A stretch of DNA of 43,247 bases from Bacteroidales bacterium (GTDB taxonomy: Bacteria; Bacteroidota; Bacteroidia; Bacteroidales; UBA12077). The notes below the pieces were generated by a model. It saw only the letters and a program-made list of their open reading frames with translations. It was not told the origin of the DNA and made no database searches. The stretch's first letter is position 1. Every line of letters starts with the position of its first letter. Location: the NCBI GenBank assembly GCA_030668615.1, contig DAOUTQ010000004.1, forward strand, positions 1 to 43,247, given 5' to 3'. Below, piece after piece: positions 1 to 43,247 of the stretch. A program made the translations under genes and the position numbers.

Positions 1-2
1 GG

Positions 3-2762
3 CTATTCGAATTGGTTAACGCTGACAGAAAGTTTTCAGAACAAAGAATGGCAATTATTAATACAGTTGCCGAAGTATTTAAGCTTACCAAAGAGGAATT
101 CTTAAGTATTGAAAGTTTTGTAATTCACAACGAAGTTTCAGAAATAGACAATGCTGACAACTTAATAATTAACGATAAAGAGAATCAATGCAAAGAAGCG
201 AAACATGTTAAAGTTGAAGCCTTAGACGGCAATATTTTTATCCTACAGGTTAAAAGTGTTGATCTCTATTTTATGCGTTATAGCGGAAAGGAAGATCTTT
301 TTCTGAATGGACTCCCGGTTAACAATAAAAGAATTTACCTTTTTGCAAGTGGTGGTACTATCAAGTTACAAAAGGGAAAGCCTGTATATTATAGTGATAT
401 TGTTGCACATTATCTAGCGGATAGCACATCAACAAAAATTTCTTATATAGCAAGAGATCTTAACTTCGTTTTCCCAAATGGAGGTGTTGGATTAAGAAAC
501 ATTAGCTTCTCAGAAGATCAAGGAAAATTGATTGGCTTGATGGGTGCTAGCGGTGCAGGAAAAACTACCTTACTTAGTGTTCTTACAGGATTAAACGAAC
601 CTACTTCAGGTGAAATTCTTATAAATGGTCTTAATCTTCATAAAGAAAAAGAAAAACTTGAAGGAGTTATTGGTTATATTCCTCAAGATGATCTGTTAAT
701 TGAAGAACTTACGGTTTTTCAGAATCTTTATTATAATGCAAAACTCTGTTTTAATGATAAAACAGATGAAGAGATTATTGTACTTGTTGATAAAACCTTA
801 GCTAGCCTTGGGTTACTTGATCGTAAAGATCTAAAAGTTGGCTCTCCTATGAATAAAATGATTAGTGGAGGTCAACGTAAAAGATTAAATATTGCTCTTG
901 AACTTATCAGAGAACCCTCTATCCTATTAGTAGACGAACCTACATCTGGCCTCTCGTCTAGAGACTCAGAGAACGTAATGGACTTATTAAGAGAACTTGC
1001 TCTTAAAGGAAAATTAATTTTTGTTGTTATTCATCAACCTTCATCAGACATTTATAAAATGTTTGATAATATGATAATTCTTGATACAGGTGGTTACATG
1101 ATTTATTATGGCAATCCTGTTGAAGGTGTTATGTATTTTAAACGACTTGATGCTCAAATTAACAGTGATGTAGGAGAATGTCCAATTTGTGGTAATGTTA
1201 ATCCCGAACTTATTTTTAACATTATTGAAGCTAAAGTAGTTGATGAATATGGTAAATACACACCAAAAAGAAAAATATCACCTCTTAAATGGGAAGAAAA
1301 CTTTACTGGAAATATTAACATTGAGGAAGTAAAGCCTGTTCAAGAAGCTCCTCCTACAACTCTTAATATCCCTTCATGGATAAAACAGTTGAAAATTTAT
1401 ACTATTCGTGATTTCCTATCTAAAATAAGCAACACACAGTATATTGCTTTAAATCTATTGGAAGCTCCGGTATTAGGTTTTATACTCGCATATATTATTC
1501 GCTATATAGCAGATCCGAATTCCAATGTTTATATTTTTAGAGAAAATGAAAATATAAATATCTATATATTCATGGCACTTATTGTAGCTCTATTTTTAGG
1601 ATTAACAGTAAGTGCAGAAGAAATATTCCGCGATCGGAAGATACTAAAACGGGAAGCTTTTCTTAATTTAAGTCGGTCTAGCTATTTAATCTCGAAAATT
1701 TTTATATTATTTACTATATCAGCAATTCAAGCAATCCTATTTGTTTTAATAGCAAACAATATTCTTGGTATAAAAGCAATGACATTTGAATATTGGTTTG
1801 CTTTATTCACAACAGCAGCTTTTGCAAATATGCTTGGATTAAATGTTTCAGCTTCATTTAATTCTGCTGTTACTATTTATATTCTTATTCCGCTATTAAT
1901 GATTCCTATGATGATTTTAAGCGGTGCAATGTTCCCGTTCGACAAAATGAATCGTGCCGTAGGAAGTGTTAAAAAGGTGCCTTTTATAGCTGAATTTATG
2001 CCTACAAAATGGTCTTTTGAGGCATTAATGGTAAATCAGTTCAAGAACAATGAATTTGAAAAGAATTTCTTTGAAATTGAAAAACGAGAAAGTAATGCCG
2101 ACTTTAAGCAAGTCTACTATATCCCAGAATTGGAAAAATCCCTAACATATATTGAAGATAATTGGTATAAATTTCATGATGACGAGGAAGTTAAAAATAA
2201 TATAATACATAGCCTTAATTTATTAAAAACAGAACTTCCTAAAGAAGAAAGAAGAACAAGAATTCCTTTTGAATCTGGACACCAACTTGATACAGCCTTA
2301 CTTAACGAAATAATTATTGGAAAAACCGGAGATTACATTGAGAAACTTAATTCTCATTATAGCCTTAGATTTCAAAAGGCCAATAACGAAAAAGAAAATA
2401 TTATTAACTATTTATTAAAAACAACTCCTAAGCTATATAGAAATAAACGTGATGTATACCACAATGAAAGTGTTGCAGATCAGGTCAAGAAGTTTTTTGA
2501 AAAAAATAAGATCATACGATTCAAAGACGAATTAATACAACAAGTAGATCCAATTTATAGAGATGCTGATGTTGAAGGGTATTTCAATTTTAGATCACAT
2601 TTTTATGCTCCACGTAAATATTTTGCTGGGAAATATCATGATACTTACTGGTTTAATATGATCTTTATTTGGGTCATGACATTCTTTTTATATATTACCC
2701 TATATTATGAATTGTTGAAAAAGTTACTTGATCTTCCTGAGAAGATTAAGTTTAAAAAATAA
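3..2762 (+). CDS. ABCG-like ABC transporter, ATPase-permease fusion (5' partial)
   Basis: The reading frame is open to the left edge, and the first possible start in the window is a TTG at 12, so the true start probably lies outside. Residues are counted from that TTG. Residues 1-40 resemble a TerB-like helical domain and 60-135 look like an FHA-type beta domain; both are weak calls. The ATPase follows, with Walker A GASGAGKTT at about 178-186, signature ISGGQ at about 284-288, Walker B ending in DEPT at about 308 and an H-loop near 340. A CPICG motif lies near 390. From about 475 there are five membrane segments, then a soluble insert of about 200 residues, then a final membrane segment near 885-905. 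This half-transporter order (ATPase first, ABC-2 permease second) is that of the ABCG group. The substrate is unknown. The lipoprotein and secreted protein downstream lie on the same strand. Confidence 0.85.
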   Translation, partial: LFELVNADRKFSEQRMAIINTVAEVFKLTKEEFLSIESFVIHNEVSEIDNADNLIINDKENQCKEAKHVKVEALDGNIFILQVKSVDLYFMRYSGKEDLFLNGLPVNNKRIYLFASGGTIKLQKGKPVYYSDIVAHYLADSTSTKISYIARDLNFVFPNGGVGLRNISFSEDQGKLIGLMGASGAGKTTLLSVLTGLNEPTSGEILINGLNLHKEKEKLEGVIGYIPQDDLLIEELTVFQNLYYNAKLCFNDKTDEEIIVLVDKTLASLGLLDRKDLKVGSPMNKMISGGQRKRLNIALELIREPSILLVDEPTSGLSSRDSENVMDLLRELALKGKLIFVVIHQPSSDIYKMFDNMIILDTGGYMIYYGNPVEGVMYFKRLDAQINSDVGECPICGNVNPELIFNIIEAKVVDEYGKYTPKRKISPLKWEENFTGNINIEEVKPVQEAPPTTLNIPSWIKQLKIYTIRDFLSKISNTQYIALNLLEAPVLGFILAYIIRYIADPNSNVYIFRENENINIYIFMALIVALFLGLTVSAEEIFRDRKILKREAFLNLSRSSYLISKIFILFTISAIQAILFVLIANNILGIKAMTFEYWFALFTTAAFANMLGLNVSASFNSAVTIYILIPLLMIPMMILSGAMFPFDKMNRAVGSVKKVPFIAEFMPTKWSFEALMVNQFKNNEFEKNFFEIEKRESNADFKQVYYIPELEKSLTYIEDNWYKFHDDEEVKNNIIHSLNLLKTELPKEERRTRIPFESGHQLDTALLNEIIIGKTGDYIEKLNSHYSLRFQKANNEKENIINYLLKTTPKLYRNKRDVYHNESVADQVKKFFEKNKIIRFKDELIQQVDPIYRDADVEGYFNFRSHFYAPRKYFAGKYHDTYWFNMIFIWVMTFFLYITLYYELLKKLLDLPEKIKFKK

Positions 2763-2805
2763 TATTTCGAAGTATTGAATATTTTTATATCTTTATATGA
2801 TGTGT

Positions 2806-2813
2806 TAAATTTG
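2806..2813 (+). promoter_or_regulatory. Candidate -7 element for the 2835 lipoprotein gene
   Basis: TAAATTTG matches the Bacteroidota -7 consensus TAnnTTTG and ends 21 nt before the ATG at 2835. No well-spaced upstream TTG is visible, so the promoter is plausible but weak. Confidence 0.4.
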
Positions 2814-2834
2814 CAATACAACTGAAAATCAATC

Positions 2835-3752
2835 ATGTCAATTATGAGCAAACGTTTGATATACATATTATTACCGTTATTAATATTTACAAGCTGCCAA
2901 TCATGCAAGCAAAAAGATGCTGATTATGGAGCTGAATTTGAAGTTCCAGACTCTGTAATATATGATGGTGAATTAGAAATTTCACAACAAGCAATGGATG
3001 AAATTGTCCAGAATATATCATCACCTGTTGAAATTGCAGCATTAATTAAATCTGTTGGTGTACCATATTCTAGAAACTATTTGGCAAGCACTGATAATAT
3101 TGATAACTACAACACGAGTTTTGAAAAAGCACTTGGTTTAGGAATTTATGGTGCCGATCTTGGCTATCAAAATATGTATAATAAAACAGGTGCAGTTATT
3201 GATTATATTTCTGCAATAAAAACACTTGCCGACGGAATACGTGTTGGACAGTTTTTTGACTTTACTACACTAAAACGCTTAGTTACTAATAACCAAAACC
3301 TTGATTCTTTAATGACAATTTCTGTTCAGAATTTTAATCAAATGGACCGATATTTGAATGAGAATAATCGTAGTAATTTAAGTTCTTTAATAGTAACGGG
3401 AGTATGGATTGAAAGTATGTATTTATTAAGCGAGGTAATTAAGGAGTCTCCAAATGTTGAGCTTTCTGAAAAAATCGGGGAACAAAAAATTATTTTAGGT
3501 AATTTAATGTTACTGCTTAAGAATTATGAAAGAGATCCTAAATTTAAAGATCTTATTGAAAAACTTACTGAGATACAAGTGCTTTTTAAAGAAGTGACAA
3601 TTACTAATGAGAAAGGGGAACCAGAAATGGTTGAAGAAGATGGAATGTTGATAATAAAACAAAACGATAAACAGTCAATTGAAATATCAAATGAAACATT
3701 ATTTAAAATTATTGATAAGACAGTTGATATTCGTAATAAAATAATATTGTAA
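2835..3752 (+). CDS. Predicted lipoprotein of unknown function
   Basis: This 305-residue protein begins with a lipoprotein signal peptide: basic residues (SKR), a hydrophobic run, then a lipobox ending FTSC with the lipidated Cys at about residue 21. It should therefore be anchored in the inner or outer membrane. The rest is soluble and looks largely helical, and no enzyme motif was recognised. A second in-frame ATG three codons downstream would give an equally good signal. The next gene starts 2 nt after the stop, so the two are almost certainly co-transcribed. The function is unknown; a Bacteroidota-restricted conserved lipoprotein family is the likeliest description. Confidence 0.75.
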   Translation: MSIMSKRLIYILLPLLIFTSCQSCKQKDADYGAEFEVPDSVIYDGELEISQQAMDEIVQNISSPVEIAALIKSVGVPYSRNYLASTDNIDNYNTSFEKALGLGIYGADLGYQNMYNKTGAVIDYISAIKTLADGIRVGQFFDFTTLKRLVTNNQNLDSLMTISVQNFNQMDRYLNENNRSNLSSLIVTGVWIESMYLLSEVIKESPNVELSEKIGEQKIILGNLMLLLKNYERDPKFKDLIEKLTEIQVLFKEVTITNEKGEPEMVEEDGMLIIKQNDKQSIEISNETLFKIIDKTVDIRNKIIL

Positions 3753-3754
3753 AT

Positions 3755-4204
3755 ATGAGAAGCATATATATAATTTTTACCTTATTTGCAATTATCATTC
3801 TTGGAAATAGCAACAAGCTATATGCTCAATCCGGACAGGAATTAGTAGATATTTGCGGAATGGTTGCCGGAGATGCTACTTACCTGAAAGACTTTCAAAT
3901 AAAATTGGAAGCTGCTAAGCCAGGAGAAGAACCTCCAAGAGCAGCACATTCAGTAGTACTAAGTAAAAACACGAAGTATCGTTTTTCTGTATGTAATTCT
4001 AAAGATTACCCAGGAGAAGCTATTTTACAGATTTATGATAATAATAGATTATTAGGAACAACATATTTAGTTGCTACAGGAAAAAACTATCCAAGTGTTG
4101 ATTTAAAATGCTCACAAACTGGAGTTTACCATATCTTCGTAACCTTTAAAGAAGGTAAGCAAGGGATGGCGGTTGCATTACTGTCCTTTGTAGAAAGATT
4201 CTAA
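3755..4204 (+). CDS. Small secreted protein of unknown function
   Basis: This 149-residue protein has a clear N-terminal signal peptide (MRS, then a long hydrophobic stretch) with likely cleavage after YAQ near residue 25. The mature part has alternating polar and hydrophobic residues suggesting a small beta-sandwich, with three Cys in total in the mature region (near DICGM, SVCNS and LKCSQ). No family was recognised. It follows the lipoprotein gene by 2 nt and is followed by a hairpin terminator, so it ends this transcription unit. Confidence 0.7.
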   Translation: MRSIYIIFTLFAIIILGNSNKLYAQSGQELVDICGMVAGDATYLKDFQIKLEAAKPGEEPPRAAHSVVLSKNTKYRFSVCNSKDYPGEAILQIYDNNRLLGTTYLVATGKNYPSVDLKCSQTGVYHIFVTFKEGKQGMAVALLSFVERF

Positions 4205-4234
4205 TACCAAGTAAAAAATATTATACTAATTCTT

Positions 4235-4264
4235 AACAGCCCATTTAATAATGGGCTGTTATTT
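4235..4264. terminator. Hairpin terminator shared by convergent genes
   Basis: A perfect 10-bp inverted repeat, AACAGCCCAT (4235-4244) and ATGGGCTGTT (4251-4260) around a 6-nt loop, sits between convergent genes. The T tract is short on both sides. The last codons and stop of the - strand gene at 4245 lie inside the hairpin. Confidence 0.7.
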
Positions 4265-5243
4265 GTATATATACTATTAATCCTATAAGAATAATTAATA
4301 AACTATTTAAATACCAGCTCTTCTTTATAGTATAAAAATAATTGGTTAAAAGGAAGGATACAGGTATACTGATTAGATAAATTATCTCAAATGAAACATT
4401 TTTAAAAAAGAAAAATAATACCAAACAGAAAACAAATACCCACAAATTAATTACAAAATATTTTCTTGTTCTAATTTTTTTCTTTTGAAAGTTTACAACA
4501 AGAACATAACTGGCATTTACAATAATAAAAAACAGAAATCCATAAAATAAATAATATGCTAAATGTATGTTACTAAATTCTTTTACAAAGCTAAATCCCG
4601 CTTTAATATTCTCAACTAATAAAGCCATTTCTGACAAATCAAAAGCCACAAAATAAAAGACAAAAACAAATAAATATGGAGTAAGAAAGCCTAAAATACT
4701 TACAATCCATTCTCTTCCAATAAATGGTCTTAATACAGATAAAGATATCCATATTACAATAAAAAATACTGCGAAGGGAATCCAAAATAAAGATGCAATT
4801 GATATAAAAAACCCAGCCAAATAAAGTTTATTCAAAGCATATTCTACTCTATAAATACTAAATATATAGTTGAGCGACAAGAAAATAAAAATTGTCCCTA
4901 TTAAAACCGGATTAAATCTTTGCAAAGGAATAAAACTACTTGAAATTAAAATGTAAAAAAAAGCAGGCAAGTATGTTCTGTAATTAATTAATATATACTT
5001 CTTATTAAATTGTATCAGTAAAAAAGCCTGAAATAAAACAAAAACAAAACCCACAAATATTGAAACAATTGAATTAATGGGAATAATACTTTCAAAAAAG
5101 TTATACAAAGGCATATTTAATATATCTCCTGATATTTCAATTACATTTGTATTTAAAATTGAAAACCCCCATATAAGGATTCCGGTTAAAACAATAAAAA
5201 TAATTACTCCGGGTCGGTTACTTTTTAAAATAGAAGAAATCAT
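4245..5243 (-). CDS. Multi-pass membrane protein, DUF6427-like
   Basis: This 332-residue, very hydrophobic protein has roughly nine or ten predicted membrane segments and almost no soluble domain. The N-terminus (MISSILKSNRPG, then a hydrophobic helix) and the position next to purD resemble the DUF6427 family of Bacteroidota. I recall the resemblance but could not test it. The gene starts 5 nt after the purD stop, so it is co-transcribed with purD. The C-terminal residues TAHY are encoded inside the terminator hairpin. The function is unknown. Confidence 0.7.
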   Translation of the reverse strand: MISSILKSNRPGVIIFIVLTGILIWGFSILNTNVIEISGDILNMPLYNFFESIIPINSIVSIFVGFVFVLFQAFLLIQFNKKYILINYRTYLPAFFYILISSSFIPLQRFNPVLIGTIFIFLSLNYIFSIYRVEYALNKLYLAGFFISIASLFWIPFAVFFIVIWISLSVLRPFIGREWIVSILGFLTPYLFVFVFYFVAFDLSEMALLVENIKAGFSFVKEFSNIHLAYYLFYGFLFFIIVNASYVLVVNFQKKKIRTRKYFVINLWVFVFCLVLFFFFKNVSFEIIYLISIPVSFLLTNYFYTIKKSWYLNSLLIILIGLIVYIQITAHY

Positions 5244-5248
5244 GCTCG

Positions 5249-6517
5249 TTATTTTAAATCAAATCCAATGTCACTTCTGTAATATTTATCTTCGAATTGA
5301 ATTGTATCAACATTTTTATAGCTTTTTTCGAGTGCCTGAAAAATATCTTTACCATAGGATGATACAGCAATTACTCGGCCTCCGTTAGTAACAATATCAG
5401 TTGACTTATATTTAGTCCCTGCATGGAATATTAATGAGTCTTTAATTTCAGGTATTTCTATTTTCTTCCCTTTTACATAATCCCCAGGATATCCGCCAGA
5501 AACCATCATTACCGTTGAGCAGGCTTCAGTATTAAACTCGATTGTAGCATTTTCGAGTGTTTCGTTTTTTACATGTATGAACAGATCAACAATATCTGAT
5601 TTTATTCTTGGCACTACTACTTCTGTTTCAGGATCACCCATTCTTACATTATATTCAATAACAAAAGGATCATCACCAACTTTTATTAATCCAAAGAAAA
5701 CAAATCCTTTATAGTCTATATTTTCATTTATTAATCCTTTAATAGTTGGTTTAATAACACTTTCCTCAACCTTATCCATAAATTCCTTGTCTGCAAAAGG
5801 AACAGGAGAAACAGCCCCCATGCCACCAGTATTTAAACCAGTATCTCCATTACCTATTCTTTTATAATCTTTTGCTTCTGGTAATATTTTATATGATTTA
5901 CCATCAGTTAATACAAAAACAGATAATTCTATTCCGCTAAGGAATTCTTCAATTACAACTGTATCACTTGCTTTCCCAAATTGTCCATGAAGCATTTCTT
6001 CAAGAGACTTTTTTGCTTCTTCCAGATCTTCCAGAATTAATACTCCCTTACCTGCTGCCAGTCCATCTGCTTTTAAAACATACGGAGAGCTTAGTACTTC
6101 TAAAAATGCTTTCCCTTCATTAATATTTGCTTTTGAAAAAGATTTATATGATGCAGTAGGAATATTATATTTACTCATAAATTCTTTCGCGTAATCTTTA
6201 CTTCCTTCTAATATTGCTCCTGCTTTTACAGGTCCAATTACAGATATGTTTTTCAAGCTAATATCTTCCAAAAAATAATCTGCAATTCCATCTACAAGAG
6301 GTTGCTCCGGACCAACAACAACAAGCTCAACATTTTTCTCTATAGCAAATTTCTTTATTTCGCTAAAATCAGATAAGTTGAGATTTACGTTCTCTCCAAC
6401 TTCGGATGTTCCAGCATTTCCAGGAGCAATATAAAGTTTACCTATTTTTTTACTCTGACTTATTTTCCATGCAAGTGCATGTTCTCGACCACCAGAACCT
6501 AAAAGCAAAATATTCAT
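5249..6517 (-). CDS. purD: Phosphoribosylamine-glycine ligase (GAR synthetase)
   Basis: PurD joins glycine to 5-phosphoribosylamine using ATP, the second step of de novo purine synthesis, in the cytoplasm. The 422-residue length is normal. The N-terminus MNILLLGSGGREHALAWK is the family hallmark, followed by a GPEQPLVDG motif. The ATP-grasp domain contains the KADGLAAGKGV nucleotide loop and the metal-binding MGDPETEVV segment. TGGMGA is present in the substrate region. A strong Bacteroidota promoter lies just upstream, and the DUF6427-like gene follows by 5 nt. No other purine gene is nearby. Confidence 0.97.
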   Translation of the reverse strand: MNILLLGSGGREHALAWKISQSKKIGKLYIAPGNAGTSEVGENVNLNLSDFSEIKKFAIEKNVELVVVGPEQPLVDGIADYFLEDISLKNISVIGPVKAGAILEGSKDYAKEFMSKYNIPTASYKSFSKANINEGKAFLEVLSSPYVLKADGLAAGKGVLILEDLEEAKKSLEEMLHGQFGKASDTVVIEEFLSGIELSVFVLTDGKSYKILPEAKDYKRIGNGDTGLNTGGMGAVSPVPFADKEFMDKVEESVIKPTIKGLINENIDYKGFVFFGLIKVGDDPFVIEYNVRMGDPETEVVVPRIKSDIVDLFIHVKNETLENATIEFNTEACSTVMMVSGGYPGDYVKGKKIEIPEIKDSLIFHAGTKYKSTDIVTNGGRVIAVSSYGKDIFQALEKSYKNVDTIQFEDKYYRSDIGFDLK

Positions 6518-6540
6518 AATCTATTATTTGATTTAAGAAA

Positions 6541-6572
6541 CAAATATAAATAACCAATTGCTTGTCAACAAA
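6541..6572 (-). promoter_or_regulatory. purD promoter, Bacteroidota type
   Basis: Read on the - strand, TTTG (6569-6572) is followed after exactly 20 nt by TATATTTG (6541-6548). Both elements and the spacing match the Bacteroidota primary sigma consensus. The -7 element lies 23 nt before the purD ATG. Confidence 0.75.
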
Positions 6573-6595
6573 TTAATTTATCATTGTATATTAAC

Positions 6596-6625
6596 AATAA
6601 AAAAGGGCTCTGGAAAAGAGCCCTT
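6596..6625 (-). terminator. Intrinsic terminator of the lasso/T9SS transcription unit
   Basis: AAGGGCTC (6603-6610) and GAGCCCTT (6618-6625) form an 8-bp stem with a 7-nt loop. On the - strand the hairpin is followed by a T-rich tract, so it should terminate transcription arriving from the 6764-10090 gene before it reaches purD. Confidence 0.8.
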
Positions 6626-6637
6626 AATAGTATTATA

Positions 6638-6697
6638 CCGTTTATTATTCAAGTTGTCATATTTGTGAAAAACAAATATGGATTGAATATATAACGG
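6638..6697. repeat. Long two-part inverted repeat between the T9SS gene and its terminator
   Basis: The inner stem is a perfect 9 bp, CATATTTGT (6658-6666) and ACAAATATG (6672-6680) around a GAAAA loop. The outer arms 6638-6652 and 6683-6697 pair at 12 of 15 positions, with a 3-nt internal mismatch. The whole 60-nt element lies just after the stop of the 6764 gene (in its transcript) and before the terminator. It could be an mRNA 3'-end structure, a small RNA or a mobile REP-like unit; no second copy was seen in this window. Confidence 0.5.
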
Positions 6698-6763
6698 CAT
6701 TAACCATTCTAATCTTCAAGACATCACATTATATGCAACATTTTGAAGAAGAATTGGTATTAT

Positions 6764-9700
6764 TTACTGTATAATAATTTTTCTATTGATGCTTACTTCT
6801 TTGTTATAAAGTCGTATGAAATATATCCCCTTAGGATAATTAGCAACATTAATTTCTTTCAAGTTTTCTTCACCAAAGAGATTTAAATTTTTGGCATAAA
6901 CTATACCTCCTGATACATTTACAAGCTGAATTACAAAATCGCCTTCATATTCTGTTTTAATAAATAGTCGACCTGAAGTTGGATTAGGGTAAATCCTGAT
7001 TCTTTCATCAGAAAAATAATCATCTATACCATCAGGAGAACTTACCGATAAAGTACTTGATGTTACAGGTCCACATAAATTATCATCTGTTACATCTACA
7101 GTATAATCTCCAGGCAATAATGATTCAAAAACACCTGTAGAATTATTTATATTGCCTGGATTTAAAGTATAGTCTAAAACTCCCGTTCCTCCCGTTGCGC
7201 TAACTGTAACAGATCCATCTGAAACAGATGATCCAGAAGCATCTGTAGTGTTTTCAGAATTAATTGTAATGACTTCAGGTTCTGTTAAATTGTGATTATC
7301 TGTTGCTTCACATCCTTTATAATCCGAAACTGTAACAATATAAAATCCAGCACCTAATCCGTTTGCAATTGCCGATGTTTGATGCCCGGGATCACTCCAT
7401 TCATATGAATATGTTCCATTTCCACCACCAGCATTAGCTAGTAGTTCTCCATCTATTAATCCATTACATGATGGTTCATTCCCTAAACTTATTGATACAC
7501 TTAAATCAAATTCTGGTTCAGTAATTTCATAATTAGTAATAGAAAACGAACATTCCATGTCATCAGTAACTGTTACACTATAGAAACCTGCACCAAGACC
7601 GTTAATATCTTCAGTAGTTTTACCATTACTCCAGTTGAATGAATATGGTTCCGTTCCATCTTCAGTAATGGTTAAGTTTATTAAACCATCTTCATCTCCT
7701 TTACAATAAACAGCAGTTGTAGATCCGCTTAATGATCCAGATAAATTATATGATAATTCATAGATAATGACACTGTCTACAATGCTTACATCAGGTTCTT
7801 CATCAGTATCAGTAACTGTAACATAATATTTAATTCCAGCACCAATACCAGTTAAATTATTTGCTGTTGCCGTTATTTGATCTCCTGCGTTTGAGTCCCA
7901 CAGGTAAGTAATATTAGTATGCCCAACGGGGGAATAATAGTTTACAGTAGCTCTTCCGTTTGAAACTCCATTACATGCATCTTTTTTAGATTCAATATAA
8001 CTAGAGAACTCAAATTGATTAATAATAATGAATGATGTGTCAGCATTACACAAATTCTCATCTGTTACCGTAACATTATATGTTCCCGGATTTAAAGTAT
8101 TAATATCCTGGATATTGTTTGTATAACCATCAGGCCCTGTCCAGCTCGCTCCATAAGCAGATGGTGTGCCGGTTCCTCCCGTTATTTCTAAGTCAATTTC
8201 TCCCTCAGAACCTACGCCTAAGTAATGTTGAACAATAGAAGAATTCCCAAACCGCATTGTATCCGGACCATTAATATATATTGCTGTATCACCTGTACAA
8301 GAATTTTCATCAGTAACGGTCACTTTATATTCGCCAATGCCAAGCCCACTTTGATCTTCTGCTTCTAAAACTGTTCCTTCTCCAACCCAATAATATTCAT
8401 TGCCACCATTGCCTCCTGTAACATTTAGATCAATTGCACCTTCTTCAGAATCACTACAAGTTGTTACTTGCGTAATATCTGGATTAAAAATAAAAGCATC
8501 AGGTTCTGTTAAAATATATTGGGCAACATCAATAGAATCTAATGCGTCAGTAACAGTAACAGTATACGTCCCGGCAGAAAGACCTGTCGCTGTAGAATCT
8601 GTTCCTCCAATATTCCATAGATACGTATAGGGCTTTTCACCAAATTTGGGTGTAACAATTAATTCTCCATTGCTTTGTGAATTACATGTAGGCCTGGTAA
8701 TTTTTGTAAATGCAGCAGACAAAGGAGCATAATATTTTGCAACAACTCCATCTCTCAAACCTGGATTTGTATTAGTATAAGTACTGTCTCCAACAGGCAA
8801 AATAGTTGATTGAAAATATCCACTCATTACAACTACACCCGTATTTAAAACTATACTTCCTGCTGCCAAATCATTATTGTCATCTCCTCCTAACTTAATG
8901 CCATTATAAGGATTTAGATTCAAATCAAATGATGCTAAAAACATATCTCTATCTAAAGTGCCTGTTGTAGTTAAAGTATCTCCATTGAAATTAATAGAAT
9001 CACTAAAATATCCAGACATATACAGGATATCATTACTCAAACTTAAATCAACGCCAAAATCACGACCATCGTTACCAAAATGCTTGTTTAATTGTAAAGT
9101 GCCTGATTTATTATATTTTAAAACAAAAATGTCGAAATCATTAACGTGATTTAAAACCTGATTTGCAATAAGACTTTCAGTTGAGTCAGCTGAAAATGTT
9201 GAACTTTGATAGTATCCTGTAAAGTATACGTTTCCATAAGCATCTCCTGCAATAGATCCAGTTGCATCTAAATTATCGCCATATGTTCTTCTAATCCACA
9301 TTCCGTCTCCATCACTATCCGTTTTATAAAGGAACAAATCTTGTTTTCCAGCAACATTACTAGTAATTGTTTCTAAATCAAAATTCATATCATCTCTAAA
9401 GTAACCATTGAAATAATACTCATTTTGATAGACTTTAACATTATTAATTCTTGAAGCTGCACTACTTCCTGACACATTTTTTATCCATATTTTTACTCCA
9501 CTAGTGTCAAATTTTGCAAAAAAGTTGTTTTTCCCGGAACTGACAATGCTCTGATCATAAATAAATATAGAATCCGTATAATGTCCTGTAATTATAAGAT
9601 CATTATTCATATCCACATCAATATCAGTAGGACTTTGTTGAGAAGGATAAGTAGCTATTTTATTAGCCCAGTTTAATTCACCGCTACTATTATATTTGCT

Positions 9701-10090
9701 AAGAAAAATATCATAATTGCCATCACTTTTCAGATAATTATTATCAAAAACACAGCTATCTTGAAAAGCTCCAACCAGAAATATATTATCATCATTATCA
9801 ATAGTTAACCGAGGATCGAATTCCATTAAGGAACTTCCTACAGTTTGAACCCATTCAATATTAAAAGAAGGATTTACCTTTGCTAGAAATATATCATAAT
9901 TTCCTTCAGAGGTTATACCTTGAAAAGTTCCTTTAAAAATTCCAGCAGCGTAAAAGTTATCATTGTTGTCTTTTTTAATATCCAGAATTCGTAAATCATC
10001 ATCACACTTAAATTGTTGCGAAATAATCCAGGTTTGACCAAAACTCCCAACGGGGAAAATTAACAGTAAAAAGTATATTATTTTTTTCAT
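6764..10090 (-). CDS. Secreted SprB-repeat protein with T9SS sorting domain
   Basis: This 1108-residue protein begins with a signal peptide (MKKIIYFLLLIFPVGSFGQ). Residues about 25-455 form repeated blades of the kind 'YDIFLAKYN..G...W', similar to SBBP/beta-propeller repeats. Residues about 460-1020 hold several SprB-type repeats recognisable by 'GG.G.Y.Y.WS', 'GLGAGFY.VTVTD' and Cys-containing turns. The last 75 or so residues are a type A T9SS sorting domain (RIYPNPTSGRLFI...GIYFIRL...KIIIQ). The protein should cross the outer membrane by T9SS and be surface-attached or released. It starts only 10 nt after the stop of the lasso precursor ORF, so the two are probably on one transcript. Whether it serves the peptide or is an unrelated adhesin-like protein is not known. 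Confidence 0.9.
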   Translation of the reverse strand: MKKIIYFLLLIFPVGSFGQTWIISQQFKCDDDLRILDIKKDNNDNFYAAGIFKGTFQGITSEGNYDIFLAKVNPSFNIEWVQTVGSSLMEFDPRLTIDNDDNIFLVGAFQDSCVFDNNYLKSDGNYDIFLSKYNSSGELNWANKIATYPSQQSPTDIDVDMNNDLIITGHYTDSIFIYDQSIVSSGKNNFFAKFDTSGVKIWIKNVSGSSAASRINNVKVYQNEYYFNGYFRDDMNFDLETITSNVAGKQDLFLYKTDSDGDGMWIRRTYGDNLDATGSIAGDAYGNVYFTGYYQSSTFSADSTESLIANQVLNHVNDFDIFVLKYNKSGTLQLNKHFGNDGRDFGVDLSLSNDILYMSGYFSDSINFNGDTLTTTGTLDRDMFLASFDLNLNPYNGIKLGGDDNNDLAAGSIVLNTGVVVMSGYFQSTILPVGDSTYTNTNPGLRDGVVAKYYAPLSAAFTKITRPTCNSQSNGELIVTPKFGEKPYTYLWNIGGTDSTATGLSAGTYTVTVTDALDSIDVAQYILTEPDAFIFNPDITQVTTCSDSEEGAIDLNVTGGNGGNEYYWVGEGTVLEAEDQSGLGIGEYKVTVTDENSCTGDTAIYINGPDTMRFGNSSIVQHYLGVGSEGEIDLEITGGTGTPSAYGASWTGPDGYTNNIQDINTLNPGTYNVTVTDENLCNADTSFIIINQFEFSSYIESKKDACNGVSNGRATVNYYSPVGHTNITYLWDSNAGDQITATANNLTGIGAGIKYYVTVTDTDEEPDVSIVDSVIIYELSYNLSGSLSGSTTAVYCKGDEDGLINLTITEDGTEPYSFNWSNGKTTEDINGLGAGFYSVTVTDDMECSFSITNYEITEPEFDLSVSISLGNEPSCNGLIDGELLANAGGGNGTYSYEWSDPGHQTSAIANGLGAGFYIVTVSDYKGCEATDNHNLTEPEVITINSENTTDASGSSVSDGSVTVSATGGTGVLDYTLNPGNINNSTGVFESLLPGDYTVDVTDDNLCGPVTSSTLSVSSPDGIDDYFSDERIRIYPNPTSGRLFIKTEYEGDFVIQLVNVSGGIVYAKNLNLFGEENLKEINVANYPKGIYFIRLYNKEVSINRKIIIQ

Positions 10091-10100
10091 ATGTATTTTT

Positions 10101-10259
10101 TTAAGAAGATTGTGTACCTACATAACTAGTTCCTTCAGCTTCTCCTGTAAAAGTTCCTCCCTCTGTTTTTCCTTTATCCAAACAAATTAACTTTGGAGCC
10201 TCCCAAATAAGTCTTTCAGAACAACCGTCAATTTCTATTTTAATTCCCTTTTTATCCAT
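10101..10259 (-). CDS. Putative lasso peptide precursor (A)
   Basis: This is a 52-codon ORF with a single possible ATG; an in-frame TGA lies upstream before any other ATG. The leader (residues 1-33) carries WEAPKL at 19-24, which fits the [Y/W]xxPxL motif recognised by lasso B1 proteins, and Thr32 at the penultimate leader position. The predicted core is GGTFTGEAEGTSYVGTQSS (residues 34-52). Gly1 can be the ring amine, and Glu7 or Glu9 the acceptor for a 7- or 9-residue macrolactam. The core ends in Ser-Ser, the kind of end phosphorylated by PadeK/ThcoK-type kinases, and such a kinase is encoded here. The gene sits 138 nt after B2 and 10 nt before the T9SS gene. Ring size and cleavage site are inferences. 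Confidence 0.8.
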   Translation of the reverse strand: MDKKGIKIEIDGCSERLIWEAPKLICLDKGKTEGGTFTGEAEGTSYVGTQSS

Positions 10260-10397
10260 TTCAACACGTTTATTTTGATTTCAAAAATTATGCAAATTAC
10301 TAATATTCAAGTAAATTTATTGCGGTTTTATTGATTCTACAAGTTTTTTGTTATAAAAATAATTCACTATACTTTAAATCAAACTAAAATTTAATAT

Positions 10398-10835
10398 TTA
10401 ACTAAAAAATCCAACAACAGTAAATTTTTCATATCCTTTCTTTCCTGTTATAAAATCATCGCCAATTTTAAGCCATGCATGTGCAATCAATTTACTATTT
10501 TTATTCTTTGACACACCAAGATAAATTGTTGATTTTACCCTGTGTTTTTCCAGCACCTTTTTTACTGCTATTGCCTCTTCAAAGCATTTTACTTTCCAGG
10601 GCAATCTTTTTTTTAATCGTCTAATATTTTTTTTCGCAATATCTATTAACCAAATTTGGTTTTCATTTATACCAACTTCAATCTCTTTTTTAAACTCTCC
10701 AAGAATAGAATTAAACCATTTTAAAGGAATAATTCGAGCCAGTATAAAAGCATAAATCAACCAAAAAAAAGTTTGATTTAAAATTTTACGTTCGGTTTTA
10801 TCTGTCTTATAATATTTCTTAAACAGTTTGAACAT
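10398..10835 (-). CDS. Lasso peptide B2 protein, transglutaminase-like leader peptidase
   Basis: At 145 residues this has the normal length for a stand-alone B2 protease (PF13471 type). It should cut the precursor leader after the penultimate-Thr site. The Cys-His-Asp triad is visible: Cys84 in KCFEEA, His119 in AHAWL and Asp126/127 in GDDFITG. The first 40 or so residues include a hydrophobic stretch (FFWLIYAFILARIIPL), as is usual for the family. B1 ends 36 nt upstream, so they form one operon, and the precursor ORF follows 138 nt downstream. The B1/B2 split is typical of Gram-positive and Bacteroidota lasso loci. Confidence 0.9.
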   Translation of the reverse strand: MFKLFKKYYKTDKTERKILNQTFFWLIYAFILARIIPLKWFNSILGEFKKEIEVGINENQIWLIDIAKKNIRRLKKRLPWKVKCFEEAIAVKKVLEKHRVKSTIYLGVSKNKNSKLIAHAWLKIGDDFITGKKGYEKFTVVGFFS

Positions 10836-10871
10836 AGTTGATGTTCATCATTAATTTAAACGCATTAATAA

Positions 10872-11162
10872 CTAATATGTTACAACAACGAGCTCTTTTT
10901 CAATTAAATCCATGATAAATGGAGCAATATCCGCAAAACATTTGTTTTCATCAATATTATAATTCTCCGTAATCATTTCAATCAGAGCTTTTATTTTAAT
11001 AGGGCTCTCAATATTATCCCAGATAAAGGTTCCTGTCTTGCCTAAGCCATAATACTCTCCTTTTTCGATGCTCATCATTACTTTTTCGCCATCCAGATCG
11101 CTGGTAAGAACATCGGTTTTCTTTTGTATAATTGTGTCTAATGTAATTTCTATTTTAGCCAT
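10872..11162 (-). CDS. Lasso peptide B1 protein, PqqD-like leader-binding protein
   Basis: This 96-residue PqqD-like protein (RiPP recognition element) is predicted to bind the precursor leader and present it to B2 and the cyclase. Family features are the pattern 'SDLDGEKVMMSIEKGEYYGLGKTG..IWDNIE', followed by a winged-helix-like helical half. It begins 2 nt after the sulfotransferase stop, so translation is probably coupled. PqqD-like proteins serve many RiPP types; the neighbouring B2 and asparagine-synthetase-like cyclase mark this one as lasso. Confidence 0.88.
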   Translation of the reverse strand: MAKIEITLDTIIQKKTDVLTSDLDGEKVMMSIEKGEYYGLGKTGTFIWDNIESPIKIKALIEMITENYNIDENKCFADIAPFIMDLIEKELVVVTY

Positions 11163-11164
11163 AT

Positions 11165-12031
11165 TTATAAAACAGGTTTGTTGTTAGTGTCAATATATCT
11201 GTATTTCTTCATTACTGAATTATGATTTGAGATAATTTCTTCTATTGTTTTTTGATCCAAATAATTTCTCCAATCTCCGATTTTACCTTTTCTAAAGAAT
11301 GACTTTGATTTTATCATCTTTTCTTTAAATCCGGCTTCTTTTTCTTGATTTTCAAGAACTGAGAAATCGCTTTTTTTGATTGCATCATTAATTTCTAAAT
11401 CGGATTTTTCAAGTCCAATAAACTTTACTGCGTTTTTAAAACATTCAAATGTATCGTTAATCATATCCTCATAACGAATAATATGAATAGGAATATTTTT
11501 TTGCTTAGTCCAACTCGTTACATGATCTGACCAAGATCCTAAAATTTGCCGAAGCTGATTTTGAAGTTTGTCGTTTTGACTACAAAAAGCAAAATCTGAA
11601 TTATTCAGTGTTTTTACCATTTTCTCAACTGGTTTGGCACTATGATATGCAAAAGAAACCAAAACATCCAGTGGATTTCTAATAAAGTATATTGTCCCTC
11701 TTGTAATTTCTGTTGGGAATAAAGCTTCACCTCTTTCTGTTAAATAATATTTATCGTGAACTTTCTTAAACAACAATTCCTTACTTTCAACAGATTGCAT
11801 TCGATAAACTTCTGGTCGTAGAGAATCAATTTCAGTAAAAGTTAAATCGGATGACGAAAGACCTGTATACTCATCAAATATTTTTCGCGAGCTTGATATT
11901 GAGGTATCAGTCAAATCATTAATATTTGCAGGAATATCTGAATCACTTAACAAATTCGTAAGAAACACTCGAAACCATGTATTACCCGACTTTGGATAAC
12001 TTGCAAGCCATATAATATTTTTCTTATCCAT
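11165..12031 (-). CDS. PAPS-dependent sulfotransferase, putative lasso tailoring enzyme
   Basis: The enzyme should transfer sulfate from PAPS to a hydroxyl or amine acceptor. In 288 residues the 5'-phosphosulfate loop YPKSGNTW is at 12-19, the probable catalytic His at about 92 (KKVHDKY), the 3'-phosphate motif IRNPLDVLVSF at about 117-127, and the C-terminal RKGKIGDW segment near 250. It overlaps the kinase gene by 8 nt and lies 2 nt from B1, so it is inside the lasso operon rather than beside it. The core peptide has one Tyr, several Thr and Ser as possible acceptors. It could instead act on the tailored phosphate or sugar group. It is unlike the second sulfotransferase at 36709. Confidence 0.88.
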   Translation of the reverse strand: MDKKNIIWLASYPKSGNTWFRVFLTNLLSDSDIPANINDLTDTSISSSRKIFDEYTGLSSSDLTFTEIDSLRPEVYRMQSVESKELLFKKVHDKYYLTERGEALFPTEITRGTIYFIRNPLDVLVSFAYHSAKPVEKMVKTLNNSDFAFCSQNDKLQNQLRQILGSWSDHVTSWTKQKNIPIHIIRYEDMINDTFECFKNAVKFIGLEKSDLEINDAIKKSDFSVLENQEKEAGFKEKMIKSKSFFRKGKIGDWRNYLDQKTIEEIISNHNSVMKKYRYIDTNNKPVL

Positions 12032-12920
12032 CCAGATTAAGCTTTTTCAATAAGAAATCTCCAAATTCATTTAATAATAAAGGTGATTGTGGTCTGGCAA
12101 CTTTATAAACCCTGGTTTCAGGTAAAAGTTTATTTAACACCTGAAAATGGTCCTGTTGCTTATCAAGACCCTGAACAAATCTATGACGATATGTATTGAT
12201 TTTTACTGCATTAAATTTCTTAATTCCGGTCAACTCTTCAAACTCAAATCCGGGAGAATTTTTTGTATTTATGATGATAATATTTTTTAAAGGAAGAGGT
12301 TTGTTAAAATAGTTTTCATTAACAGGTAACTGAAATTTCATCATGTCAGGTCTGATCTGCTCTAAAGACTGATCTTCTATTTTTAGTTTTTGCAAAATAT
12401 CATTCCATAATTTCATTTTTGGAAAACCTGGAACAACCTCAAGATTATGATTTACAACACTTATATCGTCGGCTAAAACCTGAAAAGCCTGACTAACAAA
12501 ATATGCTGCAATAGAAGATTTCCCAACTCCACTTACACCGGTAAAAATAGTTGCCGACTTTCCAAATTTTACTGCACTTCCATGAATCGGTAATAAACCT
12601 CGCTGAATAAATAATGCACCAAAAGCCGAACCTAAAAGAAACAAACGAACTTCTTTATCAATCTCCTTTTTAAAAGGCTCAACATTTATTTTATTTCCAT
12701 TAGCAACAAAATACTTTGCAATATTATTAACCTCTAATAGAAATTCGTTTTTTGCTGCTTGATACATTACACCTTTATTAATTACTTTGTCAAGCTTTTG
12801 GGGAGTTTTTCCAATCTTTATCTCGATATCTGGCACACCATCTGAAACCAATAATTCAGGAATTTCAAAATCAGATTTAATATTTAATCCGAACGCCTTA
12901 TATGTAAAGGTTTTTATCAT
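12024..12920 (-). CDS. HPr-kinase-like lasso precursor kinase
   Basis: This 298-residue protein has the N-terminal pattern YKAFGLNIKSDFEIPEL seen in RiPP-associated HPrK-like kinases, a conserved LPIHGSAV block with His113, Walker A GVSGVGKSS at 128-136 and an acidic LADDI pair at 151-152. Related kinases ThcoK and PadeK phosphorylate the side chain of a C-terminal Ser of lasso precursors, and this precursor ends in Ser-Ser. It is the first gene of the - strand arm, behind a TAAATTTG promoter element, and overlaps the sulfotransferase by 8 nt. It lacks the usual context of carbon-catabolite HprK (no HPr or PTS gene nearby). Confidence 0.88.
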   Translation of the reverse strand: MIKTFTYKAFGLNIKSDFEIPELLVSDGVPDIEIKIGKTPQKLDKVINKGVMYQAAKNEFLLEVNNIAKYFVANGNKINVEPFKKEIDKEVRLFLLGSAFGALFIQRGLLPIHGSAVKFGKSATIFTGVSGVGKSSIAAYFVSQAFQVLADDISVVNHNLEVVPGFPKMKLWNDILQKLKIEDQSLEQIRPDMMKFQLPVNENYFNKPLPLKNIIIINTKNSPGFEFEELTGIKKFNAVKINTYRHRFVQGLDKQQDHFQVLNKLLPETRVYKVARPQSPLLLNEFGDFLLKKLNLDG

Positions 12921-12938
12921 TGTTTTTCTTGCTTAGCG

Positions 12939-12946
12939 CAAATTTA
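12939..12946 (-). promoter_or_regulatory. Promoter -7 element of the kinase-sulfotransferase-B1-B2 arm
   Basis: On the - strand the sequence reads TAAATTTG, a full match to TAnnTTTG, 18 nt before the kinase ATG. The upstream -33 element is unclear. It faces the + strand promoter at 13014-13021, giving a divergent regulatory region for the lasso locus. Confidence 0.5.
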
Positions 12947-13013
12947 CATGAAAATGCCATAAAAGTAAGTATTATTGAAGTTTTTGCCTGTAGAATTATC
13001 CTTTTCAATTGCT

Positions 13014-13021
13014 TATCTTTG
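13014..13021 (+). promoter_or_regulatory. Promoter -7 element of the cyclase-nucleotidyltransferase arm
   Basis: TATCTTTG fully matches TAnnTTTG and ends 14 nt before the ATG at 13036. Transcription should begin near 13028. This makes an ATG at 13009 upstream of the RNA and supports 13036 as the start codon. A well-spaced -33 element was not seen. Confidence 0.55.
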
Positions 13022-13035
13022 TTAAAATAGTTTTT

Positions 13036-14916
13036 ATGAACTCCTTTTTCGGAAGAATAAATAATAACAAAACTCCAATTGATCAATCTCTTTTTAGCAA
13101 TAGTATTGATGTATTATCAGTATTTCCTGATGTCAAAAAAGAAATCAGTATAAATAATAATACAGGTCTGGGACAAGTTCTTTTTCCTCCATTTACACAA
13201 GCAGGTATTCAACATTCAACGAAAAGGATTGTTTCCGACTCAAAATTATACAACTTACAAAATCTTGTTCAAAAGTTAGATATTAATGAGAATCAGGCTG
13301 AAGAAAGTTTTGTCATTTTAAAAGCCTTTGAAAAGTGGGGAAAAGATTGTATTAAGTATTTTCTTGGAGATTTTGCATTTGCAATTTGGGATTCAGAAAA
13401 AGAAGAGCTCTTTTGTGCGCGTGATCATTTGGGAGCAAAACCTTTTCATTATTTTTTTAACGGTGAAGCTTTTGTTTTTAGTTCTGATATAAGTGCGATT
13501 CTCACTCAAGAAGATCTTAAATTTAGCATTGACGAACAATATATTGCTGACTCTATTTCTATTCTAAAATCTGAAAAGCACACAACAAATTATAAAGAAA
13601 TTAAAAAGTTGCCTCCTGCTTCTTACTTGTTTTTAAAGAGTGGTGAATTAGAAATTAACAAATATTGGGAACTAAAACCTCAAAAAACTCATTTTAAAAG
13701 CAATGAAGAAATAATTAAAGAATTCAAATCTATCCTTATTGAATCTGTAAAATGCAGGGCGTACGGTCAAAATTCTGTTGGTACTGAATTAAGCGGAGGG
13801 ATTGACTCGTCAAGTGTTATGGCAATTGCTAAACAATTTGTAAAATTAAAAACTTTTTCTCACGTATTACCAGATAATCTTTTGGGTAAAATTCATCCTT
13901 GTAAAGATGAACGTGATTTTATAAACCTTTTAGGTGATTTCTGCAAAATTTCAAATCGTCATTTTATAACTTCAGAGGAATCTTTAGTAAAAGTTATACA
14001 AGATAATGTTGTATATTCAAAAAATATATTCCAACAAAATTTTGGTTTTTTTTCTGATTGTTTGTATCAACATGCAATGAAGGAAAATGTTTCTGTATTA
14101 CTTTCCGGATTTGGTGGAGATGAAGTTACAACATCAAAATCTTTGGGATATCTTTCTGAATTAGCCTCAAATAATCAGTGGAAAGAACTAAAAAGAGATC
14201 TCAAAAATCAAAAGTCCAATAAATACAGATATTTAAGAACTCTATTAAAGTATTTTCTAAAATCAAAAGCTCAATTTATTTATAAGATTATTGCTTTAAA
14301 TAAACATAAAAAGCCATTTTGGTTTGGGAAATTTGAAAATCTTGCAATAAATAATGAGTTTTCTGAAAAATTCAATATTAAAGAAAGATACTTTTCTTAT
14401 TACAAAAAATCAGACAATTCATCTTTACAAGAAAAGAATATTGAAAGAATAACTCATACGCACGTTTCGCAACGACTTGAATATTGTTCTTTAATTGCAC
14501 GTAAATATGGTGTTGAGTATCGTTATCCTTTGCTTGACAAACGATTAATTGAATTTTATCTGGCTATACCGGCAAGATTAAAAGCACGAAATGGAATTGG
14601 AAGATATATTATCCGAAAAGCTATTGATGGTATGGTTCCTGAAAAAATACAGTGGAGAAATGATAAAAGCGGAGCTACAATTCCAACTGTTTTCATGCGA
14701 ATGATTCATGATAAAGAGCAAATATTGGAAATTATAAATCAAGCGAAACAAAACAAAGTTGTTAAAAAGTATGTTGATATAGAAAAATTTGAACAGTGGT
14801 TTCATAAATTCTGTCAAAGGTCTGATAACAAACAAGAGCATGTTAATCCAAGTGCCTTTTATAATTACCTGAAGCTGATAATTTTTATTGAAAAAAATCC
14901 AAGTCTTTTTGAATGA
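13036..14916 (+). CDS. Asparagine-synthetase-like lasso cyclase (C)
   Basis: This should adenylate the Glu side chain of the core and close the macrolactam with the N-terminal amine. From the ATG at 13036 it has 626 residues. The N-terminal glutaminase-like half begins MNSFFGRI, so the catalytic Cys2 of true asparagine synthetase is absent. The synthetase half has the ATP/PPi loop SGGIDSS at about 253-259. An in-frame ATG at 13009 gives nine extra residues but precedes the predicted transcription start. The stop overlaps the next start by 4 nt (ATGA), so the two are translationally coupled. Together with B1 and B2 this defines a lasso locus; on its own an AsnB-like enzyme could do other chemistry. 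Confidence 0.9.
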   Translation: MNSFFGRINNNKTPIDQSLFSNSIDVLSVFPDVKKEISINNNTGLGQVLFPPFTQAGIQHSTKRIVSDSKLYNLQNLVQKLDINENQAEESFVILKAFEKWGKDCIKYFLGDFAFAIWDSEKEELFCARDHLGAKPFHYFFNGEAFVFSSDISAILTQEDLKFSIDEQYIADSISILKSEKHTTNYKEIKKLPPASYLFLKSGELEINKYWELKPQKTHFKSNEEIIKEFKSILIESVKCRAYGQNSVGTELSGGIDSSSVMAIAKQFVKLKTFSHVLPDNLLGKIHPCKDERDFINLLGDFCKISNRHFITSEESLVKVIQDNVVYSKNIFQQNFGFFSDCLYQHAMKENVSVLLSGFGGDEVTTSKSLGYLSELASNNQWKELKRDLKNQKSNKYRYLRTLLKYFLKSKAQFIYKIIALNKHKKPFWFGKFENLAINNEFSEKFNIKERYFSYYKKSDNSSLQEKNIERITHTHVSQRLEYCSLIARKYGVEYRYPLLDKRLIEFYLAIPARLKARNGIGRYIIRKAIDGMVPEKIQWRNDKSGATIPTVFMRMIHDKEQILEIINQAKQNKVVKKYVDIEKFEQWFHKFCQRSDNKQEHVNPSAFYNYLKLIIFIEKNPSLFE

Positions 14917-16079
14917 TCGACATAAAAAAACATATAGAACTGAAATTCTCTGATGAGCTAAAACTTTTGATTTTTCTTTCTCAAGATGAATTAAATGATA
15001 TCTCTTGCTCGGGAAATTTAGACAATATTGATTGGGATGAATTTGTAGATTTGACAATAAAACACAGGTTAGTATCTCATGTATTAAAACATTCGGGGTT
15101 TTTAGCTGAAAAATTTCCAATTCCGGTTTATGAAAAATTAATTGATGTTAGACTAAAACACTCAAGAACATCACTTAATTATGCTATTCACGCTATTCGA
15201 ATATTTCAAGAATTTAACGAAAAGGATATTCCACATTTGTTTTTTAAGGGTCCATTACTTTCTTTGGAATTATATAATGATATTGGATACAGAAATTTTG
15301 GTGATATTGATGTATTGGTTAAAAAGAATGATGCTGAAAAAGCTAAAATTCTAATTGAGGAATTAGGCTTTACTTGTATTTATCCAAGAATTAAACTTAC
15401 TGAAAAACAAAAAGAAGTAAATTACAGTATTAGCCACCATTATCAATTTAAACATCCTGTACAAACTATTCATATTGAGCTACACTGGAATATTACAAAT
15501 CCGGAAACTTTTTTTGGTGTAGAATCAAAAGATATTATTTCAAACTCCATTAATTTAAAAGTGTCGAACTATGAATTGCCATATATTTCAAAAATTGAAA
15601 ACATTGTCTTCCAGGCTGCACACGGATCTATTCATCAGTGGTATAGATTATTCTGGTTAAAAGATTTTTCGAAGCTGCTAACAATGGTCAATCCCGAAGA
15701 TCTGAAAAAAGCATTTGATTTATCAAAAAAACTTAAGCTTCAAAATTGTTTTATTCAGGCATGTTTATTATCAAATTTACTTTACAAAACTGATGTTCCT
15801 GATTTTGAGAATTTCAATATTAAAAACCATTTAATTAAGATTCCAGTAAACTCAATATCAAAAAAAGATTTAAGTAAGCAAGGATTAAAAGGCAAAATTA
15901 AATTCGTTTTTTATAGAATCCGTTTGAAACCCGATTTCAAATATTACTTTGAATTAATTTATAGATTAAGAACTCACCTTTCAGACTGGGAATTAATAAG
16001 ATTCCCTAAAAAAGCATTCTTCTTATATTATATTTTTCGACCTTTTTTACTGATTTATAAATTTCTATTTAAAAAATGA
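14913..16079 (+). CDS. Nucleotidyltransferase-family protein, putative lasso tailoring enzyme
   Basis: This 388-residue protein has the PF14907-type pattern: KGPLLSLELYNDIGYRNFGDIDVLV at about 112-136, with acidic residues Asp131 and Asp133, and IELHWN with Glu189 as a likely third acidic ligand. Similar genes accompany kinases in lasso loci of Bacillus and Paenibacillus (paeninodin and pseudomycoidin types), where extra modification of the phosphorylated tail has been proposed. The exact group transferred here cannot be read from sequence. It overlaps the cyclase by 4 nt and runs 15 nt into the convergent deacetylase gene. Confidence 0.83.
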   Translation: MIDIKKHIELKFSDELKLLIFLSQDELNDISCSGNLDNIDWDEFVDLTIKHRLVSHVLKHSGFLAEKFPIPVYEKLIDVRLKHSRTSLNYAIHAIRIFQEFNEKDIPHLFFKGPLLSLELYNDIGYRNFGDIDVLVKKNDAEKAKILIEELGFTCIYPRIKLTEKQKEVNYSISHHYQFKHPVQTIHIELHWNITNPETFFGVESKDIISNSINLKVSNYELPYISKIENIVFQAAHGSIHQWYRLFWLKDFSKLLTMVNPEDLKKAFDLSKKLKLQNCFIQACLLSNLLYKTDVPDFENFNIKNHLIKIPVNSISKKDLSKQGLKGKIKFVFYRIRLKPDFKYYFELIYRLRTHLSDWELIRFPKKAFFLYYIFRPFLLIYKFLFKK

Positions 16080-16694
16080 GGTGTTTGAAAAATCTATTGA
16101 GCTAAATTGAAATCCTTTTGCCGAATAATATTTTAAGATCTCAGGTAAAACATATTTTAAGTTTCTTTCTGCTTTTTTTGTATCGTGAAATACAATAATT
16201 GATCCTGATTTTACAGAATTTATTGTTTTTTTCAGGCAGGTTTCCTTTTTTAATCTATTATTATAATCTCTTGTAAGTACATCCCACATAACTATTTTAA
16301 AGTCTTTTTTTAGCTGCCTAATTTGTGATGGCTTTATTCTACCATATGGTGGTCTGAAAAGATCAGAATTAATTACATCTGAAGCTTTTCTAACATTTTG
16401 GAAATACTTTTCATTTTTTGTGCGCCATCCTTTTATATGATAATAGCCATGATTCCCAACAGAATGTCCAGCTTCGATTATTTGTTTGAAAAATTCAGGA
16501 TGGTTTTCAACATTTGCTCCTGTGCAGAAAAACGTTGCTTTTGCATTATGTTCTTTTAAAACAGAAAGGACCCACTCGGTTACACCCTCAGTAGGTCCAT
16601 CGTCAAAAGTTAAAAAAAGTTCCTTATCCCGATCAGGAAAACTCCAGGTTAAATCTTTAAAAAATGTTGCAGCTATATATTCTGTTTTTATCAC
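16065..16694 (-). CDS. Polysaccharide deacetylase (NodB-type, CE4)
   Basis: This 209-residue, single-domain carbohydrate esterase family 4 protein should remove N-acetyl groups from a glycan. Motifs visible in order are TFDDGP at 29-34 (Asp31/Asp32), SVGNHGYYH (metal ligands His82 and His86), RPPYG, a MWDV segment and IVFHDT near the end. No signal peptide or membrane anchor is apparent at the N-terminus, so either it acts inside the cell or the start is incomplete. It begins 2 nt after the DUF2723 gene stop, suggesting one operon. It converges with the nucleotidyltransferase gene with a 15-nt overlap. Confidence 0.9.
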   Translation of the reverse strand: MIKTEYIAATFFKDLTWSFPDRDKELFLTFDDGPTEGVTEWVLSVLKEHNAKATFFCTGANVENHPEFFKQIIEAGHSVGNHGYYHIKGWRTKNEKYFQNVRKASDVINSDLFRPPYGRIKPSQIRQLKKDFKIVMWDVLTRDYNNRLKKETCLKKTINSVKSGSIIVFHDTKKAERNLKYVLPEILKYYSAKGFQFSSIDFSNTSFFK

Positions 16695-16696
16695 AT

Positions 16697-19600
16697 TTAA
16701 TTAAAATACTCCATGTATTGCATAAATTTCTGCTCTATCTGACTATTTAACTCATATTGATTATTACTTCCTGTAATTCTATAAAGCTCCTGAAGGATAT
16801 AAAGGTTCATTTGTTTTTCCATCGTAACATCCTTCGTTCCAGACGCATACTTAGACTTAAGACCAAAATAATAGTCGAGCTCAACAAACATTTTACTACT
16901 AAGCTGTTCTACTAAAGAGTTTGCCTTTTCTATTGCTCCAGCATGATAATATGCTGAAATTACTGAAAGCAAAGTGCTGTTGAAAGGTATTTTATGATCA
17001 GGAAATAAATTCATGCAACGATCAAGAACCAATAAAGCAGAATCAGTTTTTCCTTCTTCAATTAATTTCTCAGCTAAACGTCCAAAACTACTTCGAAGGT
17101 TTGAAAACATTCTTGTGTTATTTTCATCAAAATAGATGTCGTTTTCTTCAATTCCACCCCAGCGGAATTTATTCATAATGTTATCGTACATCATATCAGA
17201 ATCAACTTCACCACTATGAAATCTCTCTTTCTCTGCTTCAACAGGAACAAGCTGATATGTTAATCCATCAACTTTAAAATATTTCTGAAGATTAAAATAC
17301 TTAGTGCTTGTTACAGTCATTGCCCAATAAACTGGTCTCTCCCAATTGTTTGTTGCTAAAATATCGAGCAACATTAATCCATCTTTATATAAATAACCCT
17401 GCTTAAAATTCCATTGCATCTCGTCTACAATTCGATCTCTATATTTTTCACTTACAATTCCCTTATTGATAACATTGTCAGGATCAATCTTTAACTTATA
17501 TTGTTTAGCTGGAATATAATTTATCATTTCATTTGCTACAAAAGGGGATTTTATTTTTGTTTTAACATCGTCACTTGCAATAAAATCAATTACATCTTTG
17601 ACATCAACTGCTTGCCCAACTCTATCGTAGATCGGTAATATATCCCTAACTCCTTTATGATACTTATCGTGAGTTAAAGAAAATGGCATACGTTCAGCTT
17701 CATATGATTTACGGCTCATTTGATCAATATACCATGCAGCTCTCAAATAACTTAAATTACAAACTTTTATATCTGTTCTTATACCTTCAACTTCCTGTGC
17801 ATACCAAAGTGGGAATGTATCATTATCGCCATTTGTAAATAAAATTGCATTTGGCGCACAAGAATTAAGATAATTATATGCAAGATCACGGGCAGTGTAT
17901 CTTCCGGATCTGTCATGATCATCCCAGTTTTCAGAAGCCATGATTCCAGGAACTAAAGCAAGAGAAATTACTGTAACTAATACTGCAGAAATTGACTTTG
18001 GAGCTTTTTTGCTTAAATAGCTAATAAGTGCTGCGACTCCTAATCCAATCCAAATTGAAAATGCATAATATGATCCAGCAAATGCGTAATCCCTTTCGCG
18101 TGGTTGCAAGGGGTATTGATTTAAATAAACAACAATTGCAATCCCTGTTAATACATAAAGCATTAAAACTACTGCAAAGTCTTGCTTATTTTGTTTGTAA
18201 TGAAATATTAATCCAATAAGGCCCAATATAAGCGGAAGCATAAAATATCTATTTCTACCAGGATTATTTTTAAGATGCTCAGGTACCTGATCCTGATCAC
18301 TTAATCTTGCATTATCAACAAAAGGAATTCCACTTATCCAATTTCCTTTCAGCACATTACCATGACCCTGAATATCATTTTGTCGGCCTGAGAAATTCCA
18401 CATAAAATAGCGGAAATACATATGACCAATCTGGTATTTTACAAAAAATGCAATATTATTGGCAAAAGAAGGATTAACTCTTTTTTCAACGTTTCCGGCT
18501 CCATTTCTTACTGAAATCTTCTTGTCAGATATATTAACCCATTTATTATATTCATTAATGTGGTTCTTTTTACTACTATACATTCTCGGGAAAAGAGACG
18601 TAAAACGAGGATCAAATTTTACTTCTATTTTATGATCGGCAATTTCATATCTCCCTTCTTTTTTAATATAAACTGGTTTTGTTTTTTTATTACTTATTGC
18701 AGGAGCATCAAAAGACTGACCGTAAAGTAATGGTCTGTCTCCATATTGTTCGCGATTCAAATAATATAATAAATCAAATACATTGTCAGGATTATTCTGA
18801 TCCATTGGAGGATCGGCAGCAGAACGAATTATTACCATTGCAAAAGAAGAATATCCAATCAGAATTACGGTTAAGCCCATAATAACTGTATTTAAAACAA
18901 CTTTTCCTTTGCGATGTGTATATTTTATTCCCCATACAATTAATCCAATAACCAGAAATACATAGAACAATGCACCTGAATTATATGGTAGTCCAAATCC
19001 ATTTACAAACAATAAGTCAAACCACGATGCAACTTTCAGAAATCCCGGAATAATAACATACATTATGGATGCCAGAAGTATTACAGAAATAACTAAAGCA
19101 AAGAAAATACCTTTCTTTGTTACTTCATATCTTTTGAAATAATAAACAAATGCAATAGCAGGAATTGCTAATAAATTTAACAAGTGAACTCCAATTGATA
19201 ATCCAACTAAATAAGCTATAAAAATTAACCATCGGTTTGCGTATTTGCTGTCCGCCTCGTTTTCCCATTTTAAAATAGCCCAAAATACCACAGCAGTAAA
19301 TAAAGAAGATGTAGCGTAAACTTCAGCTTCAACTGCCGAAAACCAAAAAGAATCAGAAAATGTATAAGCTAACGCCCCTACTATTCCACTTCCTATAATC
19401 GCAATAATATTCCCGGTTGAAAACTTACCTTCTTTAATAAATATCTTTTTGGCGAAATGTGTTATTGTCCAGAATAAGAACAAGATGGTAAAAGCACTTG
19501 ACATTGCAGAAAGAATATTTACCATTTTTGCTGCATTTTCGGGGCCCGATGAAAACAGTGTAAAAAATCTACCAAGTATCATAAAAAATGGTGCTCCCGG

Positions 19601-19753
19601 TGGATGTCCAACTTCAAGTCTGTATGCTGATGCAATGAATTCTCCGCAATCCCAAAAGCTTGCAGTTGGTTCAATAGTAAGCATATAAACTACGGCGGCA
19701 ATTAAAAAAACTATCCATCCTGTGAGATTATTATAAAATCGGTATTGTTTCAT
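16697..19753 (-). CDS. DUF2723 membrane glycosyltransferase (GT-C type)
   Basis: This 1018-residue protein has about a dozen N-terminal membrane segments, then a periplasmic region, two or three more membrane segments, and a soluble C-terminal part with helical, TPR-like repeats. The DUF2723 hallmark lies near the N-terminus: EPTASFWDCGEFI followed by LEVGHPPGAP, with Asp35 and Glu38 as likely catalytic or metal-contacting residues of a GT-C fold. The family is widespread in Bacteroidota, is related to human TMEM260 (a protein O-mannosyltransferase) and is thought to glycosylate exported proteins or glycans. The deacetylase follows by 2 nt. The acceptor is unknown. Confidence 0.88.
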   Translation of the reverse strand: MKQYRFYNNLTGWIVFLIAAVVYMLTIEPTASFWDCGEFIASAYRLEVGHPPGAPFFMILGRFFTLFSSGPENAAKMVNILSAMSSAFTILFLFWTITHFAKKIFIKEGKFSTGNIIAIIGSGIVGALAYTFSDSFWFSAVEAEVYATSSLFTAVVFWAILKWENEADSKYANRWLIFIAYLVGLSIGVHLLNLLAIPAIAFVYYFKRYEVTKKGIFFALVISVILLASIMYVIIPGFLKVASWFDLLFVNGFGLPYNSGALFYVFLVIGLIVWGIKYTHRKGKVVLNTVIMGLTVILIGYSSFAMVIIRSAADPPMDQNNPDNVFDLLYYLNREQYGDRPLLYGQSFDAPAISNKKTKPVYIKKEGRYEIADHKIEVKFDPRFTSLFPRMYSSKKNHINEYNKWVNISDKKISVRNGAGNVEKRVNPSFANNIAFFVKYQIGHMYFRYFMWNFSGRQNDIQGHGNVLKGNWISGIPFVDNARLSDQDQVPEHLKNNPGRNRYFMLPLILGLIGLIFHYKQNKQDFAVVLMLYVLTGIAIVVYLNQYPLQPRERDYAFAGSYYAFSIWIGLGVAALISYLSKKAPKSISAVLVTVISLALVPGIMASENWDDHDRSGRYTARDLAYNYLNSCAPNAILFTNGDNDTFPLWYAQEVEGIRTDIKVCNLSYLRAAWYIDQMSRKSYEAERMPFSLTHDKYHKGVRDILPIYDRVGQAVDVKDVIDFIASDDVKTKIKSPFVANEMINYIPAKQYKLKIDPDNVINKGIVSEKYRDRIVDEMQWNFKQGYLYKDGLMLLDILATNNWERPVYWAMTVTSTKYFNLQKYFKVDGLTYQLVPVEAEKERFHSGEVDSDMMYDNIMNKFRWGGIEENDIYFDENNTRMFSNLRSSFGRLAEKLIEEGKTDSALLVLDRCMNLFPDHKIPFNSTLLSVISAYYHAGAIEKANSLVEQLSSKMFVELDYYFGLKSKYASGTKDVTMEKQMNLYILQELYRITGSNNQYELNSQIEQKFMQYMEYFN

Positions 19754-19904
19754 ATCCTGAATTATTGATTTAATAAAATTAAGGTCTAAAATTAAAACAA
19801 ATAACGATAAATTATGGAGTTAATTATAACTAATCTTTAATTTATAGCTTATTATGAAACTGATCTAAGCTATTTTTCTTATTTTCGGAAACAGATTATT
19901 TGAT

Positions 19905-21026
19905 ATGAAGTTAAAAACAGGCTTGATTTTATTTTTTGTTTTTATTGTTTCTTATTGTTACTCACAATCAGGATACTCATATTATATTCATGATTATCAG
20001 ATTAACCCAAGTGATTCAAACAAGCTTTTTCTTGAAATTGACAATGCTAATTTTATTAAAAACAACGAGTATTTTGGACCTGTTGCCGAAGGATATACTC
20101 TGCTGGGATTTAACTTATCGCCTAAAATTCAATATTTTCCCAATTCAAGAATTAAACTAAGTGTCGGAGCAAATCTGCTTTCATACTACGGACGAGAAAA
20201 TGAAATAAACGCGTCGCTGCTTCTTTCGTTTCAATATAAAATAAATGAGCATTTTGATTTTGTTCTTGGAAATATTTACGGAACGGTTAATCATAAGTTA
20301 ATAGAGCCTATTTTTGATTTTGAGCGTTTCTTAAATGATAATATCGAAAATGGAATTCAATTTTTATGGAACTACGATCGTTTTTATACAGATCTGTGGC
20401 TTGATTGGGAACAACAAATTCTTCAGGGCGATCCTTTTCAGGAAATCTTTAATGTTGGTTTATCTTCGGAACTCGTTCTGTTAAAAAAGGAAGATAGATA
20501 TTCACTTTCAATACCTTTTCAGAATATTGTGAGACATGAAGGCGGACAAATTAATAGCAATAATGACGAGTCACTAAAAACAATATTTAATAATGCAACC
20601 GGAATATCTTTTGAAAAAACAGTTCATCAGAAATTTTTAAAGAAAATTATTATTTCGTCCTATATTGTTAATTACCAAGATCTGTCGCCAAGCAAAAAAC
20701 AATTATATATTGATGGAACAGGATTTTACCCAAGCGTTGAATTAGGAAATAACAGCTTTGATTTTTTGTTAGGTTATTGGTATGGAAATCAGTTTATTGC
20801 TCCTTTAAGCAATCCTATTTTTGAATCTTATTCGCGAACAAAGTTTTTTGTGGAAGAGCCTGTTCGTCAGCTTATAACAAGCAAGTTAAGTTATCAAAAA
20901 GATATTTTTAAGGGAATAAATATAAGTGTGAGATTAGAATCTTACTATGATATTTTAAATGTAAATATGGAATATACATGGGGAGTTCTTATTGTAATTA
21001 ATGATCGTTTTTTTCTGAAAGAATAA
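19905..21026 (+). CDS. Exported protein of unknown function
   Basis: This 373-residue protein has a signal peptide (MKLKTGLILFFVFIVSYCYSQ, cleavage after residue 21). The rest is rich in alternating aromatic and polar strands and ends in a strand-like, aromatic segment with Phe-Phe near the C-terminus. It could be a small outer-membrane beta-barrel, but this is only a compositional impression and no family was recognised. It stands alone on the + strand and overlaps the convergent glycosylase gene by 29 nt. Confidence 0.7.
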   Translation: MKLKTGLILFFVFIVSYCYSQSGYSYYIHDYQINPSDSNKLFLEIDNANFIKNNEYFGPVAEGYTLLGFNLSPKIQYFPNSRIKLSVGANLLSYYGRENEINASLLLSFQYKINEHFDFVLGNIYGTVNHKLIEPIFDFERFLNDNIENGIQFLWNYDRFYTDLWLDWEQQILQGDPFQEIFNVGLSSELVLLKKEDRYSLSIPFQNIVRHEGGQINSNNDESLKTIFNNATGISFEKTVHQKFLKKIIISSYIVNYQDLSPSKKQLYIDGTGFYPSVELGNNSFDFLLGYWYGNQFIAPLSNPIFESYSRTKFFVEEPVRQLITSKLSYQKDIFKGINISVRLESYYDILNVNMEYTWGVLIVINDRFFLKE

Positions 21027-21522
21027 ATCTCCACAGTTTGTGTTTCCATTCTACGGCATAATCTATTCCAATTCTGGGTGTAGTCTTGTATTTTATATCT
21101 TCTAAATCCTCATTGTTTTCGATCCAGATGCGGTTAGAATTAACCAGATCTTCACCGTAAAATGATTTATCAATGTTCAGTTTCTTTGTTAATTTCCCGG
21201 GACCCTCAAAACCCTTAATTCCACGAATTAAAACTGCCTGAGGGATTTCATTAACAGATGTTACAACATTTAACATCCAGTACATTCCATAAATAAGATA
21301 AACATATACCAGCCCACCATTATGATACATTATTTCTGTTCTTGGAGTACGCCCTTTACTGGCGTGGCAGGCAAGATCTTTTTCACCACGATAAGCTTCA
21401 ACTTCTGTAATCAAATATTTTTCGATTTGATTGTCGACTTTTCTAACAAGATTTTTTCCTAATAATTCCGGAGCAACTTTTAGTACATCGCAAGTAAAAA
21501 AATCACGTTGAAGCCTGTTCAT
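20998..21522 (-). CDS. 3-methyladenine DNA glycosylase (AAG/MPG family)
   Basis: This 174-residue protein matches the AAG/MPG base-excision enzyme family, which removes alkylated purines from DNA. Recognisable blocks are LGKNLVRK, the active-site region ITEVEAYRGEKDLACHASKGRTPRTEIMY with the catalytic Glu, and YVYLIYGMYWMLNVVT. It overlaps the deaminase stop by 1 nt (last gene of a three-gene unit with the O-antigen ligase and deaminase). A length near 170-200 is typical, so it is intact. Confidence 0.93.
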   Translation of the reverse strand: MNRLQRDFFTCDVLKVAPELLGKNLVRKVDNQIEKYLITEVEAYRGEKDLACHASKGRTPRTEIMYHNGGLVYVYLIYGMYWMLNVVTSVNEIPQAVLIRGIKGFEGPGKLTKKLNIDKSFYGEDLVNSNRIWIENNEDLEDIKYKTTPRIGIDYAVEWKHKLWRFILSEKNDH

Positions 21523-21995
21523 TAATATTCAATTTTATCTTCTTTTTTTCTCCACTTATTAAAAGCCTGAATTGCTTCTTTGCTTAGAATTTGTATGGTA
21601 GGGATTTTTCTTTTTTCTATTGGCTGGTCAAGTTCTTCGTATATAAAAGAATCATCAAAATCAATATCTTTTGCATCTTGCTTTGTATTTGCATAATACA
21701 ATTTATCAAGTCGTGCCCAATAAATTGCACCCAAACACATAGGACAAGGTTCACATGATGAATAGATTTCACAACCTTGTAAATCATATGTTCCAAGAAC
21801 TTCAGCTGCTTTTCGAATAGCATTTACTTCTGCATGTGCTGTAGGATCATTGTTGGAAGTAACACGGTTTACTCCTTTCGCAATAACCTTTCCGTCTTTT
21901 ACTATAACTGCTCCAAATGGCCCTCCGTTGTTATCAATATTCTCAATTGAAAGACCAATTGCTTCTCTCATAAAACTTTCTTCTTTCTTTAACAT
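21522..21995 (-). CDS. Nucleoside/guanine deaminase (cytidine deaminase-like fold)
   Basis: This 157-residue zinc deaminase has His54-Ala-Glu56 (HAEVNAI) and PCPMC with Cys84 and Cys87, the complete metal and proton-shuttle set. The internal segment YDLQGCEIYSSCEPC and the C-terminal part with DIDFDDSFIYEEL fit the guanine deaminase (GuaD, Bacillus-type) branch better than tRNA adenosine deaminase TadA. It should convert guanine to xanthine. It starts 5 nt after the O-antigen ligase gene and overlaps the DNA glycosylase by one base. Confidence 0.85.
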   Translation of the reverse strand: MLKKEESFMREAIGLSIENIDNNGGPFGAVIVKDGKVIAKGVNRVTSNNDPTAHAEVNAIRKAAEVLGTYDLQGCEIYSSCEPCPMCLGAIYWARLDKLYYANTKQDAKDIDFDDSFIYEELDQPIEKRKIPTIQILSKEAIQAFNKWRKKEDKIEY

Positions 21996-22000
21996 CCTTC

Positions 22001-23581
22001 TTAAATTTTAATTTCTTTTTTATATCCAAACAAAAAAAGCGAGTAAAAATACGAAAAAAAAGTTATTCCAATTTGTGTTTCAAGAGTATCTTCATTTAAA
22101 AATGACAATAGTATAATTGCTAATAGAATTATTATAAAATATTTGTTGTATTGATTTGATTTTAATACTGGATAGAAAAACGAAAATAGTATTATTATAA
22201 ACCCAACTAATCCAAATGTGAGCATAAAAGTTACATACTGATTATGTGCTCTCAGCCTGTTCTTTGTAGGTAAAGGACTATTGTCAATTTCATAGTATTT
22301 GTCAAAAGAATCCTGAACATCACCTGTACCAACTCCAAACCAAAAATTATCTTTTATTATATCAGAAGCAGTTTTTAAAAACTCAAATCTCTGAGTAATT
22401 GAACTTCCATAATTGTTAAACCCTTTTTTATATGCATCAATTTCCCAAATAGCTTCATATATTTTCGGATACAATCTGTATTTATCAGCAAATATGCAAT
22501 TAGGAATTCCAGATTCTATATTTTGTATATCAATCTTGGTTAATTTCGAAACCCCAACAGAATCCTTTCTGTATCCTTTTGATGTTAAATATCTTATTAA
22601 AGTATTTTTTATAAGATGATCTTTCTGATCTTTTTCATTGTATTTAATTGAACCTCTGCTATTCCATTCTTTTATCAATTCCTTCTGACAAAAGTAAATC
22701 CAAACATAATTACCATTTTCAATCTGTCCTTTTTCGAAAGTATGATAATATTTATTTCCCGCCTGAGTCAATTTTTCAAGCTTATCGATGTCGACTTTTT
22801 GTACTGAATAAAATTTAGAAATAGAATGAGTTAAATAGGATGCTGACAATAAGAAGATCGTAATTAAGCTAACCTGCAAAAATAGTTTTGGAACTATATC
22901 TTTTATTTTGAAAGAGTAATAACCAGAAACTATTAATAACAACAAAATAAAAATAATAATTCCAGTAAAAGATTTCAATAAAAATAGAAATACTGCAAGC
23001 CATAAAATCATTATTATGTAAATAATAATTTCTGTTTTTTTCAGATGAAACTCTTTTGAAAATATAATGTAAGCTAAAGAAAATATACTGAAGTTAATAA
23101 GTAAACTAAGGCGTATATGAGACATAAAAACAGAAATATCTCTTATATCTTGAATTGGGTAATTTATAATACCAGTTAAGATGAAAGTACTTATTAAAGA
23201 TGAAGAAACCACAGCTATAGAAAACCAGAAAAGCAATGTTTTTATTTGTTTTATATTCAACTTTTCAGAAGTGCCAATAATAATAGGAAATAACATTAGT
23301 ATTACTTTATTACCAATATCATGAAACGCATATCCAAAGTTTTTGGTGTTAATAAGCCAAATTAAATGCACAAAAAATACTCCGATAAATATCAAAATCG
23401 ATTTATTATTTTTAAGTCTGTTCCATTTTGCTTTAAATTCAAATTCTAAAATCCAGTTCGACAATAAAAATAACATTGAAATACTTAGGGCAAATTTTGA
23501 TATTGGAAGGCAAATAGCGACCAAAATAAGTCCCAAATAGTATAACTTAAAATGATTAATTGGTAAATTAAAGATCCTCAT
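22001..23581 (-). CDS. O-antigen ligase-family membrane protein
   Basis: This 526-residue protein has about a dozen membrane segments and one long extracytoplasmic loop at roughly 245-400, the arrangement of Wzy/WaaL-type enzymes (O-antigen ligase family). The ring-facing segment RFEFLKTASDIIKDNFWFGVGTGDVQDSFDKYY and the later RAHNQYV match the family's conserved loop with its His. Such proteins polymerise or ligate lipid-linked glycans at the periplasmic face. No glycosyltransferases are adjacent, so its glycan is unknown. It heads the ligase-deaminase-glycosylase unit, with a TATCTTTG promoter element upstream. Confidence 0.85.
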   Translation of the reverse strand: MRIFNLPINHFKLYYLGLILVAICLPISKFALSISMLFLLSNWILEFEFKAKWNRLKNNKSILIFIGVFFVHLIWLINTKNFGYAFHDIGNKVILMLFPIIIGTSEKLNIKQIKTLLFWFSIAVVSSSLISTFILTGIINYPIQDIRDISVFMSHIRLSLLINFSIFSLAYIIFSKEFHLKKTEIIIYIIMILWLAVFLFLLKSFTGIIIFILLLLIVSGYYSFKIKDIVPKLFLQVSLITIFLLSASYLTHSISKFYSVQKVDIDKLEKLTQAGNKYYHTFEKGQIENGNYVWIYFCQKELIKEWNSRGSIKYNEKDQKDHLIKNTLIRYLTSKGYRKDSVGVSKLTKIDIQNIESGIPNCIFADKYRLYPKIYEAIWEIDAYKKGFNNYGSSITQRFEFLKTASDIIKDNFWFGVGTGDVQDSFDKYYEIDNSPLPTKNRLRAHNQYVTFMLTFGLVGFIIILFSFFYPVLKSNQYNKYFIIILLAIILLSFLNEDTLETQIGITFFSYFYSLFLFGYKKEIKI

Positions 23582-23603
23582 TTTCTATTCAAATCAATTC
23601 CTT

Positions 23604-23611
23604 CAAAGATA
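23604..23611 (-). promoter_or_regulatory. Promoter -7 element of the O-antigen ligase unit
   Basis: On the - strand this reads TATCTTTG, a full match to TAnnTTTG, 22 nt before the ATG at 23581. No clear -33 element was seen. Confidence 0.5.
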
Positions 23612-23713
23612 ATTAAAGATAGTGGAGATAAAAATAAGTCATTTTTTCTAAAAAATATTTGCAAATAAATCTGTTTAAATCATTTATTGGCTTTTTCAAT
23701 ATAAAAAAATAAC

Positions 23714-23721
23714 TATATTTG
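23714..23721 (+). promoter_or_regulatory. rplM operon promoter P1 (-7 element)
   Basis: TATATTTG matches TAnnTTTG. A TTG at 23687-23689 lies 24 nt upstream, slightly long for the -33 spacing. It would give a leader of about 170 nt containing the inverted repeats near 23781-23817. Confidence 0.5.
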
Positions 23722-23805
23722 CGCCTTGTTTTAAGGATTTTAACAAGTTAAAAGTGCGATTATTTGTAAGTCAAGTTATTAACAAATTATTTGTTGATAA
23801 TTTTC

Positions 23806-23834
23806 TTGATTTATCAAAAATAATTGTATTTTTG
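23806..23834 (+). promoter_or_regulatory. rplM operon promoter P2
   Basis: TTG (23806-23808), an 18-nt spacer and TATTTTTG (23827-23834) fit the Bacteroidota promoter consensus. It would give a leader of about 60 nt before the GTG at 23900. The rest of the 318-nt gap upstream of rplM holds only P1, the ligase promoter and short inverted repeats. Confidence 0.6.
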
Positions 23835-23899
23835 CAATCCGCAAAATACAGGACAATATAATGTATTAAGGTATTAATTAAAAAGTTAGGAGTTTTAAA

Positions 23900-24355
23900 G
23901 TGGATACATTAAGTTACAAAACAGTATCAGCAAACAAGGCAACTGTTCAGAAAGAATGGATACTTGTTGACGCGAAAGACGAAATTTTAGGCCGGTTAGC
24001 TTCTAAAGTAGCAATAGTTTTAAGAGGTAAGAACAAAGCTTCTTTTACTCCACATGTTGATTGTGGTGACAATGTGATTGTTATTAATGCGAGCCAGATT
24101 AAATTGACAGGAAACAAAATGACAGACAAACAATATGTAAGTCATTCAGGTTATCCAGGTGGACAAAAATTTATTACACCCGAAGCACTACTTGCAAAAA
24201 AGCCTATTGCTGTTGTTGAAAAAGCTGTTAAAGGAATGCTACCAAAAAGTCGTCTTGGTAGAGAATTATTCAGAAACCTTTATGTTTATGAAGGAGCTGA
24301 ACATGCTCAAGAAGCACAAAAACCAAAGAAAGTAGAATTAAATTCAATTAAATAA
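23900..24355 (+). CDS. rplM: 50S ribosomal protein uL13
   Basis: This 151-residue ribosomal large-subunit protein starts with GTG; no in-frame ATG precedes the conserved region. WILVDAKDEILGRLASKVA and LRGKNKASFTPHVDCGDNVIVINA are family hallmarks, as are HSGYPGG and KGMLPKSRLGRE. It is the first gene of the rplM-rpsI-rpsB-tsf unit. rpsI follows by 5 nt, the near-universal L13-S9 pair. Confidence 0.98.
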   Translation: MDTLSYKTVSANKATVQKEWILVDAKDEILGRLASKVAIVLRGKNKASFTPHVDCGDNVIVINASQIKLTGNKMTDKQYVSHSGYPGGQKFITPEALLAKKPIAVVEKAVKGMLPKSRLGRELFRNLYVYEGAEHAQEAQKPKKVELNSIK

Positions 24356-24360
24356 TTAGT

Positions 24361-24747
24361 ATGGAAGTAATAAACACTTTAGGAAGAAGAAAGGCGTCTG
24401 TTGCACGGGTTTATTTAAGCGAAGGAAAAGGTAAAATTACAATCAACGGTCGTGATTTAGAAACTTTTTTCCCTACAAAACCACTTCAGTACATTGTTAA
24501 TCAACCATTAGAGTTAGTTGAAGTTGCCGGTAAATTCGACATCAAAATTAACATTTTCGGTGGTGGAGTAAAAGGACAAGCTGAAGCAGTTCGTTTAGGA
24601 ATCTCAAGAGCTTTACTTGAAGTTAATCCAGAATATCGTGATGCTTTAAAGAAAGAAGGATTTTTAACAAGAGATTCACGAGTTGTAGAACGTAAAAAAC
24701 CTGGTCAACCAAAAGCGCGTAAGAAATTTCAATTTAGTAAACGATAG
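24361..24747 (+). CDS. rpsI: 30S ribosomal protein uS9
   Basis: At 128 residues this has normal length. GRRKASVARVYL opens the protein, GQAEAVRLGISRALL is the central motif, and the basic tail GQPKARKKFQFSKR reaches the P-site tRNA in the assembled 30S subunit. It is separated from rplM by 5 nt and from rpsB by 115 nt that contain a tandem repeat and a stable stem-loop. Confidence 0.98.
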   Translation: MEVINTLGRRKASVARVYLSEGKGKITINGRDLETFFPTKPLQYIVNQPLELVEVAGKFDIKINIFGGGVKGQAEAVRLGISRALLEVNPEYRDALKKEGFLTRDSRVVERKKPGQPKARKKFQFSKR

Positions 24748-24776
24748 GATAATATTCTGTTGGATAATATTCCGTT
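24747..24776 (+). repeat. Tandem 15-bp repeat in the rpsI-rpsB gap
   Basis: GGATAATATTCTGTT (24747-24761) is followed directly by GGATAATATTCCGTT (24762-24776), one mismatch in 15. The first base of the repeat is the last base of the rpsI stop codon. Confidence 0.6.
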
Positions 24777-24785
24777 TAGTATCTA

Positions 24786-24823
24786 AATTGTTGAGACGTC
24801 CCACGAGGAGCTACTCAGCAATT
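24786..24823 (+). promoter_or_regulatory. Candidate structured rpsB leader
   Basis: Arms 24786-24795 (AATTGTTGAG) and 24814-24823 (CTCAGCAATT) can form a 10-bp RNA stem with one G-U pair. They enclose an 18-nt region with a small inner TCC/GGA stem. It lies 39 nt before the rpsB ATG and has no T tract, so it is not an obvious terminator. Autoregulation by uS2 is known in other bacteria; its role here is inferred. Confidence 0.45.
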
Positions 24824-24862
24824 GATTGATTAAAAGAATGTAAACGTTTAAAAATTAAGTAA

Positions 24863-25756
24863 ATGTCAAGAACAAATTTTAATGAATTATTAGAAGCAGG
24901 TGTACATTTTGGTCACCTGAAAAGAAAGTGGAATCCAGCAATGGCTCCTTATATTTTTATGGAGCGTAACGGAATTCATATTATTGATCTTCAAAAAACA
25001 GAAGTAAAATTAAACGAAGCCTGCAATGCCTTAAAACAAATTGCGAAATCAGGCCGAAAAATTTTATTTGTTGCCACTAAAAAACAAGCCAAAGATATCG
25101 TATCTGAAAAGGTTGAAAGTACTCAAATGCCATATGTTACTGAAAGATGGCCAGGAGGTATGTTGACGAATTTCCCAACTATTCGTAGAGCTATTAAAAA
25201 AATGTCTACGATTGATAAAATGGAAACAGATGGTACTTTTAACAATCTTGCAAAAAGAGAAAAACTTCAGATTACTCGTCAAAGAGCTAAACTTGAAAAA
25301 ATGTTAGGTAGTATTTCAGACATGACAAGACTACCTGCTGCAATGTTTATTGTTGACATTTCAAAAGAACATATTGCTGTTAGAGAAGCGCAGAGATTAA
25401 ATATTCCACTTTTTGGAATCGTTGACACAAACTCTGATCCAAGTCCAATTGATTTTCCAATTCCTGCAAATGATGATGCATCAAAATCAATTTCTTTAAT
25501 CTTAGATAAAGTTACTGAATCTATTAAAGAAGGTTTGTCAGAAAGAAAAATGGAGAAAGAAAAAGAAGCATCAGCAAAAGAGAGTAAGAAGGCCGCTAAA
25601 GCACAAAACTCTGATGCTAAAAAGACAAGCGCAAGAAAAGAAGAAACTCCTGCTGAAGAAGTAAAAACAGAAGCTAAAGAAGAAATAAAACCAGCTAAAA
25701 AATCTGTAAAGAAAGAAGAAGTAAAAGCAGAAGATAAAAAAGAAACAAAAGAATAA
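24863..25756 (+). CDS. rpsB: 30S ribosomal protein uS2 with charged C-terminal extension
   Basis: The conserved uS2 body covers residues 1 to about 220: LEAGVHFGHLKRKWNPAM, the ATKKQAKDIV helix, ERWPGGMLTNF, and DISKEHIAVREAQRLNIP leading to a DTNSDP segment. The protein is 297 residues, about 50-60 longer than usual, because of a Lys/Glu/Ala-rich tail from about 225 (repeated KKEE-like runs) that is probably disordered. tsf follows 25 nt downstream, the classic pair. The body is fully conserved; only the tail is unusual. Confidence 0.98.
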   Translation: MSRTNFNELLEAGVHFGHLKRKWNPAMAPYIFMERNGIHIIDLQKTEVKLNEACNALKQIAKSGRKILFVATKKQAKDIVSEKVESTQMPYVTERWPGGMLTNFPTIRRAIKKMSTIDKMETDGTFNNLAKREKLQITRQRAKLEKMLGSISDMTRLPAAMFIVDISKEHIAVREAQRLNIPLFGIVDTNSDPSPIDFPIPANDDASKSISLILDKVTESIKEGLSERKMEKEKEASAKESKKAAKAQNSDAKKTSARKEETPAEEVKTEAKEEIKPAKKSVKKEEVKAEDKKETKE

Positions 25757-25781
25757 AGTTCAAACGTAAAAAATATATAAA

Positions 25782-26606
25782 ATGGCTCAAATAACTGCAG
25801 CTGAAGTAAATAAGCTGAGAAAAATGACCGGTGCTGGAATGATGGACTGTAAAAAGGCATTAGTTGAAGCTGAAGGTGATTTCGATAAAGCACAACAAAT
25901 CATTCGTGAAAAAGGTATGGCAATTGCTAACAAGCGTTCTGACAGAGAAGTTACTGAAGGTGTTGTTTTAGCAAAAGCTGAAGGAAATAAAGGTGCTATT
26001 ATAGCATTAAATTGTGAAACTGATTTTGTTGCTAAAAACCTGGATTTTGTAAAATTAGCAGAAAACATTCTTGAAACAGCAGTTGCAAATTCTCCTGCAG
26101 ATCTTGAAAGTCTTGTTAACATGGAAATTGAAGGTGTTAAGATTTCTGATAAAATTATCGAGCAAACAGGTGTTATCGGTGAGAAAATAGATCTTACATA
26201 TTTCGCTAAAATTGAAGCAGGACAAGTTTCTGCATATATTCATAGTGACAAAAAATTAGCAACTCTTGTTGGTTTAAATAAAGCTGGTATTGAAGAACAA
26301 ATTGGTAAAGATGTTGCAATGCAAGTTGCTGCAATGGACCCTGTTGCTGTTAATAAAGATCAGGTTTCTCCAGAAGATATCGAAAAAGAACTTGAAATTG
26401 GAAGAAATCAAGCTATCGCTGAAGGAAAACCAGAAAATTTAGTTGACAAAATTGCTCAAGGTAAATTAGGAAAATTCTTCAAAGAAAGTACTTTATTAAA
26501 CCAAGCTTTTATTAAAGAAGCTAAGATGTCTGTTGAGCAGTACCTAAAACAAGCAGATAAAGATTTAACTGTTACAGAATTTAAAAGATTTTCAATTAAG
26601 CAATAA
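25782..26606 (+). CDS. tsf: Elongation factor Ts
   Basis: EF-Ts exchanges GDP for GTP on EF-Tu. The 274-residue protein opens with the UBA-like domain and its hallmark MTGAGMMDCKKALVEAEGDFDKA, followed by the core domain with IIALNCETDFVAKN, the part contacting EF-Tu. It is the last gene of the rplM-rpsI-rpsB-tsf unit, and a strong terminator follows 21 nt after the stop. Confidence 0.98.
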   Translation: MAQITAAEVNKLRKMTGAGMMDCKKALVEAEGDFDKAQQIIREKGMAIANKRSDREVTEGVVLAKAEGNKGAIIALNCETDFVAKNLDFVKLAENILETAVANSPADLESLVNMEIEGVKISDKIIEQTGVIGEKIDLTYFAKIEAGQVSAYIHSDKKLATLVGLNKAGIEEQIGKDVAMQVAAMDPVAVNKDQVSPEDIEKELEIGRNQAIAEGKPENLVDKIAQGKLGKFFKESTLLNQAFIKEAKMSVEQYLKQADKDLTVTEFKRFSIKQ

Positions 26607-26627
26607 TCTTTTTTATATAGAATTATC

Positions 26628-26657
26628 AAGGGAGTTCGTTTTGAACTCCCTTTTTTT
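26628..26657 (+). terminator. Intrinsic terminator of the rplM-tsf operon
   Basis: AAGGGAGTTC (26628-26637) and GAACTCCCTT (26643-26652) form a perfect 10-bp stem with a 5-nt loop; a run of seven T begins at 26651. This is the clearest terminator in the window. Confidence 0.92.
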
Positions 26658-26687
26658 ATTTTATTTTTATCGTAAAATATAGATAAA

Positions 26688-27632
26688 ATGAGAATAACAA
26701 TACTTGAGCCAATCGGAATTACTCCTAATTCCCTATTAAAGATAAAAGCAAATTTTGAATCTTCAGGTCATGAGTTTATAACATATGATAATAGACCCGA
26801 AAACAATGCTGAAATAATAAAACTAGCACGAAATACAGATGTACTAATCCTAAGTAATCTTCCATTGTCAGAAGATGTTATAAAGCAATGTGAATGCTTA
26901 AAAATGATTTCTGTTGCATTTGCAGGCGTTGATCATATACCAATGGATTTATGCAGGGAAAAAAATATTTTGGTATCTAATGCCGCTGGATATTCAAATC
27001 ATGCTGTTGCTGAATTAGTTATTGGATCGGCAATCAATCTTTACAGAAAATTGAATTGGTGCGATACTCAAACAAAGAAGTCTAATACGCGTGAAGGATT
27101 CTTAGGATCTGAATTACATGGAAAAACATTTGGAATAATTGGATTTGGAGAAATTGGTTCACAAGTAGCACATATTGCAAATGCATTTGGTTGTAAAGTT
27201 CTTGCTTTTTCAAGAACAAAAAAAGATATTGCTAACGTTGAATTTTTAGATTTAGAAACCGTGTTAGAAGAGAGTGATATTGTTTCTATTCATGTGCCAT
27301 TAACTGATGAAACCAAGCATTTAATTGGTGAAAAAGAACTTCTATTACTAAAGCCATCTGCAATATTAATTAATACTGCCAGAGGTGCAATAATTGATAA
27401 TGCAGCACTTGCATCTGCGTTGAAGAAAAGCCTAATTGCTGGTACTGCTGTTGATGTATATGAAAAAGAACCTCCATTGGAAAAAGGTTATACTTTATTT
27501 GATGCACCAAATACCATTTTACTTCCACATATTGGTTATGCAACTAAAGAAGCCATAGAATTACGAGGAGAAATTGTAATTAAAAATATAGAAACCTGGA
27601 TTAAAGGAAATCCGCAGAATGTTATGAATTAA
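26688..27632 (+). CDS. D-isomer-specific 2-hydroxyacid dehydrogenase
   Basis: This 314-residue NAD(P)-dependent oxidoreductase interconverts a 2-hydroxyacid and a 2-ketoacid. The Rossmann loop GFGEIG is at 152-157. The catalytic set is complete: Arg232 (TARGAIID), Glu261 (YEKEPP) and His281 (LLPHIG). The N-terminal flavodoxin-like substrate domain has the VAFAGVDHIP segment near 76-85. Family members include phosphoglycerate, glyoxylate and lactate dehydrogenases, and the substrate cannot be fixed from sequence. It lies alone after the tsf terminator. Confidence 0.92.
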   Translation: MRITILEPIGITPNSLLKIKANFESSGHEFITYDNRPENNAEIIKLARNTDVLILSNLPLSEDVIKQCECLKMISVAFAGVDHIPMDLCREKNILVSNAAGYSNHAVAELVIGSAINLYRKLNWCDTQTKKSNTREGFLGSELHGKTFGIIGFGEIGSQVAHIANAFGCKVLAFSRTKKDIANVEFLDLETVLEESDIVSIHVPLTDETKHLIGEKELLLLKPSAILINTARGAIIDNAALASALKKSLIAGTAVDVYEKEPPLEKGYTLFDAPNTILLPHIGYATKEAIELRGEIVIKNIETWIKGNPQNVMN

Positions 27633-27642
27633 TTTATTTTGT

Positions 27643-27849
27643 ATGGACGATTTTGAATTATGAAGACAGTCGGTACAGCAGTGCAATAAATGTATATTAA
27701 GTACAACAAGAACAAATGTTGTTTTTGGAGAAGGTAATAGAAATGCAGATGTTATGTATGTTAATTTCTCAGGCAAAACTAATTTATTGGTTATTTATTC
27801 AAAGAATGCCAATTTTTATGTAATTTTAAAATATTCATTTCATGTATAA
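27643..27849 (+). pseudogene. Remnant of a family 4 (4Fe-4S) uracil-DNA glycosylase
   Basis: From an ATG at 27643 the frame meets a TGA at 27661 and then reads CNKCILSTTRTNVVFGEG followed by NRNADVMYV (27682-27762). That is the N-terminal block of type 4 uracil-DNA glycosylases: two Fe-S Cys in CxxC, then the R-T-N-x-V-x-G-E-G motif. The expected G-E-x-P-G...ED active-site stretch is missing. The frame instead jumps to NFSGKTNLL, which resembles the later F-V-G-x-x-G-x-LL block, as if about 15 codons were deleted. It ends at TAA 27847. An early stop, internal deletion and missing C-terminal 100 or more residues (with the other two Cys) make it non-functional. The identification rests on motif memory, not a search. 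Confidence 0.7.
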
Positions 27850-27883
27850 GATGTATAAATATAAATTTTTAATTAAATTACTT

Positions 27884-28891
27884 ATGAGAAAAATAAGAGC
27901 TTTTCTATTAATTTTAGGACTTTCAACTTTATTTCTATTTTCATGCGACGATGAAGGCAATCCCTTTATTAACGAAGCACCTATAATTAATGAACAAATT
28001 TTTAGCATTAATGAGAATTCACCGAATGGAACAGTTGTGGATACTGTATTAGCTATTGATAACAATTCTAACCAAAATTTATCATTTAATATTGTTGAGG
28101 GAAACTCAAATGATGTTTTTAATATTAATGAAAACACAGGTATACTTTATGTAAATAACGTCAAATATCTAGATTACGAAGCTACCCCAGTATTTGAATT
28201 AACTATTGAGGTTACAGATAATTATGAAAACCCACTTTCAATATCAGGTAAAATAACAATTAATTTATTGGACATTCAGCCAACTAATTCTGGACTTGTT
28301 TCATATTATTCTTTTGAAAATGATGTTCAAGATATATTTGGCGAAAATAACGGTGATGAAAATAACGTAAGTTATATTTCGGGGTATCCAAATAAAAATA
28401 ATGCTGTTACTTTTAATGGAATTGATAGTTATGTGAGTCTGCAAAACGCATTTGACCATGAGACAATGACATTAAACTTATGGTTTAATCCGCATGAAAT
28501 TACAAGTGAATATGGCATTGTTTACACATCAGATAATCCAACGTTAGAATATGGCTTACACAACATTCTAGTCGTAAAAAATAATGAAGGTGTAAATCGT
28601 CTCTCCGTTAATGTTTCAGGTCAAAACTACAATGCTGATCTTGAAGAAGGAGAATGGTATAATATCGCAATAGTGCGAAATAATAAGAATTACAATTATT
28701 ATTTAAATGGGGAAATTGTTCAGTCTGGTTCTTTTGAAAATTATCTTACTTCTCAGGATAGCTCCTCAAGCGCCATACTTGGATGTTTAAGAACATTAGA
28801 TAATAATTATTTTAAAGGACAATTAGATGATGTAAGAATCTATAATAGGGAACTAACCAAAGCAGAAATAAAAACAATCTTTCAAGAATAA
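27884..28891 (+). CDS. Lipoprotein with cadherin-like and LamG-like domains
   Basis: The ATG at 27884 places a lipoprotein signal at the N-terminus (MRKIRAF, hydrophobic run, FLFSC with Cys21), so I prefer it to the ATG at 27842, which adds 14 residues. The protein then has 335 residues. Residues about 30-135 match a cadherin-type module (NEAPIINEQIFSINENSPNGT, then VLYV..LDYE and ELTIEVTD). Residues about 140-335 look like a concanavalin A/LamG jelly roll (GLVSYYSFEN, TFNGIDSYV, LNLWFNP, QLDDVRIYNREL). It is probably a surface-exposed, glycan- or protein-binding lipoprotein. No neighbour explains its role. A hairpin terminator follows. Confidence 0.85.
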   Translation: MRKIRAFLLILGLSTLFLFSCDDEGNPFINEAPIINEQIFSINENSPNGTVVDTVLAIDNNSNQNLSFNIVEGNSNDVFNINENTGILYVNNVKYLDYEATPVFELTIEVTDNYENPLSISGKITINLLDIQPTNSGLVSYYSFENDVQDIFGENNGDENNVSYISGYPNKNNAVTFNGIDSYVSLQNAFDHETMTLNLWFNPHEITSEYGIVYTSDNPTLEYGLHNILVVKNNEGVNRLSVNVSGQNYNADLEEGEWYNIAIVRNNKNYNYYLNGEIVQSGSFENYLTSQDSSSSAILGCLRTLDNNYFKGQLDDVRIYNRELTKAEIKTIFQE

Positions 28892-29009
28892 TAATTGACT
28901 TTTAAAATAAAAGTACAAAAACAATCATCATGCAACATAAAGGGTGTGAATAAAAGCCGTGACTATTAACTGCCCGACTACTAATGGCATATGGGATTAT
29001 TTTAAATTA
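28892..29009. other. Non-coding gap before the shared terminator
   Basis: No tRNA, promoter or conserved coding trace was recognised between the lipoprotein stop and the terminator. A short ACTTTT/AAAAGT inverted repeat at 28898-28914 is weak. Confidence 0.4.
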
Positions 29010-29045
29010 TGAAGGCTGTCCTACAAGGACAGCCTTCATTTTATT
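29010..29045. terminator. Bidirectional hairpin terminator
   Basis: TGAAGGCTGTCCT (29010-29022) and AGGACAGCCTTCA (29026-29038) form a perfect 13-bp stem with a 3-nt loop, followed on the + strand by a T-rich tract. It separates the convergent lipoprotein and queA genes. Confidence 0.85.
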
Positions 29046-29060
29046 TATCTTAAATATATT

Positions 29061-30110
29061 TTAAATAATCAACATTGCATCTCCGTAAGTTCCAAATCGA
29101 TATTCTTCTTTTATTGCAGCTTTATAAGCATCTAAAGTAACATCATAACCACCAAATGCACTAACCATCATAAGTAAAGTTGAATAAGGAAGATGGAAAT
29201 TTGAAATCATCATGTTTGGAACTCTTACCTGATATGGTGGAAAAATGAACTTGTTTGTCCATCCATCATATGGCTTAAGATGCCCTTGTGTAGAAACCGA
29301 AGATTCAAGAGTTCTAAGAACTGTTGTTCCAACTGCTATTATATTGCTTTTGTTATCTTTTGCTTTGTTAACCTTATCAACGGCCTCTTCAGAAATATAA
29401 ATTTTTTCAGAATCCATTTTGTGTTTAGTAAGATCCTCAACATCAACAGATCTAAAATTACCCAACCCAACATGTAAAGTTATCTCAGCAAAATCAACAC
29501 CTTTTATTTCCAGACGCTTCATTAATTCTCTACTAAAATGCATTCCAGCTGTTGGTGCTGCCACTGCTCCTTCGTGCTTTGCATAAATTGTCTGATAACG
29601 ATCTTTATCTTCTGGCTCAACTTCTCTGTTTATAAACCTTGGCAAAGGTGTTTCTCCTAATTCATACAATGTCTTTTTAAACTCTTCGTATGATCCATCA
29701 TATAAAAACCTCAATGTTCGTCCTCTGGATGTTGTATTATCAATTACCTCAGCAACTAATGAATCATCTTCTCCAAAATACAGTTTATTCCCAATTCTTA
29801 TTTTACGTGCAGGATCAACCAGAACATCCCAAAGTCTTTGTTCACGATTTAATTCACGTAAAAGAAATACTTCAATTTTTGCGCCTGTTTTTTCTTTATT
29901 ACCATACAAACGTGCTGGAAAAACTTTAGTATTATTAAATACCAAAACATCTTTATCATTAATATAATTAACGATGTCTTTAAAAATTTTATGTTCTAGC
30001 TTCCCTGTGTCTCTATGAACGACCAACAAACGTGCTTCGTCTCTGTTTTCAGACGGAAATTTTGCAATAAGTTCTTTTGGGAGATTAAATTTAAACTGAG
30101 ATAATTTCAT
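29061..30110 (-). CDS. queA: tRNA preQ1(34) S-adenosylmethionine ribosyltransferase-isomerase
   Basis: QueA transfers the ribosyl part of SAM to preQ1 in tRNA, making epoxyqueuosine. The 349 residues span the family length. Recognisable blocks are [21 protein letters not shown], the central [16 protein letters not shown] and the [19 protein letters not shown] region near the C-terminus. It follows truB by 63 nt and closes the ftsX-DUF3098-uppP-truB-queA unit. No other queuosine gene is in the window. Confidence 0.97.
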
Positions 30111-30173
30111 TAATTTAAATTATTATATGGTTATACATGAATGACCTGCTTATACGCAGGAATATTGGATTTG

Positions 30174-30899
30174 TTACAAATTTTTTAAAACCTCTTCTAT
30201 TTCCTCAATCGTTACGGAAGATTCTAATTTATAGCTTCCTATACGAGTTCTTACTAATTTTACTAAATGTGCACCAGAATCTAATTTTTTTCCTAAATCA
30301 TTGGCAAGAGAACGAATATATGTTCCTTTGCTACATACTATTCTCAATGTAATACTTGGCAAATCAAAATTTACCAATTCAAGTTCAGATATTGTTATTT
30401 TATTTGCTTTAAGTTCAAGCTCTTCACCTTTTCGAGCATATTCGTAAGCTCTTTTTCCATTAATATTCTTTGCAGAATAAATAGGAGGTACTTGATCTTG
30501 TTCACCAATAAACATTTTTAATGTCTTTTTAACCAATTCTTCTTTAATATGATCGGTTGGAAAAGACTTGTCATATTCTGTTTCTAAATCATAAGAAGGA
30601 GTTGTTTTTCCAAGTTCAATTGTTGCAACATACTCTTTTTCATCAGCCATTAATTCACTAATCTTTTTTGTTGCTTTTCCTGTACACAAAATAACAAGCC
30701 CTTCTGCTAAAGGATCAAGTGTTCCTGCATGACCAACTTTGAAATTTTTTTGTTTTATATCAACAACTGAACGAAGTTTTTTCCAAATTAGATTTTTCAC
30801 CTTTTTTACTACGTCGAAAGATGTCCACTCGTAAGGTTTATTAACCGGAATAATTTTACCCGCTTGAAACTCTTCTATGTTGCTAACCTCAACCTTCAT
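30174..30899 (-). CDS. truB: tRNA pseudouridine(55) synthase
   Basis: TruB isomerises U55 of tRNA to pseudouridine. In 241 residues the N-terminal KPYEWTSFDVV motif is followed by GHAGTLDPLAEGLVI with catalytic Asp62, then YSAKNINGKRAYEYAR and CSKGTYIRSLANDLG. The C-terminal PUA domain of some TruB proteins is absent, as in many short versions. It begins 1 nt before the uppP stop. Confidence 0.97.
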   Translation of the reverse strand: MKVEVSNIEEFQAGKIIPVNKPYEWTSFDVVKKVKNLIWKKLRSVVDIKQKNFKVGHAGTLDPLAEGLVILCTGKATKKISELMADEKEYVATIELGKTTPSYDLETEYDKSFPTDHIKEELVKKTLKMFIGEQDQVPPIYSAKNINGKRAYEYARKGEELELKANKITISELELVNFDLPSITLRIVCSKGTYIRSLANDLGKKLDSGAHLVKLVRTRIGSYKLESSVTIEEIEEVLKNL

Positions 30900-31691
30900 C
30901 TATACAACTGAATATATTATTGCAACTACACCTACTATAAAACAATACAATGCAAAATAAACAAGCTTACTGTTTTTTACGAGTTTTATCATCCAACTAC
31001 ATGCTAACAATCCTGTTAAAAAGGCTGCTACAAATCCAACTGTTGTTGGAATTACCATTTCGGATGATAAAGTAAAATCGGATGACAATAAATCCTGTGC
31101 CATTTTACCCAAAATAAGTGGAACAACCATTAAAAATGAAAAGCGTGTAGCTTTTGTACGATCCATTCCAAGCAAAACAGATGTGGAAATTGTAGCTCCT
31201 GAACGTGAAATACCGGGCATTATAGCTATTGCTTGTGAAATCCCAATAATTAATGCATTAACAAATGATACTCCCTTTTTGGTCGTTTTTGCTTTATCTG
31301 CTAAAAACAATAATCCTCCCGTAACTAACAACATAAATGCAACAAGAATAATATTACCGTCGAACAGAGATTCAATTTGTTCATTAAAAACGACTCCCAC
31401 AAATGCAGCAGGAATCATTGATAGAATTATTTTAACAGAAAATATGGTTTGTTCGTTCCAATTAAACTGCAATAAGCCTAAAAGAATTTCCCATATCTCT
31501 TTTCTAAATATAACTATAGTACTTAAAGCAGTTGCACCATGAAGCATAACAGTCATAAACATGCTTTCCTGAGGTAAAGCTTCATTGCTAAAAATTGCCT
31601 TAACCAATTCCAAATGTCCACTGCTACTAACAGGCAAAAACTCTGTAAGACCTTGAATAATTCCAAGGACTAGGGCTTCAATCCAATCCAT
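30900..31691 (-). CDS. uppP: Undecaprenyl-diphosphate phosphatase
   Basis: This 263-residue integral membrane protein removes a phosphate from undecaprenyl diphosphate so that the lipid carrier can be reused for peptidoglycan and surface glycans. The active-site motifs QGLTEFLPVSSSGH (residues 13-26) and MPGISRSGATIS (158-169) are both present, with about eight membrane segments. It lies between the DUF3098 gene (18 nt) and truB (0 nt apart), and its product serves lipid-linked glycan pathways such as the one at 35.5-43.2 kb. Confidence 0.97.
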   Translation of the reverse strand: MDWIEALVLGIIQGLTEFLPVSSSGHLELVKAIFSNEALPQESMFMTVMLHGATALSTIVIFRKEIWEILLGLLQFNWNEQTIFSVKIILSMIPAAFVGVVFNEQIESLFDGNIILVAFMLLVTGGLLFLADKAKTTKKGVSFVNALIIGISQAIAIMPGISRSGATISTSVLLGMDRTKATRFSFLMVVPLILGKMAQDLLSSDFTLSSEMVIPTTVGFVAAFLTGLLACSWMIKLVKNSKLVYFALYCFIVGVVAIIYSVV

Positions 31692-31709
31692 AATATATTT
31701 ATAAAATGC

Positions 31710-31976
31710 TTATTCTTCCGTTTCTTTAGGTTTTTTCATTATTGCATAAATTTCAAAAATGAAACCTGCTAAAACGATAATCGGTGCAAGAGTAATTCGT
31801 CTGAAACTAAATATTTCCTCGTTAAATTCATTTGGACTTTCGGCCTTCCCTCCAATCATTAAAAGAAAACCAAATACTATAATGGCAAAACCAATTACTA
31901 AAAGAATATAATTTTCTCTTGCAAGAGCAAATTCAATCTTCTTTTCTTCTGGCTTATTCTTCTTAGACATTTTCAA
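31710..31976 (-). CDS. DUF3098 small membrane protein
   Basis: This 88-residue protein has a charged N-terminus (KKNKPEEKK) and two membrane helices, around YILLVIGFAIIVFGFLLMIGG and IVLAGFIFEIYAIM, joined by a short loop with an SPNEFNEEIFSFRR segment. Size, topology and position between ftsX and uppP match the Bacteroidota DUF3098 family. The role is unknown, perhaps linked to FtsX or the cell envelope. The gap to ftsX is 10 nt. Confidence 0.85.
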   Translation of the reverse strand: MKMSKKNKPEEKKIEFALARENYILLVIGFAIIVFGFLLMIGGKAESPNEFNEEIFSFRRITLAPIIVLAGFIFEIYAIMKKPKETEE

Positions 31977-31986
31977 ATTATTTTAA

Positions 31987-32865
31987 TTAATAATACAATT
32001 TATCCACTTTCATTCTCAAATACTTGGATACAGCAAAAAATGTTAAAATCCAGTTAATTATAATGCCAAATATCAATACACTCAAAAATAACATTCCTAT
32101 AATTTCCACATCTTGAAAGCTTATAATTTCCTTGAACTCTTTTTGTGCAGCATACACTATGCCTGTTAAAAATCCCATTGCAAGTATTGCAGCAATAATT
32201 CCATTTCCTGCGCTTTTATATAAAAACGGTCTTCGGATAAATCCTCGTGTTGCTCCAACAAGCAGCATAGTATTTATTAAAAATCGCTTTGAATATACTG
32301 AAAGCCTAATTGTGCTGTTTATTAAAGTTATTGCTACCAAAAATAATAAGCCGCTAAATATTAAAATAATTAGACTAATCTTTCTTATATTTTCGTTAAC
32401 GAGGCTAATCAATGATTTCTGGTAAAAAACTTCTTTTATCTGCTCGTATTGCTTAAACTCTTTTTCAATAACCTCAATGCTATCCTGATTTGCATATTCT
32501 GCATGCATATGAACTTCGATAGAAGCTAATAATGGATTGAACCCAAGAAATTCTACAAAATCCTCACCCAACTCTTTCTTCAACTCTTCGGCTGCCTCTT
32601 CTTTTGTAATATACTTCGTTGATTTCACGTATTCAGCTGCGTCAAGGCTTTTTTGTAATAAAATAACATCAACTTCTTTCACATTTTCCTTTAAAATAAC
32701 AGAGAAACCTATGTTTTCTTTTACATATTCTGATAAGCGTTGTGCATTTAATACCAAAATACCCATAAGCCCTAAAAGAAAAAGCACTAAAGAAATACTA
32801 ATTACAGAAGTAAAGTAAGAACTTCTTAATCTGCGCTTTGTGCTATTTGTTTCTTTTTTACCCAT
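31987..32865 (-). CDS. ftsX: FtsX-like cell-division ABC permease
   Basis: FtsX works with FtsE to control peptidoglycan hydrolases at the division site. This 292-residue protein has the standard topology: one N-terminal membrane helix (SVISISLVLFLLGLMGILVL), a periplasmic domain of roughly 120 residues (ENIGFSVILKENV..., the ECD), and three more membrane helices in the C-terminal FtsX domain. The FtsE ATPase is not encoded next to it, as is common in this phylum. It heads the ftsX-DUF3098-uppP-truB-queA unit and has a TATCTTTG element upstream. Confidence 0.93.
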   Translation of the reverse strand: MGKKETNSTKRRLRSSYFTSVISISLVLFLLGLMGILVLNAQRLSEYVKENIGFSVILKENVKEVDVILLQKSLDAAEYVKSTKYITKEEAAEELKKELGEDFVEFLGFNPLLASIEVHMHAEYANQDSIEVIEKEFKQYEQIKEVFYQKSLISLVNENIRKISLIILIFSGLLFLVAITLINSTIRLSVYSKRFLINTMLLVGATRGFIRRPFLYKSAGNGIIAAILAMGFLTGIVYAAQKEFKEIISFQDVEIIGMLFLSVLIFGIIINWILTFFAVSKYLRMKVDKLYY

Positions 32866-32884
32866 TCCTTTTTAAATAATCGTG

Positions 32885-32892
32885 CAAAGATA
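32885..32892 (-). promoter_or_regulatory. Promoter -7 element of the ftsX-queA unit
   Basis: On the - strand this reads TATCTTTG, a full match to TAnnTTTG, 19 nt before the ftsX ATG. A -33 TTG at the proper spacing was not found. Confidence 0.5.
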
Positions 32893-32942
32893 CAAATAAA
32901 TATGTTATTGAACGACCTTAATATATCTGAATAACAAACTGT

Positions 32943-35375
32943 TTATTTGCTGTTTTTATTATAAAAAATTACAAGCTCCCTTCCAAAAACCAAAACTAAA
33001 AATACCAATAAAATAATTGAGCCAGCTAAAGAAACCTTATTTCCCATTTTATATGAATCAGGTTCAAATTTAAACTCAATAGTATGATTACCCTCTGGAA
33101 CAACCATTGATCTTAAAACATAATTAACTCTAAAATGATCTGCCACATTTCCATCAATATATACATTCCATCCTTTAGAATAATATATCTCGGAAAAAAC
33201 AGCGAGCTTTTCATTTGCACAATTTGCAAAATATGTTAGGTGATTTGGTTTATACTCTTTAAGTTCAATGAAGGATGCTGTATCCGTAATAAAATTCTTG
33301 CCTTGTACAAATTCTTCAAAACGTTGATCTACAACAGCTTCTCGAGAAGGATCAAACTCACTTAAAGCTTGAATTTCTGCATCTGCATCTGGAACAATTC
33401 TATAATCCTCAACAAACCATGCATTTCCTAATGCTTCCTGATTATATTGTGCAACAGGCTGCCTGTTGTTATCAGGAACAATAAAATATTTTGTATTTAA
33501 CATATTTAATACATCCATATTATTTTTCGAGATTTGATGCTCTATCAACTCCTGATATCTTCTCATCTTAGCACCGTGATATCCACCTATTGATTTATGA
33601 AAATATGAAGTGCTGGCATCATTAAAAGGATCAACAGTAAGGTTTAGAACCCGGAAGTTTGGATCTCTATCCTGCAAAATTCTTTGATTTGCCTGAGACA
33701 TTTTGAAAGGTTCTTTTGCTTCCCTTTTTGTAACAAAATTATCATTGTTTAAATATCTGCGATCAATTGCCCACATATCAACCAATATTAAAACTATTAA
33801 TGCTGCAAATGCGTAATTCTTTTTTAACTTGTTCTTTAAAAATGCATAAACTACTATTGCCGAAAGCAATATAAACATGAATGATCTAAATGCATCTTTT
33901 CGTAACAACATTTTTCGATCTTCTCTTAAGGCATCAACTAATGCTTGTCCGCCCTGTGCAATATATCCCTGATCAGAATTTGCAGCAAAATCAAAAAACA
34001 AACCCGGAAGTAAGGCGAAAAATAAGGCGATTCCTCCAACAATGTAAAATGAGTTTTTGAATGCTTTTTCAAGTTTAATCTGGTCTTCGCCATTCTCAAA
34101 TACTTTTTTCAGTGCAATAATTGCCATTAAAGGAACTGTAAATTGAGCAATAACAAGAGTCATAGCAACAACTCTAAACTTGTTATATCCAGGGAAATAA
34201 TCGAGAAATAAATTTGTAAAGAAAGGGAAATTATGACCCCAGGATAACATAACAGACAAAACAGTTGCAAATATTAACCACCATTTAATTTTAGGATCAA
34301 CAATAAAAATTCCAAAAACAAAGAAAAACATTATTATGGCTCCGAAATATACGGGCCCTGATGTACCTGGCTGATCGCCCCAATATAAAGGCAATTGCTT
34401 AATTACCTGCGATGCATATTTTTCACCCTGTAATTTTTTAAAAAACTCAAATGAAGCAGAATTTTCTCCTACAGGCCCCGCGCTTGCTCCTCCGTTAAAA
34501 TTCGGAATTAATAATGTTAAAGTCTCATCAATACCATAGCTCCATGCAGTTGCATAATCTTTATCTAGCCCAGATGTTTTATTGCTCTCATTGTGTGTTA
34601 ACTCTGATTTCCCACGAATGGAGTACTTACCATATTCAAGTGTTGGTATTATCTTTGAGGAATTTGAAGCTAAAGCAAGCATCGCCACAATTATTAGTAT
34701 TCCTGTTGCTTTCAAAAAATTTACCCATTTTCTTTCCTTAACTACGTATACAAACTCTACCAAACCAAATATCAAAACAATTATAAGAGTATAATATGTG
34801 ATTTGGAGGTGATTTGATAAAAGCTGCAGTGCAAGAAATAAAGATGCAACTGCAGAACCCAACAATAATTTTCCGCGATAAGCTTGATATATTCCAGCAA
34901 TAATAGGCGACATATAAGCAATAGCAAAAACTTTAGTGTTATGTCCGGCCGATATTATTATAAAAAAGTAGGACGAAAACGTAAATGCAATTGCACCTGC
35001 TAAGCTTAACCATGGATTAACTCCAAATATTAGTAAGGAAAAATAGAATCCAAGTAAACACAGAAACACTTGAGATGCAGGCCTTTCAAATGTTTTTAAA
35101 AAATTGTCAATATGCTTAATTAAATTGCTTTTTGATTGTACAGAAATCAAATAAGCAGGCATACCACCAAACATACTATTAGTCCACAACGCCTCCTCTC
35201 CAGTAGCTTTTCTATAATCAACAATTTCCTTTGACATGCCTAAAAATGTTGTTTTATCGTGCTGCCGAATAACTTTTCCTTCAAGCAATGGGCTGAAATA
35301 TATAAATGATATTGCTATAAAAATTAGTATGGCAATAAGATGTGGTAATATTTTATTTATGAGTTGCTTATTCAT
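32943..35375 (-). CDS. YfhO-like multi-pass membrane protein
   Basis: This 810-residue protein has about 11-13 membrane segments, then a large extracytoplasmic C-terminal region ending in a final membrane helix (SLAGSIILLVFLVLVFGREL). That layout and GT-C features near the N-terminus (IRQHDKTTFLGMSKEI) fit the YfhO family (PF09586). In Firmicutes YfhO is involved in glycosylating lipoteichoic acid. In Bacteroidota the acceptor is unknown. The C-terminal NHTIEFKFEPDSY motif near 770 is typical of YfhO homologues. It lies 77 nt upstream of ftsX on the same strand and diverges from the glycan operon. Confidence 0.85.
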   Translation of the reverse strand: MNKQLINKILPHLIAILIFIAISFIYFSPLLEGKVIRQHDKTTFLGMSKEIVDYRKATGEEALWTNSMFGGMPAYLISVQSKSNLIKHIDNFLKTFERPASQVFLCLLGFYFSLLIFGVNPWLSLAGAIAFTFSSYFFIIISAGHNTKVFAIAYMSPIIAGIYQAYRGKLLLGSAVASLFLALQLLSNHLQITYYTLIIVLIFGLVEFVYVVKERKWVNFLKATGILIIVAMLALASNSSKIIPTLEYGKYSIRGKSELTHNESNKTSGLDKDYATAWSYGIDETLTLLIPNFNGGASAGPVGENSASFEFFKKLQGEKYASQVIKQLPLYWGDQPGTSGPVYFGAIIMFFFVFGIFIVDPKIKWWLIFATVLSVMLSWGHNFPFFTNLFLDYFPGYNKFRVVAMTLVIAQFTVPLMAIIALKKVFENGEDQIKLEKAFKNSFYIVGGIALFFALLPGLFFDFAANSDQGYIAQGGQALVDALREDRKMLLRKDAFRSFMFILLSAIVVYAFLKNKLKKNYAFAALIVLILVDMWAIDRRYLNNDNFVTKREAKEPFKMSQANQRILQDRDPNFRVLNLTVDPFNDASTSYFHKSIGGYHGAKMRRYQELIEHQISKNNMDVLNMLNTKYFIVPDNNRQPVAQYNQEALGNAWFVEDYRIVPDADAEIQALSEFDPSREAVVDQRFEEFVQGKNFITDTASFIELKEYKPNHLTYFANCANEKLAVFSEIYYSKGWNVYIDGNVADHFRVNYVLRSMVVPEGNHTIEFKFEPDSYKMGNKVSLAGSIILLVFLVLVFGRELVIFYNKNSK

Positions 35376-35456
35376 AATAGTTATTATTAGTATTTTAAAT
35401 CAAAATGTAAACTTTAAAAATAATATAAATATTGTAATATCCTTAAATTTATTTAA

Positions 35457-35491
35457 TTTGAATCATTTCATACTTATTCTTAGTATTTTTG
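35457..35491 (+). promoter_or_regulatory. Promoter of the glycan operon
   Basis: TTTG (35457-35460), a 23-nt spacer and TATTTTTG (35484-35491) fit the Bacteroidota consensus. It ends 17 nt before the ATG at 35509 and is the only promoter seen for the following seven genes. Confidence 0.6.
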
Positions 35492-35508
35492 GCATTTAAA
35501 CTGGGAAA

Positions 35509-36705
35509 ATGAAAAATATTGGAGTTGTGGTAGATAATGAGTTTAACAATGATGTCAGAGTTGTTAATGAATGTAGGATTTTGTTAAAAAATGGATTCAA
35601 TGTTTTTATTCTTTGTTTTAATTACGGTAAATATTATAATCATGAAACAGTTTTTGGTTGTGAAGTATCAAGAATCCCAATAAACTTGAAGATCCGCAAT
35701 ATCTTGTTCGCATTTAATAACTCCGTTGAGTTGTATAACCTTTTCTGGAAATATCATATTAAAAAATTTATTAAAAAGTTCGATATTGATGTATTGCATG
35801 TTCACGACTTATATATGTCGAAGGCTGCTTTTTATGCTACAAAAAAATCTACAATTAACTTTATTCTTGATTTACATGAAAATTATCCGGCAGCAGTAAA
35901 AGGTTATAGATGGATGTATAAGTTTCCGTTCAGTCATCTTATAAATGCTTCAAAATGGGAAAAGCTGGAGCAAAAATATTTAAGGTATACTCAAAAAATT
36001 ATTGTTTTAAGCGAAACCTTCAGGGATAATCTGATGAATAAGTACACGTTCCTTAATCTTGACAAATTAATTATATATCCTAATGTTCCGGATTTAAATA
36101 AACTAACGAAATATAAAATTGATAATTCTATACTTCCTGAAAACAATAATTTTATTTTATTTTATTTTGGCGTTATATCAGAAAGGAGAGGGATTTATAC
36201 TGTAATTAATTCACTTAAAGAATTAAAACTTAAATTACCAAACCTTAAACTTCTTTTAATCGGCCCTGTAGATAAAGCTGAACGCTTAAAGTTTAACAAA
36301 GCTATTAACGATTCTGAAATAAAAGATATGATAATTTATTATCCTTGGCAAGATATAAGTCTTCTTCCTTCATATATTAAAATAAGTGATGTCTGTTTAT
36401 CCCCTATTATAAAGAATGATCAGCACGAATCAGGAGTTGCAAACAAAATTTTTCAGTACATGTTGTTTGAAAGGCCCTTAATAGTTTCTGATTGCAAACC
36501 ACAGGAAAAAATAATAAATGGAGAAAACTGTGGCTTGTTATTTAAAAGTAATAACTCAAACGATCTTTCAGAAAAGATTTTAAAGTTATATAAAGATAAA
36601 AATCTTAGAAAGGAAATGGGAATTAATGGGCGAAATGCGGTAGAAAATAAGTACAATACACAAATTGCAGGAAAGAATTTAGTTAATTTGTATAGAAATT
36701 TATAG
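35509..36705 (+). CDS. GT-B glycosyltransferase (family 4)
   Basis: This 398-residue enzyme transfers sugars from nucleotide donors to a growing glycan. The N-terminal Rossmann half has DNEFNNDVRVVNECRILL, and the C-terminal half has FYFGVISERRGIYTVI and the donor-binding ESGVANKIFQYMLFERP (E-x7-E type). This is family GT4 architecture with no signal peptide, so it acts at the cytoplasmic face. It is the first gene of the operon, and the sulfotransferase follows by 3 nt. Confidence 0.92.
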   Translation: MKNIGVVVDNEFNNDVRVVNECRILLKNGFNVFILCFNYGKYYNHETVFGCEVSRIPINLKIRNILFAFNNSVELYNLFWKYHIKKFIKKFDIDVLHVHDLYMSKAAFYATKKSTINFILDLHENYPAAVKGYRWMYKFPFSHLINASKWEKLEQKYLRYTQKIIVLSETFRDNLMNKYTFLNLDKLIIYPNVPDLNKLTKYKIDNSILPENNNFILFYFGVISERRGIYTVINSLKELKLKLPNLKLLLIGPVDKAERLKFNKAINDSEIKDMIIYYPWQDISLLPSYIKISDVCLSPIIKNDQHESGVANKIFQYMLFERPLIVSDCKPQEKIINGENCGLLFKSNNSNDLSEKILKLYKDKNLRKEMGINGRNAVENKYNTQIAGKNLVNLYRNL

Positions 36706-36708
36706 CAA

Positions 36709-37590
36709 ATGACTTTAAAAAATTACTTTGATTTTAATATTGACGACTTATACTGGTTACTTAAGGCCGGAAAATCAAAAAAAAGGCTTTCTGCTTCTGA
36801 ATTAAAATCAGGTCTTAATAAATATATTAAATCTCCTGTTTTTTTCCTTTCGACAGGAAGGTGCGGAACAAAATGGTTTTCGGATCTTTTAAGTACAAAT
36901 AAATCATTAATGGTTTTACATAGTCCAAAACCTACATTCGCTAATCAAAATAAATTAGTATATGAGACCCTTAATAAGGGTGATGTTTGTGGTTCTGAAA
37001 AAAATCTTGTAAAGGAAATCTATCTTTCGGGAAGAGAGCAATATTTAAGGTATTCCTATAAAACCAAGAAAAAAATCATTGAAACAAATAATTATATTAG
37101 TTTTTTTGCTCCTATTCTAATTGAATTATTTCCTGATGCCAAATTCGTGCACTTGTACAGACATCCGGGAGAGTTTGTCCGTTCAGGCATAAGGAGGAAT
37201 TATTATACTAAAAACAATCCTGATAATATAAAAAGAATTACACCTACTGATAAAGAACAATTAAAAGACTGGGGTAAATTGAGCCAACTGGAAAAAACAT
37301 CATGGTTATGGAATGAAACAAATTTTTTTATTGAAAATTTTAAAAAAGAATATCGGGCAAATTGTTATAATTTCAACTTTAATGAATTAAATCCGGATAA
37401 TGTTATTTCTCTAATGGAATTTATGGATATCAGTATTTCGGAATCTAATATTAAAAAAGCAATAAATAAAAAATCCAATGTCCAAATTACAGGCTCTTTT
37501 GCTGAATATAAAGAATGGGATTCTGATCAAAAAAACGCCTTGAAGGGAATATGTAACAATTTATCCGAAAAATACAATTATACTATTTAA
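36709..37590 (+). CDS. Sulfotransferase-family protein, glycan operon
   Basis: This 293-residue protein has the PAPS-binding loop STGRCGTKW at 48-56 and a 3'-phosphate motif HLYRHPGEFVRSG at about 148-160 (Arg151, Ser159). This is the variant-loop type seen in carbohydrate sulfotransferases. Sitting 3 nt after a glycosyltransferase and ending at the start of the next gene, it probably sulfates the surface glycan. It is clearly distinct in loop sequence from the lasso-locus sulfotransferase at 11165. Confidence 0.85.
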   Translation: MTLKNYFDFNIDDLYWLLKAGKSKKRLSASELKSGLNKYIKSPVFFLSTGRCGTKWFSDLLSTNKSLMVLHSPKPTFANQNKLVYETLNKGDVCGSEKNLVKEIYLSGREQYLRYSYKTKKKIIETNNYISFFAPILIELFPDAKFVHLYRHPGEFVRSGIRRNYYTKNNPDNIKRITPTDKEQLKDWGKLSQLEKTSWLWNETNFFIENFKKEYRANCYNFNFNELNPDNVISLMEFMDISISESNIKKAINKKSNVQITGSFAEYKEWDSDQKNALKGICNNLSEKYNYTI

Positions 37591-38774
37591 TGAATCCCCA
37601 AATAGCAAAGGCATACAATCAGCTTGAAGAATGGATTGAAAAAAACGGTCCGTCAAGTTATGATGTTTCAGATATTAAAGCTTTACGTTTTTTTATTTTT
37701 ATTAAAAATTTAAGCCGCAAATCAAAATTAGCAAAAATTTTAACTGCACCTTTAGTTTTTTTAAGTGATAATTACTCAAATATACTTCGAAAATTTTTCG
37801 TTGTAAGAAAAAATATTTTTCCACAAGGACAAGCTATTATTGCAAGAGCGTATTTTGGTAAATACAAGATTACAAAAGATAAAAGCTATCTTGAGAAAGC
37901 AATTGCTATTCTTGAGTGGTTAAAAGAAAATACATCTGTTGGTTACAATAAATACTGCTGGGGGCAACCTTATGACTGGTATTCAAGAAAATTATTTCCT
38001 GCAAATGTGCCAAGAGCAACAGTTACCTCACAAGTTGCCAATGCTTTCCTTGACGCATATGAAATATTGCATGATAAAAAATACCTTGATGTTGCAGAAA
38101 GCTCATGTAATTTTTTTATTGAGGATCTGAATTGGGAAAAAGATATTGACGGATTCATTTGTTTTAGTTATACAACCGTAGACAACTATCATATCCATAA
38201 TGCTAGTATGCTTGCAGCTGCAGTTCTAATCAGGACATGGAAATATTCAAGTGTTGAAAGATTTAAAGAATATGGATTGAGTGCCATGAATTTCACAATA
38301 AAACATCAGAATGAAAATGGCTCGTGGTATTATTGGGCTCCACCGGACAAAATTATTGGCAAAATTGATAATTATCATACAGGTTTTGTTCTGGAGTCTC
38401 TTGAAGAAATTAAGAAATATCTGGGGACAGAATTTAATGGTGAAAAAGCTCTTAAAATAGGACTCAGGTATTACCTTGATAATTTCTTTGAAAACGGAAT
38501 ATTACCAAAGATAACTTTCAAATCTGTTTATCCAATTGATATACAAAGCTGTGCTCAAGCAATTATTACTTTGGGAGAAATTAAACAACGGCTTCCTGAA
38601 TTATCAGAGAAAGTAGAAAAAATAGCCATTTGGACAATTAATAATATGATGGATAAAAAAGGTTATTTTTATTACCGAAAATATAAAAACGGAAGAATTG
38701 ATAAAACTCCGTATATTCGTTGGTCAGAATCATGGATGCTAAGAGCATTAACATTCTTATTACAGGAAAAATAA
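37590..38774 (+). CDS. Alpha/alpha-toroid protein of unknown activity
   Basis: This 394-residue, mostly helical protein has repeated 'ARAYFGKYKITKDKSYLEKAI' and 'VANAFLDAYEILHDKKYLDVAE' patterns, typical of (alpha/alpha)6 barrels. HHNASMLAAA-like and YYWAPPDKIIGKIDNYHTGFVLE segments resemble glycan-processing members such as uronic-acid lyases, GH88/105-type hydrolases and C5-epimerases. I cannot choose among these. There is no signal peptide. It overlaps the sulfotransferase by 1 nt and precedes the FkbM gene by 6 nt. Confidence 0.7.
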   Translation: MNPQIAKAYNQLEEWIEKNGPSSYDVSDIKALRFFIFIKNLSRKSKLAKILTAPLVFLSDNYSNILRKFFVVRKNIFPQGQAIIARAYFGKYKITKDKSYLEKAIAILEWLKENTSVGYNKYCWGQPYDWYSRKLFPANVPRATVTSQVANAFLDAYEILHDKKYLDVAESSCNFFIEDLNWEKDIDGFICFSYTTVDNYHIHNASMLAAAVLIRTWKYSSVERFKEYGLSAMNFTIKHQNENGSWYYWAPPDKIIGKIDNYHTGFVLESLEEIKKYLGTEFNGEKALKIGLRYYLDNFFENGILPKITFKSVYPIDIQSCAQAIITLGEIKQRLPELSEKVEKIAIWTINNMMDKKGYFYYRKYKNGRIDKTPYIRWSESWMLRALTFLLQEK

Positions 38775-38780
38775 TATTAA

Positions 38781-39626
38781 ATGATAATTTCAAGTTTTAG
38801 ATATATACGAAGAAGAATTCAGTTGTTAAGAAAAGTTGCCAAGCTGGATATTGAAAATGCTGGTATTGATGAAGACATACCTTTTGTTAAATTAATAAAT
38901 GGTCCGGTTTTTTATGGTTTACTTTCCTGGCCTAAGCTTAGAAAATATTATAATTTGCTTCCTTTAAAAACAAAGGCTGTTTTACCTTTTGAATGTTTTC
39001 TTATAGCTAATGATATTGTTATTAGATACTTTGAGGGAGGATTGCAATTGGGGGGGCCGGCAAAAGAGCTCTTTTACTCAGCTAAAACCGAAGATTATGT
39101 TGCTGAAATGGGAGCTTATATGGGTTATTACACAATTTATCTTTCTGAAAAAGTAGGTCCTAACGGTAAAGTAATCGCAATTGAACCAATGCCTGACAAT
39201 CTGAAAATACTGAAAAAAAACATTGAAAAGAACAATCTTACAAACGTAAATATCATTCCTAAAGGAGTCTGGAAAGAAATAGATGAAATAATATTCCAGC
39301 GAAAAAAAGGAGATCATCAGTCTGGTAGTATAGAATTAGATTATGCAGATAAAGATTCCTTAAAAATTCCGGTTAACTCACTTGATAATATTTTGAAGGA
39401 ACAAAATATTTCCCGCATAAATTTTATGCTAATTCAGCTAAATGGTGTTGAAATTGAAGCTTTAGAAGGATTAAATACTATTAAACCTGAGAACATGGCT
39501 ATTGCAGCACGCTATGATAAAGATAAAAAGTCTGCTGTTTCTGAAATATCAGATATTCTTAAAGCCAGAAACTATAATTGTAATATTGTTAAACGCGATT
39601 TTATTTTTGCCAAACTGAATAAATAA
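38781..39626 (+). CDS. FkbM-family SAM-dependent methyltransferase
   Basis: This 281-residue protein has the SAM-binding segment VAEMGAYMGYYTIYL at 107-121 (the E-x-G-x3-G type loop) and the acidic residue of IAIEPMP at about 135. FkbM enzymes usually O-methylate sugars, which fits a surface-glycan operon. The first 100 residues are a variable extension without a recognised domain. It follows the toroid gene by 6 nt and precedes the SGNH gene by 7 nt. Confidence 0.85.
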   Translation: MIISSFRYIRRRIQLLRKVAKLDIENAGIDEDIPFVKLINGPVFYGLLSWPKLRKYYNLLPLKTKAVLPFECFLIANDIVIRYFEGGLQLGGPAKELFYSAKTEDYVAEMGAYMGYYTIYLSEKVGPNGKVIAIEPMPDNLKILKKNIEKNNLTNVNIIPKGVWKEIDEIIFQRKKGDHQSGSIELDYADKDSLKIPVNSLDNILKEQNISRINFMLIQLNGVEIEALEGLNTIKPENMAIAARYDKDKKSAVSEISDILKARNYNCNIVKRDFIFAKLNK

Positions 39627-39633
39627 ATCCGGT

Positions 39634-40353
39634 ATGCAAAATTTTAAAATTACTATTATTGGAAATTCGGTTGCACTAAGGACAAGGCCTCCTGGGCAAA
39701 GTCCTGAAAACAAAAATTATGGTAAATTACTCGAAGAAGACCTTTGTCAAAAAGTTCTGGATAAGAATTTTATTGTAAATAACAAAGCTACAGGCGCATA
39801 TACAGTTTATAATGTTATAACAAAAATTGATGATTTCATTAATACATTTCCCGATTATTATATTATTAATATAGGTGTAGTTGATGCTTCAACAAGAGAA
39901 ATTCCTCTTTGGTTCTATAGGTTAGCAAGTAGTAAAAAAGATGGTTTCATATTCAGAATCATTTCATTTATTTACCGCGGAATAATTATTAAAGCCCGAC
40001 CTGCATTAGTGAGACTTAGAGGAAAAAGCTCTTGGATTTCTTCAAAAAAATACCGAAAATATTATTCCTTCTTAATTAAAACATTGCTTAAAGAAACAAA
40101 CGCAAAAATCATAATACTTCCTATAAATCAGGCAAATAAAAGAGTTGAAAAAGAACTGCCGGGCTCATTAAAAAAGCATACGATTTATAACAAAATAATG
40201 AACGATATTTCGCAAGAATTTTCTCTATATTTTGCAGATCTTGAATTTTTAAATTCAGACGAACATTACCCTGATGGTGTTCATTATTCATTATCAGGTC
40301 ATAAAATTGTTGCACAAGAGCTTAGTAAAATTATTTTAAAGGAAATTAATTGA
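39634..40353 (+). CDS. SGNH/GDSL-type hydrolase
   Basis: This 239-residue esterase-like protein has block I as IIGNSVALRTRPPG with likely nucleophile Ser12, block II/III segments around INIGVVDAS, and block V as DGVHYSLSGH with Asp214 and His217 completing the triad. It could add or remove acyl groups such as acetate on the glycan. There is no signal peptide. Its TGA overlaps the next ATG (TGATG), so translation is coupled. Confidence 0.82.
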   Translation: MQNFKITIIGNSVALRTRPPGQSPENKNYGKLLEEDLCQKVLDKNFIVNNKATGAYTVYNVITKIDDFINTFPDYYIINIGVVDASTREIPLWFYRLASSKKDGFIFRIISFIYRGIIIKARPALVRLRGKSSWISSKKYRKYYSFLIKTLLKETNAKIIILPINQANKRVEKELPGSLKKHTIYNKIMNDISQEFSLYFADLEFLNSDEHYPDGVHYSLSGHKIVAQELSKIILKEIN

Positions 40354-41732
40354 TGGAAGGATTTCTCAGTAATAACCAGATTGAATACGTCCTTTATCAT
40401 TTAAACCTTTCAGTTGAATTAAATGAGGTAATAAGGCAATACTTCCTTTTTAATAAAAAAAATAATACACCAGAGAATAAGGCAAATAAGATTATTTTCA
40501 ACCTTTCTTCTTCCTCAATTGAATATGATAAAATAATAAGTATAAAAAATATTCCAATTCTGTTTCCATTATCAAAAAATGAAAATTTTTATTCATTCAA
40601 AGGCGACAACCTCATTTTTCATCATGATATTTTAAAATCCTGTTTTTATTTATTGTCAGGATATCAAGAATATAACAGTTCTTCTAAAGACAGTTTTGGG
40701 AGATTCCCTTATGAGAACTCCATTCAAAAAAAGTTGTCAATAATTGAAAAACCAATTGTTAATTATTATTTTGAAATTATTATAGAAGCAATTACTCTTT
40801 TTCTAAATAAAAGAAGTATAGAGGTAAAACAAAGAAAAATATTCAGCAATTTTGGTTTTTTTCTTACTCACGATATTGATAATGTTGATTTCTATACTTT
40901 TAATCGTTTCTTATATAAAATTAAAGAATTAACAGGTTTTGCTAAAAGCTATTATTCGTTTAAAACAAATATCAAGCATCTATTTAAAACATTTTTTGAA
41001 TTATTAAAATTCTCTAGAAAACAAAATCCTGTATGGAATTTTAATTATTTAAGAAACATTGAAAAACAAAATGGATTTCGGTCAGCATTTTATTTTTTAG
41101 AAAAGGACAAAAAAAATCACGATTCCGATTACAGGTTCTCTGAAAATAGAATTAAACAGTTATTCAGTTATATATTAAGTGAAAATTGTGAGGTTGGCTT
41201 GCACGGAACTACAGGATCCATCGTAAATGAAAAAATTTTTAATCAAACTCTTAGAAATTTAAATGCAAATGCCCCTGAAAAAGTATACGGAATAAGACAA
41301 CACAGGCTTTTATATAAAATGCCTCAAACTACTCTGATACATGAAAAGGCGGGGTTAATATATGATACTACCTTGTGTTTTGCAGAACATGAGGGATTTA
41401 GAAATTCGTTTTGTTTGCCTTTTAAATTATTTGATTTTGAACATGACAGGATGATTAATATCTGGGAAATCCCGCTTAATGTAATGGATGTAACACTGTT
41501 TCATTATCGAAAACTAAATAGCAGCAACGCAATGCCAGTTATTATAAATTTAGTTAGCGAAATCAAAAAATTTAATGGCATTTTTACTTTATTATGGCAT
41601 AATGATTTTTTTGATGAAGATCGGTATCCAGGATTGACCAAATTTTATGAAAATCTTTTAAATTATATTAAAGAAGAAAATCCTGAAAACAATTTAGGTT
41701 TTGAAATAGTGCATAAATGCTCGGAAAGTTAA
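40353..41732 (+). CDS. Polysaccharide deacetylase-like protein
   Basis: I take the ATG at 40353, overlapping the previous stop (TGATG), giving 459 residues; a TTG one codon earlier is an alternative. Residues 1-160 form an unrecognised N-terminal region. The deacetylase-like part begins with FFLTHDIDNVD at about 169-179, where His173, Asp174 and Asp176 take the place of the usual TFDDGP, then CEVGLHGTTGS near 290 supplies a His, and LLWHNDFF near 425 another. The set resembles Bacteroidota polysaccharide-deacetylase relatives (perhaps those with a DUF7033 N-terminus). Whether it is catalytically active is uncertain. It overlaps the flippase by 16 nt. Confidence 0.78.
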   Translation: MEGFLSNNQIEYVLYHLNLSVELNEVIRQYFLFNKKNNTPENKANKIIFNLSSSSIEYDKIISIKNIPILFPLSKNENFYSFKGDNLIFHHDILKSCFYLLSGYQEYNSSSKDSFGRFPYENSIQKKLSIIEKPIVNYYFEIIIEAITLFLNKRSIEVKQRKIFSNFGFFLTHDIDNVDFYTFNRFLYKIKELTGFAKSYYSFKTNIKHLFKTFFELLKFSRKQNPVWNFNYLRNIEKQNGFRSAFYFLEKDKKNHDSDYRFSENRIKQLFSYILSENCEVGLHGTTGSIVNEKIFNQTLRNLNANAPEKVYGIRQHRLLYKMPQTTLIHEKAGLIYDTTLCFAEHEGFRNSFCLPFKLFDFEHDRMINIWEIPLNVMDVTLFHYRKLNSSNAMPVIINLVSEIKKFNGIFTLLWHNDFFDEDRYPGLTKFYENLLNYIKEENPENNLGFEIVHKCSES

Positions 41733-43177
41733 AACATACAGCCAAACAGACTTTAATATACAGTTTGGGGAATATTAGTTCAAAGCTAATTGGATTTATT
41801 CTGTTGCCATTATATACGGGATATTTACAAACAGAAGAATATGGAATTTTTGCCATTTTGGAAGTTACCAGTACTATTATAGTCGCTGTTTTTAGTTTTA
41901 AGCTGTCGACGGCAATGTTACGATGGTGTTCTTCAGAAAATTCCAACAGTAAAGTAAAATCAATTCTTTTTACAACATATAGTAGTGCCTTTCTCATAAT
42001 TGCTTTATTAAATCTGGGTTTGCAACCATTTAGGGAATCATTTTCAAATTTATTTTTTAGCACCAATATATATAGCCAATATTTTCTAATTCTTTTTTTA
42101 TCGGTTTCGTTTGAAATTCTGAATCTGTTTTCATTTGACCTTCTGCGCTTAAAAGAAAAATCCAGTTTTTATATCACAGTATCAATTTTAAGAATAACTA
42201 CTATCCTTGTTTTAAATATCTATTTTGTAAAATATGCAGGTCTGGGAGTTAAAGGAATTATTCTTAGTCAGTTAATTGGAAATATTATGGTATTTATTGT
42301 TACCATTCCTTTTCTATTAAAAAACATGATCCTTCAATTCAACTTCTTAGAATTAAAGAAAATGCTTCAATACGGAATCCCTCTTATTTTTTCGACAATT
42401 TCTATGATGATGATTACAATGGGAGATCGCTATATTATTAAGTACTTTCTGAATTACTCTGAAGTAGGAATCTATTCGTTAGGTTACAAAATAGCAAGTG
42501 TTACCAATGTTTTGATAATTCAATCATTTCAAACCGGATTTTTGCCTATCGCATATAAAAATTTCGATAAGCCCGATGCACAAAGATTCTTCTCGAAAAT
42601 ACTGACTTATTACACTTTTGTTTTAGTTCTGGCAAGTCTGGGTATATCATTATTTTCTAATGAAGTTATTGAGTTGTTTTCAAAAAATTCAGATTATAAT
42701 ATTGCTTATACTATTGTTCCTTTCATTTCTCTTGCCTTTATTTTTAAAGGAGTTCAATATGTATATTCATTAGGTTTACATTTTGCTAAAAAAACTAAAT
42801 ACAATGCATACATAGTTCTTTGTGCTGCAATAATAAACTTCATAATAAATATTCTATTAATTCCGCGTTATGGTATTTATGGGGCAGCAGTAGCAACAAT
42901 TATTTCCTGGATTCTTATGTCTACAGCATTTTATAAAATCTCATATAAATATTATAAAGTTAAATATGAAATTAAAAAAGTAATTCTTCTAATATCAACA
43001 GGTGTCATACTTTATGTTGTTTCTTTATTATTTAACGATTTCCCTTTTTATACTAAAATAATCTTCAAATCTATCTTAATCTTTATATTTCCGCTTTTAA
43101 TGTGGATATTTAATTTTTATGAAAAAAGCGAACTTGAAATAATAAAAGGTTTTTTTAAGAAAGTATTTTCAAAATAA
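41717..43177 (+). CDS. Wzx-like oligosaccharide flippase
   Basis: This 486-residue protein has about 14 membrane helices, the size and layout of Wzx/MATE-type polysaccharide exporters. The N-terminal segment IYSLGNISSKLIGFILLPLYTGYL and the centre with YGIPLIFSTISMMMITMGDRYIIKYFL are typical. It would flip the lipid-linked repeat unit to the periplasm, where a Wzy-type polymerase (not encoded nearby) would act. It overlaps the previous gene by 16 nt and ends this unit, though a promoter for a further gene follows. Confidence 0.9.
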   Translation: MLGKLKHTAKQTLIYSLGNISSKLIGFILLPLYTGYLQTEEYGIFAILEVTSTIIVAVFSFKLSTAMLRWCSSENSNSKVKSILFTTYSSAFLIIALLNLGLQPFRESFSNLFFSTNIYSQYFLILFLSVSFEILNLFSFDLLRLKEKSSFYITVSILRITTILVLNIYFVKYAGLGVKGIILSQLIGNIMVFIVTIPFLLKNMILQFNFLELKKMLQYGIPLIFSTISMMMITMGDRYIIKYFLNYSEVGIYSLGYKIASVTNVLIIQSFQTGFLPIAYKNFDKPDAQRFFSKILTYYTFVLVLASLGISLFSNEVIELFSKNSDYNIAYTIVPFISLAFIFKGVQYVYSLGLHFAKKTKYNAYIVLCAAIINFIINILLIPRYGIYGAAVATIISWILMSTAFYKISYKYYKVKYEIKKVILLISTGVILYVVSLLFNDFPFYTKIIFKSILIFIFPLLMWIFNFYEKSELEIIKGFFKKVFSK

Positions 43178-43208
43178 AATTTAAGTAAATATTAAAATCC
43201 CCTATTTA

Positions 43209-43240
43209 TTGAAAATTTCATATCAACTTGATTATCTTTG
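43209..43240 (+). promoter_or_regulatory. Promoter of the next gene beyond the right edge
   Basis: TTG (43209-43211), a 21-nt spacer and TATCTTTG (43233-43240) make a good match to the Bacteroidota promoter consensus. The window ends 7 nt later, so its gene is not visible. Confidence 0.6.
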
Positions 43241-43247
43241 TTAAATA

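Follow-up and report, generated by a model that had tools for sequence, protein, structure and literature searches.

A Bacteroidales genome, from a group of uncultured Bacteroidota, carries a full lasso-peptide gene set of the paeninodin/pseudomycoidin-like (kinase) class at positions 10101-16079 of the window, by which we mean the whole 43,247-nt stretch analysed. The more unusual part of the operon is a gene that the initial annotation missed, encoding the secreted propeller protein T9 (6764-10090). As read from the DNA, the locus holds a full maturation set, three candidate tailoring genes, T9 directly behind the precursor, and a distinctive pattern of variation. We infer from this arrangement, at a probability of about 0.6, that a decorated lasso peptide of the kinase class works with a surface propeller, both partners being variable.

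Organisation of the lasso locus

The locus consists of two divergent arms. The minus-strand arm encodes a kinase (K), a sulfotransferase (ST), B1, B2 and the precursor A, and the plus-strand arm a cyclase (C) and a nucleotidyltransferase (N). K and ST overlap by 8 nt (12024-12031) and C and N by 4 nt (14913-14916), while gaps of 2, 36 and 138 nt separate ST from B1, B1 from B2 and B2 from A, respectively. The initial annotation had placed seven ORFs in this divergent layout, with both overlaps and the 2-nt gap, and all are found where it put them. The features are:

6603-6625, minus: terminator-like hairpin 3' of the T9 gene (9-pair stem, 5 G-C pairs, T tail)
6764-10090, minus: T9, 1108 aa, with beta-propeller, SprB repeats (PF13573, 61.2 bits) and type IX sorting tail
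6770-6994, minus: C-terminal type IX sorting domain of T9 (aa 1033-1107; Por_Secre_tail PF18962, 50.2 bits)
8723-10036, minus: hypervariable N-terminal beta-propeller of T9 (aa about 19-456; structure model, mean pLDDT 87.8)
10101-10259, minus: lasso precursor A, 52 aa (conserved leader, genus comparison)
10101-10160, minus: predicted core GGTFTGEAEGTSYVGTQSS, stop codon included (Thr(-2) rule, PMC10368454, and comparison of 12 cores)
10398-10835, minus: B2 leader peptidase (PF13471, 62.1 bits; NF033537 lasso B2, 69.5, cut-off 33)
10872-11162, minus: B1, PqqD-like leader-binding protein (RRE; PF05402, 56; NF033536 lasso PqqD, 96.4, cut-off 80)
11165-12031, minus: sulfotransferase ST, PAPS-type (PF00685, 102.9 bits; YPKSGNTW, RNPLDVLVS)
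12024-12920, minus: HPr-kinase-like kinase K (His113-Lys134-Asp151-Asp152; PF07475, 24.2 bits)
12939-12946, minus: promoter-like TAAATTTG (-7 element) of the K arm, conserved in 12 of the 14 genus loci
13014-13021, plus: promoter-like TATCTTTG (-7 element) of the C arm; 11 of the 14 genus loci have TAnnTTTG on the same strand
13036-14916, plus: asparagine-synthetase-like lasso cyclase C (PF00733, 156.5; SGGIDSS)
14913-16079, plus: N, NTP_transf_5 nucleotidyltransferase family (PF14907, 157.5 bits)

Both promoter-like elements are called on the basis of TAnnTTTG, which we take to be the promoter -7 consensus. The hairpin at 6603-6625 possibly marks the end of a K-ST-B1-B2-A-T9 transcript; it is weak alone, as three terminator-like sites were found against 3.3 expected by chance. 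No structured RNA reached Rfam gathering scores in the window. A TMEM260-like gene and a deacetylase gene adjoin the locus.

The same seven genes occur in the same order in 11 further loci of the genus, which answers the call for a comparison of gene order across genomes. A cyclase orthologue (48-75% identity) is present in 15 of the 19 other same-genus genomes, a recurrence above chance, and is absent from G001, G005, G008 and G014 (70-93% complete). In G009, the C-N pair is present and the K arm does not lie beside it.

The proposal that a Bacteroidota lasso locus here includes linked genes for a kinase, a sulfotransferase and a nucleotidyltransferase is borne out, and neither of the two findings named beforehand as refuting it was made. 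The expected profile matches were obtained for B2, B1, ST and N, whereas C and K remain below the curated cut-offs of NF033535 and PF07475. B2 scores above the cut-off of its lasso model, and its Cys84 and His119 are invariant among 20 aligned B2 proteins. B1 also matches a solved lasso PqqD chaperone (9x90_B, 71.2 bits). Although C stays under the NF033535 cut-off (402.6 bits against 525), this lasso cyclase model is still its best in NCBIfam. Its ATP motif is present, position 2 is Asn rather than Cys, and ATG 13036 fits better as start than the listed TTG 13009.

Precursor A has no family match in profile searches. A homologue lies at the same place in all 12 genus loci whose whole K arm is readable (the window included), so we accept it as real; the conserved precursor that had been looked for in related genomes is thus there. 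In all 12, the leader carries WE[AVT]PKL, and [TE] precedes the core. The precursor has the features expected of a lasso peptide: WxxPxL (YxxP-like), KTE followed by GG...E7/E9, Thr(-2) as in the published rule for the cleavage site (PMC10368454), Gly1 and an acidic acceptor at 7-9. The macrolactam ring is predicted to join G1 and E9, with E7 as the alternative, and the unmodified 19-residue lasso has a calculated [M+H]+ of 1817.78. Two relatives deviate: the L003 core would begin with Asn, and in L005 the only acidic residues are at 3, 6 and 10. Cleavage shifted by one residue (T at -3) would likewise place Gly at position 1 and an acidic residue for ring closure at 7-9 in all 12 genus cores. 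T(-2) agrees better with L100 (KTGG) and with the published rule, though either site may apply in L003 and L005. The C-terminal residue is Ser in 12/12 genus precursors and in 28 of the 36 precursors of kinase-bearing loci.

What, then, might the three candidate tailoring enzymes do? For ST, we take YPKSGNTW and RNPLDVLVS to be PAPS-binding motifs, and an APS kinase for PAPS supply is found in the same genome. K falls short of the PF07475 cut-off of 33.3 and has the HKDD motif, a mark of lasso kinases according to the available part of PMC9266682. N is of the annotated kind of PsmN, a likeness by annotation only. In all 35 ST loci, K immediately precedes ST, and the pair recurs beside lasso genes with differing neighbours. 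Tyrosine sulfation cannot be the common reaction, since 7 of the 27 precursors from ST loci have a core without Tyr. Nor does ST seem to act only on a sugar installed by N: N is missing from the fetched stretch in 9/35 ST loci (the stretch is short in some cases, and N could be encoded elsewhere), which suggests that ST goes with K rather than with N. ST relatives also occur on plasmids (7 records, the best at 37% and carrying no annotation), and one Tistrella plasmid has kinase, ST (4-nt overlap) and nucleotidyltransferase together.

A variable secreted protein behind the precursor

T9 is the last gene of the K arm, begins 10 nt after A, and is probably co-transcribed with the precursor arm. 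It has the makings of type IX cargo, with a Por_Secre_tail at its C terminus and the T9SS marker SprA in its own genome (TIGR04189, 2682.8 bits). The SprA translocon was found in 6/6 genus genomes searched, SprA being the component by which T9SS presence was judged. The sorting domain is conserved with the sister species, and the N terminus, MKKIIYFLLLIFPVGSFGQ, is hydrophobic as read by eye. In the structure model, the nearest solved fold to the propeller is CylK (PDB 7ron; TM 0.68-0.69, 22-23% identity). Variability is near equal in propeller strands and loops (1.45 vs 1.58 bits), and no binding face was found in this comparison.

Between the window and its sister species, the propeller, the SprB part and the lasso core form one divergence island of 44-58% nucleotide identity (propeller 0.53 at 8591-10090, SprB part 0.58, core 0.44), with most of the surrounding locus at 80-90%. 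The edge of the island is the leader/core junction: the leader stands at 0.82, B2 to K at 0.86-0.88 and purD at 0.88. Propeller divergence does not scale with species divergence (Spearman -0.08), compared with 0.79 for K, 0.78 for C and 0.50 for ST. In comparison with the same sister species, T9 shows 47% identity, against 76% and 85% for two further repeat proteins of this genome that look secreted. The second of these controls, at 85% to the sister, has only 38-51% partial matches in G010, G011 and G015; strong divergence of secreted proteins at larger distance is therefore not specific to T9, and the case for T9 variability rests on close pairs. There is no strict coupling of core to propeller: their identities correlate at -0.33, and L003 and L004 have propellers 71% identical with unrelated cores.

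A proposed partnership and its alternatives

In the pathway we propose, B1 would bind the WxxPxL leader, K would phosphorylate the C-terminal Ser of the linear precursor as PsmK does, and N would add a hexose (or nucleotide) to the phosphate on that Ser, as PsmN does. Sulfation by ST would fall on this peptide or on its decoration, B2 would cleave after Thr-Glu, and C would join Gly1 to Glu9 to yield the 19-residue lasso. The propeller, exported by the T9SS, may be the peptide's cell-surface partner, whether as binding partner, self-immunity protein or carrier, and diversifying selection on partner specificity, or the exchange of alleles that set it, could account for the variation of core and propeller. 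It is tempting, if doubtful, to go further and see a polymorphic recognition system, in which a phosphorylated, glycosylated and sulfated lasso and its co-transcribed propeller form a matched surface pair, core and propeller being exchangeable as one cassette. Exchange would then occur between the conserved leader and the conserved sorting tail, and the pair might distinguish self from non-self, act in antagonism while providing its own immunity, or serve in delivery.

Could T9 simply be an unrelated, fast-evolving adhesin hitchhiking at the operon end of an ordinary kinase-class cluster? We regard this as rather unlikely, although several observations speak for it. The T9 protein family also exists without lasso clusters, as no lasso gene lies in the vicinity of T9 in 12 of the 20 loci retrieved through a T9 match. 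Lasso cores vary anyway, pairwise co-variation of core and propeller is lacking, and one control secreted protein diverges as far in less closely related congeners. T9 was likewise found beside 0/18 lasso loci of the class sample, and L049, from the sister genus, has no T9 match in the 770 nt of contig behind A. However, the sister-pair controls are far better conserved than T9, and the tandem recurs: T9 follows A within 120 nt for 12/12 genus precursors and 10/31 others in 8 other families (5 of these 10 were fetched via a T9 match, leaving 5 unselected), and these tandems fall in two separate cyclase clades. B2 is also enriched in genomes with T9 (24/39 vs 23/354, genomes not being independent).

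The distribution of exporters suggests another role, in which T9 substitutes for a missing ABC exporter: the peptide would bind the propeller once this has folded in the periplasm, and both would leave through the type IX pore. A dedicated ABC exporter D is common in lasso clusters, albeit not universal, and T9SS moves folded cargo. With linkage set at 2.5 kb, none of the 12 genus loci has a McjD-type exporter, and the 36 non-genus clusters divide into 10 with T9 only, 9 with an exporter only, none with both and 17 with neither. Strict exclusion is suggestive only, as an edge truncates 7 of the 10 clusters with T9 and linkage of 3.5 kb gives one cluster with both; the inner-membrane step is also left unexplained, and we consider this role unlikely. 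Less probable still is that ST, K and N modify a glycan or T9 itself. These enzyme families also occur in glycan pathways, and the TMEM260-like and deacetylase genes are nearby, but the prevalent C-terminal Ser of kinase-locus precursors, the precedent of paeninodin and pseudomycoidin, and the recurrence of K-ST with lasso genes amid different neighbours all point to the peptide.

We know of no natural role for most lasso peptides with tailoring kinases. Under the partnership we favour, a recurrent adjacent secreted protein that varies like the core between sister species would be a concrete partner candidate in Bacteroidota, and the idea is directly testable as peptide-propeller binding. The invariable K-ST coupling further brings the question of what the sulfotransferase does, which goes back to 2014 or earlier to judge by the available text of PMC4289311, within reach on small precursors.

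Relation to known lasso systems

The initial annotation supposed, as far as it knew, that a product open to phosphate, sulfate and further decoration would be new. The kinase/sulfotransferase/nucleotidyltransferase set is not new: HPr kinase and sulfotransferase genes were described in 2014 in some lasso clusters of anaerobic Gram-positives (PMC4289311), and Zhu et al. 2016, as cited in PMC8498205, noted genes for a sulfotransferase and a nucleotidyltransferase in kinase-bearing clusters of Firmicutes, both sources being available to us in part. As here, both kinase and sulfotransferase sit in one lasso cluster, and the role of ST is unknown there too; the available portions mention no T9SS partner, in contrast to the T9 found here.

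With the pseudomycoidin cluster psm of Bacillus pseudomycoides (PMC9266682, PMC8498205, in the excerpts available), the locus shares an HPr-kinase-type kinase and an annotated nucleotidyltransferase. The C-terminal Ser is phosphorylated in pseudomycoidin, and that of the precursor here is predicted to be. In the paeninodin cluster pade of Paenibacillus, as described in the same portion of PMC9266682, the kinase modifies the precursor while it is still linear, at its C-terminal Ser, as K is predicted to do here. Compared with what these texts give of psm and pade, the locus has an extra ST, divergent arms, no linked ABC exporter and a T9SS protein, in the operon, and belongs to Bacteroidota. 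The LPP clusters of Bacillota (PMC13381572, seen in part) share the RRE, HprK-like kinase and NTP transferase; they use a SpI-type peptidase and about one third are linked to lasso enzymes, whereas the locus here has B2 and C. CylK is an alkylating enzyme, and the modelled T9 propeller appears to resemble it in fold only, with no sign of catalysis. Against this background, the partnership of T9 with the peptide would be the first link between a lasso peptide and type IX secretion in the literature searched.

Gene layout and conservation of the locus

ORF reading bears out the initial annotation of seven lasso-locus genes in two divergent arms within window positions 10101-16079; a gene for a type IX-secreted beta-propeller/SprB protein, here called T9, lies behind the precursor.

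Genes of the locus and T9 (window coordinates)
6764-10090, minus strand: T9
10101-10259, minus arm: A, lasso precursor
10398-10835, minus arm: B2, leader peptidase
10872-11162, minus arm: B1, PqqD-like leader-binding protein, 2 nt from ST
11165-12031, minus arm: ST, sulfotransferase, 8-nt overlap with K, 2-nt gap to B1
12024-12920, minus arm: K, HPr-kinase-like kinase, 8-nt overlap with ST
13036 (ATG) to 14916, plus arm: C, lasso cyclase
14913-16079, plus arm: N, NTP_transf_5 nucleotidyltransferase, 4-nt overlap with C

In profile searches, B2 and B1 matched lasso-specific models above cut-off, as their annotation had implied, and B1 also matches a solved lasso PqqD chaperone (9x90_B, 71.2 bits). 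ST clearly belongs to PF00685 and N to PF14907. The lasso cyclase model is the closest to C, at 402.6 bits and thus below its cut-off of 525, and K scores 24.2 bits, below the Pfam cut-off of 33.3. Cys2 has a known role in asparagine synthetases; C features an Asn in its place and retains SGGIDSS. The locus is almost certainly a lasso peptide cluster.

The gene-order comparison likewise supports the initial annotation: A-B2-B1-ST-K/C-N is kept in the window and 11 further loci, where contig reach suffices (L038, L039 and L047 are cut by contig ends), adjoining deacetylase/TMEM260-like genes and, where the stretch extends there, purD. A cyclase orthologue is found in 15 of 19 other same-genus genomes; the four exceptions are 70-93% complete, and G009 features C-N with no K arm adjoining. 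TAnnTTTG elements, which we take to be the promoter consensus, face both directions in the divergent promoter region (K-arm copy in 12, C-arm copy in 11 of 14 genus loci; one locus was not extractable). Some genus copies carry inserts. ORFs at the same place between B1 and ST in three species (L004:5492-6040, L041:8785-9555, L042:8940-9458) resemble REP-associated (RAYT/Y1-type) transposases, with the motif FCIMPNHFHAII. At L003:4214-4917, the interval from A to B2 contains a pair of small ORFs that resemble an MNT/HEPN-type toxin-antitoxin system; none were seen in the short gap at this position in L037, its closest relative. In a sister genus (L049:770-973), the precursor and C are divergently oriented, and none of K, ST, B1 and B2 lies in the interval. 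Outside the genus, lasso B2 is sparse: a curated model found it in 17 of the 395 class genomes, a broader custom alignment in 47 of the 393 order genomes, two of the 47 being doubtful.

T9 and its pairing with lasso clusters

T9 begins 10 nt downstream of A, is read in the same direction and encodes a protein of 1108 residues that combines SprB repeats with a tail for type IX sorting. Its relatives beside other lasso clusters share this make-up, one (L051) with a CHU_C tail in place of the Por tail; no tail was found in the cut copy of L114. A model of residues 19-500 gives an all-beta fold for roughly the first 440 of them, predicted with high confidence (mean pLDDT 87.8); its nearest PDB fold is the enzyme CylK (TM 0.68-0.69, 22-23% identity), a likeness of fold that implies no function. 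A terminator-like hairpin at 6603-6625, a kind of site no commoner here than chance, suggests that T9 is probably the last gene of the lasso operon. All six genus genomes searched encode SprA, the translocon of type IX secretion, and other T9 matches in the window's own genome (E up to 1e-10) are all partial, reaching no more than 35% identity over 324 residues.

How widespread is the pairing? T9 lies within 120 nt after A for 12/12 genus precursors and for 10/31 outside the genus, in eight families; a T9 match was the reason for fetching five of these ten loci, and searches for cyclase or B2 yielded the other five. Among 20 loci fetched for T9, A directly precedes T9 in five and T9 sits beside the cluster in one (L115), while 12 have no lasso gene near and two are too short; L111, one of the 12, carries a cyclase-like ORF about 15 kb away. 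T9 stands beside the cluster in 7/32 further B2 loci of the order, in none of 18 lasso loci from the class sample, and has no match in the 770 nt behind the L049 precursor. Of the 393 order genomes, 39 carry T9 (E <=1e-40), 47 carry B2 and 24 carry both, with Fisher p-values (1e-15; 4e-12 without the genus) that are overstated because the genomes are related. A tree built from 46 selected cyclases places the T9-linked clusters in two groups with exporter-linked clusters between them; the larger includes four rows without a seen T9, and the tree has five changes, at least three forced by well-supported branches. At L136:4256-9391 and L143:4140-9263, the order is K-ST-B1-B2-C-T9, T9 directly behind C, with no recognised precursor; a divergent one may be hidden.

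Divergence of T9 and the lasso core between species

Between the window and its sister species (L005), nucleotide identity is 0.80 for the T9 tail, 0.58 for the SprB part, 0.53 for the propeller and 0.44 for the lasso core, against 0.88 for purD, 0.82 for the leader, 0.80 for C and 0.84-0.88 for the remaining genes. One edge of this divergence is the leader/core junction; low values extend to the spacer between purD and T9 (0.42-0.58, bins around 6550-6850). The closer pair L003/L037 (TMEM260 98% identical in protein) repeats the pattern, with 0.31 in the core and 0.57 in the propeller against 0.90 in the leader and 0.93 in K. Propeller identity shows no relation to how far the species have diverged in 66 genus pairs (Spearman -0.08), whereas K (0.79) and C (0.78) track this divergence and ST does so less closely (0.50). 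As controls, two secreted-looking repeat proteins of the window's own genome, chosen for partial T9 matches, are 76% (1011 residues) and 85% (2391 residues) identical to the sister species, versus 47% for T9. At greater distance, the first keeps 60-71% in G013, G015, G011 and G010; the second keeps 67-68% in G013 and has partial matches of 38-51% in the other three, where it is thus no better conserved than T9. Within C, identity to L005 dips to 0.67-0.73 at 13600-14050 (0.79-0.93 nearby), possibly the part meeting the variable core; the dip is not obvious in L003/L037.

Taken from sequence comparison, T9 would be a functional partner of the lasso peptide (probability about 0.7), and the variability would best suit a role in recognition at the surface or in immunity. 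A simple locked core-propeller pair is argued against by L003 and L004, whose propellers are 71% identical and cores unrelated, and by a core-propeller correlation of -0.33, the cores being too short for this value to mean much. Piggy-back export of the peptide through the type IX pore would account for the lack of an exporter, but not for passage across the inner membrane. At 2.5-kb linkage, non-genus clusters divide into 10 with T9 only, nine with an exporter only, none with both and 17 with neither; at 3.5 kb one has both, and the exclusion is only suggestive because 7/10 T9 clusters are truncated at an edge. An ABC-2 type transporter (window 12-2762, 916-919 aa) lies 4 kb from T9; its ABC2_membrane domain marks it as of another kind than lasso exporters. 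No link between lasso peptides, or RiPPs more broadly, and type IX secretion was found in the literature searched, most subscription journals lying outside it: in the accessible parts, PMC12016528 has lasso and T9SS in unrelated passages, and PMC10352776, on RiPP mining in Bacteroidales, has two words beginning with lasso and neither T9SS nor type IX.

Precursor, tailoring enzymes and known lasso systems

The 12 genus leaders share WE[AVT]PKL and a terminal TE; their cores, of 15-19 residues, have only the first two residues, an acidic residue and the final Ser in common. By the Thr(-2) rule (PMC10368454, accessible part), the window core is predicted to be GGTFTGEAEGTSYVGTQSS, with a Gly1-Glu9 ring and Glu7 as a possible alternative acceptor. 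The C-terminal Ser is found in 12/12 genus precursors and in 28/36 over all kinase-bearing loci; the others are two of L081 (Thr) and those of L092, L100, L137, L139, L141 and L146. The L081 pair (14358-14643) is in tandem, both ending Tyr-Arg-Thr, in a kinase and sulfotransferase cluster.

In all 35 ST loci (ST score over 60), K is the gene immediately upstream of ST, in the same orientation, no more than 200 nt away and mostly overlapping; 18 loci, some truncated, have K without ST. N is missing from the fetched stretch in 9/35 ST loci, so ST does not depend on it, and 7/27 precursors of ST loci have a core without Tyr, which is therefore not required. An APS kinase, for PAPS, is encoded in the window's own genome. 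Judged by these patterns, K very probably acts on the C-terminal Ser and ST probably on the peptide; the most economical reading would be that they share one peptide substrate, with ST acting at Ser/Thr or at a decoration of the C-terminal Ser. Kinase-sulfotransferase-kinase triplets, two kinases flanking one ST, occur in lasso clusters at L055:4052-6740 and L139:5507-8236. Outside Bacteroidota, the alphaproteobacterial Tistrella mobilis plasmid pTM1 (L155) carries the same trio, an HPr kinase/sulfotransferase pair with a 4-nt overlap and then a nucleotidyltransferase, with no lasso gene annotated in that stretch.

No sulfated lasso peptide was found in the literature searched, of which most subscription journals form no part, and a 2026 review (PMC13352647) contains no word beginning sulfot. 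The tailoring set is not itself a novelty: the accessible parts of earlier reports already describe kinase and sulfotransferase (PMC4289311), and sulfotransferase and nucleotidyltransferase (PMC8498205), in Gram-positive lasso clusters. Pseudomycoidin, as described in the accessible part of PMC9266682, receives a phosphate on its C-terminal Ser from PsmK and hexoses from PsmN; His113, Lys134, Asp151 and Asp152 of K form the same HKDD set as that described there for lasso kinases.
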